A stretch of DNA of 64,000 bases from Corallococcus sp. EGB (GTDB lineage Bacteria; Myxococcota; Myxococcia; Myxococcales; Myxococcaceae): assembly GCF_019968905.1 (NCBI RefSeq), contig NZ_CP079946.1, positions 372,001-436,000 on the forward strand, read 5' to 3'. The stretch's first letter is position 1. Each line of letters begins with the position of its first letter. Shown piece by piece: positions 1-64,000 of this stretch. The translations under genes and the position numbers were made by a program. The notes under the pieces are model-generated. The model saw nothing but the letters and a program-made list of their open reading frames with translations, did no database searches and had not been told where the DNA came from.

Positions 1-746
1 GGCTCCACGACGACGCGCGGATCCGTGGCGGCCGAGCGGACGAAGAAGGGCTTCCGCTCCAGCGCCGCATGCCCGCTCACGTCCAGGCCCACCGGCACGC
101 GCAGGCCCTTCACCTCGTCCGTGGTCAGGCCCACCGCGGCGCGCACCACCAGCGCGTCCCCCTCCAGCAGCATCACCGCCGCCGTGTCCACGGTGAGCGC
201 GGTCTCCATCAGCCGGGTGAGGAGGCGCTCCAGGAGCGTCTCCATGTCCGGACCGTCCAGCGTCGCCTCGGCCATGCGGTCCAGCGTCTGGAGGATGCGC
301 TGCTTGGTGTCCCAGAGAAGCGTCATCGTCCGGGTGACCACCCGGTCGAGCGTCTCCTCCAGCCGCGTGAGGTCGCCGGACCGCAGCCGCTGCCCTCGCG
401 CCTCCAGGCGGTGGAGGATGCAGCGGCGCAAGAGCGCGTACTCGCGCGCGACCTCGCCCAGGTTGAAGCCCGCATCCAGCCGGGCCGCCGCGTGCGCCGC
501 CCCCAGCTGCTCGTCCAGCGCCTCCGGCCCCTGCTCCATCGCGTCCGCGAGCGCGGTGAGCAGCTCCGGCAGGTGGTCGAGGAGCCAGGGCTGGCGGGCG
601 GGGGCCACCCGGCTCAGGTGCTCCATCACCGCCTGCTGCCAGTCCGCCAGCAGCGCCTCGTGGTTCGCGCGCAGGAACTCCGCCGCGGGCAGGCCGGAGC
701 CGCCGCGCGCCTGCTCATCCACGGAGTGAGATTCCCGCTCCTGCAT
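1..746 (-). CDS. Sensor kinase N-terminal part (RsbRD-like + GAF), cut by window edge
   Basis: This gene runs off the left edge; about 248 residues are visible. I chose the ATG at 746 because a GGGGAGA Shine-Dalgarno lies 7 bases upstream and the nearby ATG at 753 hits a stop after 12 codons. Residues 20-150 are an all-helical region with the motif REYALLRRCIL, which recurs as REYALLRDCIL in the hybrid kinase at 11630-14095, so the two share an N-terminal RsbRD-like sensor domain. Residues about 165-248 start a GAF domain (DTAAVMLLEGDALVVRAAVGL). By analogy with its relatives the missing part should carry HisKA and ATPase domains, but that is inference. Confidence 0.75.
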   Translation of the reverse strand, partial: MQERESHSVDEQARGGSGLPAAEFLRANHEALLADWQQAVMEHLSRVAPARQPWLLDHLPELLTALADAMEQGPEALDEQLGAAHAAARLDAGFNLGEVAREYALLRRCILHRLEARGQRLRSGDLTRLEETLDRVVTRTMTLLWDTKQRILQTLDRMAEATLDGPDMETLLERLLTRLMETALTVDTAAVMLLEGDALVVRAAVGLTTDEVKGLRVPVGLDVSGHAALERKPFFVRSAATDPRVVVE

Positions 747-992
747 CGCCCATCTCCCCGGGCCCTCGCCCGGTCGCGCCGCCCCTCGCGGAAAGTCTGC
801 GCACGGAGGCCCCGTCGCGCCTCGCCCTCGCGGCGGGTGGACACCTCCGCCCCGAGCCCTCGGCCGCCGCCATCAGGCCGGGCCTTGGACGCGCCGCCCG
901 GCCCGCCGTTCACCTTCATGCGCTCGGCCGTGCTCCCGGGACGTTCGCGCCCCAGCGCGGGGGGACGCTCGGGTAGGGTGGCCCGCAACAGC

Positions 993-1955
993 ATGCGCAC
1001 CCTCCTGCTCAACCGCTCCGCCGTGGCCCGCAACCTCCAGGCGCTCCTGCTCCTGGACGACCTGCGCGAGGCCTTCCGCACCGACGTCCTGGCCCGCACG
1101 GTGGCCCCGCAGCGGGTGCGCGCGCCGCTCCACTCGGAGGGCACCGCGATGGTGCTCTTCCCCGGCTGCGTGCCCGGCATCCCCGCGTACACGGTGAAGG
1201 TGCACGCGAAGTTCCCCGCGCAGCAGCCCGCAATCCAGGGCGTGGTGCACCTGCACGACCTGGTGACGGGAGGGCTGCTCGCGGTGATGGACTCCGGCCA
1301 CCTCACCGCCGTGCGCACCGGCGTGGTGGGCGCGCTGGCCGCGGACGTGCTGGCCCGGCCGGACGCGACGCGCGTGGCGGTGATTGGCGCCGGCCGACAG
1401 GGCGTGCTCCAGCTCAAGCAGCTGCGGCTGGTGCGCACGCTCAGCCAGGTGCGCGTCCACGACACGAACATCGCGCACGCGAACGCCTACGCCACGCGCA
1501 TGTACCAGGAGCTGAACCTGCCCGTGCGCGTGGAGACGTCCGTGGAGGACGCGGTGGCGGACGCGGACATCGTGGTGACGGCGACGTGGAGCCACCAGCC
1601 CTTCCTGCACGCGGGCATGGTGCGGCCGGGCACGCACATCACCGCGCTGGGCGCGGACGAGCCGGGCAAGGCGGAGCTGTCCAGGGATTTGCTCGAGCAG
1701 TCGCTGTTCATCTGCGACCACCGCGGCTTGAGCGTCTCCACCGGCGCGGCGGGCGCGGTGGGGCTCACGGAAGACGCCATCCACGCGGAGCTGGGCGAGG
1801 TCCTCGCGGGCCTCAAGCCCGGGCGCACCTCCCAGGACCAGGTGACGGTGTTCGCCGGGGTGGGGCTGCCCTTCCAGGACCTGGCCACCGCCTGGCACGT
1901 GTACCAGGCGGCGTCCGGCGACGCGGACGTGCCCACGCTCGACTTCAACGCGTAG
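993..1955 (+). CDS. Ornithine cyclodeaminase / mu-crystallin family protein
   Basis: 320 residues, the usual size of this NAD(P)-dependent family, which includes ornithine cyclodeaminase, alanine dehydrogenase and imine reductases. The N-terminal substrate domain carries the HAKFP segment, and the Rossmann motif GAGRQG is at residues 132-137, followed by DIVVTATWS and the HITALGADEPGKAEL segment typical of the family. The C-terminus has a TVFAGVGLPFQDLATA block, also typical. The ATG at 993 begins where family similarity starts; no strong Shine-Dalgarno is seen. The exact substrate cannot be told from sequence. It ends 23 bp before the target duplication of the insertion sequence, so the IS did not damage it. 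Confidence 0.85.
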   Translation: MRTLLLNRSAVARNLQALLLLDDLREAFRTDVLARTVAPQRVRAPLHSEGTAMVLFPGCVPGIPAYTVKVHAKFPAQQPAIQGVVHLHDLVTGGLLAVMDSGHLTAVRTGVVGALAADVLARPDATRVAVIGAGRQGVLQLKQLRLVRTLSQVRVHDTNIAHANAYATRMYQELNLPVRVETSVEDAVADADIVVTATWSHQPFLHAGMVRPGTHITALGADEPGKAELSRDLLEQSLFICDHRGLSVSTGAAGAVGLTEDAIHAELGEVLAGLKPGRTSQDQVTVFAGVGLPFQDLATAWHVYQAASGDADVPTLDFNA

Positions 1956-1982
1956 CGCGGGCCGTCTCGCGTCCCTCAGGCC

Positions 1983-2001
1983 TCAGGGGGTGAGAAGAAA
2001 T
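1983..2001. repeat. IS left terminal inverted repeat
   Basis: Reads TCAGGGGGTGAGAAGAAAT and pairs with the complement of 3322-3340 at 15 of 19 positions. The sequence just outside is AGGCCT, repeated beyond the other end. Confidence 0.8.
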
Positions 2002-3263
2002 GCCCCTTCCGACTCGTCGAGCCACCCTTGCGCGATGGCGAGCAGGAGGTTGTGGGCGACGAGTGCGAGCAACCACGCGGCTTCGGCTCGCTTGCGACCT
2101 CGTACGTGAAGCCTGCGCAGTCCTTGGCGCTCCTTGACCTGCGCATTGAGCAACTCCGCCGTCGGTGCGCGCTGGGCGTAGGTGCGCTTGCCGGCGGGTG
2201 TCTGCATCCGCGCACGCCACGCATGGGTGAGGTCGCCTCGTCGGCCCCTGCTCCGCCCCTCCGGAGGAGGCAGGTTCTTGCGCGCCGGTAAGGGAGAAAA
2301 GACACGAATGCCCTGCGACTCAAGCGCGGAGAAGGCCTTGAGATTCCGATAGGCCCCGTCCACCAGCCAGGCTTCGGGCTTGAGTCCCAGGACGCGGGCC
2401 ACCCAGTGCACCATGGGGAGCAGCTGCGCAGCGTCCGCCCCCTCATCGGTGACACGACCAGCCAATGCCAACCGGCTCTCGACGTCCGAGACGGCCTGCG
2501 CGTTGTAGGCGGGACGGAAGCCGCCGTCTGGCATGCGCATCACCTGGGCCTGTGGGTCGGTGAGAGAGGCTCGGGGCTCGCCATGAGCGCCCCCCTTCGC
2601 ACGTTTCTTACGGCGTGCTGCCGCCGGCAATGCAGCGAGTGCGAGCGCCGCCCGGGCCTGTAAATCGGCCTGAGCGCGCTTGCATGCTGCACGTGCCTTG
2701 GCGCTCGCGCCCTGTCGGCACCGGCCGGCGGCAGCCGCCGCGGTTGCCCGCCTCTGCAGAGTGGCCTTTCGGTGAAATGAGGCAGCCCCTGCTGAAGCAC
2801 GTACACGCGTGCCGTCCTGCGCGAGTCGTCGTGGCCGGAGCACGGCACCGCGGCTGTACAGGTCATCCAGCAGCTTGCCCAGCAACGCCCGGAAGGCAGG
2901 GCCTGAGCGTGTCATGAAGGAGGACAACGTATGCGCCGACACACTGACGCCGCCGCACAACCACCAGTACGCAACGTCCGTACGCAGCCTGGCTGCAATG
3001 GCGTGAGCGCTGGAGAGGCCCTCCATCTGCCCATACACCCACAGCGCCAGCAACAACCGCGGGTCCACCGCCGCACGACCCGCGTGATGCGCGCGCGCAC
3101 GGATGGCGCGCTCGAAGTCCGACATGTCCAGCGCTTCGACAGCCGCCCAGACAGCGCGCACTGGATGACCTCGGTCAACCAACTGCTCGTAGGTCCGAGC
3201 CGCCAGCACCTGCGTCCGTTTTGGCCGGAGCAAACGCACTCGAGGCCGTTTGCTCCTCGCCAT
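1983..3263 (-). CDS. IS1182-like transposase (DDE)
   Basis: 426 residues with no frameshift. The N-terminal third resembles IS1182-type transposases (AVWAAVEALDMSDFERAI, then DPRLLLALWVYGQMEG). The catalytic core shows DGTRVRASAG for the first Asp, then FRPAYNAQAVSD and GRVTDEGADAAQLLPMV, then LVDGAYRNLKAF for the second Asp. The end (YAQRAPTAELLNAQVKE) gives the Glu, followed by the usual HNLLLAIAQ tail. A basic, Ala/Arg-rich insert at about 165-220 separates the first Asp from the rest of the core. Its TGA stop uses the outermost bases of the IS end. Confidence 0.9.
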   Translation of the reverse strand: MARSKRPRVRLLRPKRTQVLAARTYEQLVDRGHPVRAVWAAVEALDMSDFERAIRARAHHAGRAAVDPRLLLALWVYGQMEGLSSAHAIAARLRTDVAYWWLCGGVSVSAHTLSSFMTRSGPAFRALLGKLLDDLYSRGAVLRPRRLAQDGTRVRASAGAASFHRKATLQRRATAAAAAGRCRQGASAKARAACKRAQADLQARAALALAALPAAARRKKRAKGGAHGEPRASLTDPQAQVMRMPDGGFRPAYNAQAVSDVESRLALAGRVTDEGADAAQLLPMVHWVARVLGLKPEAWLVDGAYRNLKAFSALESQGIRVFSPLPARKNLPPPEGRSRGRRGDLTHAWRARMQTPAGKRTYAQRAPTAELLNAQVKERQGLRRLHVRGRKRAEAAWLLALVAHNLLLAIAQGWLDESEGAFLLTP

Positions 3264-3321
3264 GGCGATTCATGCTCGCACAGCAGCGCTTATGCATCCC
3301 TCGAATTCATTAGAATCGTTA

Positions 3322-3340
3322 AATTTTTCTCAGCCCCTCA
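3322..3340. repeat. IS right terminal inverted repeat
   Basis: Its complement reads TGAGGGGCTGAGAAAAATT. AGGCCT follows at 3340-3345 and duplicates the left flank. The last bases also form the stop codon of the neighbouring TPR gene. Confidence 0.8.
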
Positions 3341-4525
3341 GGCCTTGGCCAGCGCCTGCGAGAGGCGCACGGCCTCCTCGTGCAGCTCGGTGTCCTCCGC
3401 CAGCGGCATGGCGAGCACCTTCTGCACCAGCTCCTTCGCCTTCGGCTCCTGGCCCAGGCGCGCCTGCGCGAGCGCCAGGTTGAGCAGCGGCTCCGGGCGG
3501 TCCGGGGCGCGGCGCACGGCCTCCTCCAGCACCGTCACCGCGCGCGGCAGGTTCGCGTTGGCCGGCTCCGCGGGGATGCGCAGGAGCAGCTGGCCCAGGT
3601 TGTTCGCCGCGCGCCAGCCGTCCGGCGCGATGCTCATGCCCTGCTCGTACGCGGCGATGGCCTTGTCGTACGCGGGCGGCTCCTGCGCCTCGAAGCAGGT
3701 GGCCTCCGCCATCTTCAGGGACTCGCTGGCCACGCCCAGGGACGCCATGGTCTGGCAGAGGTGGCGGGCCTGTTCAATCTGGCCGCGCGCCAGCATCAGC
3801 TGCGCGAGGTTCGCCTGGGCGTCCGCGTCCTTCGGGCGCTGGGCCGCGAGCGTGGAGGCCGCCTGGTAGGACGTGCGCAGGTCTCGCAGCGCCATGGACA
3901 GCACCGTCACGGACGCGAGCAGCCGCGGCTGGTTGGGCACCGCCTTCAGGCCCTGCTCCAGCACCTTGCGCGCCTCCACCAGCTTCTCCTGGGCGGACAG
4001 CGCGTGCGACAGGCTCAGGTACGCGGGCACGAAGCGCGGCGCCAGCGTGAGCACCTCGCGCAGCGTGGCGAGGCCGGCGTCCGTCTTGCCCGCCTCCAGC
4101 TGCACCTGGCCCAGCCGGTAGCGGAACACCGGGTTCTGGGGCGCGAGCTTCGCGGCCTGGGACAGCGCCTCCAGCGCGGCGGCGGCCTTGTCCTGCTTGA
4201 TCAGCATCATGCCCTTGCCGAAGTGGGCCTCCGCGCGTTGGGGCTCCACCGCGAGCACGCCCTGGTAGGCCTTGAGGGCGGCGTCCAGCTGGCCCTTCTG
4301 GGCGGCGATGTTCGCGCGGACGAGGCCCGTCTCCGCCGTGGCGCCCTGGGCCTCCGCCTTGGCGAGCAGCCCTTCGGCCTGGGGGACCTTGTTCTCCACC
4401 AGCGCCAGCTTGGCCATCACCACCAGCGCGTCGCGGTGGTTGGGGTTCTTCGCGAGGAGCTTCTCGGCCTCGGCCCTGGCCTGGGCGACCTGGCCCTGCG
4501 CGAGGAGGGTTTCCAGAGAGTTCAT
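3338..4525 (-). CDS. TPR-repeat protein, 3' end abutting the IS
   Basis: 395 residues made almost wholly of tetratricopeptide-like helices from residue 1 to the end (for example QARAEAEKLLAKNPNHRDALVVMAKLAL and AHFGKGMMLIKQDKAAAALEAL). There is no signal peptide, so it is probably a cytoplasmic scaffold; its partner is unknown. The IS sits at the last codons: the stop TGA is formed at the junction of the AGGCCT duplication and the IS end. Joining the two flanks without the IS also gives GCC TGA, so the protein length was not changed. The native terminator has probably been displaced downstream of the IS. Confidence 0.85.
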   Translation of the reverse strand: MNSLETLLAQGQVAQARAEAEKLLAKNPNHRDALVVMAKLALVENKVPQAEGLLAKAEAQGATAETGLVRANIAAQKGQLDAALKAYQGVLAVEPQRAEAHFGKGMMLIKQDKAAAALEALSQAAKLAPQNPVFRYRLGQVQLEAGKTDAGLATLREVLTLAPRFVPAYLSLSHALSAQEKLVEARKVLEQGLKAVPNQPRLLASVTVLSMALRDLRTSYQAASTLAAQRPKDADAQANLAQLMLARGQIEQARHLCQTMASLGVASESLKMAEATCFEAQEPPAYDKAIAAYEQGMSIAPDGWRAANNLGQLLLRIPAEPANANLPRAVTVLEEAVRRAPDRPEPLLNLALAQARLGQEPKAKELVQKVLAMPLAEDTELHEEAVRLSQALAKA

Positions 4526-4569
4526 GATGGAAAGTGTCCCCCAGGGGGCGGGGGCTGTCGAGCAACGGG

Positions 4570-4605
4570 GAAAAGGAAAGGGCCTCGCCCGGATGGACGA
4601 GGCCC
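4570..4605 (-). terminator. Rho-independent-type terminator for the repeat-tail gene
   Basis: A perfect 8-bp stem, GGGCCTCG/CGAGGCCC (4580-4587 with 4598-4605), is followed on the minus strand by the T-rich run TTTCCTTTTC. It lies 34 bp downstream of the stop codon at 4639. Confidence 0.75.
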
Positions 4606-4638
4606 TGGGAACGGGCTTCGGGTGCGGTAGGCCGCTGA

Positions 4639-5577
4639 CTACCAGTGGCTCAGCGCGTTCTTGATGCCCTCGCCGACGTTCTTGATGCCCTCGCCGACGT
4701 TCTTGATGCCTTCGCCGACGTTCTTGATGCCCTCGCCGACGTTCTCCACGGCGGCCTTGGCGGCGTCGCCCACCTTGCCCACATCGACGGAGAAGCCGAA
4801 CTCCAGGCTGGCGCCGATGCCCAGCGCCGCGCCCACGTCGAAGTTGGCGGACAGCTTGCCGTCCTTCAGGCCCACGTTGGCCTCGAACTCCACGCCGATG
4901 CCGGCGAAGGCCTCGGCGCCGGCGGTGACGGTCGCGGGGCCAATCTCCTGGCTGACCTCGGCGCTCGCGCGGGCGCCGGCGAAGGCCTCACCCTTCACGG
5001 AGGCCGCGGCCTGGCCGTGCAGCGGATCCAGCACCACCTGGCCCGTGGCGCTCGCCTCGGCGCCCACGTTGCCCTCGGCGCCCCACTGCGAGCGGCCCAG
5101 GGCGCTGTCCGCGTGGCCTTCCACGGAGCCGCGCACCAGGTCCGCCTGCACGTCCACGGAGCCCTGCGCGCCAATCTTGCCGTGCAGCGGATCCACCGAG
5201 ACGCTGCCCTGCGCCGTCACGTCCGCCGTCAGCGCCTGGCCTTCCACCGTGTTGTGGAAGTTGCCGTTGACGTCACCGACGGTGTGGGAGCCGGAGGCCG
5301 CGGTCCAGTTCTTGTTCCACTCGCCGGAGGCCACCGTCTTGTCGAAGCGGCTGGTGTCCAGCTGCTTCTGGATGTCCGACGTGGTGTTCGGGTTGGCCTG
5401 GCTGCTGGTGGTGACGCGGTTGCCCTGCACGCCGCGGTTCAGGTCGATCGTCGCCTCGCCCTGGGCCCGGTTCTGCGTCTGGGCCTGCGCCTCGCGACGC
5501 ACCTGCGTGCCGTTGGCCGGGGGCGTCGTGGTGGTGTTCCGGAACACGGGGCGGTAGCGGTTGGCTTCGATGGACAT
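4639..5577 (-). CDS. Gly/Ala-rich protein with NVGEGIK heptad-repeat tail
   Basis: 312 residues, family not recognised. Residues 1-95 are polar and low-complexity, rich in Asn/Thr/Gln, with no signal peptide or membrane segment. Residues about 100-270 are a pseudo-repetitive Gly/Ala/Val region in which VDPLHGK and LDPLHGQ each occur once, then alternating small and charged residues that could form beta structure. The last 40 residues hold four copies of NVGEGIK and end in NALSHW. The look recalls secreted or effector-type proteins, but nothing proves export. The gene is alone, with its own terminator and an AT-rich upstream stretch near 5630-5690. Function unknown. Confidence 0.75.
   Translation of the reverse strand: MSIEANRYRPVFRNTTTTPPANGTQVRREAQAQTQNRAQGEATIDLNRGVQGNRVTTSSQANPNTTSDIQKQLDTSRFDKTVASGEWNKNWTAASGSHTVGDVNGNFHNTVEGQALTADVTAQGSVSVDPLHGKIGAQGSVDVQADLVRGSVEGHADSALGRSQWGAEGNVGAEASATGQVVLDPLHGQAAASVKGEAFAGARASAEVSQEIGPATVTAGAEAFAGIGVEFEANVGLKDGKLSANFDVGAALGIGASLEFGFSVDVGKVGDAAKAAVENVGEGIKNVGEGIKNVGEGIKNVGEGIKNALSHW
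4657..4740 (-). repeat. Four tandem 21-bp repeats encoding NVGEGIK
   Basis: Four copies of a 21-bp unit lie at 4657-4677, 4678-4698, 4699-4719 and 4720-4740. They are identical except for one synonymous C/T change in the third copy. Because the unit is a multiple of three, slippage would change copy number without shifting the frame. Confidence 0.95.
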
Positions 5578-5693
5578 GGAAGAGGGCTCCGGCGGCGCGA
5601 GGCACGGTGGGAAAGCTTGTGACTTGAGAATTTATCGGCGGCGCCCCTGAGAAAGTTTCCGCTCCTCTTTTTTCTTTCTGATCCGCCGGGCCC

Positions 5694-7232
5694 TCAGGGC
5701 TCGGATCTCCCGGGAGCCAGGATTCCCTCGGGGTCGAAGGCCGCCTTCAGCCGCCGGCGCACCTCCGGGGAGTCATCCCGCACGGCCGGTACGGACTCCC
5801 GCGCCTGGAGTCCGGCTCGGGTCAGGTGATACCCGGCCTCCGCCAATTCACGGGTGAGGGCGCGGTAGCAGGCCTGGGCGCGGGCGTCCTCGCCCTTCGC
5901 GTCGCGGTCATAGGCGAGCGCGGTGATGAGGTAGAGGCAGCGCGGGGAGAAGGCGAGGAGGGCCAGGTTGGGCTCGAAGCCGAAGAGGCGGGGGACGCGG
6001 TCGGCGATCTCCGTGGCGCGCTTCGCCTCCTGGCCGGTGAAGGGGACGGCGACGCAGCACCAGATGAAGCCGCAGCGGTCCCGGTCCGGGTTCGGGTCCG
6101 GCGGCTGGGGCGTGCGCTTGCGCCAGTAGGTCATGGCGAGGTTGGCCTCGGAGGGGACGCCCTGGAAGCCGCCGTCGCCGTCCCGCACCTCGGGGCCGAA
6201 GGACAGCGGGCGGAAGGCCCCCTCCAGCGCGCGGGCGAGCCGCTTCTCCAGCAGGGCGCCGAACTCCGCGTCCGGGGCGGTGAGGGTGCCGCTGATGGCC
6301 CAGCGGCCGAAGCCCTCGCGGAACTTCTCGCGGGCCCAGTCCGGCAGGGGCGTGCGGCCCACGGCGGCGTAGGGGTACTGCTGGGTGACGCTGAACGCCT
6401 TGATGTCGTTCCAGAAGAAGAAGCTGCCCTTGAGCGTGCCATCCAGGGCCAGCGCCTGGAGCCGGTCCACGAAGTCCCACAGCTGCGCGTCGTCGTTCAC
6501 GGCGCAGACGAACTCGCGCAGCCAGGGCTGCTTGCGCGCGAGCCAGAACGTCATCCGCGTCACCACGCCCAGGGAGGACTGGCTGAACAGGCCGTCCAGC
6601 ACCGGGCCCAGGCCCCAGCGGAAGACGGGGGCGGCGCGCGAGCCGGGGAACCGGGCGTGGCCCGTCTCCAGGCGCTCGCCCGTGGGCAGGACGACCTCCA
6701 GCGCGCACACGTGCTGGAAGATGTCCGAGTGGGGGCCGCGCCCGTCGCCGCGCTCCAGCGCGTTGCCCACCAGGCTTGCGTCCGGGGAGCCGCCGATGGT
6801 GGTGACGAAGTTGGCGGAGCCGCGCTCGCGCAGGTACGCGGCGGCCTGGCGGAACGTCACGCCGGGCTCCACGGTGAGGTACGCCAGCTGCTCGTCGTGC
6901 GCGAGGATGCGGTTCATGCGCCCCAGGTCCAGCAGCACGCTGCCGTCACCCGGGGGCACGCGCGAGCCGTAGCCCCAGTTGCGGCCGGCGCTCACCGGGT
7001 AGACCGGCACGCGGTGCTCGCTCGCGATGCGCAGGCACGCCTGCACCTGCGCCGTGTCCGCGGGCCGCACGATGGCGGGGATGGTCTGCGTGGTGGCGAA
7101 GGTGGCCGTCCGGGCGGCCTCCAGCGCTTCGGGTTCCACGACGACGTGCGCCTCGCCCACGGCCTCCCGCCACGCGGCCAGGGCCGCCTGGAGCGGGGAG
7201 TCCACCGGGGCCTTCCCTTCGGTCTCGCTCAC
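5694..7232 (-). CDS. FAD-linked oxidase of the vanillyl-alcohol oxidase / 4-cresol dehydrogenase type
   Basis: 512 residues, the usual length for the VAO family. The FAD-binding PP-loop region is clear: IPAIVRPADTAQVQACLRIA, then YPVSAGRNWGYGSRVPP and SVLLDLGRMNRI, as in the flavoprotein subunit of p-cresol methylhydroxylase. VEPGVTFRQAAAYLRE, ERGDGRGPHSDIFQHVC and FSQSSLGVVTRMTFWL follow, and the C-terminus is AFDPEGILAPGRSEP. Members oxidise para-substituted phenols. The cytochrome partner of cresol dehydrogenases is not adjacent, so an oxidase using O2 is as likely. It has no signal peptide. The substrate is not determinable. Confidence 0.85.
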   Translation of the reverse strand: MSETEGKAPVDSPLQAALAAWREAVGEAHVVVEPEALEAARTATFATTQTIPAIVRPADTAQVQACLRIASEHRVPVYPVSAGRNWGYGSRVPPGDGSVLLDLGRMNRILAHDEQLAYLTVEPGVTFRQAAAYLRERGSANFVTTIGGSPDASLVGNALERGDGRGPHSDIFQHVCALEVVLPTGERLETGHARFPGSRAAPVFRWGLGPVLDGLFSQSSLGVVTRMTFWLARKQPWLREFVCAVNDDAQLWDFVDRLQALALDGTLKGSFFFWNDIKAFSVTQQYPYAAVGRTPLPDWAREKFREGFGRWAISGTLTAPDAEFGALLEKRLARALEGAFRPLSFGPEVRDGDGGFQGVPSEANLAMTYWRKRTPQPPDPNPDRDRCGFIWCCVAVPFTGQEAKRATEIADRVPRLFGFEPNLALLAFSPRCLYLITALAYDRDAKGEDARAQACYRALTRELAEAGYHLTRAGLQARESVPAVRDDSPEVRRRLKAAFDPEGILAPGRSEP

Positions 7233-7381
7233 GGGGCCGCAGTATGCCCGCGCGGACGGTCTCCCGCTGGCCCTCCGGGCGGCGAGCGGGCGGGCGGGCC
7301 TCCGGGGTGGAGGGTCGCCGGGTGGACACCGACCATGGTCGCTCCCTGGCGCGTGTTCATCTTCGGCGTGGGGAGGTGTGC

Positions 7382-7681
7382 ATGGTCGGCTTCATCACGT
7401 CACGCAACGGACGGTGGGTTCGGATTCTGGCGGGCACGGGCATGGTCCTGGGAGGGCTGGGCGCGGGCACCCCCCGGGGCGCGATGGTGGCGCTGGCGGG
7501 GCTGGCCCCGCTGCTGTCCGGCGCGTTGGACCTGTTCCTGCTGGGGCCGCTCATGGGCCTGCCCGTGCGGGGCGCGGACGTGCGGCGCGCGCTGGGGCAG
7601 CCGGAGGACGCGCCGCTGCTCGACCTGGCGCACGACGGCGGGCGCTCCCCCTACGCCCCGCCCAGCACGCTCCTGCACTAG
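7382..7681 (+). CDS. Small YgaP-type membrane protein (DUF2892-like)
   Basis: 99 residues. The ATG at 7382 has GGGAGG five to six bases upstream, which fixes the start. RWVRILAGTGMVLGG and a second hydrophobic stretch (MVALAGLAPLLSGALDLFLLGPLMGLP) form two membrane segments as in the membrane part of YgaP, but without the rhodanese domain and without the usual Cys after the second segment. The C-terminal 35 residues are soluble. The stop codon abuts the stop of the convergent lipoprotein gene (7681/7682). Confidence 0.7.
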   Translation: MVGFITSRNGRWVRILAGTGMVLGGLGAGTPRGAMVALAGLAPLLSGALDLFLLGPLMGLPVRGADVRRALGQPEDAPLLDLAHDGGRSPYAPPSTLLH

Positions 7682-8410
7682 CTACTTCGTGCTCACCTCG
7701 AAGGGGATGCCGAGCGAGCCGAACGGCTCCCCCGTCTGCGCGTCCACCAGCTGCAACTGGAGCGTCACCGCGCTCTCACGGTGGACCACGCCCTGGAAGT
7801 AGAGGAAGCCCTCCATCCTCCCGCCGGGCTCCAGCGTGCCTTCGGGCAGCGCGTTGTTGATCATGTCCGTGGTGGGCAGCGACGAGTCGTAATACGTCGG
7901 GCCCGGGTAGTACGGGGGATAGAAGGGGCCGCCCCAGGGGGGGCCGTACCAGCCGGGTCCCCAGCCGCGCCGCCAGGGGCCGGGGCGGTAGGCGAAGCCG
8001 CCGCCCACCCACACCCTGCCTCGCGGCGCCACCGCCGGGCTGATGGTCGCGGGCGCCTGCGTTTCGCGCGACGAGGTGGCCCGCCGGATGGCCAGGGGCG
8101 ACAGCGCGCTGTAGCGGAAGCGCGACTCCTGGCCCACCAGCGCGAAGTCCCTGTACTGGAGCCGCAGCGGGCGGTCCCCCTGGTTCTCCACGCGGACGTA
8201 GACCGGGGTGAGGCGGCGCTCCAGGTCGGAGGGGGAACCGCGCCAGGCCGAGGCGTCCGCCGTCAGCCGCACCCCCGCCTGTTCCGTGATGGCGCTGCCC
8301 CTGTTGCCCTGGAGGACTCCCTCCGTCGGCGTGGGCCGCAGCGTCGTCTGCGCCGCGCAGCCCGCGATCAGGCTCAATGCCAAGGCCCCCAGTCCCAGTG
8401 CTCCACGCAT
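7682..8410 (-). CDS. Lipoprotein of unknown function
   Basis: 242 residues. The ATG at 8410 is preferred because GAGGAGG lies 7-8 bases upstream; a GTG at 8425 is in frame but lacks one. The N-terminus is a lipoprotein signal with lipobox LIAGC, giving lipidated Cys18. The middle (VYVRVENQGDRPLRLQYRDFAL) looks like an immunoglobulin-like strand region. It is followed by a Gly/Pro/Trp/Tyr-rich linker at about 140-180, then a C-terminal ETLEPGGRMEGFLYFQ-type domain. It is probably anchored in the envelope. Confidence 0.75.
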   Translation of the reverse strand: MRGALGLGALALSLIAGCAAQTTLRPTPTEGVLQGNRGSAITEQAGVRLTADASAWRGSPSDLERRLTPVYVRVENQGDRPLRLQYRDFALVGQESRFRYSALSPLAIRRATSSRETQAPATISPAVAPRGRVWVGGGFAYRPGPWRRGWGPGWYGPPWGGPFYPPYYPGPTYYDSSLPTTDMINNALPEGTLEPGGRMEGFLYFQGVVHRESAVTLQLQLVDAQTGEPFGSLGIPFEVSTK

Positions 8411-8509
8411 CGCATGCCTCCTCACGCCTCAACGTAACGACCGCTGCGTTCGGTGAAGGACATGCCCCGGACTCCCCCCCGGGGAGCGGGCGGCAGGACG
8501 AGGCTCCGC

Positions 8510-9436
8510 TCAGGGCTGGGGCGTCACCGGCTGCGCGGCCTCTTCGAGGTACGAGGGCGCGGAGACGAAGTCCCAGACCTGGTGGCGCGCCCACTCCTCG
8601 AACTTCTGCCAGCCCACGCGCGGGTAGCTGTTGCGCAGGGTGAGGATGTCCGCGTGGTAGCCCACGCGGTCGAGCCACTCGAACATGGCCGCCAGGTCCT
8701 CGCTCTGCTGCCGGAGCTGGGCCAGGGGAATCTGTTCGAAGTTGATGCGGTGGCCGCTCACCATGGAGAGCAGCGCGGCGGCCTGCTGGCCCGTCACCTC
8801 GTCGGAGGCGACGTCGATGCGCTCGCCGATGAAGCGCTCCGGGTCACTCAGCACGTACAGCGCGAAGCCGGCCAGGTCCTCCACCGCCACCATCTGCAGG
8901 CCGCGCGTCGCGGGCAGCCCCAGGGCCAGCGTCCCCTTCGCCAGCAGGTCGTACGTGGGCGAGCGGAGGAGGTTCTCCATGAAGAAGGCGGGGCCCAGGA
9001 TGGTGAAGGGCATGTCGCGCCGCCGCAGGTACAGCTCGACGGCGTGCTTGCTGTCGAAGTGCGGGATGCCCGTGAGCTCGGACGCGCCCGCCACGGACGA
9101 GTACACGAAGTGCCTCACGTTGGAGCGCTTCGCCGCGTCCGCCAGGTTCTTGCCGTGCTGGAGCTCCGCGTCCACGCCGCCTCCGCCAAAGGGCGTGGCC
9201 ATGGCGTAGACGGCGTCCACGCCGCGCATGGCGCTCTCCAGGGAAGTCGGGTCGTCGAAGTCCCCCTGGGCCAGGGTGACGCCGGGCCGGCGCAGGGCCC
9301 GGGCCGAGGGGGCGTCCACGTCGCGCACCAGCGCCACCACGTGGTGGCCCCGGTCCGCCAGCTTGCGGAGGACGGCGCCGCCCTGCTGGCCGGTGGCGCC
9401 AGTGACGAGCACGGTGATGGAGAAATCCACGGGCAT
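8510..9436 (-). CDS. NmrA-like NAD(P)-binding protein
   Basis: 308 residues, the size of NmrA/HSCARG-type atypical short-chain dehydrogenases. The start at 9436 has GGAGGT 8 bases upstream. The Rossmann motif is VLVTGATGQQGGAV (GxxGxxG), followed by VVALVRD, GDFDDPTSLESAM and HFVYSSVAG. The catalytic YxxxK of classical SDRs is replaced (SKHAVELYL), so this is more likely a redox sensor or regulator than an enzyme, although quinone oxidoreductases of this fold exist. It is divergent from the coiled-coil gene across 159 bp. Confidence 0.85.
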   Translation of the reverse strand: MPVDFSITVLVTGATGQQGGAVLRKLADRGHHVVALVRDVDAPSARALRRPGVTLAQGDFDDPTSLESAMRGVDAVYAMATPFGGGGVDAELQHGKNLADAAKRSNVRHFVYSSVAGASELTGIPHFDSKHAVELYLRRRDMPFTILGPAFFMENLLRSPTYDLLAKGTLALGLPATRGLQMVAVEDLAGFALYVLSDPERFIGERIDVASDEVTGQQAAALLSMVSGHRINFEQIPLAQLRQQSEDLAAMFEWLDRVGYHADILTLRNSYPRVGWQKFEEWARHQVWDFVSAPSYLEEAAQPVTPQP

Positions 9437-9595
9437 GGGTTCAGACCTCCGGATGCGACGTGTCATGGAAAGCTGGAGACGCCCCGTTTTTTTGGCGAGG
9501 CCCATCGGCCGCAGTGTCCTCCCCCGAGCACCGGCTCCCGAGGCAGGCAGGCGGCCGCCAGGGAGGGGCGGGCGGCGTGGCATCCTCCGGGTCCC

Positions 9596-10201
9596 ATGAG
9601 CAAGCGTGACACCCCCCCGTCCTCCGAGCTGGTCTCCGCCGCGCAGGCGCTCGACGCCGAGCTGGCGCGCTTCGAGGCGCTGTCGGAGCAGCTGAAGGAA
9701 GCGCCCCTGACGTCGGAGAAGCAGCTGGAGCGTGCGTCGAAGACGCTCAAGGAACTGGCGGACCTGGACGACGCCCTGCGCCTGCGCGTGGGCGCGCTGG
9801 TGCAGGCCATCACCGGGGTGCGCAACCGGCAGCAGACGCAGGCGGACGCGGTCAACGTGCGCGCGCAGGAGCTGCAGCAGCGCACGGAGGTCTTCAAGGA
9901 GCTGCTCACGCGCTACGGGGCGCTGGGGCAGAGCGCGGCGGACCTCAACGGGCGCATGCAGGAGTTCGCGGCGCTGCGTCAGCAGGCCACGCGCACGGCG
10001 GAGGAGGACGCGCGGCTCACGGAGGTCTTCACCTCGCTCCAGGCGCGCATGGCGGAGGTGGCGGACGAGGCGGCCACGCTGACGCGCGCGGCGGAGGAGG
10101 CGAAGTTCTCCGACATCGGCCGGCAGGCGGAGTCGCTGCGCCAGCAGCTGCTCTCCGCGCGCAACAAGCTGGGCCTGCTGCACCAGAGCCTGTCGAAGTG
10201 A
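9596..10201 (+). CDS. Coiled-coil protein
   Basis: 201 residues of almost continuous helix with heptad-like leucines (LDAELARFEALSEQLKE, then LLTRYGALGQSAADLNGRM, then LRQQLLSARNKLGLLHQSL). There is no signal peptide, membrane segment or catalytic motif. It is probably a cytoplasmic structural protein or scaffold. It ends 10 bp from the convergent DUF2203 gene with no terminator between. No specific function can be assigned. Confidence 0.75.
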   Translation: MSKRDTPPSSELVSAAQALDAELARFEALSEQLKEAPLTSEKQLERASKTLKELADLDDALRLRVGALVQAITGVRNRQQTQADAVNVRAQELQQRTEVFKELLTRYGALGQSAADLNGRMQEFAALRQQATRTAEEDARLTEVFTSLQARMAEVADEAATLTRAAEEAKFSDIGRQAESLRQQLLSARNKLGLLHQSLSK

Positions 10202-10211
10202 GCGGGCGCCC

Positions 10212-10616
10212 TCAGCTGAGGTAGGTGGGCTCGAAGTCGTCCGGGCTGTCGATGGGGCGGCGCCCGGAGAAGCCGGCCTTCACGTCGTGCCAGTGCGCCA
10301 CGGCGCTCTCTCCGTAGCGCCAGCAGAGGTAGACGGGCTCCTCGCCGCGCCGCGCGTGGAAGTCCACCAGGCCGTCCGCGCCCTTGATCTCCAGGCCCAT
10401 CTCCTGGAGCGGGCCCAACTCGCGGCGGATGCGCTCCAGGAGCTCCTCGCGCTCCTCGCGGAAGGAGCGCACCTCGGCGGTGTCGGGAGGGGCCTCCGGG
10501 CCGTCCAGCACCTCGGCCAGCTTCTGCACGCGCTCCACCCAGGGGCGCACACGCCCGAAGGTCTTCGTCAGCAACGGCACCAGCCGGCTGGCCTCTTCCA
10601 CGCTGAAAAAGCGCAT
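10212..10616 (-). CDS. DUF2203 family protein
   Basis: 134 residues. MRFFSVEEASRLVPLL, then ELGPLQEMGLEIKGADGLVDFHA, then EEPVYLCWRYGE and HWHDVKAGFSGRRPID match the order of conserved blocks in DUF2203, a small uncharacterised bacterial and archaeal family. The ATG at 10616 is where similarity begins; the upstream Shine-Dalgarno is poor. It lies 118 bp downstream of the SprT-like gene on the same strand. Function unknown. Confidence 0.8.
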   Translation of the reverse strand: MRFFSVEEASRLVPLLTKTFGRVRPWVERVQKLAEVLDGPEAPPDTAEVRSFREEREELLERIRRELGPLQEMGLEIKGADGLVDFHARRGEEPVYLCWRYGESAVAHWHDVKAGFSGRRPIDSPDDFEPTYLS

Positions 10617-10697
10617 CGGGGGGACAGCATGCAGTGTGCGCCCCGCGCCCGCCACCCCGTTGCGAGTGGGGACGGGCGCCCATGTCACGGCCAGATG

Positions 10698-10716
10698 GAC
10701 CTGTCTGAAACAGGTC
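10698..10716. repeat. Inverted repeat GACCTGT-N5-ACAGGTC
   Basis: A perfect 7-bp inverted repeat with a 5-bp spacer lies between the stop of the SprT-like gene (10735) and the start of the DUF2203 gene (10616). It has no T-run, so it is more likely an operator or a processing hairpin than a terminator. It is not the known Myxococcus LexA box. The role is a guess. Confidence 0.4.
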
Positions 10717-10734
10717 AACGCCCGGGAGGGGCGG

Positions 10735-11544
10735 TCAGCCGCGCCGCAGCGATGCCAGGTTCTCCAGCAGCCAGCGCCACGCGGCCTCGCGCAGGGGGAA
10801 GGCGGCCTCGCGCGCGAGAAACGCGGGGGTGTGCTCCGCGGCGCAGCGGCCGGTGGCGTCATGGGAGTCCGGGGCGGAGTCCGGGGCGGAGCCCGGGCCG
10901 GCGTCGGTGGCGGCGAGGTCCGCGTGCAGCAGGGCGTGGAAGACGATGAAGTCCACGACGAAGGCGGGCACGGTGGGGCGGTCCAGCGCGGGGTGGACGC
11001 GCACCTCTCGCAGGCGTGCGTCGTAGCCGCCCAGGTGGATGGTGCGGCGGGTGCGGCGGCCGGGACGGCGGGCCCAGCCCACCTCCACGGCGTGTACGCG
11101 CCCGTCGAAGTACGCCGCGTCGAGCCGGGCGTGGACGGCCTTCAGGTCGAAGCAGCGGCCACGGGTGCGCAGGGGCGCGCCGGGTCTGCGCTCGCGGCGC
11201 ACCTGGCCCTGGTGGGCGTGGCTGAAGGCCTCCAGGACTTCTCCGGAGGCGGCGTCACCGGCCACGTAGCGGGCCAGGGCGCGCACCACGGTGTCCGGCG
11301 CGTCCAGGAAGAGGTGGTGCAGGCGCAGGCGCACGCCTTCGGCGAGGCGGCGGTAGCTCACCAGGGTGGCGCGGTTGTCCGTGAGGCGCAGGTGCACCGG
11401 CAGGCCCAGGAGCGCGGACACGCGCCGGGCGAGCTCCGCGGCCCGGGGCAGCGCGTCCTCGCGCGAGGGCAGCCGCGAGCGCGCCGGGTCCCGCCCGGGC
11501 GCCGGGGCGTCGAACATCGCCAGCTGTCCGGGCGGTGGACGCAT
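10735..11544 (-). CDS. SprT-like protein with degenerate metalloprotease motif
   Basis: 269 residues. The fold signature of SprT-like proteins is present: FDLKAVHARLDAAYFDGRV, VEVGWARR and IHLGGYDARLREVRVHPALD. The helix with the zinc motif follows, and then HTPAFLAREAAFPLREAAWRWLLEN, matching the C-terminal HGPAF segment. However, the zinc motif reads HALLH at 203-207, so the catalytic Glu of HExxH is Ala. It may bind metal without proteolysis or have another role. The N-terminal 110 residues are not recognised. The ATG at 11544 is the first plausible start. Confidence 0.7.
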   Translation of the reverse strand: MRPPPGQLAMFDAPAPGRDPARSRLPSREDALPRAAELARRVSALLGLPVHLRLTDNRATLVSYRRLAEGVRLRLHHLFLDAPDTVVRALARYVAGDAASGEVLEAFSHAHQGQVRRERRPGAPLRTRGRCFDLKAVHARLDAAYFDGRVHAVEVGWARRPGRRTRRTIHLGGYDARLREVRVHPALDRPTVPAFVVDFIVFHALLHADLAATDAGPGSAPDSAPDSHDATGRCAAEHTPAFLAREAAFPLREAAWRWLLENLASLRRG

Positions 11545-11629
11545 CGCGGGAAAGGTAAGCCCTGCCCCCTCCCTCTGGCCAGGAGGATGCGCTCGGGCGT
11601 GTCGGGCGTCCCACGGGACGCCGCGGCCC

Positions 11630-14095
11630 TCACGCCTTGGGGGGCGAGGGGTAGCGGCCCGCGAGCGACGCGAGCACGGCGAGCAGCTCCCCGGGCTCCA
11701 CGGGCTTGGGCACGTGGCTCTGGAAGCCGGCGCGCAGCACGCGGGTGCGGTCCTCGGAGCGGGCGTAGGCGGTGATGGCCACCGCCGGGGTGCGGCCTCC
11801 CCTGGCGGGGGACAGCGTGCGCACGCGCTCGATGAAGCCATAGCCGTCCGTGCCGGGCATGCCGATGTCGGAGACGAGCACGTCCGGATGTTCCGCCTGG
11901 AGCACGCGGAGCCCCTCTTCCGCGGAGCCCGCGGTCACCACCTGGGCGCCGCTGTCCTCCAGGAGCGTGCGCAGCAGCTCCCGCGCGTCCTCTTCGTCAT
12001 CCACCACGAGCACGCGCACGCCGCCCAGCTCCGGCGGGGGCACGCGCACCGGGGCCGGCGCGGGCGGTCTCGGCGACGGCGGCATGGCGGGGTCGCGCCG
12101 CAGGGTGGCGGACAGGGGCAGCCGCACGGTGAAGGCGGAGCCCCGGCCCTCGCCGTCGCTGGCGGCGGTGACGGTGCCGCCGTGCATCTCCACGATGTGC
12201 CGCACGATGGACAGCCCCAGCCCCAGGCCGCCCGTCTTGCGCGTGGTGCCGCTGTCGGCCTGGCGGAAGCGCTCGAAGACGTGCGGCAGGAAGGCGGCGG
12301 AGATGCCCTGGCCGGTGTCCTCCACGGTGAGCTCCACGGTGGAGTCGCGCCGCGCCACCACCAGCCGCACGTGGCCGCCCCGGGGCGTGAACTTCACCGC
12401 GTTGGACAGCAGGTTCCACACCACCTGCTGGAGCCGGTGCGGGTCACCCATCACGCTGCTGGAGGTGTCCACCGTGGAGTGCACCTGGATGCCGCGCGCG
12501 TCCGCGGCGGGCTTCACGGAGTCGAGCGCCTGCTGCACCACCGTGGCCAGCTCCACGGGCTCCACGTCCAGCTTGAGCTTGCCGGACACGACGCGGCTGA
12601 CGTCGAGCAGGTCCTCGATGAGCTGCCCCTGTGAGCGCGCGTTGCGCTCGATGGTCTCCAGCGCGCGCTCGCGGCGCGGCTCGGTGAGGTTGCCGGTGCG
12701 CAGCAGCTGCACCCAGCCCAGGATGGCGGTGAGGGGCGTGCGCAGCTCGTGGCTGACGGTGGCGAGGAACTCGTCCTTGAGCTGGTTGGCCTCCTCGGCC
12801 TCGCGGCGCGCGGCGCTCTCGCGCACGAGCAGCGCTTCGCGGTCCATCTCCGCCTGCTTGCGGTCGGAGATGTCGATGACGCTGCCGATGTAGCCCAGGA
12901 AGTGCCCCTCCGCGTCGAAGCGGGGCGAGCCGGTGTCCACGGTCCACCGGTACTGCCCGTCGCTGCCGCGCAGCCGGTAGTCCATGCGGAAGGGCTGGCG
13001 GATGGCGTTGGCCTCCTCGAAGGTGCGCCGCGTGCGCTCCAGGTCATCGGGGTGGATGGCGTCCAGCCAGCCGAAGCCCAGGCCCGTGGCCTCGGTCTGG
13101 CCGGTGAAGGCATACCAGCCCCGGTTCACGTAGGTCGTGGAGCCCTGCACGTCCGTGATCCAGAGCATGACGGGGGCGTGGTCCGCCATGTTGCGGAAGC
13201 GGGCCTCGCTGTCGCGCACGGCCTCCAGCAGGTATTCGCGCTCCTGGGCCACGGCCTTCTGCTCGGTGATGTCGCGCGCGGCGGCGTAGATGAGGCCCAG
13301 CTCGGGCACGGGGCGCGCGGCCCACGCGAGCCACCGGTAGTCGCCGTCGCGGGTGCGGAAGCGGTTCTGGAAGCGCAGGGTGGGGATGCCCTGGGACAGC
13401 TTGCGCGTCTCTTCACGCGTGGCCTCCTGGTCGTCGGGGTGGACCAGGTCGATGGAGGGGCGCTGGTAGAGCTCCTCTTCGCTCCACCCGAGCACGTGGA
13501 CGAAGTACGCGTTCACGCGCTTGAAGTATCCGTCCATGCCCGCGATGCAGAACATGTCGGGGGACAGCTGGAAGAAGCGCTCGCGCTCCTCGGCCTCGGC
13601 GTGGCCGCGTTCGGCGCTGTCGAACGCGAAGGGGATGGCGGCTTGGGCCAGCGTGTCGTCGATGCAGGTGCAGAGCACGCGCAGTTGAGGCAGGGACACG
13701 TCCAGGTCCGCGCGTTCGGCCCGCGCCAGGATGCAGTCGCGCAGCAGCGCGTATTCGCGCGTGAGCAGGGACACGTCGGCGCCCAGGCGCAGGCGCTGGC
13801 GGCCATGGGCGCCAGCGGCTTCGCTGTGGTGGTGCGGGGGCTGTCCGCCGGGGTCCTCCTCGGCCTCCACGAGCACGGTGTGGAGCTCATCGAGCAGGGC
13901 GGGCAGGGCATCGACCACCTGAGCATGCGACAGGCGCAGGGGGGCGAAGAGGGGCGACACCCGCGCGGCCCAGTCCTCCAGGAGCGCGTCGCGGTCCACG
14001 TCCAGCAGCTGGGCCACGGACGCGGGGGAACGGCCCTTCATGGGCGTCCGCTCTTCGGAAGAAGGGCCCCGCTCTTGTGAACCCGATGAAGCCAT
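11630..14095 (-). CDS. Hybrid sensor histidine kinase (RsbRD-like, PAS, PAS, HisKA, HATPase, REC)
   Basis: About 821 residues. The start is uncertain: ATG 14095 or the in-frame ATG 14041 (18 codons shorter). Residues about 25-185 are the RsbRD-like helical domain with REYALLRDCIL. Two PAS domains follow (FFQLSPDMFCIAGMDGYFKR and MADHAPVMLWITDVQG), each ending in a PAC segment with DITEQ or DISDRKQ. HisKA has SHELRTPL with phospho-acceptor His449. The ATPase carries NLLSNAVKF, DTGQGIS and GGLGLGLSIV. A C-terminal receiver (VLVVDDEEDA, then DVLVSDIGMPG, then HVPKPVEPGE) completes it. It has no membrane segment, so it senses a cytoplasmic signal. It is an orphan with no separate regulator beside it. 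Confidence 0.9.
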   Translation of the reverse strand: MASSGSQERGPSSEERTPMKGRSPASVAQLLDVDRDALLEDWAARVSPLFAPLRLSHAQVVDALPALLDELHTVLVEAEEDPGGQPPHHHSEAAGAHGRQRLRLGADVSLLTREYALLRDCILARAERADLDVSLPQLRVLCTCIDDTLAQAAIPFAFDSAERGHAEAEERERFFQLSPDMFCIAGMDGYFKRVNAYFVHVLGWSEEELYQRPSIDLVHPDDQEATREETRKLSQGIPTLRFQNRFRTRDGDYRWLAWAARPVPELGLIYAAARDITEQKAVAQEREYLLEAVRDSEARFRNMADHAPVMLWITDVQGSTTYVNRGWYAFTGQTEATGLGFGWLDAIHPDDLERTRRTFEEANAIRQPFRMDYRLRGSDGQYRWTVDTGSPRFDAEGHFLGYIGSVIDISDRKQAEMDREALLVRESAARREAEEANQLKDEFLATVSHELRTPLTAILGWVQLLRTGNLTEPRRERALETIERNARSQGQLIEDLLDVSRVVSGKLKLDVEPVELATVVQQALDSVKPAADARGIQVHSTVDTSSSVMGDPHRLQQVVWNLLSNAVKFTPRGGHVRLVVARRDSTVELTVEDTGQGISAAFLPHVFERFRQADSGTTRKTGGLGLGLSIVRHIVEMHGGTVTAASDGEGRGSAFTVRLPLSATLRRDPAMPPSPRPPAPAPVRVPPPELGGVRVLVVDDEEDARELLRTLLEDSGAQVVTAGSAEEGLRVLQAEHPDVLVSDIGMPGTDGYGFIERVRTLSPARGGRTPAVAITAYARSEDRTRVLRAGFQSHVPKPVEPGELLAVLASLAGRYPSPPKA

Positions 14096-14131
14096 GAATG
14101 TGTCTACAGGTGCGGAGGCCGGGCTCGCATG

Positions 14132-14183
14132 GGCAGGGGCAGGGGGGCTGGCCCCTGCCGCCATGCCCGTCCACCGGACGGGC
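14132..14183 (-). terminator. Tandem stem-loops ending the cytochrome operon
   Basis: Two perfect hairpins lie directly after the cytochrome c stop codon: an 8-bp stem at 14165-14183 and a 9-bp stem at 14132-14159. No clear T-run follows, so termination may be factor-assisted. Confidence 0.55.
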
Positions 14184-14187
14184 AGGC

Positions 14188-14907
14188 CTACAGCCCCAGG
14201 TACGTGAGCAGCGCGCCCAGGTCCGCGTCGGACAGGGCCTCCGTGCCGTAGAGCGGCATGTTGCCGCCCACGCCGAAGAAGGGCCCATGCCGCACCTTCT
14301 CGATGACGACCTGCGCGTGCGGGATGCCCGGGAAGAGCCGGTCGTACTCCCGCGTCACCTCCGGCAACACCGACGCCAGGTCCGTCAGCCGGCCCTCGCC
14401 CGTGTGCGTCGCGCCATGGCAGGTCTGGCACGCGGCCCGGTACACCGCTTCGCCGCGCGTGGCGTCGCCCCGGGGCACGTCCTGGACGTCCTTCACCACC
14501 GTGAAGGGCAGCGCGGGCGCCTGCGCGTCCGGGCTGAGCCGCGACAGGTATTCATACAGCGCGCGGGCGCGCGGCTCCTGCGCGTCCAGCTTCTTCACGC
14601 CGCGCATGAAGTTCACGTAGCAGAAGTTCACCGCGTCCAGCAGCTGCGTCTCGTTGCCGCCCCACCAGCTGGGCCGCGCCGCCACGTCGTGCAGCGTGTG
14701 CCCGGAGTCGATGCGCCCCGCCGGCGCCTCCGGGGTCGTCGCGTGACACGTCGCGCACGAGAAGCGGTTGTACTCGCTCTCCGACAGCTTCGAGCTCCGG
14801 AACAACGCCTCCCCGTAATCCGCCGCGGCCTGGGGGCCGTCTTCACCGCCACACCCGGCCAGCGCTCCCAGGAGCAGCGCCGCCACACTCCCGCGCACGC
14901 CCCTCAC
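14188..14907 (-). CDS. Di-heme c-type cytochrome lipoprotein
   Basis: 239 residues. It starts at GTG 14907, overlapping the previous gene's TGA in GTGA, which implies translational coupling. The lipobox ALAGC gives lipidated Cys19. Two heme-binding sites are visible, CATCH (51-55) and CQTCH (160-164). Candidate axial Met residues include the one in the GGNMPLYGTEAL segment of the second domain. It is the last gene of the four-gene operon of exported proteins and should pass electrons on the periplasmic side or at the cell surface. The donor and acceptor are unknown. Confidence 0.85.
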   Translation of the reverse strand: MRGVRGSVAALLLGALAGCGGEDGPQAAADYGEALFRSSKLSESEYNRFSCATCHATTPEAPAGRIDSGHTLHDVAARPSWWGGNETQLLDAVNFCYVNFMRGVKKLDAQEPRARALYEYLSRLSPDAQAPALPFTVVKDVQDVPRGDATRGEAVYRAACQTCHGATHTGEGRLTDLASVLPEVTREYDRLFPGIPHAQVVIEKVRHGPFFGVGGNMPLYGTEALSDADLGALLTYLGL

Positions 14908-16142
14908 GGCTGCCCCCGGAGCAGGCTCACCGAGTCCGGGAAGATGCCCATCCGCACCGTGGACACCACCGTGCCCTCGCTCACGTCCACGACGTGCAAC
15001 GTGCCCGGGCCCAGGTGGTCCCCCTCGCAGACCGCCAGCCCGTGGCGCTCGTCCGGCGTCAGCATGAACTGGTGCACGTTGAGACAGCCGGCCTGAGACA
15101 GCTGCACCGTGCGCAGCACCGTGGACGTCGCCGCGTCGATGACCGCCACCGCGTCCTCCTGCTGATAGGGCATGTAGAGCGTGCGCCCGTCCCGAGTGAA
15201 AGCGCCGAACATGGGAGAGCCGCGCAGGAACACCGTGCGCTCCGGGTTCATCGTGCGCGTCCCGGGCTCCAGCACCTGCACCTGCCGGCTCGCCAGCGAG
15301 CTGACCCACACGTCCCCCGTCGTGGGCGACACCGTGAGCGCGTAGGGCTGATGGCGCGGATTCACCGCCGTGCCCGCGCCTGCCGCCACCTTCACGCGCG
15401 TCACCGGCCTGCCCTCCGCCGCCAGGTCCACCACCGCGACCTCGTCCGACCAGCAGGCCACGTACGCCGTGCGCTCGTCCGCGGACAGGCGCACCGCGTG
15501 CGGCGCGGGGCACACCTTCACGCGCTCCTTCACCGTCAGGGTCTCCGCGTCGAGGATGACCATGCGCGCGACCATGTCCTCCTCCGTCCCGCCCTGCCGC
15601 GCCACGTCCGCGACGCGCAGGAGGTCGAAGTGCGTCTGGTACAGCGTGCGCCCATCCGCGCTGACGATGACGTCCCCCGGGTTGCGATCCACTCGCGCGG
15701 ACGCCACCAGCCGGTTCGTCTTCGCGTCCAGCTTCAGGCAGTAGCCATCCGCCGTGCCCGTGCCATGCGCGCCATGCGGACCCGAGCCGCCGCCCGGCAC
15801 GTAGTTGGAGATGCCCACGTAGTAGAAGTCGCCCGCGGGAGACACCGCCGTGTGGTGCGGCCCCTCCAACTCCACCGGGTTGAGCCCCACCGGCACGCGC
15901 GCCAGCTCGCCCCAGCCCGGCGTGCCCAGCCCGTCCATCTCCAGCAGGCTGAGGGAGTCATCCAGGCTGTTGGTCACGATGAGCCGCCCGGAGGGCCCCG
16001 GAGGCGGCACCGTCGAACCGCCGCGCGTCCATGGAGCCGGCTCCGCGTACGTCAGCTCGGGGATGTCCGTGCCCGGCTCCGGGGGGGCGGTCTCCGAGCA
16101 CGCGCCCAGCGCCAGCGCGCAAAGCCAGGCAGCGCGCCTCAC
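14904..16142 (-). CDS. YVTN/YncE-type beta-propeller lipoprotein
   Basis: 412 residues. The GTG start at 16142 overlaps the upstream TGA (GTGA). Lipobox LGAC gives Cys15. The body consists of repeated blade motifs, for example SGRLIVTNSLDDSLSLLEM, PHAVRLSADERTAYVACWSDEVAVVDL and TLYMPYQQEDAVAVIDAATS, typical of seven-bladed YVTN propellers. In several operons such proteins accompany cytochromes or metal-handling enzymes. Second gene from the 3' end of the operon, feeding directly into the cytochrome c gene. Confidence 0.85.
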   Translation of the reverse strand: MRRAAWLCALALGACSETAPPEPGTDIPELTYAEPAPWTRGGSTVPPPGPSGRLIVTNSLDDSLSLLEMDGLGTPGWGELARVPVGLNPVELEGPHHTAVSPAGDFYYVGISNYVPGGGSGPHGAHGTGTADGYCLKLDAKTNRLVASARVDRNPGDVIVSADGRTLYQTHFDLLRVADVARQGGTEEDMVARMVILDAETLTVKERVKVCPAPHAVRLSADERTAYVACWSDEVAVVDLAAEGRPVTRVKVAAGAGTAVNPRHQPYALTVSPTTGDVWVSSLASRQVQVLEPGTRTMNPERTVFLRGSPMFGAFTRDGRTLYMPYQQEDAVAVIDAATSTVLRTVQLSQAGCLNVHQFMLTPDERHGLAVCEGDHLGPGTLHVVDVSEGTVVSTVRMGIFPDSVSLLRGQP

Positions 16143-16789
16143 CTGGCCATCCCCATGGTGAAGGGCACGGTGGACCCCATCGTGTACGGCCCCTCCGTGA
16201 TGCGGTTCTGCACCAGGTACGCGCTCACCACCTGGACCGACAGCCCCTTGCCCGCGGCCTCCTTCACCGTCTGCCAGGAGCCGTCATCCAGTTGCCACTG
16301 CAACTCCGACGTCAACACCTGGGCGATGGGGCACTCGCGTCCGGCGACTTGGACCTTCACCCAGTAGAGGTCGCCCGTGTACGGCGGCAGGTGGGCCTCG
16401 GCGGTGGGCAGCACGAGGTTCCCCAGCCACGCGAGCACCGAGCGCCGCGACTCGCGCGGAGGGCCCTCGGGGAGGGGGGAGGTGCGGCCCGGGCGCTCCA
16501 GCGACGCGCGCAGCGGGGACGTCCACTTCCACAGCGGCGCGGCCTGGTCCGTGAAGTACGTCTGCCCGGACTCGGGCGACACCAGCGTCACCGCGCGCGA
16601 GCTGTCCACGGGCTGGTTCCGCGCATCCTCCAGCGTGCGCCACGCTTCGTCCGTGGCGGCGCCCGCGTAGAGCGGCTCGCCGCACCCGGTGTCCTGGGGC
16701 TTGTTGTCGTCGTCATTGCATGCGCTCAGGGCCAGCAGCGCGACAGCGGCGGTGCTCCACGGCAGGGACGTCTTCAGTCTCATGGTCAT
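16139..16789 (-). CDS. Lipoprotein of unknown function in the cytochrome operon
   Basis: 216 residues. The ATG at 16789 overlaps the stop of the upstream gene in ATGA. The lipobox ALSAC gives Cys24, followed by an Asp-rich DDDNK, consistent with retention at a membrane or surface site. The middle has SPESGQTYFTDQAAPLWKW, a possible beta-sandwich, and PTAEAHLPPYTGDLYWVKVQV near the centre. No enzyme motif is seen. Its position between a BNR protein and a YVTN protein suggests a shared envelope complex. Confidence 0.75.
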   Translation of the reverse strand: MTMRLKTSLPWSTAAVALLALSACNDDDNKPQDTGCGEPLYAGAATDEAWRTLEDARNQPVDSSRAVTLVSPESGQTYFTDQAAPLWKWTSPLRASLERPGRTSPLPEGPPRESRRSVLAWLGNLVLPTAEAHLPPYTGDLYWVKVQVAGRECPIAQVLTSELQWQLDDGSWQTVKEAAGKGLSVQVVSAYLVQNRITEGPYTMGSTVPFTMGMAR

Positions 16790-18096
16790 GGGTCCTCGCG
16801 CCGCCGGCCGCGGCGCCACAGGGGAAGAAGGAACAGGGGAAGCAGCGTGCCCACGGGCGCGGCGGTGCAGCCCGAGGACGGCTTCGGCTTCGGGTCGGTG
16901 GGCGTGCCCGCGTCGTCGGCCGGCTGTGCGCCCGCATCCGGCACCCCCGCGTCCGGCACGCCGTCCGGGTAGAGCGGCGCGCCAATCGTCTGCGCGAGCT
17001 GGGGCCAGCGCGACGGACACAGCTCGCGCACGGGCGTGCCCGCGGGGCACTGATGGCTGCCCTGGATCTGCTCCAGGCTGAAGAGGGGCTCCCAGGTGGA
17101 GCCCTCGTCGCTGCTGCGCGCCAGGGACCAGTCATGGAGCCACGGCGAGCCGCAGCCGTAGATGACGTCTCCCACGCGCGTCACGCACGCGTTGCCGGTG
17201 GGCAGCTCCAGCTTGGCGAAGGGCCCGCCCGCCTGGCTGCGGAAGAAGGCGTTGTACGTGGACACCCACGCGGTGCCGCCGTCCGCGGAGAGGTCCATGT
17301 TGACGAAGACGTCGTCGATGCCCGCGCCTGTGCGCGCGGTGAAGGTGCGCCCGCCGTCCGTGCTGTGGAGGATGTGCGTGTAGCCCTGCGCGGACACGCG
17401 CGCCCAGACGCCGTGAGGCTCCACGGGGTCCGTCGCCGTCACCACGAAGTCGAACGGGCGCACCAGGTCCGGGAAGGCCTGCGGCAGCTCCTCCCACGTC
17501 TCGCCCGCGTCGTCGCTGCGGAACAGATACATGCGCGCCGTGTCCGTCGCGGACACGTAGAGCGTGCGCGGCTCCGCCGTGGACAGGCGCACGGCGGAGA
17601 AGAGGACCCCCGCGCGCTGGAGCGGCAGCGCCCGCCACGTCTCGCCACCGTCATCCGAGCGGAACACCCCGTTCGTCGCCGACGTGGAGCGGCCCGTGGT
17701 CACGTACAACACCGCGTCATCCGTGGGGTGCGCCGCGAGCCCCGTCACCCACGTGTCCTTGAACGCGGGATGTGACGACCACGAACACGCGCCGTCCTTC
17801 GAGGACAGGAGCGCGTTGCCCGTGGCCGCCAGGATTTCCCCCGTCCCGCGCCAGACAAAGGACTCCGGGCGCCAGCCGCCGTAGCCCATGGCATCCGGAC
17901 ACACCCAGCGCCACGTGTGCCCGCTGTCGCGCGAGATGACCGCGCCGAACGTGGCCCCCACGAAGAAGTCCTCCGGGTGGCCCCGTCTCAGCGTGACGTT
18001 GGCCGACTCTGGCAGGCCGGCGTGGGCCCACGCCGTGCCCGACGCCAGGACCCCGGTCACCGCCGCCCACACCCCCATGATTCGTCGCTTTCGCAT
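16786..18096 (-). CDS. BNR/sortilin-type propeller protein with MYXO-CTERM tail
   Basis: 436 residues; the start at 18096 has GGAG 6-7 bases upstream. A Sec signal ends near GTAWAHA. Repeated Asp-box-like motifs (SRDSGHTWRW, RSDDGGETWRAL, RSDDAGETWEEL, STDGGRTFTA, SSDEGSTWEPL) define a BNR/sortilin beta-propeller. The C-terminus has a Pro/Asp-rich linker, then SGC, a hydrophobic stretch (VGTLLPLFLLPLW) and a basic tail RRGRRR. This is the MYXO-CTERM sorting signal of myxobacteria, so the protein is probably displayed on the cell surface. First gene of the four-gene operon. Confidence 0.85.
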   Translation of the reverse strand: MRKRRIMGVWAAVTGVLASGTAWAHAGLPESANVTLRRGHPEDFFVGATFGAVISRDSGHTWRWVCPDAMGYGGWRPESFVWRGTGEILAATGNALLSSKDGACSWSSHPAFKDTWVTGLAAHPTDDAVLYVTTGRSTSATNGVFRSDDGGETWRALPLQRAGVLFSAVRLSTAEPRTLYVSATDTARMYLFRSDDAGETWEELPQAFPDLVRPFDFVVTATDPVEPHGVWARVSAQGYTHILHSTDGGRTFTARTGAGIDDVFVNMDLSADGGTAWVSTYNAFFRSQAGGPFAKLELPTGNACVTRVGDVIYGCGSPWLHDWSLARSSDEGSTWEPLFSLEQIQGSHQCPAGTPVRELCPSRWPQLAQTIGAPLYPDGVPDAGVPDAGAQPADDAGTPTDPKPKPSSGCTAAPVGTLLPLFLLPLWRRGRRREDP

Positions 18097-18317
18097 CCGG
18101 TGCTCCGGGGCAGGCCCCATGGCCCCCCACGATAGCGCCCGGCCCGCGCCTGCATAGCGGCGCGTGCGCGGGACGGCCCCGGGCGTCACCGGCTCCCCAT
18201 GCGGCAGGCAGCCAGCCGGTATCCCTGGCCCGCGGGGGCTGCGTCGTGGTCGCCACCGGGTGCCGCGGCAACCCTGGCGGCGAGGGGCCCGCACCGCCGG
18301 AAGGCTTGAGGTGTTAT

Positions 18318-18332
18318 TGTAACTGAGTTACA
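18318..18332. promoter_or_regulatory. 15-bp perfect palindrome, candidate Zur operator
   Basis: TGTAACTGAGTTACA is a perfect 7-1-7 inverted repeat embedded in an AT-rich stretch (TTATTG on the left, TAAG on the right). It ends 9 bp before the start of the L33 gene. Its length, AT content and 7-1-7 symmetry resemble Fur-family operators. The genes it precedes, a cysteine-poor L33 and a COG0523 GTPase, are typical Zur targets. Zur binding itself is inference; the palindrome is directly seen. Confidence 0.6.
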
Positions 18333-18341
18333 TAAGTAGCC

Positions 18342-18506
18342 ATGCCCAAGGGAAACCGCACCATCATCCAGCTCGTGTCCTCGGCGGGGACCGGCTACTG
18401 CTACACGACGACGAAGAACAAGCGGAAGTCGCAGGAGAAGCTCCAGAAGCGCAAGTACGACCCGAGGGTGCGCAAGCACGTGCTCTTCGTGGAGGGCAGG
18501 CCATGA
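18342..18506 (+). CDS. rpmG: Ribosomal protein L33, zinc-independent type
   Basis: 54 residues: [19 protein letters not shown], then [20 protein letters not shown] and [12 protein letters not shown], a full-length bL33 of the large ribosomal subunit. The CxxC pairs that hold zinc in the C+ form are absent; only one Cys remains (GYCYTT). Such C- paralogues replace the zinc form when zinc is scarce. Its TGA overlaps the ATG of the GTPase gene (ATGA), so the two are co-translated. The candidate operator lies just upstream. Confidence 0.9.
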
Positions 18507-19759
18507 CCCGGGCGCGTGAGGCGGTGGACTCGCGGCTGCCGGTGACGGTGCTGTCGGGGTTCCTGGGCGCGGGCAAGACGACGCTGCTCAACCACGTGCT
18601 GCACAACCGCGAGGGGCTGCGGGTGGCGGTCATCGTCAACGACATGAGCGAGGTGAACATCGACGCGAAGCTGGTGCGCGGCGGCGGGGCCGCGCTGCGC
18701 CGCGTGGACGAGAAGCTGGTGGAGCTGTCCAACGGCTGCATCTGCTGCACGCTGCGCGAGGACCTGCTGAAGGAGGTGGCGAAGCTCGCGAAGGCGAAGC
18801 GCTTCGACTACCTGCTCATCGAGTCCACGGGCATCTCCGAGCCGCTGCCCGTCGCGGAGACCTTCACCTTCGAGGACGAGGAGGGCCAGGGCCTGTCGAA
18901 GGTGGCGCGCCTGGACACGATGGTGACGGTGGTGGACGCGTTCAACTTCCTGAAGGACTGGGAGGGGGCGGAGGCGCTCGCGGAGCGGGGGCTCGCGCTG
19001 GCGGAGGAGGACGACCGCACGGTGGTGGACCTGCTGGTGGAGCAGGTGGAGTTCGCCGACGTGCTGGTGCTGAACAAGACGGACCTGGTGGACGCCGAGG
19101 CGTTGGGACGGCTGGAGGCGGTGCTGCGCCGCTTGAACCCCCAGGCGCGCATCGTGCCCTCGGAACGGGGCCGCGTGCCGCTGTCGGAGGTGCTCGACAC
19201 GCGCCGCTTCGACTTCGAGCGCGCGAGCCGTGCCCCGGGCTGGCTCCGGGAGCTGCGGGGCGAGCACCTGCCGGAGAGCGAGGCCTACGGCATCCGCAGC
19301 TTCGTCTTTCGAAGCCGCGTGCCGCTACACCCGAAGCGCCTCTGGGACTTCGTGCACGGGAGCTGGAAGGGCGTGCTGCGCAGCAAGGGGTTCTTCTGGC
19401 TGGCGACGCGCATGGACATCACCGGCCTGTGGGCGCAGGCGGGCGGCGCGTGCAGCTTCGAGCCCGCGGGCCTCTGGTGGTCCGCGCTGCCTCGTGAGGA
19501 GTGGCCCGATGACCCGGAGGTGCGCGCGGAGCTGGAGCGCGACGTGGCGGCCGGGCCGTATGGAGACCGGCGCCAGGAGATCGTCTTCATCACCCGCGAC
19601 GCGGACCCCGCGGCGCTGGCGGGCGCGCTGGAGCGCTGCCTGCTCACGCCCCAGGAGCTGGCGAAGGGGCCCAAGGCCTGGGCGCGGCTCAAGGACCCCT
19701 TCCCCGAGTGGCGCAGGATGGCTCAGGACGCGGACACGCCGGACACGTCCGCCGGTTGA
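18503..19759 (+). CDS. COG0523 family GTPase (zinc metallochaperone type)
   Basis: 418 residues. The P-loop is GFLGAGKTT (about 19-27), the metal-binding motif is GCICC, and the GTPase motifs ESTGISEP and NKTD are intact. The C-terminal CobW domain follows ([19 protein letters not shown], then [14 protein letters not shown]). COG0523 proteins deliver metals; those of the ZigA/YeiR type act in zinc starvation. Linkage to a zinc-free L33 supports zinc delivery here rather than cobalt. The start ATG 18503 overlaps rpmG. It ends 10 bp from the convergent gene. Confidence 0.85.
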
Positions 19760-19769
19760 GCGGCCACCC

Positions 19770-20537
19770 TCACTCGTCCTGGGAGGGCAGGTCCGTCACG
19801 GTGAGCGTGGCGATGCCCATGTTCGTCGTGAGCCCCGACGGCTGGACGCACGCCGCCAGCGTGGTGAGCGTGGGCACCGCGGTGACCAGGCGCACCGCGT
19901 GGCCCGCGTGGCGCCCGGAGCGGATGGTGCCCTCGGACGTGAAGACCTGCATCCCTCCGTCGACCACCGCCTCCACGCGGTCCAGCTCCACGGAGGACTT
20001 CTCCCCGTTGGACCAGCTCACCGTGGCGGACGTCGCGCCGCCCGCGTTGCCGATGCAGGTCGCGCGCTTCAGGTGCAGCGTCTCCAGCCCCACCGCCGTC
20101 ATCACCACGCCGTCGTTGACGGGGCAGGCGCTGAACTGGAGCGACTCGCGCTGCACGGAGTTTCGCGGCGTGGTGAGCAGCAGCCCGGGGCGGTACGCCA
20201 CCTGGAGCGACCCCGAGCAGACCACCACCGGGGAGTCCTCCAGCGTGCGCGCCGCGTCCTCCATCGACTCCGGCAGCTCCGCCTGCGCCAGCGCCTCCTC
20301 GCCCCACACCATGTCCTCCGCCGGAGCCTCGGCCTGCGCCGGAGCCTCGGCCTGCGCCGGGGCTTCCGCCCGCACCGGCGCCGCCGCCGGAGGCGGAGAC
20401 TCGGGTTCATGGGCCCTGGCGGCGCCCGACGCGAGCACCAGCAGACAGCCACCCCGCGCGAGGATGGTCAGCGCGCGGCGCAGGTGGGACGACTTCAGGA
20501 CATCGAGGGAACGGGAGAGAGTGGAGCGCGACATCAT
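19770..20537 (-). CDS. Secreted protein of unknown function
   Basis: 255 residues from ATG 20537 (the following codon is also ATG). A long twin-basic N-terminus (SSHLRRALTILARGG) leads to a hydrophobic signal ending near GAARAHEP. Next is an Ala/Pro/Glu linker with a 15-bp repeat encoding QAEAP. The rest is beta-rich with four Cys (VVVCSGSL, SACPV, ATCIGN, AACVQ) that could form two disulfides. No family is recognised. Confidence 0.7.
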   Translation of the reverse strand: MMSRSTLSRSLDVLKSSHLRRALTILARGGCLLVLASGAARAHEPESPPPAAAPVRAEAPAQAEAPAQAEAPAEDMVWGEEALAQAELPESMEDAARTLEDSPVVVCSGSLQVAYRPGLLLTTPRNSVQRESLQFSACPVNDGVVMTAVGLETLHLKRATCIGNAGGATSATVSWSNGEKSSVELDRVEAVVDGGMQVFTSEGTIRSGRHAGHAVRLVTAVPTLTTLAACVQPSGLTTNMGIATLTVTDLPSQDE

Positions 20538-20817
20538 GGGGGAAGACACCTGGGGTAGGAATCCCTGGGACAGGGAGGCCCGAAGGTGGGGAAGCCCTCT
20601 CACGCACGACAGCCACCCCGAAGCGCAGGGTTGGCGTGAACCCCAACCTCTCAGGTTCCGCGCATCCGATTCACGCGGTGGACAGTCTGTCCAAGGCTTG
20701 TCGTTGATGGCCGTGATGGCTGGCTTTCCATGTTTCGGGATGCTACGGATTCAGGTTCCTGGACCCCGGCGTGGACGTCGTTTGTCCGTCAGGGCGTCCG
20801 GGAGGAACGACAAGGCC

Positions 20818-21996
20818 GTGACTCCAGACGATTTGGACGTGGGCGACGTGGCCGGGGGCCCTGGCTCCAGCGCCACTCGAGGGGTGTGGGCGCGGGTGAT
20901 GAAGGGTTCGTTGGAGGAGGCGGTGCGCGCCTACGAGGCGATGGGGGCGGGGCAGCGCGAGCGGGTCCTGGAGGAGGCGTTGGTGGTGCCCACCGCCACG
21001 CGCACCCAGCTGGTGGAGGTGCTGCGGCAGGCGCGCGACTTCGCGGGCGCGGCGCGGCTGTTGGAGGCGGACGGAGACGACCGGGGCGCGGCGCCGCTGT
21101 ACGAACAGGCGGGCGCGCCGCTGCTGGCGGCGGAGGCGTGGCTGCGGGTGGGGGAGCAGGCCCGCGCGGCGGCCGCCTTCGAGCGGGCCGGCTCGCTGGA
21201 GCAGGCGCTGTCGCTGTACCAGGCGCTGGGCGCGCGCGAGTCTCTGGCGCACCTGCTGGGCCGCATGCACCGGCCCCTGGAGGCGGCGAGGACGTTCCGG
21301 ATGCTGGGCAACGCGCACGCGGAGCTGGAGATGCTGCGCGCGGTGCCCGTGGACGACCCGCAGCGGCCGGAGGCCGTGCTGCGCATGTGCGAGCTGCTGG
21401 ACGCGGAGGGCGCCACGTGGCGCGCGCTGGTGCTGCTGGCGGACGGCATCAAGCACGCGTCCGGAGCGGGGCTGCTCCTGCTCCAGGCGGAGCAGGCGCG
21501 GCTGCTCCAGCACCTGGGGCTCGCGTCGGCGCCGGAGGGCGCGGCCGCGGCGGAGAAGGCCCCGCCGGTGGTGGATGGCTATGGCTATCTGAAAGCCATT
21601 CCCATCTTCGATGGTCTGTCTTTGGAGGACATGCGCGACCTCTACCGTCTGGCCCGGCCCGTCCTGGTGCCGGCGGGCACGACGGTGCTGGAGAAGGGCG
21701 CCAGGGGCATGGGGCTGGTGGTGCTGCTGGAGGGCATGGTGAGCGTGTCCACCGGCCCGGGGCCGGACGCGCGCCAGCTCAACATGCTGGGGCCGGGCGC
21801 GTTCCTGGGAGAGATTTCGCTCATCCTCGACGGCCCGGTGTCCGCGCATGTGCGCGCGCACACGGTGGTGCGCGCGCTGCGGGTCACGCGGGCGGACTTC
21901 CAATACTTCCTGGAGACGCACGAGGCCGCGGCCCTGCGCATCTACCGCCTCTTCACCCAGAGCCTGGCGGAGCGGGTGCGCGATTTGAGCAGCTGA
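20818..21996 (+). CDS. TPR-like protein with C-terminal cyclic-nucleotide-binding domain
   Basis: About 392 residues from GTG 20818; the start is uncertain because GGAGG sits 12 bases upstream and other in-frame starts exist. Residues 30-230 are helical repeats (AARLLEADGDDRGAAPLYEQAG, AAAFERAGSLEQALSLYQ). The last 130 residues form a CNB domain: IPIFDGLSLEDMRDLYRLA, then GTTVLEKGA, then GEISLILDGPVSAHV. The Arg of the phosphate-binding cassette (normally RxA) is replaced by Val-Ser, so cAMP binding in the usual way is doubtful. It lies 57 bp upstream of a related gene. Confidence 0.75.
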   Translation: MTPDDLDVGDVAGGPGSSATRGVWARVMKGSLEEAVRAYEAMGAGQRERVLEEALVVPTATRTQLVEVLRQARDFAGAARLLEADGDDRGAAPLYEQAGAPLLAAEAWLRVGEQARAAAAFERAGSLEQALSLYQALGARESLAHLLGRMHRPLEAARTFRMLGNAHAELEMLRAVPVDDPQRPEAVLRMCELLDAEGATWRALVLLADGIKHASGAGLLLLQAEQARLLQHLGLASAPEGAAAAEKAPPVVDGYGYLKAIPIFDGLSLEDMRDLYRLARPVLVPAGTTVLEKGARGMGLVVLLEGMVSVSTGPGPDARQLNMLGPGAFLGEISLILDGPVSAHVRAHTVVRALRVTRADFQYFLETHEAAALRIYRLFTQSLAERVRDLSS

Positions 21997-22053
21997 ACGG
22001 ACTGCCCCTGGGAAGGGATGCGTGCGCCGCGCGGCTGGGTTACAGAGGCGCGC

Positions 22054-23214
22054 ATGGCGCACCCTCCACACGCGCGGTCCCTGAAGTCCCAGGCGGCGGC
22101 GCTCGCCGCCGAAGGGAAGATGGACGCGGCGCTGGCCGGCTACCAGGCCGCCCTGCGCGATGAGCCGGAGGACGCGGAGCTCCACCAGCGCGTCGCGGAG
22201 CTGCTGGAGTGGCTGGGGCGAGCCCCCGAGGCCGCCCGCGCCTACGACGACGCGGCGCTCGGCTGGACCCGCGCGGGTGCGCTCCTGCGCGCGGTGGCCG
22301 CCGCGGTGCTGTCGCGGCGCGCGAGGCCCCAGACGGTGCGCGCCCTGGCGGAGCGCTTCGCCCAGCCTCCCGGCGCCCTGGCCCCCACCTTCGCCTGGGT
22401 GCCGGACGGCAAGGACGCGGGCGTGCCCGTCCTGTCCGCCGTGGGACGCGACGCCTTCGAGGCGCTCGTGGGGGCGCTGGAGGTGCGCGCCTTCTGGCCG
22501 GGCCAGCGCGTGGTGGAGGAGGGCCAGCCGGGCGACTCCATGTTCGCGCTGGTGGAGGGCCGCGCGGAGGTGGCGCGCCGGGTGGAGGGCAACGCGCGCC
22601 AGGTCGTCGCCACGCTGGGGCCGGGGGACTTCTTCGGCGAGGTGGCGCTGGTGTCGGAGGGGCCCCGGCTCGCCAGCGTGGAGGTGCGCGAGCGCTCCGT
22701 GCTGCTGGAGTTCAAGCGCTCCTCCCTCGCCCGCGTGAGCGCGGCGCACCCGGAGGTGGACGCGGCGGTGCACGCCTTCTACCAGCGCCGGCTGGTGGAG
22801 AACCTGCTGCGCACCAGCCCCCTGTTCACCAACCTGTCGCCCGCGCTGAAGCAGGCCATGTCGCGCGAGTTCGACCTGCGCGCCGTGCCCGCGGGACAGG
22901 TGCTCCTCACGCAGGGCCAGCCGGGCGACGCCTTCTACCTGCTCCTGCGCGGCCAGTGTCAGCTGTCGCTGGAGCAGCCGGGCCGCATCGTGCTGCTGCC
23001 GGAGCTGCGCGAGGGCGACGTGTTCGGTGAAATCTCGCTGCTGCTCGGCAAGCCCGTCTCCGCGACGGTGCGCACGAAGACGCCTTGCGTGGTGCTGCGC
23101 CTGGAGCGCGCCGCCTTCGAGCGGCACGTCGTCAGCCAGCCCGGCCTCAAGGGCCAGCTCATGCGCATGGGCACGGAGCGCCTCCAGCAGACCGCGAAGG
23201 CGCTCTTCGTCTAA
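22054..23214 (+). CDS. Protein with TPR segment and two cyclic-nucleotide-binding domains
   Basis: 386 residues; the ATG at 22054 has AGAGG 5-6 bases upstream. Residues 5-90 are a short TPR region (GYQAALRDEPEDAELHQRVAEL). The first CNB domain contains PGQRVVEEGQPGDSMFALVEG and GEVALVSEGPRLASV, keeping the Arg. The second contains LLTQGQPGDAFYLLLRG and GEISLLLGKPVSATV, in which the Arg is Val. No DNA-binding domain follows, so this is not a CRP-type regulator. It is probably co-transcribed with 20818-21996. Confidence 0.8.
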   Translation: MAHPPHARSLKSQAAALAAEGKMDAALAGYQAALRDEPEDAELHQRVAELLEWLGRAPEAARAYDDAALGWTRAGALLRAVAAAVLSRRARPQTVRALAERFAQPPGALAPTFAWVPDGKDAGVPVLSAVGRDAFEALVGALEVRAFWPGQRVVEEGQPGDSMFALVEGRAEVARRVEGNARQVVATLGPGDFFGEVALVSEGPRLASVEVRERSVLLEFKRSSLARVSAAHPEVDAAVHAFYQRRLVENLLRTSPLFTNLSPALKQAMSREFDLRAVPAGQVLLTQGQPGDAFYLLLRGQCQLSLEQPGRIVLLPELREGDVFGEISLLLGKPVSATVRTKTPCVVLRLERAAFERHVVSQPGLKGQLMRMGTERLQQTAKALFV

Positions 23215-23218
23215 CGCG

Positions 23219-24511
23219 TCAGGCCTCCGCGTCCAGCCGCACGGGGTGCTCGCGCAGCCAGTCCTGCGCGCGGCGGACGCGGTCGGCGCCGGACGCGCGG
23301 CCCTCCTTCTCCAGGAGCTGCCGGTAGGGCTCCAGCTGCTCCGGCGTCCACGCGGGCAGCGCCTTCAGGTCCGCGAGCGCCACCAGCTCCTCCGCGCTCC
23401 GCCCCCGCGCCTCCTGCCGCGCGGTGAGCAGCGCCGCCAGCACCAGCCGCGCGGGCTCCGCCTCGAAGGCGATGGCCGCGTCGGTGAGCCACTCGCGCGT
23501 GGGCTCGTCCGCCGCCGGGTCCTTCGCGCCCGCGCGCATGCGCTCCAGCATGCCTTCGAGGAAGTCCGCGTCCACCGCGCCCTTCACCGCGCGCAGGAGC
23601 GCGGCGATGACCTGCCGCCGGGCCTCCGGGTCCTTGGGCTGCGTCTTCATCGCGCGCAGGGGCTCCCACAGCGTGACGGTGAGCCACAGCTCCTCTTCCG
23701 GAGAGAAGACGGACGGCGTCGCGGGGTCGCGCAGCTTCGTCTCCACCCGCTGCGCGCGCTCCTTCGCCTCGCGCGAGATGCGCTCCACCAGCGCGGGGTC
23801 CGCCTGCACGTGCTTCACCAGCGCGTCCAGCTCACCGGTCTCCGCCCTCCGCAGGGCCTCCGCGGCCTCGGGCGTGAGGGACTCCGGCGCCATGCCTTCC
23901 ATCAGGGCCTCGTACTTGCGCACCACCTCCGCGTGCTTCTGGCTCCACTCGCGGAACTGCACGTCGAAGACGACGTCCAGCACCGGGTTGTCCTCCGGCC
24001 GCACCTTGCCCGTCTTCTTCGCCGCCGTGGCCAGCAGCGCGCCCACGCTCAGCGCCCGCCGCTCCTCCGGCGTGCGCCCGCCCTTCGCCGCCTGCGCGAG
24101 CAGCGCCGCGCCCAGCTTCTCCTGGAAGTGGCGCCCGCCCAGCTCGCGCACCACGCCCACGCGCAGGCTGTCTCGGGCGGCCATCGCGTCCAGGCCCTCC
24201 TGCGCGGCCAGCTTCGCGAGCGCCTGGCCCACGTGGTCGCTGAAGGCCTTGTCGTCGTAGCGCAGCCCCGGCTGGGGACCGGCGGCCTGGAGCAGCACGC
24301 TCAGGTGCTCCAGCGCCTGCGACAGGCGGGACACGTCCGCGTCACCCAGGAGCGCCATGGCGGCCTCCAGGTCCTGCTTCAGCGGGTTCGCGGGGGCGGA
24401 GGGAGGAGGCTGCGCGGCTTTCGCGCGGTCCTCGGCGGCGTGACAGGCCTTGTACTTCTTCCCGCTGCCACAGGGGCACGGGTCGTTGCGGCCGGGCTTG
24501 GAAGGGCTCAC
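23219..24511 (-). CDS. SEC-C motif protein
   Basis: 430 residues from GTG 24511. The first 25 residues are a SEC-C zinc-binding motif, GRNDPCPCGSGKKYKACH, the same knuckle found at the SecA C-terminus. The remainder is a long helical, Ala/Glu-rich region without recognised domains. SEC-C motifs are used as ribosome or SecB contact modules, so a role near translation or protein quality control is possible but unproven. It is convergent with the CNB gene (4-bp gap). Confidence 0.75.
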   Translation of the reverse strand: MSPSKPGRNDPCPCGSGKKYKACHAAEDRAKAAQPPPSAPANPLKQDLEAAMALLGDADVSRLSQALEHLSVLLQAAGPQPGLRYDDKAFSDHVGQALAKLAAQEGLDAMAARDSLRVGVVRELGGRHFQEKLGAALLAQAAKGGRTPEERRALSVGALLATAAKKTGKVRPEDNPVLDVVFDVQFREWSQKHAEVVRKYEALMEGMAPESLTPEAAEALRRAETGELDALVKHVQADPALVERISREAKERAQRVETKLRDPATPSVFSPEEELWLTVTLWEPLRAMKTQPKDPEARRQVIAALLRAVKGAVDADFLEGMLERMRAGAKDPAADEPTREWLTDAAIAFEAEPARLVLAALLTARQEARGRSAEELVALADLKALPAWTPEQLEPYRQLLEKEGRASGADRVRRAQDWLREHPVRLDAEA

Positions 24512-24532
24512 GGCCCGGCACCGTAAGCGAAA

Positions 24533-24569
24533 GCGCCCGGCCCTTCCATGAACGGAAGGAGCCGGGCGC
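24533..24569 (-). terminator. Long hairpin downstream of the FadL gene
   Basis: GCGCCCGGC-CCTTCC pairs with GGAAGG-A-GCCGGGCGC, a 15-bp stem with one bulge and a 6-base loop. It is located 28 bp after the FadL-like stop codon. Only a weak T-rich stretch (CTTTCGCTT) follows. Confidence 0.6.
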
Positions 24570-24597
24570 CCCGGTGCTTCAGGAACGGTTCAGCGGG

Positions 24598-25788
24598 CTA
24601 CTGCAGGTTGAAGCCCAACGTCAGGCCCAGCACGTGCGCGGAGCCGGAGTACGTGCCGGGCATGCCCGGCGCCGTGCTCTCCTTGTTCGCCAGCGCGACG
24701 AACTGGTAGCCCAGGTCCGCGCGGAACGGCTTGAACTCGTAGCCCACGCCCGCGGACACCTTGATGCGGTTGGCGTCCGGCAGGTCCGGCGTCAGCGTGC
24801 TGTTGGGGCTGGGGGACGGGTCGTACGTGAAGCCCAGGCGCACCTGCAGCGCGTCCGTCACGCCGTACTCACCGCCCAGCGAGTACTTCCACTTCGCGTG
24901 CCAGCGCTTGGGCAGCGGGTTGTCGATGGACGGGTTCTCGAAGTGGATGGCCAGCTCCGAGAAGGAGGACCAGTCCACCCAGCTCGCGTCGAACGCCAGC
25001 AGCAGGTTCGACAGCGGGCGGTACGCCAGGCCCGCCGTCACGGTGGACGGCAGGGTGACGTCCGCGTGCGCCTTCTGGTCCGTCAGCCGGCTCTGGAACT
25101 CCACCGGGATGTTCTGGAAGTCCGCCTTGCCCTGGAACGCGATGTCGATGGCGCTGCGGTAGTGGAGGCCCAGGTCCAGGTTGTCCAGCAGCTTGGCCTG
25201 CACGCCCACGTTGAAGCCGGAGCCCCAGTCCGCGCCACCCAGGTGGATGGAGCCCTCGCTGTTCACGAAGTCCAGGCCGCGCGTCAGCTCGATGGTGGCC
25301 CGGGCGATGTCCAGACCCGCGCCGAAGCGGAAGCGCGGGTGCAGCTCATACGCGAACGACGGGTTGATGTAGTACGTCGCCAGCGCGGACTCGTAGCCGC
25401 GGAAGCGGCCGCTGAAGCCCTCCTCCCAGCGGCTGCGCGCGCCGTAGGGCGTGTACACGCCCACGCCGAACGCCGCCTTCTCGAACGGCTTGTAGACCAC
25501 GAACAGGTGCGGAGGCGGAGACAGCGTGGTGCGCTGCCCCTCCTGCTCCATGCCCGGCCGCTGGAAGTTGATGCTGGGCAGGATGCCCGTGTCGCCGAGC
25601 GTGATGTCGAGCTTCTTCACGCCGACCATGTTCGCCACGTTGTAATAGATGGAGGACGAGTCCTCCAGCCACGCCGTGGCGGCGCCGCCCGCGCCGGTGG
25701 CGCGAGCGCTGTGGGTGTCGACCTGGAAGCCCGCGGCCTGGCTCGTACCGGCCGCCAGGATCGCCACGAGGGAGAGTGTCTTTTTCAT
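24598..25788 (-). CDS. FadL/OmpP1-type outer-membrane long-chain fatty acid transporter
   Basis: 396 residues with a Sec signal ending TSQAAGF. The N-terminus after cleavage, AGFQVDTHSARATGAGGAATA, matches the FadL hatch, which begins with GFQ and contains the sARA-GGA pattern. Alternating strands then build the 14-stranded barrel (FGVGVYTPYGARSRWEEGF, LQVRLGFTYDPSPSP) and the protein ends in GLTLGFNLQ. It lies 31 bp downstream of the secreted lipase gene on the same strand. The pair would release and then import fatty acids, which suits a predatory myxobacterium. Confidence 0.9.
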   Translation of the reverse strand: MKKTLSLVAILAAGTSQAAGFQVDTHSARATGAGGAATAWLEDSSSIYYNVANMVGVKKLDITLGDTGILPSINFQRPGMEQEGQRTTLSPPPHLFVVYKPFEKAAFGVGVYTPYGARSRWEEGFSGRFRGYESALATYYINPSFAYELHPRFRFGAGLDIARATIELTRGLDFVNSEGSIHLGGADWGSGFNVGVQAKLLDNLDLGLHYRSAIDIAFQGKADFQNIPVEFQSRLTDQKAHADVTLPSTVTAGLAYRPLSNLLLAFDASWVDWSSFSELAIHFENPSIDNPLPKRWHAKWKYSLGGEYGVTDALQVRLGFTYDPSPSPNSTLTPDLPDANRIKVSAGVGYEFKPFRADLGYQFVALANKESTAPGMPGTYSGSAHVLGLTLGFNLQ

Positions 25789-25819
25789 GGGTGTTTGAGT
25801 CCTCTCTCAGTGGTTCGCG

Positions 25820-28771
25820 TTACTGCGCCACGGTGCCGGTGGACAGGAAGCCGATGATCTGGTCCTGGGCGGCGTCACGCACGCTCACCGGGATTTGCGG
25901 GTGGTTGAGGAACGAGTGGCGGCCGGACGCCGGGATGCCCCCGATGAGCGACTCCGGGAACATGTACGTGGCCACGGTGCGCGGCGCGTCCTTGCGGTTG
26001 GCCGCGTTGATCAGCGCCTGGGTGTTCGCGTTCGGGATGACCTGGTCGCCCTCGATGTACTGGATGAACGCGCGGTGCACCTTGGGGTCCGTGCCGGCCG
26101 CCGCGTTGTTGTCCAGCAGGTACGCGTAGTTGCGCGCGTCCGCCGGGTCCAGGATGGTGTTCGCCAGGCTGATGAACGTGTCGAACGCCGGGGTGCCCGG
26201 GTTGACGCCCGCGGAGGCCAGCTGGGCCAGGAACGCGGTGCGCTGCGCGGAGAAGGCCGGCGCCGTCAGCAGCACGCTGGCCAGGTTGCCACCGGCCACG
26301 TTGAGCACCGAGCGGTGCACGCGCGGAGACACCGCGGTGGACATGGTGCCCATGATGCCGCCGAGGCTCTGGCCCACGTAGTCCACCTGCGCCGCGTTCA
26401 GCTGCACGCCCACGGCCGTGGACAGCTCGGGGCTCGCCAGCACGCGCAGGAACTGGCTGAAGTCCACCACGTGGTGGCGGAAGTTGTCGCGCGTGGTGAA
26501 CAGGTTGCCCAGGTTCAGGAAGTTCCAGCCGGAGATGACCGGGACGCCGGAGCTGTCGCGCTTGAAGTCACCGCCCTCGCAGCGCTGGGTGTCCGCGCGG
26601 CACACGCCCTGCGACGGGGAGAGCACGCTGGAGCAGTACACGTCGGCCGGCACGCCCGGCGGGAGCGCCGAGGCGCTGCAGTCCGCGCCGTTCGCCGGCG
26701 TGCGCGCCACGCAGCGGCCGTAGGACAGGCTGCCGCGGTTGGTCTCGCAGCGCTGGGTGGCGGGGTCGGCGCACGCGCCGTCGTCGCCCACCGAGCCCGT
26801 GGTGCCCAGCACCGTGGCGGAGCCCACGCAGCTGGTGCGCTCACCGTGGTAGACGGCGTCCATCGCGACCACCGCGTAGCCCGCGCCGGTCAGCTTGTTG
26901 GCCACGCCGAGCACCGCGGTGCGGTTGCTCGTCAGGCCGTGGCCGAACACCAGCACCGGCCAGCCGGTGGAGGGCGCCTCGCCGTTCGGCACGAACAGCA
27001 TGAACGGGTAGCGGGTGGGGCGCGGCTCGGTGGGGTTCAGCGTGTCGAACGGGCCCGTGAGCAGCCAGGGCGTGTTGGCCCGCACCTCGTAGACCGCGGC
27101 GATGTTGTTGGACGTGAACCCGACCCCGGACATCGCCGCCTTCACCTGCGTGGTGATGGGGAAGACGGAGGTGGGCGCCGCGGGCGTCCCGTACACGCCG
27201 CCCGGCAGCGTGTAGAGCTGCTGCAGCACGGACGTGGTGCTCTGGGTGGTGAACGCCCAGCCCAGGGCGATCTTCTTGCGCGGCAGGCCCGCCTTGGCCA
27301 GCGCGTCGAAGAAGGGCTTGTGGGCCGCGCGCACCGGCTCCAGCGCCGCCGCCAGCGAGTCCGGCACGGAGGAGATGGTGCTCTTCTTGGTCGCGGCGTC
27401 GTACACCGGGTTGGCCAGGCGCATCAGCGCGAACGCCGTCGCCGGGGCCACGTTGCGGCCGCGGGTGTCCTTCAGGTCCGTGGTCAGCACCGCGCCGTAC
27501 TGGGTGGCGCCATCCAGCGGCGTCTTCGGGACGATCTGCAGCTGCTGCGGGACGTCGACGACACCCGCCGTGCCCACGCTGGTGCCGCAGTCACCGGTCT
27601 TCTCCACCAGGCAGGGCACCACGTCCGGCTGGGTGCCCTTGTCCAGGTTGGACAGCTTGAAGAACTTCACGCCCGCGGCCAGCGACGCCGCGTCCACGCG
27701 GGGGGCCGGACCGTCCGCCGCCTCGCGGAACATGGTGCCGTCCAGCACGCCCTGCGCGTCGCCGTTCTCCGACACGATGGCGCCCGTGGTGGAGAAGCCG
27801 TCCAGCGTGTTCAGGCCCGTGAACAGGTCCTGCTGCAGGCCCGGGGTCGTCGGGACGGGGAAGTTCAGGTGCGCCGCCGCGGTGGCCGTGGCCGGCACGC
27901 GCAGCAGGTCGTTGGGGAACGGGACGATGGTGGGGACGCGCGGGGTGGCCGCCAGGTTGATGGTGGCCTCCGGCTGGTTGACCACGCTGAAGGTCCACAG
28001 CAGGACCACGTCCTCGCGCTTGAAGCCCTTGGCGACCAGGCCCTCGATGATGGGCGCGTAGCCGCGGCGCAGCTGCTCCAGCCGCAGGGCGCTCTGGGTC
28101 TGGTCCGCCAGGCGCTTGGCCGGATCCGTCTCCGTGGAGGGGATGATCTCCGTGGCCGGGGCGCAGTCCGGCGCGGTCAGGTCCTCGCAGGTGACCAGCG
28201 GCCTCGCGGAGCTCGCGAAGGCCCACGTCGCCGACCCGATGACCGGGTAGCCCGCGGTCGTCTTCAGGCCGTTCTCACCGCCGATGAGCGCCACCGCGTA
28301 GCGGCCGCCCTTCGGCCACGCCGGCAGGCCCGTGTTCGGGTCCACCGGGGGGATGATGTTGATGAGGTCCGTGTCCTCGTTGTACGCGATGGTCGGCGTC
28401 ACCGGCTTCGTCGCCAGCGGCGTGCCCGCGTACAGGTCGATGAAGACGACCGTCTTCGAGTTCACCGTGAAGGGATCCAGGTCCTTCACCTTGGTGTTGG
28501 CGATGGCGGACGTCGGGAAGCCGTTGAGCGAATTCAGGTAGTCGCGCGTGAACTCCTGCTCCGCCGCGGAGGCCGCCGGGTTGATGGGCGCCTCCACCAG
28601 CTTCGTGGTCTGGTTGATGGCCAGATCATTGGGAGAGGGAACGACGGCGGGAGAACCCGTGGGATCGAACTCCGCGAGACCGACGTTCGTATTCGGAGCG
28701 TCCTGCGCGATCTCCGGCGTGCAGGCGACGGCTCCCAGGGCCATGGCCCCGAGGAACAACTGTTTCTTCAT
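25820..28771 (-). CDS. Large lipase-like alpha/beta hydrolase lipoprotein
   Basis: 983 residues; the ATG at 28771 has GGAGGGG about 10 bases upstream. The N-terminus is a lipoprotein signal with Cys at AVACTPE. The first 550 residues have the PSPNDLAINQTTK and VPFPNDLL motifs seen in extracellular lipases of the Pla-1/cef type. The hydrolase domain shows FGHGLTSNR (oxyanion loop) and the nucleophile elbow VGQSLGGI with Ser802. Acid and His are probably in the last 100 residues (EGDQVIPNANTQ, GRHSFLNHP). A Cys-rich insert near 680-760 may be disulfide-bonded. Likely surface or periplasmic, in an operon with fadL. Confidence 0.85.
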   Translation of the reverse strand: MKKQLFLGAMALGAVACTPEIAQDAPNTNVGLAEFDPTGSPAVVPSPNDLAINQTTKLVEAPINPAASAAEQEFTRDYLNSLNGFPTSAIANTKVKDLDPFTVNSKTVVFIDLYAGTPLATKPVTPTIAYNEDTDLINIIPPVDPNTGLPAWPKGGRYAVALIGGENGLKTTAGYPVIGSATWAFASSARPLVTCEDLTAPDCAPATEIIPSTETDPAKRLADQTQSALRLEQLRRGYAPIIEGLVAKGFKREDVVLLWTFSVVNQPEATINLAATPRVPTIVPFPNDLLRVPATATAAAHLNFPVPTTPGLQQDLFTGLNTLDGFSTTGAIVSENGDAQGVLDGTMFREAADGPAPRVDAASLAAGVKFFKLSNLDKGTQPDVVPCLVEKTGDCGTSVGTAGVVDVPQQLQIVPKTPLDGATQYGAVLTTDLKDTRGRNVAPATAFALMRLANPVYDAATKKSTISSVPDSLAAALEPVRAAHKPFFDALAKAGLPRKKIALGWAFTTQSTTSVLQQLYTLPGGVYGTPAAPTSVFPITTQVKAAMSGVGFTSNNIAAVYEVRANTPWLLTGPFDTLNPTEPRPTRYPFMLFVPNGEAPSTGWPVLVFGHGLTSNRTAVLGVANKLTGAGYAVVAMDAVYHGERTSCVGSATVLGTTGSVGDDGACADPATQRCETNRGSLSYGRCVARTPANGADCSASALPPGVPADVYCSSVLSPSQGVCRADTQRCEGGDFKRDSSGVPVISGWNFLNLGNLFTTRDNFRHHVVDFSQFLRVLASPELSTAVGVQLNAAQVDYVGQSLGGIMGTMSTAVSPRVHRSVLNVAGGNLASVLLTAPAFSAQRTAFLAQLASAGVNPGTPAFDTFISLANTILDPADARNYAYLLDNNAAAGTDPKVHRAFIQYIEGDQVIPNANTQALINAANRKDAPRTVATYMFPESLIGGIPASGRHSFLNHPQIPVSVRDAAQDQIIGFLSTGTVAQ

Positions 28772-28971
28772 GGTGGGAATCCCCTCCAGCCCAAGGTGAA
28801 CTGCTGGAAACAATGCAGTGAGTAGCACGCCAATCCCGAGTCACAAAGTGAGAGGGGTTGACGCGCCGAGTCAGGTGTGGGGTGGCGCCGCGTGCATGCG
28901 GGTGGACGCTCACGCCGCGTGCGCGGCAGGGGGCGCGTGACGCGCGGGAGAACGCGGATACGCTGCCGTCC

Positions 28972-29508
28972 ATGAAACGACTGCTGACAGTGTTGGCGAT
29001 GACCGTGGCGATGGGCGCGAGCGCGGAGGAGGCCGGAGGCCTGACGTGGACCGCGCCCGCGGAGTGGGCCGCCCAGCCCCCCAGGCCCATGCGCGCGGCG
29101 ACATACAAGGTGCCCGCCGCGAAGGGAGACGCGGAAGACGCGGAAATGGCTGTCTTCTATTTCGGGCAGGGGCAGGGCGGCGCGGTGGACGCGAACGTGA
29201 AGCGCTGGGTGGCGCAGTTCCAGAAGCCCGACGGCAAGCCCCTGGACGACAAGGACGCGAAGACGAAGCAGGAGAAGGTGAACGGGCTGCCCGTCACCAC
29301 GGTGGAGGTGAAGGGCACGTACGCGGGCGGCGGCCCCATGATGGGGCCCTCCGCGCCCAAGCCGAAGTTCAAGCTGCGCGGCGCCATCGTGGAGGGGCCG
29401 GAGGGCGCGCTCTTCTACAAGCTCACCGGGCCGGAGAAGACGGTGAACGGCGCGGAGAAGGACTTCCGCAAGCTGGTGGAGTCCGTGAAGCCCGCGGCGA
29501 AGAAGTAG
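28972..29508 (+). CDS. Small secreted protein of unknown function
   Basis: 178 residues. A Sec signal (MKRLLTVLAMTVAMGASAEE) precedes a compact domain: LTWTAPAEWAAQPP, MAVFYFGQGQGGAVDANVKRWVAQF and a C-terminal EGALFYKLTGPEKTVNGAEKDFRKLVESV. The order resembles periplasmic proteins of unknown function common in planctomycetes and myxobacteria. It is divergent from the lipase gene over 200 bp. No enzyme motif is seen. Confidence 0.75.
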   Translation: MKRLLTVLAMTVAMGASAEEAGGLTWTAPAEWAAQPPRPMRAATYKVPAAKGDAEDAEMAVFYFGQGQGGAVDANVKRWVAQFQKPDGKPLDDKDAKTKQEKVNGLPVTTVEVKGTYAGGGPMMGPSAPKPKFKLRGAIVEGPEGALFYKLTGPEKTVNGAEKDFRKLVESVKPAAKK

Positions 29509-29619
29509 CGCGGGCAGGCGGAGCCGCGGGGGGCCCCGGAGCGCCGGGGGACGTCGGCAAGCGGATTGCTAAGGCCCTCCGGCACACGGCGCCCGAACGC
29601 CGAGCACCGGAGGCCTCAC

Positions 29620-29934
29620 GTGTCGATGTGCCGCAGCCCTGAGTTCCAGAACCTCATCTCCCGCGCCATCACCCTGTTCCCGGAGGACACCGTCCTGGGA
29701 GCGCTCCAGCAGATGTACCGCCACGGCGTGCACGTGCTGCCCGTGGTGGAGGGGCGCGGCGGCGACCTGTTGGGCGAGGTGACCGAGGACGAGCTGCACC
29801 GCGTGGCCCGCCGCCGCCCGCTGGCGCGGCTGGCTGAAATTCTGACGGTCAAGGCGCTGGCGGCGCCGGAAGAAACGACCGCGGAGGCCGCGGCTCCGCT
29901 GCGGCTGGCCGCCTCCAGCGGCTGGCTGCACTGA
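29620..29934 (+). CDS. Small single CBS-domain protein
   Basis: 104 residues. I chose GTG 29620 because GGAGG lies six bases upstream (29609-29613); ATG 29626 is the alternative. LISRAITLFPEDTVLGALQQMYRHGVHVLPVVEG, then DLLGEVTEDELHRVARR, is one CBS motif; a second is not evident, so it should dimerise to form a ligand site. CBS domains usually bind adenosine nucleotides. It stands alone and could act as a cytoplasmic energy sensor. Confidence 0.7.
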   Translation: MSMCRSPEFQNLISRAITLFPEDTVLGALQQMYRHGVHVLPVVEGRGGDLLGEVTEDELHRVARRRPLARLAEILTVKALAAPEETTAEAAAPLRLAASSGWLH

Positions 29935-30162
29935 AAGGACCCTGCGCGCCCATCCGGCGCGGGGGAGGGCAAGCCCGGTGGCCAGGCCGCCTGACCGCTG
30001 GTGGACACCCGCCCTTGCGCAAAGGGCTGGGAGCAAACACCTCCAGGTCTGACTGGCGGCTGTCTGACGACTCGTACTGGCGGGCGGGCTGCAATCCCGG
30101 AAGGAGGTCAACAGCCTGTTGGCGGTGCCCCCGGCTTTCCGTCGAGGGCGAGGAGGCGGGTC

Positions 30163-30849
30163 ATGAAGGCAGTGGCGATCATCCTGGCGGCGGGCAAGCC
30201 CGGGCGGATGTCCCACCCCAAGGCGCTCATCGAGCACGAGGGGGGCAAGAGCTTCCTTCAGTCGCTGGCGTCCACCTTCGGCAAGGCAGGGGGAGGGATG
30301 AGCGTGCTGGGCGTGGTGGGCAGCGACGAGGTCGCGGTGCGCGAGCAGCACCCGAGCCTGGAGCTGGTGACGAGCAGGGACTGGGAGAAGAGCTTGATGG
30401 CGTCCGTGAAGGCGGGGCTGGAGGCGGCCCTGGCGGACGACCCGGACGTGGTGCTGCTGCATCCGGTGGACATGCCGGCGGTGCGCGCCACCACCCTCAA
30501 GACGCTGCTCAAGGCCGTGGGGGAGTCCGGCACGGTGCTCCGTCCGGAGTTCGAGGGCGCCCCGGGCTGGCCGCTGATTCTCACGGCGGACATGGCGCGC
30601 AAGCTTCACGACGCGGAGGGCGACAAGCTGGAGGAGGCCGTGCGGGCGCTCTCTCCGCGCCAGCTGGCCGTCAAGGATCCGGGGGTCGTCGTGAACATCA
30701 ACACGCCGGAGGTCTACGAGCGGCTCTTTGGCGGCCCCCCGAAGCTGGCCCCGCCGCCCAAGCGGCGCATGAAGCGCGCGAACGCGGCCAACGGCGCAGG
30801 CGCGGAGTCCGCTCCGGCCTCCTACGCGGCGGCGCCGTCGGAGGAGTAG
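30163..30849 (+). CDS. MobA/MocA-like nucleotidyltransferase
   Basis: 228 residues; the ATG at 30163 is preceded by GGAGG. The N-terminal nucleotide-binding signature is VAIILAAGKPGRM, then PKALIEHEGGKSFLQ, as in MobA/MocA-type CTP- or GTP-transferases. HPVDMPAV replaces the usual DxP metal-binding segment, keeping the Asp. The C-terminal 40 residues (PPKRRMKRANAANG...) are a basic disordered tail. No molybdenum-enzyme gene is nearby, so the substrate is open. It ends in a strong terminator. Confidence 0.8.
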   Translation: MKAVAIILAAGKPGRMSHPKALIEHEGGKSFLQSLASTFGKAGGGMSVLGVVGSDEVAVREQHPSLELVTSRDWEKSLMASVKAGLEAALADDPDVVLLHPVDMPAVRATTLKTLLKAVGESGTVLRPEFEGAPGWPLILTADMARKLHDAEGDKLEEAVRALSPRQLAVKDPGVVVNINTPEVYERLFGGPPKLAPPPKRRMKRANAANGAGAESAPASYAAAPSEE

Positions 30850-30863
30850 GCCGCGAGCCGCAG

Positions 30864-30905
30864 CTCCCGGGGGCCGCACGGTGCGCGGGGACCCCGGGAG
30901 TTTTT
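30864..30905 (+). terminator. Intrinsic terminator after the MobA-like gene
   Basis: CTCCCGGGG (30864-30872) pairs perfectly with CCCCGGGAG (30892-30900) and is followed by TTTTT at 30901-30905. This is the clearest intrinsic terminator in the window. Confidence 0.85.
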
Positions 30906-30923
30906 ACTTCAGGCTTCCCGCCC

Positions 30924-31754
30924 TCAGAACGACAGGCCCAGGCCCGCGTAGGGACCGGAGAAGAGGTCCGCGTGCACCACGCCGTCCAGGTGGCCGCCGT
31001 CGCTGAGGTACAGGGTGCGCCAGCCGCCGCGCAGGTTGAGGGCGCCCAGGTGCAGCGCGAGCCCGGCCTGCATGTCCACCTGGCGGTGCGGGAAGGGCAC
31101 CACCTGGATGCGCGCCTCCACGTCGAAGGGCGACGGGCCGATGCACGCCTCCAGCGACGCGGCGAGGCTGGGGCCCACGAAGATGGCGTCCGGCGCGTGC
31201 GCGCTGGCGATGCCGGCCTCCATGCGGAAGCGGCCGCGCTCGGTGGACCACGGCGAGAGGGTGAGGTGCGCGTCCAGCAGCGTCAGGCGGTCCGTGCCAG
31301 CCGAGCCGTCGTCCGGCTCCAGCGCGATGCCGCTGACGCGCGCGTCCATGCCCCAGCGCTGGCCGTCCAGGGCCATGAAGAGGTCCAGCGCGCCGCCCAC
31401 GTCGCCGAAGCTGTCCCCCTGCACGTTGAGGTGCACGAGCGGCGCGGGCCGGGGCGCGCGCTGCCCGCGGGGCGCCTCCATGCGCGCGCGGCGGTGGTAG
31501 CTGGCCGGGCCGCTGATGAAGAGCACGTCGAACCAGCCGATGCCGACGCCGGAGGCGCGCACGCTGGAGCGCAACGGCGCGTCCGAGGCGCGGCCCACGG
31601 GCGTGGCGCGGTGCTCCTGCTCGCCGTCCCTGTCGTCGGAGTCCTGGGCGGAGGCGTTCTGCCTGGAGCGCTTGCCGAAGCGGGCCTCCGCGGGCGCGGA
31701 CCCCATCAGGACAGCGACAGCGAGCGCGGCACCCAGCGTCTTCCAGAAGCCCAC
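30924..31754 (-). CDS. Exported envelope protein, tandem paralogue A
   Basis: 276 residues from GTG 31754, chosen because AGGAGAGG lies six bases upstream and a clean signal peptide starts there (GFWKTLGAALAVAVLMGSAPAEA). The mature protein begins RFGKRS, has an Asp/Glu-rich stretch, then a beta-rich domain ending DLFSGPYAGLGLSF. The next gene upstream on this strand (31918-32787) shares PAEARFGK at the cleavage site, the FVGPSLA-SLEA block and the SxxGPYAGxGLxF end, so they are duplicates. The C-terminal Phe suggests an outer-membrane barrel. Confidence 0.75.
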   Translation of the reverse strand: MGFWKTLGAALAVAVLMGSAPAEARFGKRSRQNASAQDSDDRDGEQEHRATPVGRASDAPLRSSVRASGVGIGWFDVLFISGPASYHRRARMEAPRGQRAPRPAPLVHLNVQGDSFGDVGGALDLFMALDGQRWGMDARVSGIALEPDDGSAGTDRLTLLDAHLTLSPWSTERGRFRMEAGIASAHAPDAIFVGPSLAASLEACIGPSPFDVEARIQVVPFPHRQVDMQAGLALHLGALNLRGGWRTLYLSDGGHLDGVVHADLFSGPYAGLGLSF

Positions 31755-31917
31755 GGCGACCTCTCCTCTTCTCATGGGCCCGGGGGTGGGGCCGCGGCAT
31801 GTGGACGCCTGCTCGCCCGGAATATTCAACCCGCGTCACCCCGGTGGAACCAGGGGCCCCGGGGCGGGGGGTGGTGTCCGGAAGGGGGCATGTGCACCCC
31901 TGGACACGTGGGCGGCT

Positions 31918-32787
31918 TCAGAAGGCCAGGCCGGCGCCGGCGTAGGGGCCCACGAAGCTGTCCACGTGCCGGATGCCGTCCACCCGGCCCTGGTCGTCCA
32001 GGACGAGGCTGCGCACGCCGCCGCGCACCACGAGGGCGCCCAGGTGCAGCGCCAGGCCGGCGCTCGCGTCCAGCTGCCGGTAGAGGCCCGCGGTGCCCTG
32101 CACGCGCGCCTCCAGGTCCACCGGGCCCGCCACGGTGGCCTCCAGGGACGTGGCGAGGCTGGGGCCCACGAAGAAGACGTCCGGCGCCTGGGCGGTGGAG
32201 ACGCCGCCCTCGAGGCGCCACCGCACGCGCTCGGTGGCCACGGGCGCCCAGGTGATGTGCAGGGTCGCCAGGCGGAGGTCATCCGAACCGTACGAGCCGT
32301 CGTCGGTGGGCAGCACCAGCTGCGTGCCCTGCACGGCGATGCCCAGCGACTCGCCCTCGATGCCCAGGAACGCGTCCCCGGCGAGGCCGCCGCCCATGGC
32401 GCCCACGTTGAGGCCCGCGCGCACCTCCAGCGGCTGGACGTCGCGCTGCTGCTGGACGAGCCCGGGCCAGGAGCTGGAGGTCTCCGCGGCGACGGTCAGC
32501 AGCTCCGCCGCCGCCACGATGGCGTCACCGTAGATGTGAGCGGTGTACGAGGGCCGCGGGGGCGGCGGGCGGTAGGCGTGGGGCTCGTTGTACGAGCTGG
32601 AGCGGACGGGCGTGGCGGCGTGGACCCGCGAGCCCCGGTCCTCGCGCCTGTCGTCACGCTTCTTGTCCTCGTTCTTGTTCTCGGAGGTGTCCGGGGACTT
32701 CTTGCCGAAGCGGGCCTCCGCGGGGGCCGCGGCCAGGAGGAGGCTGGCGGCGAAGGTGGCGCACAGCGCGGGGCGGAAGGCGGACAC
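31918..32787 (-). CDS. Exported envelope protein, tandem paralogue B
   Basis: 289 residues from GTG 32787, with GGAG six bases upstream. The signal peptide is AFRPALCATFAASLLLAAAPAEA, and the mature N-terminus RFGKKSPDTSENKNEDKK is strongly charged. The beta-rich domain contains FLGIEGESLGIAVQGTQLVLPTDDGS and ends GPYAGAGLAF. It is the duplicate of 30924-31754, with 163 bp between the two genes. It is likely a surface or outer-membrane structural protein. Function unknown. Confidence 0.75.
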   Translation of the reverse strand: MSAFRPALCATFAASLLLAAAPAEARFGKKSPDTSENKNEDKKRDDRREDRGSRVHAATPVRSSSYNEPHAYRPPPPRPSYTAHIYGDAIVAAAELLTVAAETSSSWPGLVQQQRDVQPLEVRAGLNVGAMGGGLAGDAFLGIEGESLGIAVQGTQLVLPTDDGSYGSDDLRLATLHITWAPVATERVRWRLEGGVSTAQAPDVFFVGPSLATSLEATVAGPVDLEARVQGTAGLYRQLDASAGLALHLGALVVRGGVRSLVLDDQGRVDGIRHVDSFVGPYAGAGLAF

Positions 32788-32871
32788 GGGAGGCTCCGAG
32801 ACAGGGGCGAGGTGGAATCCCCTGCGCCCCTGGACGGGCCGCCAGGCGTTCCATTCACTCCAGGTCACGCG

Positions 32872-33738
32872 TCAGCGCTGCGCCGTCTTCTTCGCCTTGG
32901 CATTCGCCTGGCGCTTCAGGGACCGCGAAGGCGGCTCGGTGCGGGCCACGGCCGCGCTCTCCGGCGTCACCGGCGTGGGGGACAGCCGCAGCGTGACGCG
33001 CCGGTTGCTGGCGCGGTGGGGCGGGCTGTCGTCGGGCACCAGCGGCCGGTACGCGGCGTGGCCCGTGGCGCTCAGCCGCTCCGGAGCCAGTCCCTCGCGC
33101 TCGCCCAGCTGGCGCACCACCGCCACGGCCCGCGCGGCGGACAGCTCCCACGCGGTGGTGGCGGGAGCACCGGGCGCGGCGGGGAGCACCTCGTCGGTAT
33201 GGGACGCCACCGCCACGCGGTGGTCGGCGAGCGGCCCGCGGAACACCGCCGCGGCCTGCTTCAGCACGGCGGCCCCTTCCGGGGTGAGCCGTGTCGTGGC
33301 GGGCGCGAAGAGGATGCGCTCGGACACCTCCACGCGCAGGGCGTCGTCCTCCAGGGCCAGCGTCACGTCGCCCGCCTTGAGCGCGTCCTTCAGCGTCCTG
33401 CCCAGCGTCTCGAGCGCCGCCTCGCGCCGCGTCTGCTGCGCCTCCGCGCCCTTCGCCTGGAGCTCCGCCGCCGCGCCGCCCCACTCCTGCGCCTGCTGCT
33501 GACGCTCCAGCGCGCGCAGCCGCCCCTCCATGGCCTGCCGCAGCGTCTGCAGCTGCGCGACGTGGGCCTCGGACTCGGCGGCCTCTCGCTCCAGCTGCGC
33601 GTCCCGGGCCTCCAGCGCCTGGAGCGAGCGCGAGCCCAGCCACGCGCCCGTGGAGGCCACCGCCACCGTGACGGCCAGCAGCCCCCAGGGCAGCCACCGC
33701 CAACGTCCGAGCGCTGCTTCTCTTCGCGCGTCGTCCAT
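32872..33738 (-). CDS. OmpA/MotB-like peptidoglycan-binding protein
   Basis: 288 residues; ATG 33738 is preferred over an in-frame GTG at 33795. One membrane segment (WLPWGLLAVTVAVASTGAWLG) is followed by a coiled coil (LEARDAQLEREAAESEAHVAQLQ, LRALERQQQAQ) and then an OmpA-C-like domain: RILFAPATTRLTPEGAAVLKQ, VASHTDE, LSAARAVAVVRQL, and the NRRVTLRL end. The TDxxG segment is modified by an insert (HTDEVLPAAPGAP). The layout, TM, coil and OmpA, is that of MotB-like or TolR/Pal-associated anchors; no motA is adjacent. It ends in a basic tail. Confidence 0.8.
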   Translation of the reverse strand: MDDARREAALGRWRWLPWGLLAVTVAVASTGAWLGSRSLQALEARDAQLEREAAESEAHVAQLQTLRQAMEGRLRALERQQQAQEWGGAAAELQAKGAEAQQTRREAALETLGRTLKDALKAGDVTLALEDDALRVEVSERILFAPATTRLTPEGAAVLKQAAAVFRGPLADHRVAVASHTDEVLPAAPGAPATTAWELSAARAVAVVRQLGEREGLAPERLSATGHAAYRPLVPDDSPPHRASNRRVTLRLSPTPVTPESAAVARTEPPSRSLKRQANAKAKKTAQR

Positions 33739-33807
33739 GGCCCTGGAGGGTAATGTCCCCCCGGGTGTGGGCGGCAAGGTGGCGTCGTGCGACACCGCCC
33801 GCCTGCT

Positions 33808-36402
33808 TCAGCCCTGCGCCGCTCCGGACGGTTTCTTCCACCTGGGCAGGCGCAGCACGAAGCGCGAGCCCGGCCCGTCCGGCGGTGCCTCTACGAACAG
33901 GTCGCCGCCGTGCGCGCGGGCGAGCTGCCGGGAGATGTAGAGGCCCAGGCCCAGGCTCGCGCGGGCGTGTGCTCCGGAGTTGCGGGTGAAGCGCTCGAAG
34001 ATGCGCTCGCGCGCGTCCTGGGGGATGCCGGGGCCCCAGTCGCGCACGGCGATGACGGCCGTGTCGCCTTCGCGCTCCACGTACAGCTCCACCGGCAGGC
34101 CCGGCGCGTACTTCATCGCGTTGGTGAGCAGGTTCATCAGGACCTGCTCCACGCGCGGCCGGTCCGCCAGCGCCACCACCGGGGCGTCCGCGTGCACCAC
34201 CGCCACGCAGCCCGCGGTGGCCAGCGCCTCCTCCATCCGCGCCACCAGCGCGTGCACCAGCGAGGACAGCTCCACCGCTTCCAGCTCCAGCGCCATCCGC
34301 CCCGTGCCCAGCCGCGCCACGTCGAACAGGTGCGACACCAGCCGCGTCAGCCGGTCCGCCTGACGCAGCGCCCCCTGCAGGCCCTGGCCCAGCCGCTCCG
34401 ACTCGTTCGACGGCAGCTTGTCCACCGTGCGCTGCAGTGACGACAGCTGCAGGTGCAGCGCGGACAGGGGCGTGCGCAGTTCGTGCGTCGCCACGGCCAC
34501 GAACTCGTCGCGCGCGGCCACGGCCTGCTCCGCCTGCCGGTACAGCCGCGCGTTGTCCACCGCCAGCGCCGCGCGCCACGCCAGGTCCTCCAGCTGCGAC
34601 AGGTCCCGAGGGCTGAAGCGCCGCGTGGGGGAGCACGTCGCCGCGCTCACGATGCCCAGCGTGCGCCCGCGCGCCATCAGCGGGACGACCATCACCGAGC
34701 GCGGGGCGAGCCCCTCCAGGACCTGCTGGTGCGCTTCGCTGACGGCGAAGGCGCGCATGGCGGCCTCGTCCACCTCGACCACCAGCTCCGGGCGCCCCGT
34801 CTCCAGCACCCGGCGCAGGAGCGTCTCGGCGCCGGGATGCGGCGCGTAGGGCATGGACTTCTCCAGCTGGGCCTGGAGCTGGTCGTCCCGGGCGCGGTGC
34901 TCCACGCGCTCCAGGTGCTCGCCGTCCTCGCCCAGCATGTCCACCAGGCAGTAGTCCGCCAGCTGCTCCACCACCAGCTCCGCCACGTTGCGCACGGTGG
35001 TGCGCCAGTCCAGGGACGTGGCCAGCCGCGTGGTCGCGTCCGTGAGGAAGCGCAGGTGCGTCTCCATGCGGCGCTGCTCGGTGATTTCGCGCACCACGCC
35101 GCCCACGCCCAACAGCTCCGTGCCGGAGCGCACCGGGAAGTACGTGGCCAGGAAGGTGCGCGGCTCCGGGCCCGCGACGTACTCCACCGGGTCGTCCACC
35201 ACGGCCACCTGGGACTCCAGCACGTGGCGCAGCAGGTCCTCGATGGGGCCGCCCGCGGGGCCCATCAGCTCGCGGGGCGTGAAGCCCAGGTGCTTCTCCA
35301 GGGGGATGCCGTTGTTCTCCGCGACGACCTTGTTGAGCCGCACGTAGCGCATGTGCGGATCCACGAAGCCCATGCCCACCGGGGACGCGGCGAAGAAGGC
35401 CTCCAGCATGGCCGCGGACGCGTCGCGCTCGCGCAGCGCCTCGCGGGCCTCGCGGTACAGCCGGGCGCTCTCCACCGCCAGGGCGGCGCGGCGCGCGAAC
35501 TCCGTGGCGTACCCCAGGTCGCGCTTCGTGTAGCGGCGCGCGGGCGACGCGGACACCAGGTTGATGATGCCGAAGCGGCGCCGCCCCACCGCCAGGGGCA
35601 GCAGCATGGACGAGCGCGGGGCCAGCGCCTCCAGCAGCCGGCGGTGCTCGGGCGAGCGGGACACCTGGTCCAGCCACTCCGGCGTGAGGTCGGAGATGAG
35701 CACGGGCTTGCCGCGCGAGAACACCCCGGCGAGCGGCGAGCCCGAGCCGGCCTCCGGTGGGAAGGACAGCGTCTGGTCGAGCAGCGCCTGGCGCCGCGGG
35801 TCCCTCGCGCTGAGCGCGAGCCGGTGCAGCTCGCCGTCCGGTCCCAGCACGTCCACCATGCAGTAGTCCGCCCACTCCAGCGTGGCCAGCCGCGCCACCG
35901 CCTTGAGCGTGGTCTCCCAGTCCAGGGACTCGGCGAGCAGCCGGCTCGCCTCGCTGACGAAGAACTCCGCGCGCTCGGTGGCCTTGCGCTCGGTGATGTC
36001 CACGTGGATGTTCACCGCGCCCACGAGCCGGCCGTCGGACGAGTACAGCGGCGCCGCGGAGTTGAGGATGGTGCGGCGCGCACCGTCCCTGCCGACGATG
36101 TCCACCTCCTCGTTGGAGATGGTCTGCCGGCTGCGCAGTGTGCGCGCCACGGCCCACTCCTCGCCGCGCAGGCGCTTGCCCGTGCCCGGCCAGTACGCCT
36201 CGAAGCTGTCGAAGTGCTCCAGGTGCATCCCCGCAAGCGCGGCCGGTCCCCACATCGCGCTGGCGGCGGCGTTGGCGGCGAGCAGCCGGCCCGCCGTGTC
36301 CACGATGACGACCCCCACGGGCAGGAGCTGCAGCACCGTGCGCAGCCACTCCTGCGGCACGGGGGTGGACTCCGCCAGAAAGGTGCCAGTCGGCTCGGAC
36401 AT
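33808..36402 (-). CDS. Sensor histidine kinase (PAS-GAF-PAS-GAF-HisKA-HATPase)
   Basis: 864 residues, with no membrane segment and no receiver. PAS 1 starts at VLQLLPVGVVIVDTAGRLL and ends DITERKA. GAF 1 spans about 150-310 (ADYCMVDVLGPDGELHRLALSA). PAS 2 begins MLEAFFAASPVGMGFVDPHMR. GAF 2 repeats the same pattern (ADYCLVDMLGEDGEHLERVEHRA), so the PAS-GAF unit has been duplicated internally. HisKA has THELRTPL with His640; the ATPase has NLLTNAMKY, DWGPGIP and SLGLGLYIS. It is an orphan kinase, cytoplasmic, with an unknown signal. Confidence 0.9.
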   Translation of the reverse strand: MSEPTGTFLAESTPVPQEWLRTVLQLLPVGVVIVDTAGRLLAANAAASAMWGPAALAGMHLEHFDSFEAYWPGTGKRLRGEEWAVARTLRSRQTISNEEVDIVGRDGARRTILNSAAPLYSSDGRLVGAVNIHVDITERKATERAEFFVSEASRLLAESLDWETTLKAVARLATLEWADYCMVDVLGPDGELHRLALSARDPRRQALLDQTLSFPPEAGSGSPLAGVFSRGKPVLISDLTPEWLDQVSRSPEHRRLLEALAPRSSMLLPLAVGRRRFGIINLVSASPARRYTKRDLGYATEFARRAALAVESARLYREAREALRERDASAAMLEAFFAASPVGMGFVDPHMRYVRLNKVVAENNGIPLEKHLGFTPRELMGPAGGPIEDLLRHVLESQVAVVDDPVEYVAGPEPRTFLATYFPVRSGTELLGVGGVVREITEQRRMETHLRFLTDATTRLATSLDWRTTVRNVAELVVEQLADYCLVDMLGEDGEHLERVEHRARDDQLQAQLEKSMPYAPHPGAETLLRRVLETGRPELVVEVDEAAMRAFAVSEAHQQVLEGLAPRSVMVVPLMARGRTLGIVSAATCSPTRRFSPRDLSQLEDLAWRAALAVDNARLYRQAEQAVAARDEFVAVATHELRTPLSALHLQLSSLQRTVDKLPSNESERLGQGLQGALRQADRLTRLVSHLFDVARLGTGRMALELEAVELSSLVHALVARMEEALATAGCVAVVHADAPVVALADRPRVEQVLMNLLTNAMKYAPGLPVELYVEREGDTAVIAVRDWGPGIPQDARERIFERFTRNSGAHARASLGLGLYISRQLARAHGGDLFVEAPPDGPGSRFVLRLPRWKKPSGAAQG

Positions 36403-36620
36403 GGGCGCGGAGCCCCCTTCCCCGCGGGAGGTTCTACGGTGGGGGTGGCGGGGGAATGGGACCACCCGACCCCGGTTGGATCCGGCTTTCCGGGAGTTGG
36501 CACCTGGATCCACCCGGCGGCAGGGCGGGGGGCTTGATTCGGAGCGGCCAACGGGGCGTCATTCGGGGCTTTCGTTCACGGCCGCGCTTCCAGCGGCCGG
36601 GCTGCCGCAAGGAAGGGTGG

Positions 36621-37469
36621 ATGGGAATCGCGTGTGTGGTGCTGGACTTCGATGGGACCTTCACGGACGTGCTGGCGGAGGGCGAGCCCTTCCAGAGGCA
36701 CTTCCAGGACGCGCTGTACCGGGTGCTGGGACAGGACGCGTCCCAGGCATGGGCGGAGGAGGTCGCCGCGCTGAATGAGGGCGTGGACCAGTACGGCTGG
36801 GAGGTGGGAGGGCGCATCGTGGCGCCGGCCACCGCGGATCCGTACCTGACGGCCACCTGCACCGCGCACCGGCTGCTCAAGCGCTTCGGCAAGGGCGACG
36901 ACGAGGCCCTGCGCACGGACACGGTGCAGACGCTGTACCGGGACGCGTACCGGCACTCGGCCACGGCCTTCAAGGCGGAGGCGAAGGAGGTGCTGGAGGC
37001 GCTGCTCGCCACGGGCCTGCCCGTGTCGGTGGTGACCAACGCGCACACGGAGCTGGTGGAGGCCAAGCTGGACAAGCTGGCCCCCCAGGGCCGCGAGCGG
37101 CTGAAGGTCTTCGGCGACGCGCGCAAGTTCCAGCTGGAGGAGACGCAGCCGCAGGACGCGCGCTTCGACGCGCTGCCGGAGGCGCTCCACCTGGACGGCG
37201 TGCTGGGCCGGCCGGTGTACCTCAAGCGCGGGCGCTACTTCTCCGCGCTCAAGCGCATCTGGGACACCACGCACACGGGCCCGGAGTCCACGCTCGTCGC
37301 GGGTGACATCTTCGAACTGGACCTGGCCATGCCCGCCGCGCTGGGCGCGCACGTGCAGCTGGTGGAGCGCGCCAACGTGATGCCCTACGAGCGCGCCGCG
37401 GTGCAGCGGCTGGGCACGCGGGGCAGCGCGGACAAGAGCCTGCGCGCCATCCTGCCCCGGCTGCGCTGA
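36621..37469 (+). CDS. HAD-superfamily hydrolase
   Basis: 282 residues; the ATG at 36621 follows GGAAGGGTGG. HAD motif I is VLDFDGTFTD, motif II VSVVTNA, and motif IV VAGDIFELDLAMPAALG. The cap is a helical insert between I and II (about 20-115). Such proteins are phosphatases of small metabolites or phosphoglycolate-like compounds. It is convergent with atpA, with the atpA terminator between them. Confidence 0.85.
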   Translation: MGIACVVLDFDGTFTDVLAEGEPFQRHFQDALYRVLGQDASQAWAEEVAALNEGVDQYGWEVGGRIVAPATADPYLTATCTAHRLLKRFGKGDDEALRTDTVQTLYRDAYRHSATAFKAEAKEVLEALLATGLPVSVVTNAHTELVEAKLDKLAPQGRERLKVFGDARKFQLEETQPQDARFDALPEALHLDGVLGRPVYLKRGRYFSALKRIWDTTHTGPESTLVAGDIFELDLAMPAALGAHVQLVERANVMPYERAAVQRLGTRGSADKSLRAILPRLR

Positions 37470-37555
37470 AGGGGCGGCACGACACCCCCGGAACGCGGGG
37501 GGATGCGTGGACGCGTCCCCGGCGCGCTGAGCCTCCTCCACGCGGGCAAACGAAA

Positions 37556-37589
37556 AGCCCCGCCTCCCGGATGAAGGGAGGACGGGGCT
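37556..37589 (-). terminator. Intrinsic terminator downstream of atpA
   Basis: AGCCCCG-CCTCCC pairs with GGGAGG-A-CGGGGCT. On the minus strand it is followed by TTTTCGTTTG. It lies 32 bp past the atpA stop, showing that no further atp gene is co-transcribed. Confidence 0.85.
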
Positions 37590-37620
37590 GTCGTGACGGC
37601 GCCGCGCGTGGGGCGCGAAA

Positions 37621-39168
<1,548 letters not shown>

Positions 39169-39400
39169 GGGGGTCTTGCGTCCTTGCGGAGGGGGCGGCC
39201 GAAGGAACGGGGTAGGCCGCCACGAAGCTTGATGTACCGGGTGGCCCCCTATCACGGCCACCGGGACTCTCGCAACGCACCACACGCCAGGGCCTTTCCC
39301 CACCCCGGCGCCCCTTTATCGCGCACGTAAGCCGGTGGCCCGGACGTGGGGGGCCATGCCCGCCCGCCGCCCCACGGAGCGCCCGGCCTCGAGCCCGGCT

Positions 39401-40885
39401 TCAGGCGCCGGACGCCGCGAGGCCGTCCTCGCGGGGCAGCCACACGATGAACCGGGTGCCGTCCACCGCCCCCGACTCCACGGAGACGCGCCCGCCGTGG
39501 GCCAGGGCGATCTGCCGGACGAGGAACAGCGACAGCCCCAGCCCGTCGTCCGCGGCGCACCCGGAGCGGTGCTTGAACGGCTCGAAGAGGGTGCCCTGGG
39601 ACTCCGGCGGCACCCGGCAATCCGGGTCGTGCACCTGCACCGTCACCCCGTCCCAGCGCCCCGTCAGTTGGAGCACCACGGAAGCGCCCTCCTTGCCGTG
39701 GTGCAGGGCATTGCCCACCAGCGAGTCCATCAGCTGGTGGAGCCGCTCCGCGTCCCAGCAGCCCTTCAGGTCCCCGCCCAGGACGAGCCGCAGGTCGCGG
39801 CCCGGGTGGGCGCGCTGCCGGTCCGCCACCACGCGCTCCGCCAGCGCCCCCAGGTGGACGGGGGCGGGGTGCACGGGCAGGCCGTTGGACAGCCGGGCGC
39901 GGGTGAAGTCCAGCAGCTGGCGGATCAGCCGCTCCACCCGGCGCACCCCCTGGCCCACCCGTCCGACCTGCTCCGTCAGGGCTTCCGGCATCGCCGGCGC
40001 GTGCTGGAGGGCGAGCACCTCATGGTGGAGCGCCTGGAGCGGGGCCTTGAAGCCGTCCCCCGCGGCGTCCAGGAACTGGTCGCGGAAGTGCTCCATCCGC
40101 GCCAGGCGCTCCTCGGCGGCCTTGCGGATGCTCACGTCCCACACCGCCCCCATGCGCACCGCGCGGCCCTGGTAGGTGGCCGGCCGGCCCATGACCTCCA
40201 CGGGGATGCGGCGGCCGTCGCGGTGGAGCACGGCCAGCTCATACGGGGCCTCCACGCCGCGCTCCATCACGTCCCGGGCGGGGGCGCGGAACTCCGGCGC
40301 CACGCACTCCAGGATGTTCCGGCCGATCAGCTCCGCCGTCTCGTAGAACCCCAACAGGCGCCCCAGGCCGGGGCTGATCTCCAGGAACTGCCCGCGGTCG
40401 TGGAAGAAGTACCCGTCGCAGGAGATCTCCACGATGGAGCGCATGTGCTCCTCGCTCGCGCGCAGGGCCGCCTCCTCGCGCAGGCGCGCGGAGGTGTCCC
40501 GCAGCAGCAGCAGCACGCCCACCCCGGGGCCCGCCGGCATGGCGCTCACGGTCAGGTGGCGCAGCGTGCCCACCTCGCCGAAGCGGCCCGACACCAGCTC
40601 CTCCGCCACGCGCTCCCCGGACTGCGCCCGCGCCAGCAGCGGCGACAGGGGCGGCGCCAGGCCCGGCCACGTCTCCGACAGGAAGCGCCCCACGCACAGC
40701 GCCGCCGGGCGGCCGCACAGCGCCGCCAGCAGGTCGTTCATCCAGACGAGGCGGGAGTCCCCATCCACCAGCGCCACCCCCCAACCCGGCGCGTTGAGCA
40801 ACGCGCCCAGGTAGGGCAGGGTCTCCTCGGGAACCCCCGGGGACGGAAGGGCTCCGGGAAGCCGTTGGAAGACAGGCTGCGGCAT
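39401..40885 (-). CDS. Degenerate sensor-kinase-like protein between atpH and atpA
   Basis: 494 residues from ATG 40885. Two PAS domains (GALLNAPGWGVALVDGDSR and MRSIVEISCDGYFFHDRGQ) precede a HisKA-like helix pair and an ATPase-like domain. The H-box SHELRTPL reads GDGFKAPL: the phospho-acceptor His is Asp277. The N-box Asn392 is kept, but the G1 box (DxGxG) is DPDC at 420-423, while G2 (DGLGLSLFLV) is intact. It therefore probably cannot autophosphorylate and may act as a signalling pseudokinase. It is on the same strand as atpH (148 bp upstream) and atpA (232 bp downstream). Confidence 0.8.
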   Translation of the reverse strand: MPQPVFQRLPGALPSPGVPEETLPYLGALLNAPGWGVALVDGDSRLVWMNDLLAALCGRPAALCVGRFLSETWPGLAPPLSPLLARAQSGERVAEELVSGRFGEVGTLRHLTVSAMPAGPGVGVLLLLRDTSARLREEAALRASEEHMRSIVEISCDGYFFHDRGQFLEISPGLGRLLGFYETAELIGRNILECVAPEFRAPARDVMERGVEAPYELAVLHRDGRRIPVEVMGRPATYQGRAVRMGAVWDVSIRKAAEERLARMEHFRDQFLDAAGDGFKAPLQALHHEVLALQHAPAMPEALTEQVGRVGQGVRRVERLIRQLLDFTRARLSNGLPVHPAPVHLGALAERVVADRQRAHPGRDLRLVLGGDLKGCWDAERLHQLMDSLVGNALHHGKEGASVVLQLTGRWDGVTVQVHDPDCRVPPESQGTLFEPFKHRSGCAADDGLGLSLFLVRQIALAHGGRVSVESGAVDGTRFIVWLPREDGLAASGA

Positions 40886-41033
40886 GGGCGGGTCGTCTCG
40901 GAAAACGCGGGCTTGTCCGCGTTGACCAGAAGTATACCCATTCCCGGAGCCAGCGGGAAATACAGGTTTGGCTAGGACTGCGGGGCAACCCGGACAACCC
41001 GGCACGTTGGTCGTACCGGGAGCGGGGGAGGGG

Positions 41034-41576
41034 CTACTTCAGCTCGCGGCGCATCTGCTCCAGCTGGGTGCGCAGGGTGCCGTCGTAGAGGGTGCCCCCG
41101 ACCTGGGCGGCCACGCCGCCGAGCAGGGAGGGGTCCACGCGGGTCTCCAGCACGACGTTGCGCTGGGTGAGCTGCTGGAGCGACTGCTGCAGCTGGCTGA
41201 CGGCGTCCTGCGTGAGCGGCACGGCGCTGGTGACCTGGCCGCGGACGCGGCCCGCGCGGGCATCCGCCATGTCGCGGTAGAGCCGGGCGATGTCCGGCAG
41301 GTAGCCCAGGCGGTTGCGGTCCACCAGCAGGCGCAGCGCGTTGGCCAGCGCGGGCTCCGCCGGGGACGGCAGGGCCTTCAGCAGTGCCTCCACCACGTTG
41401 CTGCGCTGGGCGCGGCTGTAGGCGGGGTTGAGCAGCACGTCCGACAGCTCGGGGCTCTGGCCCACGACGGCGGCGAAGGCGTTGAGCTGCTCGGCGACGG
41501 CGTCGGTGCGGTTGCCTTCCGCTGCGACGTCGAGGATGGCGCGGGCGTAGCGGCGGGAGATGGAGACGTTCACCAT
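41034..41576 (-). CDS. atpH: F1 ATP synthase subunit delta
   Basis: 180 residues, the usual length. ISRRYARAILDVAAE at the start and the C-terminal VLETRVDPSLLGGVAAQVGGTLYDGTLRTQLEQM are the hallmark delta/OSCP segments. It links the F1 head to the peripheral stalk. The ATG at 41576 has AAGGGCG about 8 bases upstream. It lacks the usual atpF neighbour upstream; instead a divergent Hsp70 gene is there, and the kinase-like gene separates it from atpA. Confidence 0.95.
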   Translation of the reverse strand: MVNVSISRRYARAILDVAAEGNRTDAVAEQLNAFAAVVGQSPELSDVLLNPAYSRAQRSNVVEALLKALPSPAEPALANALRLLVDRNRLGYLPDIARLYRDMADARAGRVRGQVTSAVPLTQDAVSQLQQSLQQLTQRNVVLETRVDPSLLGGVAAQVGGTLYDGTLRTQLEQMRRELK

Positions 41577-41812
41577 GACGCTGGCGCCCTTAGCATGGGG
41601 CGTCCCTGGCGGCAATGATGCCGGCGCCACGCTCGGGGATGCCCGGCTCCTTCAAGATTCGCCGGACAGCGGACAGGCGGGCGTGCCCGGGGTGTGCGCC
41701 GGTGACGGTCCGTGGGCCCCGCGAGGCAGCCCGGCGCCCGGCACCGGACGGCCCGGGAGCGACAGGACTTGGCGGAAGCGGCCCTTGCCCGTAGCGTGGC
41801 CCCACCCTCGCC

Positions 41813-43639
41813 ATGCAAGAACCTGTCATCGGCATCGACCTGGGCACCACCAACAGCGTCGTGGCGACCGTGGAAGACGGACGCCCGCGGCTCATCCCCT
41901 CACGCTCGGGAGGACGCCTCACGCCCTCGGTGGTGGGCCTCACCCGGGCGGGGGACCGCCTGGTGGGGCAGCCGGCCCAGGCCCTGGGGGAGGAGCACCC
42001 GGACGCGGTGGTGTGGGCCACCAAGCGCTTCCTGGGGCGCCGCTACACGCCGGAGCTGGTGCAGCAGGCGAAGGCCGTGGTGCCGTACCCCCTGGTGGCC
42101 GGCCCCACGGGCGACGTGCGCGTGAAGATGTCCGGCCGCGTGATGCCCGTGACGCAGGTGTCCGCCTTCATCCTGGGCGAATTGCGCCTGGACGCGCAGG
42201 CCCACTTCGGGCGGGACGTGCGCAAGTGCGTCATCACGGTCCCCGCCAACTTCGACGACAACCAGCGCCAGGCCACGCGCGAGGCGGCGGCCATCGCGGG
42301 GCTGGAGGTCGTGCGGCTGGTCAACGAGCCCACCGCGGCGGCGCTGGCATACGGCCTGTCGCGCGGCTTCGAGGGCAGCGCGCTGGTGTTCGACCTGGGC
42401 GGCGGCACCTTCGACGTGTCCATCCTGGACGTGAAGGCGGGCGTCTTCGAGGTGAAGGCCACGGGCGGCGACCACGCGCTGGGCGGCGAGGACTTCGATC
42501 AGCGCATCGTCCAGTGGCTGCTGGCCCAGGTGGAGGAGCCCTTCCAGGAGGCGGTGTCCCGGGACGCGCAGTCGCTGCGGCGCCTGAAGGTGGCGGCGGA
42601 GGCGGCCAAGCGCGAGCTCACCGACCACGAGGAGGCCACCATCTCCGTGTCCGGCCTGGGCGACCACACGGCGGGCGTGAAGCGCTTCACGGAGATCAAC
42701 ACCGCGCTCACCCGCAGCTTCTTCGAGACCCTGTCCGAGCCGCTGTCGCGCCGGTGCCTGGAGGTCTGCCAGAGCGTGATGGAGGAGGCGCGGATGGATC
42801 CGCGCTCGGTGGACGTGGTGCTGCTGGTGGGCGGGATGACCCGCGTGCCGCTGGTGCGCCGGCTGGTGGCGGACTTCTTCGGCCGCGCGCCCTCCACGGA
42901 CGTGCACCCGGACGAGGCCGTGGCGCTGGGCGCCGCGGTGCAGGCGGACGAGCTGGTCCGCCAGGCGGGCCAGGCGCTGCTGTTGGACGTGGCCAGCCAG
43001 AGCCTGGGCGTGGGCGTGATGGGCGGGCGCGTGAAGCGGCTCATCCCCAAGAACACGGGCGTGCCCGTGGTGGCCAGGGACATCTTCTTCCCGGGCACCT
43101 CCGGCCAGGCCGAAGCGCGCATCCCCGTGTACCAGGGGGAGAGCGAGTTCCAGGACGAGAACCACAAGCTGGGCGAGGTGGTGCTCAAGAACCTGCACGT
43201 CGCCAACCGCGGGGAGACGCCGCTGGAGGTCGTCTTCGAATTGTCCGGCGAGGGCATCCTCGCGGTGAAGGCCACCGACCTGACCTCCGGCAACATGGAG
43301 CTGGTGCGCCTGGAGGCCCGGGCCGGCCTGCCGCAGGGCGAGGCGGAGAAGCTGGGCCAGGAGCAGTCCAGCTACGCCCAGGCGCAGGGCGTGGTGGACG
43401 CGCGCAAGGCGGAGGAGACCTTCCGCAAGCTGCTCGAGCGCGGGGAGAAGCTGGCCCGCCTGCTCCAGCAGAGCGCCCGGGAGAACCCCAGCCCGGAGGC
43501 CGAGTCGGCCGTGGGCACCGTGCAGCAGCTGCTGGTGGGCGGCAAGGACGCGCTGGCCGCCGGTGACGCCGCGCAGTGCGCTCTCATTGCCCGTCAGCTC
43601 ACGAAGCTCCTGTCCGGCCGCGCCGAGCCCCGCGGCTGA
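41813..43639 (+). CDS. Hsp70/DnaK-family chaperone paralogue
   Basis: 608 residues. The ATPase domain has PVIGIDLGTTNSVVA, CVITVPANFDDNQRQAT, LVNEPTAAALAYG, VFDLGGGTFDVSIL and LLVGGMTRVPLVRR. After a linker (LLLDVASQSLGVGV) the substrate-binding beta domain begins RLIPKNTGVPV. The helical lid is short, and no EEVD-like or acidic tail exists. At 608 residues it is a little shorter than housekeeping DnaK, and it lacks adjacent grpE or dnaJ, so it is probably one of the several myxobacterial Hsp70 paralogues. It diverges from atpH over 236 bp. Confidence 0.9.
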   Translation: MQEPVIGIDLGTTNSVVATVEDGRPRLIPSRSGGRLTPSVVGLTRAGDRLVGQPAQALGEEHPDAVVWATKRFLGRRYTPELVQQAKAVVPYPLVAGPTGDVRVKMSGRVMPVTQVSAFILGELRLDAQAHFGRDVRKCVITVPANFDDNQRQATREAAAIAGLEVVRLVNEPTAAALAYGLSRGFEGSALVFDLGGGTFDVSILDVKAGVFEVKATGGDHALGGEDFDQRIVQWLLAQVEEPFQEAVSRDAQSLRRLKVAAEAAKRELTDHEEATISVSGLGDHTAGVKRFTEINTALTRSFFETLSEPLSRRCLEVCQSVMEEARMDPRSVDVVLLVGGMTRVPLVRRLVADFFGRAPSTDVHPDEAVALGAAVQADELVRQAGQALLLDVASQSLGVGVMGGRVKRLIPKNTGVPVVARDIFFPGTSGQAEARIPVYQGESEFQDENHKLGEVVLKNLHVANRGETPLEVVFELSGEGILAVKATDLTSGNMELVRLEARAGLPQGEAEKLGQEQSSYAQAQGVVDARKAEETFRKLLERGEKLARLLQQSARENPSPEAESAVGTVQQLLVGGKDALAAGDAAQCALIARQLTKLLSGRAEPRG

Positions 43640-43732
43640 CGTCCCGCGGCACACGGAAGAGGCGTCCACCAGCGCACGTTGTATCGCCACGTCCGTGGTG
43701 CCTTTCGTGGAGTCCGCGTATCTCCGGAAGTC

Positions 43733-44905
43733 ATGATGACCCCCGGCTTTTCTCCTCGCCCGAGAGATCTGGTCTTCGTGGTGGACGACTCGCGGACGGC
43801 GCGGGACGTGATGCGGCTGCACCTGTCGCGCATGGGCTGCGACGCGGTGGGGCTGGAGGGGGCGGATGCGTGCCTGGCGGAGCTGGCGCAGCGGACGCCG
43901 GCGCTCATCCTGATGGACCTGCACCTGGAGAAGCTCCAGGGGGACGAGGCGTGCCGCCTGGTCAAGGCGCACCCGGCGGGCCGCAACGTGCCGGTGGTGA
44001 TGTTCACCGCCGCGGACGAGCCGCACGAGGTGATGCACTGCGGGCGCGCGGGCGCGGACGACTTCCTGCCCAAGCCGGTGAGCCAGGAGGCGCTGGAGGC
44101 GAAGGTGGCCGCGGTGCGCCTGTCGCGCGAGCGCGCCTGGACGGGCCCGCCGCGCGGCAAGGGCGTGCTGCTGGTGGAGGGCGGCCGCTTCCTGCACACC
44201 TTCCTGGGCGGCGCGCTGGAGCACGAGGGGCTGCACGTGCTCTACGCCAAGGACCTGGACGACGCGGCGGCGCAGGCCGTGGCCCAGGGCGAGCGGCTGG
44301 ACGGCTTCGTGGTGGACGTGTCCCGGCTGCCGCGCGAGGCCCTGGCGCTGGCCACGCGCCTGCGCGAGCAGTTCCCGCGCAAGCCGCTGGTGCTGATGTC
44401 GCGGGTGGAGGAGGCGCCGGACGTGCTGGCGCGCGCGCAGGAGCTGTGCGGCGCGCCGCTTCTGCTCAAGCGGCAGCTGGGCGCGGACGAGCTGTTGGCG
44501 AAGGTGCTCGCGCGCCTGGCGCCGGGCACGGCTCCCCTGCGGGCCGCGGAGCGGGTGCCCTTCTTCACCGTGGTGGAGTTCAGCACCCAGGGCGGCCCCA
44601 CGCTCAGCGGCTTCAGCCATGACGCCAGCCCCCAGGGGCTCTTCGTGCGCACGCTCACGCCCGCGCGCGAGGGCTCGCGGCTGTCGCTGCGCCTGGTGAT
44701 GGCCGGCCAGCGCACGCCCTGCGAGGCGCAGGCGGTGGTGGCGTGGTGCAACCCCCCCGGGATGGGCAGCGCGTTCCGCTCGCAGACGGGCATGGGGTTG
44801 CGGCTGGAGGGCATGGACGCGCAGCTGCAGCAGCGCTTCATGCGCTTCGTGCCCCAGAGCCTCGGTTTTCCCCCCGCCGGGTCCGTGCGCGCCTCAGGTT
44901 TCTGA
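43733..44905 (+). CDS. Receiver - degenerate receiver - PilZ protein
   Basis: 390 residues; ATG 43733 (ATG 43736 is the next codon) follows GGAAG. Receiver 1 is complete: VVDDSRTARDV, LILMDLHLEK with the phospho-Asp, VVMFTAAD and LPKPVSQEA. The second, about 143-260, has the fold pattern (GVLLVEGGRFLHTFL, FVVDVSRLPRE, LVLMSRVEE, LLLKRQLG) but a changed acidic pocket. The C-terminal 120 residues (FSTQGGPTLSGFSHDASPQGLFVRT) are a PilZ-like domain of the Myxococcus-specific type. It could couple phosphorylation to c-di-GMP or motility output, but the usual RxxxR of PilZ is not evident. Confidence 0.8.
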   Translation: MMTPGFSPRPRDLVFVVDDSRTARDVMRLHLSRMGCDAVGLEGADACLAELAQRTPALILMDLHLEKLQGDEACRLVKAHPAGRNVPVVMFTAADEPHEVMHCGRAGADDFLPKPVSQEALEAKVAAVRLSRERAWTGPPRGKGVLLVEGGRFLHTFLGGALEHEGLHVLYAKDLDDAAAQAVAQGERLDGFVVDVSRLPREALALATRLREQFPRKPLVLMSRVEEAPDVLARAQELCGAPLLLKRQLGADELLAKVLARLAPGTAPLRAAERVPFFTVVEFSTQGGPTLSGFSHDASPQGLFVRTLTPAREGSRLSLRLVMAGQRTPCEAQAVVAWCNPPGMGSAFRSQTGMGLRLEGMDAQLQQRFMRFVPQSLGFPPAGSVRASGF

Positions 44906-45031
44906 GAGCGGCGGCGTGCCCCTGGCGCGCCCCAACCCCCCGCAATCACAGACAGCGCAGGCGGGATCCTCCCCTGGCATGGGCGTGGCAATGTGCCTGG
45001 CCCCGCGAGGCTTTCGAGGGAGGAATCACGC

Positions 45032-47170
45032 ATGCGCATCAGTCTTTTCGGAACCGTGGGGCTCGCGCTCCTGGCGGTGGGATGTGGTGACGGCAAGGCC
45101 CCGGACGGCCTGGAGAACGAACCCGTGCAGCAGTCGTTGAAGCTGACGACCTTCAACGACTGCTCGGCGCTGGAGCAGTACATCGAGGACAGCGCGACGA
45201 AGCAGATGCGCACCTTGCTGGAGCAGCAGAAGCCCGGCTATTGGGAGCGCTTCGGCCGGGGGCGCGGCGGCATCGTCTTCGGCCCGATGCCTCAGGAGGA
45301 CTCGGCGGGCGGCGGCGTGAACGCCGGCGGTGGCAGCCCGGTGGCGCCCCAGGACTCCACCGGCACCAACAACCAGGTGGAGGGCGTGCACGAGTCCGAC
45401 TTCGTGCAGAACGACGGCACGCGCATCTTCGTGCTGTCCGGCAACCGGCTGTACGCGCACCGCTCGTGGCCCGCGGAGCAGCTCACGCTGGCGGCGACGC
45501 TGGAGGTGGAGGGCTGGCCGAGGGAGATGCTGCTCGACGAGCACAACCGGCTGGTCATCGTCTCGCAGGTGGCGATGTCACTGCCGGGCACCCCGGCGAA
45601 GACGGGCGCGGGGCCGGGCGGGGGCATGATGCCCGTCGGGGACATCGCCTGCTATGGCTTCGGCTGCGGCTACTACAACGCTGACAGCACCAAGGTGACC
45701 ACGGTGGACGTGTCGGACGTGGCGCACCCCGCGGTGGTGGATCAGCTCTACCTGCCCGGCGTCTTCAACCAGGCGCGCCGCGTGGACAGCAGCGTGCGGC
45801 TGGTGCTGTCGGACGCGTTCCGCTGGCCGGAGGACGTGAAGTTCTGGGTGGACTACTCGGAGGACCTCTACAAGGACGAGGGCAAGCTCACCAAGGCCAT
45901 CGACGCGCTCATCGCCCAGAACGAGAAGCGCATCCGCGCGAACACGCTGGAGAAGTGGCTGCCCCCGGGCAAGCACGTGGACGCGGCGGGAGTGGAGACA
46001 GCGTTGCCCATGTCCTGCGGTGACTTCTACCGGAGCAACGCGCCGTCCGCGCTGGGCTTCGTGACGGTGGCCTCGGTGGACCTGGACGCGCGCACGGCGG
46101 CGCCGGGGCGCACCAGCCTGGTGGCGGAGCCGGGCACGGTGTACGCTTCCAAGGCGTCGCTGTACCTGGCGCACTCGCATTACTGGTGGTGGCCGCAGCC
46201 GGGGCAGAAGGACTTCACCTACCTGCACAAGTTCGACCTGAGCCAGCCGGGCCGCGCGGTGTACGTGGGCTCCGGCACGGTGGAGGGCACGCCCATCAAC
46301 CAGTTCGCCCTGGATGAGTACGAAGGCGTGCTGCGCCTGGCCACCACGGTGTCCACCCGCGTCCCGGAGCCGGAGCACGAGGACTGGTGGTGGGGCCGCA
46401 CCGCGACGACCAGCCGCGTGACGACGCTGGACGTCAGGAACGGCCGCCTGGCGGAGCTGGGCCGCAGCGAGGACCTGGCCGAGGGCGAGCGCATCTTCAG
46501 CGCGCGCTTCGTGGGCCCGCGCGGCTACGTGGTCACCTACCTCCAGGTGGATCCGCTCTTCACCTTCGACCTGAGCGACCCCGCGCACCCGCGCAAGGTG
46601 GGCGAGCTGAAGGTGCCCGGCTTCTCCACGTACATGCACCCGGTGGGGGACCACCACCTGCTGACGCTGGGCATCCACACGGAGCCGCCCAACGGCGGCT
46701 GCTGCGGCACGAGCAACGTGAAGCTGTCCCTCTTCGACGTGGGCGACCTGGCGAACCCGAAGGAGGTCTCCACGCAGCTGGTGGGCCAGGCCTACGGCTG
46801 GAGCGAGGCCCTCTACGAGCACAAGGCCTTCAACTACTTCGCGGCCAAGGGCCTGGTGGCCATCCCGTTCACGGACTACGCGTCCTACACGAGCTCTGAG
46901 GACTACTGGTCCAGCTTCCGCACGGAGCTGCGCGTGTTCCGCGTGGACCTGACGGCGGGCATCTCCCCGGTGGGCGCGGTGCCCATGTCGGACCTGTTCA
47001 AGACCGCGAGCCTGCCGCACTGGAGCTACTACTACGTGCCGGACGTGCGCCGCAGCGTGATGGCGGATGACTACGTCTACGCCATCAGCGACGCGGGGGT
47101 GCGCGTGTCCAAGGTGGACAGCCTCCAGACGCCGCTCGTCACGGTTCCGTTCCCGGTCATCACGCCCTGA
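45032..47170 (+). CDS. Large beta-propeller lipoprotein (Beta_propel family)
   Basis: 712 residues; the ATG at 45032 has GGGAGG 8 bases upstream. The lipobox LLAVGC gives a lipidated Cys. The motif TGTNNQVEGVHESDFVQNDG is the signature of the bacterial and archaeal Beta_propel family, which begins TNVQVEGVDEADxVKTDG. Repeated blades follow (RIFVLSGNRLYAHRSW, VDVSDVAHPAVVDQLYLPG, LDVRNGRLAELGRSEDL, FDLSDPAHPRKVGELKVPG). Family members are secreted with unknown biochemistry. It is monocistronic as far as can be seen. Confidence 0.85.
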   Translation: MRISLFGTVGLALLAVGCGDGKAPDGLENEPVQQSLKLTTFNDCSALEQYIEDSATKQMRTLLEQQKPGYWERFGRGRGGIVFGPMPQEDSAGGGVNAGGGSPVAPQDSTGTNNQVEGVHESDFVQNDGTRIFVLSGNRLYAHRSWPAEQLTLAATLEVEGWPREMLLDEHNRLVIVSQVAMSLPGTPAKTGAGPGGGMMPVGDIACYGFGCGYYNADSTKVTTVDVSDVAHPAVVDQLYLPGVFNQARRVDSSVRLVLSDAFRWPEDVKFWVDYSEDLYKDEGKLTKAIDALIAQNEKRIRANTLEKWLPPGKHVDAAGVETALPMSCGDFYRSNAPSALGFVTVASVDLDARTAAPGRTSLVAEPGTVYASKASLYLAHSHYWWWPQPGQKDFTYLHKFDLSQPGRAVYVGSGTVEGTPINQFALDEYEGVLRLATTVSTRVPEPEHEDWWWGRTATTSRVTTLDVRNGRLAELGRSEDLAEGERIFSARFVGPRGYVVTYLQVDPLFTFDLSDPAHPRKVGELKVPGFSTYMHPVGDHHLLTLGIHTEPPNGGCCGTSNVKLSLFDVGDLANPKEVSTQLVGQAYGWSEALYEHKAFNYFAAKGLVAIPFTDYASYTSSEDYWSSFRTELRVFRVDLTAGISPVGAVPMSDLFKTASLPHWSYYYVPDVRRSVMADDYVYAISDAGVRVSKVDSLQTPLVTVPFPVITP

Positions 47171-47261
47171 CGCGGGGAGGAGGGCGGGCGGTCAGGCGGG
47201 GAGGGGGATTGCGTCGCTTGCGCCAGCGCAATCCCGTCCCGAAGACGCTATAGGCCCCGCC

Positions 47262-48668
47262 ATGCCGCCCGAAGTCGTCGACCCCGCCGTGTCGTCCTCC
47301 CCTCCGGCCCGTGGCGCGCGGGGGGAGCTGCGCGCCCTGCTGCGGCTGGCCATCCCGCTGTGCATCGCGCAGGCGGGCCAGTCCCTCATGGGTGTGACGG
47401 ATACCTTCATCGTCGGCCGGGCCGGCACGTCGGCCCTGGCGGCGGTGGGCCTGAGCCACGCCCTCTTCTTCGCCGTCAGCAGCTTCGGGATGGGGCTGAT
47501 GATGGGCGTGGATCCGCTGGTGTCCCAGGCCATTGGCGCCGGCAACCCGCGCCGCGCGCGGGACGTGCTGTGGCAGGGCGTGTGGCTGTCCGCGTTCGTG
47601 GGCGTGGTGCTGTGGGCGGTGCTCATCACCGTGCCGTCCGGCCTGCCGTGGGTGGGCGTGGCGGAGGAGCAGATCGTCCAGGTGCGCGCCTTCCTGCACT
47701 TCCGCGCGCCGAGCCTGCCCCTGATGCTCATCTTCCTCACGGTGCGCGCGTACCTGCAGGCCATCGGGATGCCCCGGCCGCTGGTGGTGTCCGCCGTGCT
47801 GGCCAACATCTTCAACGTGATGCTGGTGCCGCTGTTCGTCTTCGGCGGCGCGGCGCTGCCGGAGTGGGCGGGGCCGCTCACCCGCGTGCCGGCCATGGGC
47901 GCGGCGGGCGCGGCGCTGTCCACGCTGCTGTGCACGGCGCTGGAGGTGCTCATCGTCGCGCGAGCGGTGCAGGCCATCCCGGTCCCGGGCCGCTCGGCCC
48001 TCAAGCCGGTGATGGCGGATCAGCTGCGGGCCTTCTGGGTGGGGCTGCCCATCGGCCTGCACATCGCGGCGGAGGTGGGCGTCTTCGCGCTGGCGGGCGT
48101 GCTGTCCGCGAAGCTGGGGCCGGAGAGCGTGGGCGCGCACCAGATCGCCATCTCCTTCGCCAGCCTCACCTTCACCATGGCGCTGGGCATCGGCAACGCG
48201 GGCAGCGTGCGGGTGGGCTGGGCCGTGGGCGCGCATGACACGCCGCAGGCCCGCCGCAGCGGCCTGACGGCCTTCGCCACCGGCGCGGCCGCCATGTCGC
48301 TCAGCGGGCTCGTCTTCGCGCTCTTCCCCCGGAGCCTCGCGCAGCTGGCCGGCGCTCCGCCGGAGGTGCTGCCGCTCCTGCTGCCCCTCCTGATGGTGGG
48401 CGCCATCTTCCAGGTCTTCGACGGCGTGCAGGGCGTGGGCGCGGGCGTGCTGCGCGGCGCGGGCCAGACCCGCTTCACCTTCGTGGCCAACATCCTGGGC
48501 CACTACGCCGTGGGCCTGCCGCTGACCCTGCTCCTGGGCTTCCACCTGGGCATGGGCGTCCTGGGCATCTGGTGGGGCCTGTGCGCGGGGCTGATCACCG
48601 TGGCCGGCGCCGTGCTGTGGCGCTTCTGGCGCGTCAGCGCCGGCACCCTCCGCCCCCTGGAGGGCTGA
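47262..48668 (+). CDS. MATE-family multidrug/toxin efflux transporter
   Basis: 468 residues with about 12 membrane segments. The N-terminal half begins LRLAIPLCIAQAGQSLMGVTDTFIVGRAGTSALAAVGL and has MGVDPLVSQAIGAGN, the usual MATE motif for substrate and cation sites. The two halves are similar in layout (the second begins near FWVGLPIGLHIAAEVGVFALAG). Members export cationic drugs or metabolites with Na+ or H+. No regulator gene is adjacent. Confidence 0.93.
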   Translation: MPPEVVDPAVSSSPPARGARGELRALLRLAIPLCIAQAGQSLMGVTDTFIVGRAGTSALAAVGLSHALFFAVSSFGMGLMMGVDPLVSQAIGAGNPRRARDVLWQGVWLSAFVGVVLWAVLITVPSGLPWVGVAEEQIVQVRAFLHFRAPSLPLMLIFLTVRAYLQAIGMPRPLVVSAVLANIFNVMLVPLFVFGGAALPEWAGPLTRVPAMGAAGAALSTLLCTALEVLIVARAVQAIPVPGRSALKPVMADQLRAFWVGLPIGLHIAAEVGVFALAGVLSAKLGPESVGAHQIAISFASLTFTMALGIGNAGSVRVGWAVGAHDTPQARRSGLTAFATGAAAMSLSGLVFALFPRSLAQLAGAPPEVLPLLLPLLMVGAIFQVFDGVQGVGAGVLRGAGQTRFTFVANILGHYAVGLPLTLLLGFHLGMGVLGIWWGLCAGLITVAGAVLWRFWRVSAGTLRPLEG

Positions 48669-48775
48669 GAGAGTTTGCCTGGATGTAAAGATGCGGCCTG
48701 GTTGAAAAGTCCAAGATTCTGGGAATCGGACGCAACCTGGATCGGGAAGTCCCGACAATTGGCGCAGGAGCTTAC

Positions 48776-49423
48776 ATGTCCAACTACCGCATCCGCCCTG
48801 GTGACACCCTCTCCGCCCTCGCTCAGCGCTTCGGCACCTCCGTGCAGAAGCTGGCGCGCGACAACAACATCTCGAACCCGGACCTCATCTACTCGGGCCG
48901 GACGCTGCGCATCGGCCACTCCGGGCGTGACGGCTTCGACGCGGGCGGTGGCCGTCAGGGCCTGCGCGGTGGCGGCAGCCGTGGCGTGGGCGGCGGCGGG
49001 GACGTGGGCGGCCCGATGGGCGTGGCCCCCACTGGCGGGACCGCCACGGGTCGCCGGCTGGCGGAGGCGGCGCGCGCGGCGGCCATGGGCATGGGCGGCT
49101 ACAACAGCCAGGGCCTGTGCGCCACGGGCGTGAGCCGGGCCATCCGCAACTCCATGGGCATCGGTGTGTCGGGCAACGGCAACCAGATTGACGACAACCT
49201 GCCCCGCGACAAGTTCCGCCAGGTGGACATGTCCCTGGAGGAGGCGCTGAAGATTCCGGGCCTCGTGCTCACGTGGGAGCGGACCTCGACGGCCGCGGGC
49301 AGCATCTACGGCCACACGGCCATCACGCTGGGCGACGGCCACTCGTCCGCCAGCGACTTCATCGAGCGCAACACGACGAACAGCGGCCGCACCGGCTTCA
49401 AGGTGTTCATGCCCATCGAGTAG
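48776..49423 (+). CDS. LysM protein with C-terminal Cys/His hydrolase-like domain
   Basis: 215 residues; the ATG at 48776 has GGAGC six bases upstream. Residues 3-47 are one LysM module (YRIRPGDTLSALAQRFGTSVQKLARDNN, then LIYSGRTLRI). A Gly-rich linker (55-90) leads to a domain with a Cys in NSQGLCATGVSRAI (Cys115) and a His in IYGHTAITLGDG (His180), the arrangement of CHAP/NlpC-type cysteine peptidases or amidases. No Sec signal precedes the LysM, so how it meets peptidoglycan is unclear. The same architecture and linker occur at 62511-63215. A 10-bp hairpin follows. Confidence 0.75.
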   Translation: MSNYRIRPGDTLSALAQRFGTSVQKLARDNNISNPDLIYSGRTLRIGHSGRDGFDAGGGRQGLRGGGSRGVGGGGDVGGPMGVAPTGGTATGRRLAEAARAAAMGMGGYNSQGLCATGVSRAIRNSMGIGVSGNGNQIDDNLPRDKFRQVDMSLEEALKIPGLVLTWERTSTAAGSIYGHTAITLGDGHSSASDFIERNTTNSGRTGFKVFMPIE

Positions 49424-49455
49424 TGCCTTCCGGCACTCACGCTGGCGCATCCCAC

Positions 49456-49485
49456 GAGCCTCCGGGTCCTTCCGACCGGAGGCTC
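49456..49485. terminator. Bidirectional hairpin between LysM and esterase genes
   Basis: GAGCCTCCGG (49456-49465) pairs perfectly with CCGGAGGCTC (49476-49485), loop of 10. It lies between convergent genes (stops at 49423 and 49512). The T-run is weak on both sides. Confidence 0.65.
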
Positions 49486-49511
49486 TGTCGTGTCCGGCGT
49501 TCGTGACGGCG

Positions 49512-50225
49512 TCAGGCCGGCAGGTACTGGCGGATCATCTGCCGCCACACGGGCCAGTCGTGGGTGCCGCCGTGCCAGATGGACAGGTCGTTGCGGATGT
49601 CCTTCTGCCAGAGGACCTTGGAGAGGTTCTCGTTGGAGGGGCGGCAGAAGTCGTGCTCGCCCACGGCCAGGGTCATCTCCACGCGGCGCAGGGCGGACAG
49701 GAGGCCCGCGTCGTGCAGGTTGGGCAGCCACTGCGGCGCGGTGTGGAAGTACACCTGTTCGTCGTGGTGGCCGTCGAGGAAGTCCTCCGTCTCGAACTTG
49801 CCGCCCATGGAGATGAGGCGCTGGAAGACGTCCGGGTGGCGCAGGCCCACGTTGTACGTGTGGAAGCCGCCCAGGCTGCAGCCGGCGAGCGTGAGGCGGC
49901 CCCCGTTGGCGCGGCCCCGCACCAGCGGCACCACCTCATGCAGCAGGTAGTCCTCCCACTGGGCATGGCGGGCCACGCGCACGGCGGGGGCGACGCCCTT
50001 GTTGTACCAGGACTCCTCGTCCACCGAGTCCACGCAGGCCACGACGTAGCGGCCCGCGTTGATGCCGTCCGCGATGGCGCCGATGAGGCCGAAGTCCTCG
50101 GCCTGGAAGAAGCGGCCCTTGCTCGTGGGCACGAGGATGACGGGCTCGCCCGAGTGCCCGTACAGCAGCACTTCCATGTCCCGGTTCAGCCGCGGGCTGT
50201 GCCAGCGGTGGTATTCGCGGTTCAT
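49512..50225 (-). CDS. Esterase family protein (alpha/beta hydrolase)
   Basis: 237 residues; the ATG at 50225 is preferred since AGGTGG is six bases upstream. The nucleophile elbow is LAGCSLGGFHTYN (GxSxG), and VGEHDFCRPSNENLSKVLW with WHGGTHDWPVW supplies the acid and His. It resembles the bacterial esterase D / antigen 85-like group, which often lacks a lid. No signal peptide is visible, so it is likely cytoplasmic. Substrate unknown. Confidence 0.85.
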   Translation of the reverse strand: MNREYHRWHSPRLNRDMEVLLYGHSGEPVILVPTSKGRFFQAEDFGLIGAIADGINAGRYVVACVDSVDEESWYNKGVAPAVRVARHAQWEDYLLHEVVPLVRGRANGGRLTLAGCSLGGFHTYNVGLRHPDVFQRLISMGGKFETEDFLDGHHDEQVYFHTAPQWLPNLHDAGLLSALRRVEMTLAVGEHDFCRPSNENLSKVLWQKDIRNDLSIWHGGTHDWPVWRQMIRQYLPA

Positions 50226-50287
50226 GGCCGCCACCTTAACCGGCGCGTTCGCGGCGCAGGCGAGGCGGCCACGGGGAGGCGCTCGGC

Positions 50288-50998
50288 TCAGCCGCCAGTG
50301 AACACCTGCCGGGATTGCTCCACACCCCTCCAGGGAGCGAGGAAGGCATCCGCCTCCTTCGCGATGAGCTCCAGGGAGGCGGTCAGCTCGTGGCCGTCAT
50401 CCACCTCCACCAGCCGGACGTGGCGCTTGCCCTGGGCCCACGCGCGCGAATAGCGCACGTCGCAGGTGTCGTCCTGGCGGCCGTGGATGATGAGGGTGGG
50501 CACGCGCACGTCCGGCCAGGGGCCGCGCTTCGCGTCCATGAGCTGGGCCTCCTCCATGATGCCGTGATGCACGCGGGTGCGGCGCTTCTCCGCGTGGTCA
50601 TCCGTCTCCAGGAAGCCGGTGCGCTTCCACTCCGCCCAGGCGTTGGGACCCAGGCGGCGCTGGAGCTGCTCCACGAAGTGGAACGCGGGGGCCAGCAGCA
50701 CCAGCGCGCCCACCCGGGCGTCGGCTTCCGCGGTGCGCGCGGCGACGAGCCCGCCCAGGCTGGAGCCGATGACGACGGCGCGGTCGTTGGGGGCGCCCAG
50801 CGCGTCCCGCACGGTGTCCAGCATGGCGTGCAGGCCCAGGTGCTCCAGCGACGGCACGCGCAGGTTGAGGCGCTCCACGGAGAGGCCCTGCTTCGCCCAG
50901 TGGTTGTCCAGCCAGACGCCCTTGGTGGAGAGGGGGCCGGAGGCGAAGCCGTGCAGGTAGAGCCAGCGGGGACCCGGGGTGGGAGGCGGCGTGTTCAT
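50288..50998 (-). CDS. YqiA/YcfP-type alpha/beta hydrolase
   Basis: 236 residues. RWLYLHGFASGPLSTKGVWL at the start, VVIGSSLGGLVAARTA (nucleophile), LLAPAFHF, then TLIIHGRQDDTCDV and VEVDDGHEL (acid and His) form a complete catalytic set. The short N-terminus and FASGP-S-K signature match the YqiA/YcfP group of small intracellular esterases. It is downstream of, and on the same strand as, the outer-membrane gene at 51019-51639 (20-bp gap), so they may be co-transcribed. Confidence 0.85.
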   Translation of the reverse strand: MNTPPPTPGPRWLYLHGFASGPLSTKGVWLDNHWAKQGLSVERLNLRVPSLEHLGLHAMLDTVRDALGAPNDRAVVIGSSLGGLVAARTAEADARVGALVLLAPAFHFVEQLQRRLGPNAWAEWKRTGFLETDDHAEKRRTRVHHGIMEEAQLMDAKRGPWPDVRVPTLIIHGRQDDTCDVRYSRAWAQGKRHVRLVEVDDGHELTASLELIAKEADAFLAPWRGVEQSRQVFTGG

Positions 50999-51018
50999 GG
51001 GCGCGCACTGTACCCGCG

Positions 51019-51639
51019 CTAGAAGCGCAGCACGGGGCCGGCGACGATGGTCTGGAGCGGCTTGGCGCACATGGTCACGCTGACGCCCGCGCTGGCGCTG
51101 GTGTCGTCCGTGGCCTTGGTGAACTTCACGTCGCAGAACTGGAGGGCGGTGGCGACGGAGATGCCCCACCGGTCGGAGAGCCAGCCGTCCACGCCCAGGC
51201 GGAAGGCCATGCTGGTGACGTCGAAGTCCTCGCGGCGCAGCTGGCCCAGGCTGTCCGGGGTGAAGGGCTGCGACCAGCTCTTGGCCAGCCGCGCGCCCAC
51301 CCACGGCGTCACCGGCTTGTCGCCGAGGAAGCGCAGGCGGGCCTCCAGTCCCACGGCCGTGTAGTCCAACTGCACGCGGCTCATTTCGGCCGGGTTCTTC
51401 GCCTCCGCGAACTGCTGGCCCCAGGTCTGGGTGGTCTCGAAGACGACGCCCAGGGACAGGCCGGGCGGGGTCTCCACGGCGAGCCAGGCCTGGAGGGCGG
51501 GGCCCTTGGCGCGCCAGTCGCTGAAATGATCCAGGGTGATGCCCGCGCCGAGGGAGGCATAGCCATGCCACCCGTCCGCGCTCGCGGGCCCGGCGGACAG
51601 GACGCCCGCCAGGGCCAGCCACTTCCACTTCGTATCCAT
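51019..51639 (-). CDS. Small outer-membrane beta-barrel protein
   Basis: 206 residues. A Sec signal (WKWLALAGVLSAGPASADG) is followed by alternating amphipathic strands (YASLGAGITLDHFSDW, LDYTAVGLEARLRFLGDKPVTPWVGARLA) and a C-terminal Phe (AGPVLRF), as in eight-stranded barrels inserted by BamA. Two Cys (QFCDVKF, TMCAKP) may pair. Function unknown. It is divergent from the MoxR gene with only 45 bp between start codons, so promoters overlap. Confidence 0.75.
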   Translation of the reverse strand: MDTKWKWLALAGVLSAGPASADGWHGYASLGAGITLDHFSDWRAKGPALQAWLAVETPPGLSLGVVFETTQTWGQQFAEAKNPAEMSRVQLDYTAVGLEARLRFLGDKPVTPWVGARLAKSWSQPFTPDSLGQLRREDFDVTSMAFRLGVDGWLSDRWGISVATALQFCDVKFTKATDDTSASAGVSVTMCAKPLQTIVAGPVLRF

Positions 51640-51684
51640 GCCGCCACTGTATGCCGGACCGGGGGCGAGGCTAGGCTGCCGGAC

Positions 51685-52842
51685 ATGTCCGTATCTTTCG
51701 AGGTCGCGGCGGCCCAGGTCCGCGACGCGCTCACCGACGCGAGCCGGGGGCTGGTGGAGCGCGAGGCGATGGTGGAGCTGGTGGCGCTGTCGGCGGTGGC
51801 GGGCGAGCACCTGCTCGTCGTGGGGCCGCCGGGCACGGCGAAGAGTGAAGCGGTGCGCCGGACGGCGCGCGGCCTGGGCGGGTCCTACTTCGAATACCTG
51901 CTGGGGCGCTTCACGGAGCCGTCCGAAATCTTCGGGCCGGTGGACCTGCGCAAGCTGCGCGAGGGGCTGGTGGAGACGGAGACGGCGGGCATGCTGCCGG
52001 AGGCGGAGGTGGCCTTCCTGGACGAGGTGTTCCTGGGCTCCACCGCCATCCTCAACACGCTGCTGGGCCTGCTCAACGAGCGCACGTTCCGGCGCGGCCA
52101 CACGCGCATGCAGTGCCCGCTGCGCGTGTGCGTGGGCGCGTCCAACGCGCTGCCGGAGGACGACGCGCTGGCCGCGTTCGCGGACCGCTTCCTCGCGCGC
52201 ATCTTCGTGGAGCCGGTGCCGGATCCGCGGCTGGAAGAGCTGTTGGAAGGGGGCGCGTCGCTGTGGGCGGACGCGGCGCCTCGCGTGGCGTCGCTCCAGT
52301 CCCTGGACGTGGTGGCGCAGGTGGCGCGGAGCGCGGACCTGGGGCCGGTGCGGCCGCATCTGGCGCAGGCGCTGCGGACGCTGCGGGCCGCGGGCATCGC
52401 GCTGTCGGACCGGCGCGCGGTGAAGGTGCAGCGGTTGGTGTCAGCGGCGGCGGCGCTGGCGGGGCGGACGACGCCGGGCGTGGCGGACCTGTGGCCGCTC
52501 GTCTACGCGGTGCCCACGAAGGAGGCGCAGGCGCTGGCGCGGGACGTGCTGCGCGACGTGCTGTCCGCGACGGAGAACCCGGCGCTGCCGGCCGCGGCGC
52601 TGGAGGCGAGCGCGGGGCCGCTGGCCCGGGCCCGACGCATCGCGCAGGCGGGGCAGGCGCTGCTGGAGGCGCGGCCCCTGGAGGGAGATGTGGACGCGGT
52701 GGCCGCGTGGCGGCTCAAGCTGGAGGGCGTGGCGCGCGAGATGGACGCGGGCTTCGCGCCGGAAGCGCTGCCGGAGGCGCTGCGTGCGTTGCGCGGCGCG
52801 GTGGCGGCGGCGCTGGAGGACGCGGGCCCTCGCGCGGCGTGA
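51685..52842 (+). CDS. MoxR-family AAA+ ATPase of a ternary (MoxR-vWA-propeller) system
   Basis: 385 residues. Walker A is GPPGTAKS (47-54), Walker B VAFLDE (109-114), sensor 1 GASN (151-154) and the Arg-finger region FADRFLAR. The YFEYLLGRFTEPSEIFGPVDL segment is the MoxR/RavA helix-2 insert. The C-terminus (about 220-385) is a helical lid plus RavA-like extension. MoxR ATPases partner with vWA proteins as chaperone-like motors; the propeller proteins 0.6 kb downstream are the expected partners. An antisense gene now lies between them. Confidence 0.92.
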   Translation: MSVSFEVAAAQVRDALTDASRGLVEREAMVELVALSAVAGEHLLVVGPPGTAKSEAVRRTARGLGGSYFEYLLGRFTEPSEIFGPVDLRKLREGLVETETAGMLPEAEVAFLDEVFLGSTAILNTLLGLLNERTFRRGHTRMQCPLRVCVGASNALPEDDALAAFADRFLARIFVEPVPDPRLEELLEGGASLWADAAPRVASLQSLDVVAQVARSADLGPVRPHLAQALRTLRAAGIALSDRRAVKVQRLVSAAAALAGRTTPGVADLWPLVYAVPTKEAQALARDVLRDVLSATENPALPAAALEASAGPLARARRIAQAGQALLEARPLEGDVDAVAAWRLKLEGVAREMDAGFAPEALPEALRALRGAVAAALEDAGPRAA

Positions 52843-52863
52843 AGCGCGCGGCGGGAGCCAGCG

Positions 52864-53334
52864 TCACGGTGAGGCAGGGGACTCCACGTACTTCGCGAGC
52901 TTCGCGAGGGACATCCGCCAGCCCAGCTCGTTATCGGCGGGCGGCACTCCGGGCGGGAGCCCTTCGTGCGCGGCGTCGATGTCGGTGCCTCCGTCTTGCG
53001 CGTCGCTGAGCGTGAACGTGATGCGCATCTCGCCTTGAAGCGTGGGGTCGGAGGTTTCGAACTCGGTGGTTTCGATGACCTGCTCGTCTGGCACGAGCTT
53101 CACGAAGCGGCCGTGATGCGTGTCCGTGTGCGCCGTCGTCTTGCCGGTCTCCGTGAGCGTGTCGTAGGTGAGCGAGATGCGGAACGCGCCGCCTTCGCGG
53201 GGCTCGAAGACGTGCACGTGGCTGGTCATGCTGTCGGGCACCATCCACGTCGCGACCGCTCGGGCGTCAATGAGGGCGCTGTAGACGCGCGCGCGGGGGG
53301 CCTTCACGTGGTAGCGGATCCGGGTCGTGCTCAT
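52864..53334 (-). CDS. SRPBCC (AHSA1/START-like) protein, antisense inside the MoxR cassette
   Basis: 156 residues. TRIRYHVKAPRARVYSALIDARAVATWMVPD, then FEPREGGAFRISLTYD, then GRFVKLVPDEQVIETTEFETSDPTLQGEMRITFTL are the standard AHSA1 blocks; the C-terminal helix is PADNELGWRMSLAKLAKYVE. These helix-grip proteins bind small hydrophobic ligands or assist Hsp90. It is encoded opposite to the MoxR and propeller genes and has no obvious link to them, so it is probably a later insertion. Confidence 0.88.
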   Translation of the reverse strand: MSTTRIRYHVKAPRARVYSALIDARAVATWMVPDSMTSHVHVFEPREGGAFRISLTYDTLTETGKTTAHTDTHHGRFVKLVPDEQVIETTEFETSDPTLQGEMRITFTLSDAQDGGTDIDAAHEGLPPGVPPADNELGWRMSLAKLAKYVESPASP

Positions 53335-53450
53335 GCGCGGGGGCTCCTGGGGCTGTACAGCGGAGGTCCGGCGGACTGTCGCGCGTCATGCCCGGCGCGG
53401 TCTAGAGTGCCCGGGTGCTCAACGGGCGCAGGTCGCGGGAACAGGGCGTC

Positions 53451-53906
53451 ATGAGGCCTCCAGCGGAACCCACCGTCGCGGGGCTTCCCGTGCGCTGGCG
53501 TCCCCGGGACCTGCCCCTGGAGCCCGTGGCCGTGGCCGGCATCGGACCCGTGGCGCTCGCGCTGGCGCACCGTGCTGCGCGGGCGGAGGACGCGGTGCTC
53601 GCGTCATGGACCGGTGTGGCGGGGACGGACGTGCTCGTGCTGCTGGGGGCCGCCGCTTCGCTGCCCTGGGTGGATGGCGCGGTGTACCTGGGCCGCGATT
53701 CGCTGGCTCCCTCGCTGCTGCTGCCGTGCGCGCTGGAGCCGGAGGTGGCGCCTCCGCTGCTGGAGCGCGCGCTGCTCGCGGGGCAGGGGGATGCGCCGCT
53801 CGCGGTGCTGCCCGGGCCCGGCGTGCTCGTCTCCGTGGCGGCGGCCCAGCCTGTTGTCCGCGCTTCGCTGGTGGCGTGGTTGACCGGCGCGGAGGCCGCT
53901 TCGTGA
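53451..53906 (+). CDS. Short bpX5-like protein of the ternary system
   Basis: 151 residues from ATG 53451 (GTG 53415 would add 12). It has no catalytic motif. LPVRWRPRDLPLEPVAVAGIG, then LLGAAASLPWVDGAVYLGRD, then LLLPCALEP is the pattern I associate with the bpX5 domain of MoxR-vWA-beta-propeller systems. The assignment rests partly on its position. The TGA at 53904-53906 overlaps the next gene's GTG (GTGA). No signal peptide, so cytoplasmic. Confidence 0.6.
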   Translation: MRPPAEPTVAGLPVRWRPRDLPLEPVAVAGIGPVALALAHRAARAEDAVLASWTGVAGTDVLVLLGAAASLPWVDGAVYLGRDSLAPSLLLPCALEPEVAPPLLERALLAGQGDAPLAVLPGPGVLVSVAAAQPVVRASLVAWLTGAEAAS

Positions 53907-55720
53907 ACGCGCTGCCTCCCGCGCTGCGCCCCTGGGCGGCGCAGCTGTCCCTGTTTCCGGAGGACCTGGCGCGGCACCTGGGGCCTCACGTGGCCCGGCT
54001 GTCGGCGGCGGTCGGGACGCTGCGGCCTCGCGGCGAGGCCGAGGGCGGTGAGCCTCAGGGCTACGATGGCCTCGCTTGCCGGGGGACGTTTGAACGGCTG
54101 CTCGTCAGTGAATGGCTCTGGGCCCTGGAGGCACCGGAGGAGCTGGTGCGCCGCGCGGCGTTCGGCGAGCTGTCGTTCCTCAAGCCCGCGTTCCGTCAGC
54201 CGCAGGGGGCGCGGCGCACCGTGGTGCTGCTGGACGTGGGGCCGGATCAGCTGGGCCTGCCTCGCATCGCGCACCTCGCGCTGCTGGTGGTGCTCGCGCG
54301 TCGCGCCGAGGCCGTGGGCGCGGCGTTCACGTGGGGCGCGCTCCAGACCGAGCCTGCCCGCGCCACCCACGAGGGGCTGAGCGGCACGTCATTGCTCGCG
54401 TGGCTCGATGCCCGCTCCCCCGTGCCCGCGTCCCCGGCGCACCTGGCCGCGTGGCGCGAGGCCCTGTCGCTTTCGCGGGCGCCCGAGGACGTGTGGCTCG
54501 TGGGCTCCTCGCGCCTGGGGCGGCTGGAGGGCTCGGAGGGGATGTCCCGCGTGGAGGTCTCCGAACCGATGGAGCCCGGCGCGCACCGGCTCTCCGTGGA
54601 CGTGAGGCCCGCGGCGCGAGTGCCCCACTCGGTGGTGCTGGAGCTTCCGCCTCGGGATGATTGTGTGCGGCTGCTGCGCAATCCCTTCGCCTCCAGTCCA
54701 AAGGCTTCCGGGTGGCTGCCGCGCAAGGCCGGCCAGAGGATGGCGAAGTTCTCCTTCTCCGGGGATGGCCGGCGCGTGCTGCTGTTCTCCGGGGATGGCG
54801 CCGTGGAGGCCATGGCCGTGCCGCATTCTCCGCGCGCGACCGTGCCCAAGCCCCGGCGCGTCCAGGTGCCGCCCGGGCAGCGCGTGGTCGCCGCAGGGTG
54901 GCGCTCCTCGGGGGGATTGCTCGTGCTCGCGCGGGACCGGGACACGTACGTGATGCACGGGCACGTGCGCACGCCGAACGGTTACCGGAAGGCGCGCTAC
55001 CACGTGGCGGGTGACTTCAACCGGCCGGATACCGCGTCGGACGCGCTCCCGTTGAGCCTCATGAGCTGGGTGGATCCGGGGGGGCGGGAACACCTGTGGG
55101 TGAAGAACGAGAAGGAGGCGCTGTTCTCGCTGGCGCCTCTCTCCTTGGAGCGCAGCTCGGAGATCAAGGTGGAGGAGGAGGGGGTCTCCGCGATGGCGGA
55201 GGTGGCCGCGCGCCCGGTCTGCGTGGTTCGTCCCCGGGGCGTGGCGGCAGGGCCCGCGTTCGTCATCTCGCGGCTCAGGGTGCTGTGCGAGGAGCCGGAA
55301 CGCACGGTCCCGCTCAACGCGCGTGGTGGAGATGCGTACTTCGGCTACTCGCCGTCGGGGGCGCATCCGGACGCAGGGCTGCTCGCGGTGCGTGACAAGG
55401 GGCTGGAGTGGCGGCTGTTCCTCGACACGGGCGTGTCGGTCGTCGCCGTGCCGGAGGGGCACCGTGTGGTGGGCGTGGTGCAGCCGCCCGCGCCTTCGCT
55501 TCCCGGGCTGATCGCGTTGGATCCGGATCATCGCACCTTCCACCTCTTCTCTCGTCAGCCACCCCGGACGCTCGCGATGGCCAGTGGCCCCGTGGTGCAA
55601 GCCGCGGCGAGCCACGGGCAGGCGGTGTTGGGATGGCTGACGCAGGCGGGAGAGTTCGTGTTGTGGGACCTGATGGAGCAGGCGGTGTTGTTCCGCTCCC
55701 TCCAGGAGGCCACGCCGTGA
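53903..55720 (+). CDS. vWA-like plus beta-propeller protein of the ternary system
   Basis: 605 residues from GTG 53903. Residues 1-100 are the conserved front part of these proteins (LSLFPEDLARHLGPHVARL, GYDGLACRGTFERLLVSEW, RRAAFGELSFLK). A vWA-like domain starts at RRTVVLLDVGPDQLGLPRI: the MIDAS DxSxS is DVGPD (111-115), so metal-ion binding is probably lost. From about 270 a propeller of short strands follows (AKFSFSGDGRRVLLFSGDGAVEAM, RVVAAGWRSSGGLLVLARD). The stop overlaps the next GTG. It should be the substrate-recognising partner of the MoxR ATPase. Confidence 0.75.
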   Translation: MNALPPALRPWAAQLSLFPEDLARHLGPHVARLSAAVGTLRPRGEAEGGEPQGYDGLACRGTFERLLVSEWLWALEAPEELVRRAAFGELSFLKPAFRQPQGARRTVVLLDVGPDQLGLPRIAHLALLVVLARRAEAVGAAFTWGALQTEPARATHEGLSGTSLLAWLDARSPVPASPAHLAAWREALSLSRAPEDVWLVGSSRLGRLEGSEGMSRVEVSEPMEPGAHRLSVDVRPAARVPHSVVLELPPRDDCVRLLRNPFASSPKASGWLPRKAGQRMAKFSFSGDGRRVLLFSGDGAVEAMAVPHSPRATVPKPRRVQVPPGQRVVAAGWRSSGGLLVLARDRDTYVMHGHVRTPNGYRKARYHVAGDFNRPDTASDALPLSLMSWVDPGGREHLWVKNEKEALFSLAPLSLERSSEIKVEEEGVSAMAEVAARPVCVVRPRGVAAGPAFVISRLRVLCEEPERTVPLNARGGDAYFGYSPSGAHPDAGLLAVRDKGLEWRLFLDTGVSVVAVPEGHRVVGVVQPPAPSLPGLIALDPDHRTFHLFSRQPPRTLAMASGPVVQAAASHGQAVLGWLTQAGEFVLWDLMEQAVLFRSLQEATP

Positions 55721-58710
55721 GCTCCGCGTCCGAAGCCGTGCGTCCTCGCGCTCAGGTGCACCGGGGCACCGTGGTGGTGGCGGCCTGGTGGTTCCACCCG
55801 GCGATTGTGGGCGAGGCCGAAGCGCGCCGCCGCGTGCTGGAGGCCTGGAGGCCCGGTGTCACGGTCTGGGCGCTGGAGGGAGGCCACCTGCTGAAGCTGG
55901 CCACGCCCCACCCGAGCGCGGTGGAGTCCGCGCCTGGACTGCCGCTGGTGCTGGACTCCGGCGTGCTCACCAGCGCGCCGCTGAGCCCGAAGGAGCGCGA
56001 GCGACTGGCGCCGCCCCCGGGGGCCGTCGTGCTGGTGCAGGCGGGCGTTGCCCGGGTGTATGGGCCTGGAGCGCTGCGCCAGGTGGATCCGGGAACATGG
56101 CTGGACGTGTCGGCGTGGCGGCGCGTGCGCGTGAAGGGGCTGGGCGCGCCACCCGCGCCGATGAAGACCGCGGTGGAGCCCGTGCCCGCGCCCACGCGAG
56201 AGCGGTTCGGGCCCGGGGTGCCCGGGCTCGCGCCCGAAGCGGAGCGCATGCTGGCGCGCATGGAGGGGCGGGAGGTCCCGGCGGTGGAGGCCGAAGGCTT
56301 CTTCGCGAGACTGCGGCGGGTCTTCTCGCGGAAGCCCGGCGAAGCAGTGCTGACCGTCCGTCGTGAAGGCCTGTTCACGCGGCTGCGCCGGGCATTCCGC
56401 TCGCAGCCAGCAGGCGCGGTGACCGTGCATCGCGAGGGCCTCTTCGCACGAGTGCGCAGTGCCTTCCGAACGGAGGCGCAAGGCGCACCGGGAAGCGCGT
56501 TGGCCCCGAGTCGCGCGGGGTGGTTCGAACGTCTGCGGAGCGCGTTCTCGCCGGACACGGCCAATGCCTCCGCCACGGCCACTGGCGCACGGGCCGGTTG
56601 GTTCTTACGGCTCCTCGCCGGAATGCGCGGAGATGACCCCGCCAAAGCCTCACAGGGCTCCGGCGCTGGCGAGCCCCAAGGCCCGGGCGCGCTCGAACAG
56701 CTCAAGGCGTGGATGCTCCGGAACACGCCCCTCGGAGCGCTCGTGGGGCGGCGCAAGGGAGACTACCTGCGCCACCTCTTCGAGCTCTTCGAACAGGGCG
56801 ACCTGGACGAAGCCCTGCGCCACGCCATTCCCCTGGGCAAGGCGATGGACGAACGCGCGCGGCTCGCGCTCGGTGTCCCCAGCCCGCGCGAGGAGCTGCG
56901 CATCCAACCCCACGGCCGCGGTGGGGCCGCGCAAAGCTTCGGCGGCGGCCCCGCCGTGTTCGATGCGCTGCGCGAGCGCTACCGCGAAACCTTCCGCCGC
57001 CTGGAGCGCGAAGGCCGCATCGACGAGGCCGCCTTCGTCCTCGCGGAACTCCTGGACGCGGCCGAAGAGGCCGTGTCCTTCCTGGAGCGCCACGGCCGCT
57101 TCCAGCTCGCCGCGGAGCTCGCCGAGGGGCGCAGCCTTCCGCCCGGCCTCGTGGTGCGCCAGTGGTTCCTCGCGAAGGACGTAGGGCGCGCGGTGGCCAT
57201 CGCACGGCGCTCGGGCGTGTTCGCGGACGCCGTGCTGCGCCTGGAGAAGACCCACCCCGCCGAAGCGCAGGCCCTGCGCCTCTTGTGGGCGGAGTCGCTC
57301 GCGGAGGCCGGAGACTGGTCGGGCGCGGTGGACGTCGTGTGGCCGGTGACCTCCGCGCGACACCTCGCGCGCGCCTGGATGGAGCGGGGCATCCAGGCCG
57401 GCGGCACGGGGGGCGCGAAGCTCCTGGCGCGCCTGGCTCTCGAGTCCCCGGACGGCCTGGACGCCGCGCGCGAGGCCATCCAGGACCTGCTGTCGGATGA
57501 AACCGCCGCGCGCGCCCCGGAGCGCCTGGCCTTCGCCACGGTGCTGCCTCGCTCGGGCGCCTCCGCGGCCCGCGGCGCGCTCCTCGTCCCCACCATCCGC
57601 TCACTGATGCGCGACGAGAGGGTGGAGGGGCTCCCCTCCAACGCGCGGCTCCTCCAACAACTCCTCGGCCTCCAGGACCCCGCGTTGACCGCGCTGCGCA
57701 CGGACATGCCGGCGCCGAAGGTCTCCTCCCAGCAGCCCTGGGCCGAGTCGCCGGACCTGCCTCACGTGCGCGTGTCGATGGACCGCGGCCACGCGGGCGC
57801 CCATGCCGTGCATGACGCCGTGGTGCTGCCGGGCCGGCGCGTGTTGCTCGCGCTGGGGGAAGCAGGGGCGCGGCTGGTGGGCCCGGACGGGCGCACGCTC
57901 GCGGGCTTCGACGTGCCGGCGTTCTCGCTCGTCCTCTCCGAGCAGGGCAATCGAGCCCTCGCGCTGGCGCGCCGGGGGGACCTGTGGCGCGTGTCGCGGC
58001 TGGACCTGGTGGAGCGCCGGGCCACACGCTGGTGCGACGTGGAGCTGGACGCGTGGGCCCCCACCTACGACGGGGAGCGGTGGTTCATCGCCGTGCGCGA
58101 CACCGTGAGCATGGTGGACACGCTCGCCGCCGAGCCGCGCTCCTTGTGGCGCGTGCCGGAGGTGGGCGGCACCGTGCTCCGCATGGCCGTGGACGCGAAG
58201 CACCTCTCCTTCCTCGTCCTGCACCTCACCCCGGAGCAGGAGTTCGAATACCTGGATCGCTGGTGCTACGAGTTGCCGGGCGGCCCCACCTTGCGTGGGC
58301 GCTCGAACCTGCCGGCTCCGTGGGGGACGCCGGACGCCCTCGCGCTCACGCCCGACGGTGAGGCGATGGCCGGGCGCGTCGCGGTGCCCGCGGGCGACGA
58401 GCCCGGCGTGTGGACCTACGTGGCCCCCATCGTCGCGCGGCGCTACCACCGCCCGGCCCAGCGGGCCGCGGAGCGCGCGGGCGAGGTGCTTTCGCAATCC
58501 TGGCGCGTGACCCGCTTCCAGAAGGGCGAACTGCACACCACCGTCCTGCGCACCGTCGCCGACTACGCCCGGGTGACGGTGGAGTTCTCCGGCACTCCGC
58601 CCCAGGTCGTGCGCCTCACGGAGGACTGGTGCGCCGTCCACGACCTGCTCGGCCGCGTGGTGTGGCTGGACCTGCGCACCGGCGAGGTCCACCGCGTGCC
58701 GGTGGTGTGA
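55717..58710 (+). CDS. bpX6-like / amphipathic-repeat / propeller protein of the ternary system
   Basis: 997 residues from GTG 55717, overlapping the previous stop. Residues 1-150: a bpX6-like domain (HRGTVVVAAWWFHPAIVG, VTVWALEGGHLLKLA). Residues 193-305: five amphipathic helices of EGLFxRLRxxF type. Residues about 340-690: TPR-like helices (YLRHLFELFEQGDLDEALRHAIPLG, RLEREGRIDEAAFVLAELLDAAEEAV). Residues 700-997: beta-propeller (LLALGEAGARLVGPDGRTLAGFDV, RWFIAVRDTVSMVDTLAAE). There is no signal peptide. Architecture and gene order fit the MoxR-vWA-propeller systems; the exact biochemical role is unknown. Confidence 0.75.
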   Translation: MSSASEAVRPRAQVHRGTVVVAAWWFHPAIVGEAEARRRVLEAWRPGVTVWALEGGHLLKLATPHPSAVESAPGLPLVLDSGVLTSAPLSPKERERLAPPPGAVVLVQAGVARVYGPGALRQVDPGTWLDVSAWRRVRVKGLGAPPAPMKTAVEPVPAPTRERFGPGVPGLAPEAERMLARMEGREVPAVEAEGFFARLRRVFSRKPGEAVLTVRREGLFTRLRRAFRSQPAGAVTVHREGLFARVRSAFRTEAQGAPGSALAPSRAGWFERLRSAFSPDTANASATATGARAGWFLRLLAGMRGDDPAKASQGSGAGEPQGPGALEQLKAWMLRNTPLGALVGRRKGDYLRHLFELFEQGDLDEALRHAIPLGKAMDERARLALGVPSPREELRIQPHGRGGAAQSFGGGPAVFDALRERYRETFRRLEREGRIDEAAFVLAELLDAAEEAVSFLERHGRFQLAAELAEGRSLPPGLVVRQWFLAKDVGRAVAIARRSGVFADAVLRLEKTHPAEAQALRLLWAESLAEAGDWSGAVDVVWPVTSARHLARAWMERGIQAGGTGGAKLLARLALESPDGLDAAREAIQDLLSDETAARAPERLAFATVLPRSGASAARGALLVPTIRSLMRDERVEGLPSNARLLQQLLGLQDPALTALRTDMPAPKVSSQQPWAESPDLPHVRVSMDRGHAGAHAVHDAVVLPGRRVLLALGEAGARLVGPDGRTLAGFDVPAFSLVLSEQGNRALALARRGDLWRVSRLDLVERRATRWCDVELDAWAPTYDGERWFIAVRDTVSMVDTLAAEPRSLWRVPEVGGTVLRMAVDAKHLSFLVLHLTPEQEFEYLDRWCYELPGGPTLRGRSNLPAPWGTPDALALTPDGEAMAGRVAVPAGDEPGVWTYVAPIVARRYHRPAQRAAERAGEVLSQSWRVTRFQKGELHTTVLRTVADYARVTVEFSGTPPQVVRLTEDWCAVHDLLGRVVWLDLRTGEVHRVPVV
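56293..56640 (+). repeat. Five amphipathic repeats inside the propeller protein
   Basis: Units start near residues 193 (EGFFARLRRVFSRK), 217 (EGLFTRLRRAFRSQ), 240 (EGLFARVRSAFRTE), 267 (AGWFERLRSAFSPD) and 294 (AGWFLRLLAGMRGD), spaced 23-27 residues. The hydrophobic F/L and basic R residues fall on opposite helix faces. The DNA of the copies has diverged, so the repeat is old and kept at protein level. Confidence 0.85.
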
Positions 58711-58719
58711 ACCCTCGCG

Positions 58720-59406
58720 TCAGGCGCAGCGCAGGTGGCTGGGCACGATGACGATGCTCGCCGTCAGCGCGCAGGCACCGTCGTCCACCTCCAGCACCAC
58801 GCGCACGCCCTCCACCGTCACCAGCAGCGAGGGATGATCGCTGTGCAGCGCCATCAGCCACGACGACGCCAGCGGCAGCTCCGTGGCCGCCAGCTCCGCG
58901 GCGCGCAGGAGATGCACGCGCACCGCGTGGCGGATTGGAGATGGCAGGGCGTGCAGCGCGTAGAGCGACTCGTCCGGCACCCGCAGCGAGTACGGCATGC
59001 GCGGCGGTTCGGGAGGGCGCCCGGGCAGCTCCCGCAGCCGCTCCGCCAGGACCCGCACCAGCGCCTCCGGCTGCGGCGGCTTGCGCAGGAAGCCCAACAC
59101 GCCATGCAGCGGCACGCTCGGCGCACCGCTCGCGGTGGACATCATCATCACCGTCAGGTGCCGCAGCCGCGTGTCCGTGCGCAGCTGCCCGTACAGCTCC
59201 CATCCATCCATCCGCGGCAACATCAGGTCCAGGAGGATGAGGTCCGGATGCTGCGCGCGCGGACGATGACGCAGCCAGTCCAACGCCTCCGCGCCATCCG
59301 CCACGGACGACACCAGGAAGCCCGCCTCCCGCGCCGCCCGGTCCACACGCTCCCGCCAGGACGGATCATCCTCGACGAGCAGCAGGTGGTGGATGCCCAG
59401 GGCCAT
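58720..59406 (-). CDS. Response regulator receiver with unrecognised C-terminal domain
   Basis: 228 residues. The receiver (1-115) has LLLVEDDPSWRERV, DLILLDLMLPRMDGWEL with phospho-Asp, MMMSTASG and FLRKPPQPEA. The C-terminal 100 residues (SLYALHALPSPIRHAVRVHLLRAAEL, then LMALHSDHPSLLVTVEGVRVVLEV) are not a known output domain; the end is rich in short strands. It is convergent with the last ternary-system gene (9-bp gap). No kinase is adjacent on the same strand. Confidence 0.8.
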   Translation of the reverse strand: MALGIHHLLLVEDDPSWRERVDRAAREAGFLVSSVADGAEALDWLRHRPRAQHPDLILLDLMLPRMDGWELYGQLRTDTRLRHLTVMMMSTASGAPSVPLHGVLGFLRKPPQPEALVRVLAERLRELPGRPPEPPRMPYSLRVPDESLYALHALPSPIRHAVRVHLLRAAELAATELPLASSWLMALHSDHPSLLVTVEGVRVVLEVDDGACALTASIVIVPSHLRCA

Positions 59407-59571
59407 CCCCGGATTCGACCTGCTTTTCCTCGGATTCTTGAAGCGGCCCTGGGTCCAGCGGGCTCCCCAGCGTCGCCTGCCCGACAGTGGGCCCCGGGGA
59501 CTGTTTCCCTCCGACGCCTGGCGCCTGACCGCACTTGGGACCGTGCCGCTGTCATCTTGCAGAGAAGCTGT

Positions 59572-59856
59572 ATGTGCACACCCTCTGGCGCGCCCATGGC
59601 CTACCGCTGTCAGCTGGAACCCCCGGTGGTGCGCACGCTCACGGCGTGTCCGCCTCCGGTGCGCGAGCAGCTCCAGGCGGAGCTGGGGGCGCTCGCCAGC
59701 CGGATGCCGTCGCTTCCGGCTCCGCCCGCGGGGCGCGAGGGGGCGACGGTGCTCGCCTGCGGCTTCCAGGTCCGCTACCGCGTGGAGCCGGACGCGGGGC
59801 TCCTGCGGCTGACGGCCCTGTGGCCGCTGGGGCTGGTCCGTTCGCCTTCCTCCTGA
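59572..59856 (+). CDS. Small protein, possibly RelE/ParE-like
   Basis: 94 residues from ATG 59572 (weak AGAGAAG five bases upstream; ATG 59596 is the alternative). VVRTLTACPPPVREQLQAELGALASRM gives a helix pair and FQVRYRVEPDAGLLRLTALWPLG a strand hairpin, the order of RelE/ParE toxins (helices, then YRV-type strands). No antitoxin gene of normal size is next to it, and the catalytic residues cannot be judged. It could also be an unrelated small protein. Confidence 0.45.
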   Translation: MCTPSGAPMAYRCQLEPPVVRTLTACPPPVREQLQAELGALASRMPSLPAPPAGREGATVLACGFQVRYRVEPDAGLLRLTALWPLGLVRSPSS

Positions 59857-59965
59857 CACGTCGCCAGACGGTCCTTGTCGCGTCGAGGGCGGGAGCCTAA
59901 GTCGGGAGGAGACCTCTTCTCATCCCGGACGCCCCCAGGTCCCTCCGACCCACGAGCCTCGCACC

Positions 59966-61891
59966 GTGTCCCTGCCCCTGGCCGACTTCCTCTTCCAGTC
60001 CCGCGACGTGCTGCAGGACGCATGGCTTCACGAAGCCCCCGGCTCCGGTGACACCTTCATGCACGGGCTGTCCGCGGTGGCGGCCCGCATGGCGAACCCG
60101 GACGCGCGCGTGTCCGACGCGCTGGCGCGCGAGCTGTCGCTCCTGGTGCAGGGCTCCGACGGGCACCCCACGACCACCAACTTCCGGCGCCTGCGCGACA
60201 CGGTGCTGCGGCTGTGGCGCGAGCGGGGAGGCGACGACGCCGCGCAGGTGGAGCGCTTCCACGACGCCGTGGACGCGGTGGAGGCCGCGGCGCTGGAGGC
60301 CCATGTCCAGGCGCGGCTGCTCGCCTCGCGCGAGGCGGCGGAGGCGGCGCGCGAGCGGGGCGCTGGCTCGGATACGCCCGGGCCCCAGCGCTGGGAGGAC
60401 ATCTTCGCGCACCTGGGCGTGGGCGTGGCGGTGATGGACGCCGACGACAGCACGTTCGTGGCGGCGAACCCCGCGCTCGCGCGCATGCACGGGCAGCCTC
60501 CCGAGTCGCTCAAGGGCATGCGGCTGGAGGAGCTGGTCGCGCCCGAGTCCCGAGGCGCGCTGCCCCGGCACATGGCCGCCGCCAGCTCCAAGCCCTTCCA
60601 CGAGTACGAAGCGCTGCACCTGCGCCGCGACGGCAGCCGCTTCCCCGCGTTCGTGCACGTGACGTCCCTGCGGGATGCCACGGGCCGCCGCGTGGGCCGC
60701 GCCGCCACGGTGCTGGACATCACCCAGCGCCGCCACGGCGAGGCGGAGCGCCAGCGCCTGCTGGCCACCATCGAGGCGGAGCGCGCGCGCCTGGCGGCGG
60801 TGTTGGACCAGCTGCCCGCGGGCGTGCTCATCGCGGAGGCGCCCAGCGGCCGGCTGCTGCTCGGCAACCGCGCGCTGGAGTCGCTGCTGGGCCACCCCTT
60901 CCGGCCCTCGGCCAACCTGGCGGACTACGAGGCGTCGCACCAGATGTTCACCGCGGACAACCAGCCGCTGCCGGACGACGCGTGGCCCATGGCCCGCGCG
61001 CTGCGCACCGGTGAGACGCGCCAGGCGGAGCCGCTCCAGGTGCGCCGGCCGGACGGCACCACCGCGCACCTGTTGGGCTCCAGCGCTCCCGTGCGCGACC
61101 GGGACGACCAGATTGTCGCGGGCGTCGTCACCCTGGTGGACGTCACCGAGCGCCGCCGCGCGGAGGATGCGGCGCGCGAGGCGGCGCAGTTCGGCGAGCG
61201 GCTCATCGCCATCGTCAGCCACGACCTGCGCAACCCCCTCAACGCCATCCAGCTGTCCGTCACCAAGCTCCTGCACGGCGACGCGCTCCAGGAGCGCGAC
61301 CGCAAGGCCGTGTCCCGCATCGCACGCTCCGGCGAGCGCATGGCGCGGATGATTTCGGAGCTGCTCGACTTCACCCGCAGCCGGCTGGGCGGCGGCATCC
61401 CGATTGAGCGGGTGCCCGGCGACGTGCGCATGGTGGTGCGCCAGGCGGTGGAGGAGCTGGAGGCGGCGTGGCCGGAGCGCTCGCTCACGCTGACCGTGGG
61501 GCCGGGGCGCTACGACGGCGCCTGGGACGCGGACCGGCTGCTGCAGGTGGTGAGCAACCTGGGCGGCAACGCGCTCCAGTACAGCCCGCCGGACTCACCC
61601 GTGCGCTTCACGCTGTCGGACGCGGACACGAACGTGGTGCTGGAGGTGCACAACGGCGGAGACCCCATCCCGCCGGACCTGCTGCCGCGCCTGTTCGACC
61701 CGTTCCGGCGCGGCGCGGGCGGCAACACGCACGGCGGCCTGGGGCTGGGGCTCTACATCGTCGAACAGGTGGTGAAGGGCCACGGGGGCCGCATCGAGGT
61801 GCGCTCGCGCGCGTCCGAGGGCACCGTCTTCCGCGTGCTCCTGCCGCGCGAGCATGCGCCGCATCCCGCGACGCCGCCGCACGCTCAGTAG
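59966..61891 (+). CDS. Sensor histidine kinase (RsbRD-like, PAS, PAS, HisKA, HATPase)
   Basis: 641 residues from GTG 59966. The N-terminal 140 residues are a helical RsbRD-like region (ADFLFQSRDVLQDAWLH, then ARELSLLVQGSDGHP). PAS 1: IFAHLGVGVAVMDADDSTF, ending DITQRRH. PAS 2: VLDQLPAGVLIAEAPSGRLL, ending DVTERRR. HisKA: SHDLRNPL, His419. ATPase: NLGGNALQYS, a G1 box changed to HNGGDPIP, and GGLGLGLYIV. Kinases with this G1 change (NGGDPIP) are common in myxobacteria and seem functional. Its stop overlaps the stop of the convergent receiver gene by 7 bp. Confidence 0.88.
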   Translation: MSLPLADFLFQSRDVLQDAWLHEAPGSGDTFMHGLSAVAARMANPDARVSDALARELSLLVQGSDGHPTTTNFRRLRDTVLRLWRERGGDDAAQVERFHDAVDAVEAAALEAHVQARLLASREAAEAARERGAGSDTPGPQRWEDIFAHLGVGVAVMDADDSTFVAANPALARMHGQPPESLKGMRLEELVAPESRGALPRHMAAASSKPFHEYEALHLRRDGSRFPAFVHVTSLRDATGRRVGRAATVLDITQRRHGEAERQRLLATIEAERARLAAVLDQLPAGVLIAEAPSGRLLLGNRALESLLGHPFRPSANLADYEASHQMFTADNQPLPDDAWPMARALRTGETRQAEPLQVRRPDGTTAHLLGSSAPVRDRDDQIVAGVVTLVDVTERRRAEDAAREAAQFGERLIAIVSHDLRNPLNAIQLSVTKLLHGDALQERDRKAVSRIARSGERMARMISELLDFTRSRLGGGIPIERVPGDVRMVVRQAVEELEAAWPERSLTLTVGPGRYDGAWDADRLLQVVSNLGGNALQYSPPDSPVRFTLSDADTNVVLEVHNGGDPIPPDLLPRLFDPFRRGAGGNTHGGLGLGLYIVEQVVKGHGGRIEVRSRASEGTVFRVLLPREHAPHPATPPHAQ

Positions 61892-62268
61892 GCGGCGGCT
61901 AATTGTGACTGCTGGGAGCGGAACGGCTCCAACGCGCGCATCAGGTCGTCCAGGTCCAGCGGCTTGGGGATGGACGCCCGGATGCCCTGGGGCACGGGGC
62001 GGGTGGCGCCCGCGCCCGACACGACGATGACGGGCAGGTTCTTCAGGCGCGGCTCCTTCTGCACGCGCTCCATCAGCTCCCAGCCGCTCATCACCGGCAT
62101 CATCAGGTCCAGCAGCATCACGTCCGGCAAGGGGCCGCGCCGCAGGCGCTCCCATGCGTGCAGGCCGTTGCCGGCGACCTCCACGGCGAACCCCTCCAGC
62201 GTGAGGAATTCCTCGAGCATCTCACGGCTGTCGACATGGTCTTCCACGAGGAGGATGAGGCTTCGCAT
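61885..62268 (-). CDS. Single-domain response regulator (CheY-like)
   Basis: 127 residues, receiver only. ILLVEDHVDSREML holds the acidic pocket, VMLLDLMMPVMSGWEL the phospho-Asp, VIVVSGAGA the Thr/Ser switch, and IPKPLDLDD the Lys. It lacks an output domain, so it works by protein contact or as a phospho-relay. Its 3' end overlaps the convergent kinase gene (61885-61891), a natural partner candidate, although convergent pairs are not co-transcribed. Confidence 0.9.
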   Translation of the reverse strand: MRSLILLVEDHVDSREMLEEFLTLEGFAVEVAGNGLHAWERLRRGPLPDVMLLDLMMPVMSGWELMERVQKEPRLKNLPVIVVSGAGATRPVPQGIRASIPKPLDLDDLMRALEPFRSQQSQLAAAY

Positions 62269-62510
62269 GGCACCCGGGAGCCTCCCCCCGTCCGGCCCCT
62301 GTCGCAAAGTCCTCGTGTCCAGGGAACGTCCAACCCTGGACGGAAGGCCATTGGCAATGTGAAGCCCGCGCCATTGTGGGGGCCTTGGAGGGCAGGTGGC
62401 CGGCCAGGCGTTGAAGCCAACCCCCTGAAAAGTGGAGGGGGCCTCCCCCTTCCGGGCGCTGGGGGCGCGGAAGGCGAAGGCCCCACCGGAGACCGTCATC
62501 CAGGGGTTGT

Positions 62511-63215
62511 TCAGCCCCGGTACTGGTGCACGGACATGATGGGGTAGTTCATCGACGAGTAGCTGATGCGCTGCGAGCCGTCCGAGTTCACGTTGTTGGA
62601 GCCGATGAACTGGGGCTTGCCGTCCTTCCAGCCCGCGAACATCACCACGTGCTCGCCGCTGCCCACCTTCATGCAGACGACGTCGCCGGGCTTGGCGTCC
62701 TTGAGGCTCACGCGCTGGAAGTTCGGGTCGCGGTCCAGGTTCGACTGGAGCGTCATCACGGACGCGCTGTGCTGGCTGTTCTTGATCTGCCCGGCCTGCT
62801 CCAGGCACGCGGAGACGAAGTTGGCGCAGTTCACGTTGTTGGGGACCCAGTCCTCCATGTCCGCGCCCACGCCGGTCGTCTCGTACTTCAGCGAACCGGC
62901 GTTCTTGCCCAGGTGTGACACCGCGATGTCGTACGGGCTGCCGCCGGGGCCGCGAGTGGCCGGGCCCGCGCCGCCCGTTGGCGCCATCACGTCGCCCGCG
63001 CCGCTGTTGCCGCTGGACCCGCTGGACCCGCCGCGCAAGCCCTGGGCGCCGGACTCGAAGCTGTCGCGCGAGCCGGGGATGTTCAGCGTCGTGCCCGCGT
63101 AGATGAGGTCCTTGTTGGTGATCTGCGGGTTGGCCTTCATCAGCGAGTCCACGGACGTGCCGTAACGCTGGGCCAGGGCAGAGAGGGTGTCACCGGACTG
63201 GATGCGGTAGCTCAT
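62511..63215 (-). CDS. LysM - NlpC/CHAP-like cysteine hydrolase
   Basis: 234 residues; the ATG at 63215 follows GGAG with a 7-base gap. Residues 2-47 are LysM (YRIQSGDTLSALAQRYGTSVDSLMKANPQ, LIYAGTTLNIPG). The linker (54-95) shares QGLRGG and a GDV-xxP-GG pattern with 48776-49423. The catalytic domain has Cys130 in NVNCANFVSACLEQAG and His189 in GEHVVMFAGW, plus PGDVVCMKVG, the order of CHAP/NlpC-P60 amidases that cut peptide stems of peptidoglycan. It has no Sec signal. It may be exported by another route or used on the producer's own wall. Confidence 0.8.
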   Translation of the reverse strand: MSYRIQSGDTLSALAQRYGTSVDSLMKANPQITNKDLIYAGTTLNIPGSRDSFESGAQGLRGGSSGSSGNSGAGDVMAPTGGAGPATRGPGGSPYDIAVSHLGKNAGSLKYETTGVGADMEDWVPNNVNCANFVSACLEQAGQIKNSQHSASVMTLQSNLDRDPNFQRVSLKDAKPGDVVCMKVGSGEHVVMFAGWKDGKPQFIGSNNVNSDGSQRISYSSMNYPIMSVHQYRG

Positions 63216-63525
63216 GGGAGGCTCCGAGAGGGGAGCAGTGACCCGACCGCGGTCACCGACTGCGATTGTTTCCATTCTCGGTATTCAAGAACCGGGGTTG
63301 CGTCCCCCCACCTGCTTTTCACGCCAGGCACGCACATGTGGGCGAGCTGGCGCACCCGAAGTGGAATCCAGGCTGGAGCCGGGCGAGCACCGGCGAATGG
63401 GGACCCGGAGCGGGGCCTGGCGCGGTGCGTAATTCCCGGGGGATTTCGCGGCGCGGACCGTCGTGCTTCTGACGGGCGATGCGGCGCGCTTGAACGGGTG
63501 GGGGAGGCCCGCGCATGGTGGCGGG
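63216..63525. other. 310-bp divergent intergenic region
   Basis: No gene is seen between the divergent LysM gene and the partial gene at 63526. The first 110 bases upstream of the LysM gene are less GC-rich (63250-63300) and hold the 10-mer GGACGCAACC on the minus strand at 63296-63305, which is also found 39 bp before the other LysM gene (48728-48737). No hairpin or riboswitch pattern was recognised. Confidence 0.5.
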
Positions 63526-64000
63526 GTGACGACCATTGCTCATCCCGACTTCACGGCGGCGCGGTTCGCCAGCTTCCCGGACGCGCGCTTCACCCCGGCA
63601 CCGGCGGACGGTGTGCTGCCGGAGGGCTTCTTCACGACGACGAACCTGCCCACGTACGTGCGGATGGACGGGCGGTGGCGGATGCCGCGCGAGCCGCGCA
63701 TGGACGGCGCGCTGGTGCTGGACGCGCAGGGCGAGCTCTGGGTGCGCGAGGGCCGCCGGGTGCGTGCGGGCGAGCGGGTGGTGGTGGGCAAGGCGGAGGA
63801 CGGCAGCGAGGGCGTCTACGTGAACATGGCCTACCTGTCGGAGGGCGGGGAGGGCGAGTTCAAGTTCATGACGAGCGAGGTCTCGCGCGAGAAGCCCATC
63901 GACTACGCGCACATGGCGCGGCTGTTGGTGGAGGAGCGCGAGCGGGGCGGCTATCCCATCTGGGTGACGGGGCCGGCGCTGGTGCACTCGCGGGCGCGGG
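63526..64000 (+). CDS. LOR/SDH-like (TIGR00300-type) protein, cut by window edge
   Basis: About 158 residues are visible from GTG 63526; an upstream ATG at 63515 stops after four codons. EGFFTTTNLPTYVRMDGRWRMPREPRMDGALVL, then VRAGERVVVG and EGVYVNM, resemble the N-terminal region shared by bifunctional lysine-ketoglutarate reductase/saccharopine dehydrogenase-like (LOR/SDH) proteins and ArgZ-type arginine dihydrolases. The YPIWVTGPALVHSRA segment would enter a Rossmann-like part. The right end lies outside the window, so the enzyme type cannot be fixed. Confidence 0.55.
   Translation, partial: MTTIAHPDFTAARFASFPDARFTPAPADGVLPEGFFTTTNLPTYVRMDGRWRMPREPRMDGALVLDAQGELWVREGRRVRAGERVVVGKAEDGSEGVYVNMAYLSEGGEGEFKFMTSEVSREKPIDYAHMARLLVEERERGGYPIWVTGPALVHSRAR

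Follow-up and report, generated by a model that had tools for sequence, protein, structure and literature searches.

A histidine kinase-like gene between atpH and atpA of Myxococcaceae with a repeatedly replaced phospho-acceptor site

In the accessible text of the respective papers, the pseudo-histidine kinase DivL is described as lacking kinase as well as phosphatase activity and as binding ATP weakly (PMC4211667), and NifL, which has a conserved His and responds to the FAD redox state and ADP, as acting through protein binding (PMC9866876). The chloroplast sensor kinase CSK is reported there to have lost the His in green algae and land plants while the protein was kept and ATP is bound; its acceptor site is occupied by Tyr or Gln in green algae and by Glu in higher plants (PMC5054060). 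HisKA domains without acceptor His are given as 722 of 76,471, about 0.9% of the sample (PMC12632262), and a further paper, as far as its accessible text goes, concerns Ser/Thr pseudokinases (PMC6791715). In this study, we closely examined a histidine kinase-like gene of Corallococcus sp. EGB in a window of 64,000 nucleotides (the whole stretch of DNA analyzed; contig NZ_CP079946.1, positions 372,001 to 436,000). No description of the locus was found in titles and abstract openings, with subscription papers mostly outside reach and no Myxococcus xanthus locus tag.

The gene lies between atpH and atpA, as the original prediction had placed it, and all three are encoded on the minus strand (Table 1). 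Its reading frame is intact from an ATG at 40885 to a stop codon at 39403-39401. The two PAS domains and the ATPase fold that had been read from the sequence were recovered by Pfam above cut-off (PAS_4, PAS_9, and HATPase_c). The HisKA profile reached 14.1 bits, under the Pfam gathering score of 26.9, and 52.6 bits on the H-bearing L059, the only orthologue scored. Alignment of the orthologues places GDGFKAPL of the window protein opposite GHDLRTPL, which confirms Asp277 (codon GAC) at the phospho-acceptor site, and likewise the predicted G1 box DPDC (context HDPDCRVP, D420-V425); the N, F, and G2 motifs of the CA domain are present, and G1 is altered. An AlphaFold2 model from eight window or named-locus sequences showed two PAS folds, a helical hairpin (252-294/301-332), and a CA fold at moderate confidence (mean pLDDT 74.9, pTM 0.39), with a pLDDT below 50 in the lid region 438-448. 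Judged from sequence and model, the protein appears to be a pseudo-histidine kinase, with the kinase fold retained and residues needed for a catalytic function gone. In the second PAS domain, D157, G158, H162, Y215, and W249 and the adjoining C156 are invariant in 64 of 64 orthologues, and C156, H162, and W249 could be ligand contacts.

Table 1. Features of the atpH-atpA region and of two distant ATP synthase genes (window positions unless a contig is named)
Feature	Position	Strand	Basis
Putative pseudo-histidine kinase gene, PAS-PAS-DHp-CA, 494 aa	39401..40885	-	ORF + Pfam + model
PAS domain 1, residues 34-134	40484..40786	-	Pfam PAS_4, E 3.5e-13
PAS domain 2, residues 157-250	40136..40417	-	Pfam PAS_9, above cut-off
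DHp helical hairpin, residues 256-331	39893..40120	-	modelled helices; sub-threshold HisKA
CA (HATPase_c) domain, residues 378-486	39428..39754	-	Pfam, E 2.9e-18
Codon 277 GAC (Asp), phospho-acceptor His replaced	40055..40057	-	orthologue alignment
N-box Asn392, retained in window protein	39710..39712	-	orthologue alignment
G1 box DPDCRV, residues 420-425	39611..39628	-	orthologue alignment
Conserved promoter-like element GTATTTCC-N19-TATACT, ending ~45 bp before ATG	40931..40963	-	fitted pattern
Conserved promoter-like element upstream of atpA	39247..39275	-	fitted pattern
atpH (OSCP/delta), upstream of kinase-like gene	41034..41576	-	Pfam PF00213
atpA, downstream of kinase-like gene	37621..39168	-	Pfam PF00006
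atpG and atpB	G000:C1 8831394-8832275 and 8928159-8928791		

Orthologues were collected through AtpH, which was searched in 96 Myxococcaceae genomes and matched in 93; the surroundings of atpH were taken from 92 genomes besides that of the window, giving 93 loci (one genome with two). At atpH, the closest named relatives of the window's genome are Corallococcus. The window and 63 of the 93 loci have an orthologue directly after atpH, with no gene intervening, and these comprise all genomes (64 of 64) from eight genera (g1, g3, g5, g6, g7, g8, g19, and g20). Past the orthologue comes atpA, in the window as well as in 57 loci, one of which shows it partly and 56 from the first residue; the contig ends earlier in the remaining six. 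The 64 orthologues contain no internal stop; 60 are whole, and contig ends truncate the other four (L117, L119, L123, and L126). Absence of the gene from the atp locus of close relatives, which would have spoken against the original prediction, was thus not observed. The family scan found no orthologue in the remaining genera (30 loci from 29 genomes, several of them short stretches ended by the contig). A search with L059 in 145 genomes of the order gave matches at E ≤1e-70 in 61 genomes; the best match in each is the atp locus, without internal stop, and five genomes hold a second, weaker match away from it. Three genomes of the Corallococcus group (G017, G019, and G023) were missed by this search, their contigs stopping within the gene. 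As read from distribution and trees, the gene has stood beside atpH since the ancestor of the eight genera.

As a side observation, contigs break inside the gene (L117, L119, L123, and L126) or about 100 bp past it (L120 and L121) in six of 15 other Corallococcus-group genomes, perhaps because the stretch is hard to sequence.

Residue 277 varies widely among the orthologues. It is His in 21 of 64 rows, Asn in 13, Asp and Thr in nine each, Ala in four, Val, Gln, and Ser in two each, and Gly and Pro in one each, with Tyr in none of the 64; in the 60 whole rows, entropy ranks it 29th in variability among 494 positions. Conservation of Asp277 among orthologues, which the original prediction had proposed to check, was not found, Asp being limited to the subclade of the window (9/9 sequences). 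A normal His box in orthologues had been named as an argument against a pseudokinase, and it applies in part: 21 of the 64 orthologues carry the His, 17 of them together with N-box Asn392. In two controls the acceptor was constant, with His in 30 of 30 fetched orthologues of a nearby kinase at 33808-36513 (31 of 96 genomes matched at E ≤1e-120, and 30 became loci) and in 27 of 27 related kinases (the best 22 of 122 non-self matches in the same genome plus five from other genomes). Since Asp occurs in all nine genomes of the nearest subclade and His in every related kinase, Asp277 is attributable neither to chance nor to a sequencing error.

The related kinases have a G1 box of the form NxGx(P/A/V)I in 18 of 27 cases, mostly NxGxPI, and DxGxG in nine. 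DxGxG was therefore rejected as a yardstick in favor of NEGPPVP of the H-bearing orthologues, as most of the closest relatives lack DxGxG and the N-type G1 in 18 of them makes NEGPPVP, seen in many H-bearing orthologues, an ordinary form within this class. Of the 62 rows with a letter at N-box position 392, 24 have Ser instead of Asn, mostly Myxococcus-type ones. Three orthologues (L065, L070, and L073) keep His277 with Ser already at the N-box, so that the acceptor is not necessarily the first site lost. At codon level, His is CAT in 18 of 21 cases and Asn is AAT in nine of 13, one base apart. In the nine D-bearing rows, Gly follows the acceptor, where the remaining 55 of 64 rows have D or E. 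An acidic residue at this place is linked to phosphatase activity, and because Gly replaces it, phosphatase function is unlikely in the window's clade under this motif rule. Position H+4 is Ala (eight) or Gly (one) in the D-bearing rows, and Ala also in 19 of the 55 others. Column 277 behaves as unconstrained over much of the family, and Asp277 should not be read as a special residue.

A tree built without the catalytic columns required at least 16 changes at position 277, at least five of them between His and non-His. In a second tree, rooted on nine related kinases (six from the same genome and three from other genomes) with three truncated rows omitted and the catalytic columns included, the two earliest-branching groups carry His, one Asn pair excepted, and His was lost 10 times if it was never regained. 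As reconstructed from these sequences, His is ancestral at 277 and was then lost repeatedly.

We compared how often single sites changed on the two sides of the first tree, which midpoint rooting divides into 19 and 45 rows with total branch lengths of 4.03 and 4.33; under the outgroup root, the 19-row side forms two successive groups and no single clade. Parsimony changes (19-row/45-row side) numbered 1/14 at H277, 0/5 at N392, 2/7 at N/D420, 0/6 at G422, 2/5 at P/G424, and 0/3 at T477, against a mean of 2.0/3.3 at other DHp/CA sites. F434, P436, F437, and G450 showed 0/0 and G448 showed 1/0; 30 DHp/CA sites did not change at all, and of 185 sites, only residue 285 (15 changes) exceeded 277 on the 45-row side. 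The contrast for five catalytic sites (277, 392, 420, 422, and 424) was reached by 37 of 50,000 random sets of DHp/CA sites, and that for the four sites without 424 by 23 and 30 of 50,000 in two runs. It was weaker without 277 (392, 420, 422, and 424; 1,058 of 50,000) and weak over all 15 motif positions (3,849 of 50,000). At 277 the contrast is partly circular, as the tree sides were compared once the location of His had been seen. The site contrasts indicate a strong release signal at the acceptor and a modest one at the N-box and G1; the F-box and G2 show none.

On sequence and by analogy, an orthodox kinase became a maintained pseudo-histidine kinase that probably works without phosphotransfer, like DivL or NifL. 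Distribution and trees show a soluble PAS-PAS-DHp-CA sensor whose ancestor was an orthodox histidine kinase, one of the GHDLR(N/T)PL / NxGxP(I/V)P class, and autokinase and phosphotransfer activities would have been given up in the window's lineage and, independently, in several others. At the sequence level, the acceptor His and, variably, the N-box Asn or the G1 Gly were freed from selection, whereas constraint persisted on both PAS domains, the DHp hairpin core, and the F-box. The PAS domains would serve as input; a signal sensed there would travel along the coiled coil and reshape the DHp/CA module, which would then bind a partner, either a receiver protein or another kinase. Since the acceptor is lost yet the gene is intact and conserved, signaling probably proceeds by partner binding and not by phosphate transfer. 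This role would not be family-wide, because 17 of 64 orthologues still resemble competent kinases. The proposal as a whole, from ancestral kinase through repeated loss of autokinase and phosphotransfer to noncatalytic signaling through binding, we consider reasonably likely. By neighborhood, a REC-PilZ protein is a possible receiver partner, and no nifA-type activator was recognized among the flanking genes scanned (atpH, atpA, Hsp70, HAD-like, PAS/GAF kinase, and REC-PilZ).

The REC-PilZ gene lies past the Hsp70 gene (window 43679-44905, plus strand). Of 15 upstream stretches of about 5.6 kb that were sampled, 10 contain it; it was not found in the g2, g3, g6, g20, and g21 samples.

The window protein may still bind ATP, since N392 and D420 are retained. 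Together with the F-box and G2 present in the window's clade, this would suit half of a split kinase: with ATP bound, its CA domain would phosphorylate the His of a different kinase within a heterodimer, and only self-phosphorylation would be lost. Heterodimers of native kinases are described for ChrS and HrrS, where catalytically dead ChrS raises HrrS-borne output, but in the accessible account the dead partner was not the phosphate supplier (PMC9491836). The window's clade, moreover, has Asp in place of the first G1 glycine, followed by C-R, and the explanation fails for the 24 rows with Ser at the N-box. We therefore think a split kinase unlikely.

Outside the eight genera, the space between atpH and atpA is filled differently. 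In L092 and L095 it measures about 0.1 kb; in L093, L094, and L101 it is occupied by a Ser/Thr protein kinase (Pkinase, 2.6e-51); and in L088 (genome G001, genus g2) it contains an opposite-strand ORF of 232 codons, whose translation resembles, by eye, an outer membrane beta-barrel. The Ser/Thr kinase (genera g11 and g21) has a TonB_C-like end and lies at 1655-3700 in L093, 874-2907 in L094, 1694-3667 in L101, and 1695-2165 (cut) in L102. Genome G045 has two atpH copies with a Ser/Thr kinase after each, and in L113 (g4) a different Ser/Thr kinase-like ORF follows atpH, with atpA outside the stretch.

Alignment of both intergenic gaps (atpH to gene, 105-168 bp in 63 loci; gene to atpA, 123-365 bp in 56 loci) revealed conserved elements, after which an operon with ATP synthase was dropped as the default reading. 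Most rows share a block CAAACCNGTATTTCC...GGTATACT, its second half about 50 bp 5' of the ATG. Fitted patterns match 64 of 64 gaps before the kinase-like gene and 57 of 57 before atpA, with shuffled-gap matches of 0 and 0.001-0.002, respectively; being a looser form derived from the same gaps, they describe these gaps and are no independent test, and an initial, stricter regular expression matched 51 of 64 and 4 of 57. A narrower form of the gene's upstream element has a single exact match in the genome. A similar block was seen by eye before atpA in G001, which has no kinase-like gene, and a scan of the region with the sigma-70 consensus gave no match. We infer from these elements that the kinase-like gene is probably transcribed from its own promoter; it and atpA would have separate promoters, and read-through could still occur.

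Between the conserved halves of the element at 40931-40963, the window carries an imperfect inverted repeat (TTTCCCG...CGGGAAT), a possible operator.

These data bear on whether the protein is a regulator of ATP synthase that, on sensing an energy or redox signal, alters the expression of atpA and atpH or the activity of the enzyme. Its fixed place beside atpH in 64 of 64 genomes, a layout like that of NifL, and the presence of a Ser/Thr kinase at this place in three genomes from two further genera would fit such a regulator. Its own promoter-like element and that of atpA argue against it, as do the near-empty slot or opposite-strand ORF in other genera. Synteny alone says little here, as other neighbors are conserved too: 63 of 63 loci that have the orthologue, and 17 of 30 that lack it, contain an Hsp70 gene divergent from atpH, and an HAD-like gene past atpA is present in 51 of the 63. 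The ATP synthase genes are, in addition, scattered, with atpG and atpB at 8.83 and 8.93 Mb of the 9.43-Mb single-contig genome, far from atpH and atpA. The link to ATP synthase suggested by the original prediction, which derives from gene position and nothing else, is not supported, and we regard such a regulator as quite improbable. We give similarly little credence to a more specific version, in which one sensor at the atpH-atpA junction of core myxobacteria was converted several times in parallel from a kinase to a noncatalytic protein because its output was already a NifL-like binding that reads the redox or adenylate state and tunes atpH/atpA. If true, the living orthologues would form, at this one locus, a natural series of intermediates leading from kinases that work to pseudokinases.

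Selection was assessed by omega (Nei-Gojobori), in which non-independent pairs are summed and dS is underestimated through codon bias. The kinase-like gene gave 0.32 in CorA, 0.34 in CorB, and 0.19, 0.27, 0.37, 0.35, and 0.44 in five other groups, and single-domain values stayed below 0.6 in every group (maximum, 0.59). The control kinase gave 0.41 in CorA, 0.45 in CorB, and 0.51 in the Pyxidicoccus group (0.37 for the kinase-like gene), so that whole-gene omega lies under that of the control in three of three compared groups, whose row sets are near but not identical; for comparison, atpH gave 0.28-0.45 and atpA 0.16-0.30. Counting against the proposed reading, DHp and CA gave 0.31 and 0.35 in CorB versus tighter values of 0.10 and 0.22 in the control kinase. 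Repeated loss of catalytic residues and an acceptor column that drifts over ten residues might also be expected of a dying gene, whose kinase function became superfluous and whose remainder will decay. The absence of internal stops, the omega of every domain in every group, the 30 unchanging DHp/CA sites, and the conserved upstream element make this very improbable, and they agree with the original prediction that the open frame encodes a maintained protein. That the protein remains a kinase that uses a different acceptor, either Asp277 or a second His, is hardly credible: Asp277 is fixed across the nine sequences of the window's clade, but in other rows column 277 has N, T, A, V, or P, no other DHp His is among the nearly invariant positions, and Asp is not known as a DHp acceptor.

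A pseudo-histidine kinase that probably signals by binding is the reading we retain for the window's lineage. DivL, the best-studied acceptor-less case, is a single substitution. In the present case, related species carry one syntenic gene in states that range from working-looking through half-degraded to acceptor-less, and the order and extent of losses in histidine kinases become directly testable with natural orthologues.

Among known systems, the family profile compared with solved chains best matched the bacteriophytochromes 9rcc and 9eut (E 1.9e-42 over DHp and CA). Their transmitter (9eut from Pseudomonas aeruginosa) resembles the window protein in DHp and CA and has the H-box GHDLRNPLQ, but it carries the His and a different sensor part. 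In a Foldseek search with the model, the NifL-NifA complex (PDB 9qq6) ranked second, at a whole-chain TM of 0.26 that reflects a likeness of layout. The PAS-PAS-H-GHKL layout of Azotobacter NifL appears, from Pfam and model, to be that of the window protein as well; NifL differs in its conserved His and its response to FAD and ADP, whereas no nifA-type gene was recognized among the scanned flanking genes of the window protein, and the superposition is poor. CSK shares with the window family the loss of the His and the retention of the protein, but is a plastid protein of plants and algae, with fewer described substitutions and, in the accessible account, measured ATP binding. DivL of Caulobacter (PDB 4q20; Foldseek rank 48, TMt 0.76; profile E 6.4e-27) has, like the window protein, PAS, DHp, and CA folds and a replaced acceptor His. 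It has Tyr at the acceptor site and DivK as partner, whereas the window family carries ten different residues at this site and still His in 21 of 64 members.
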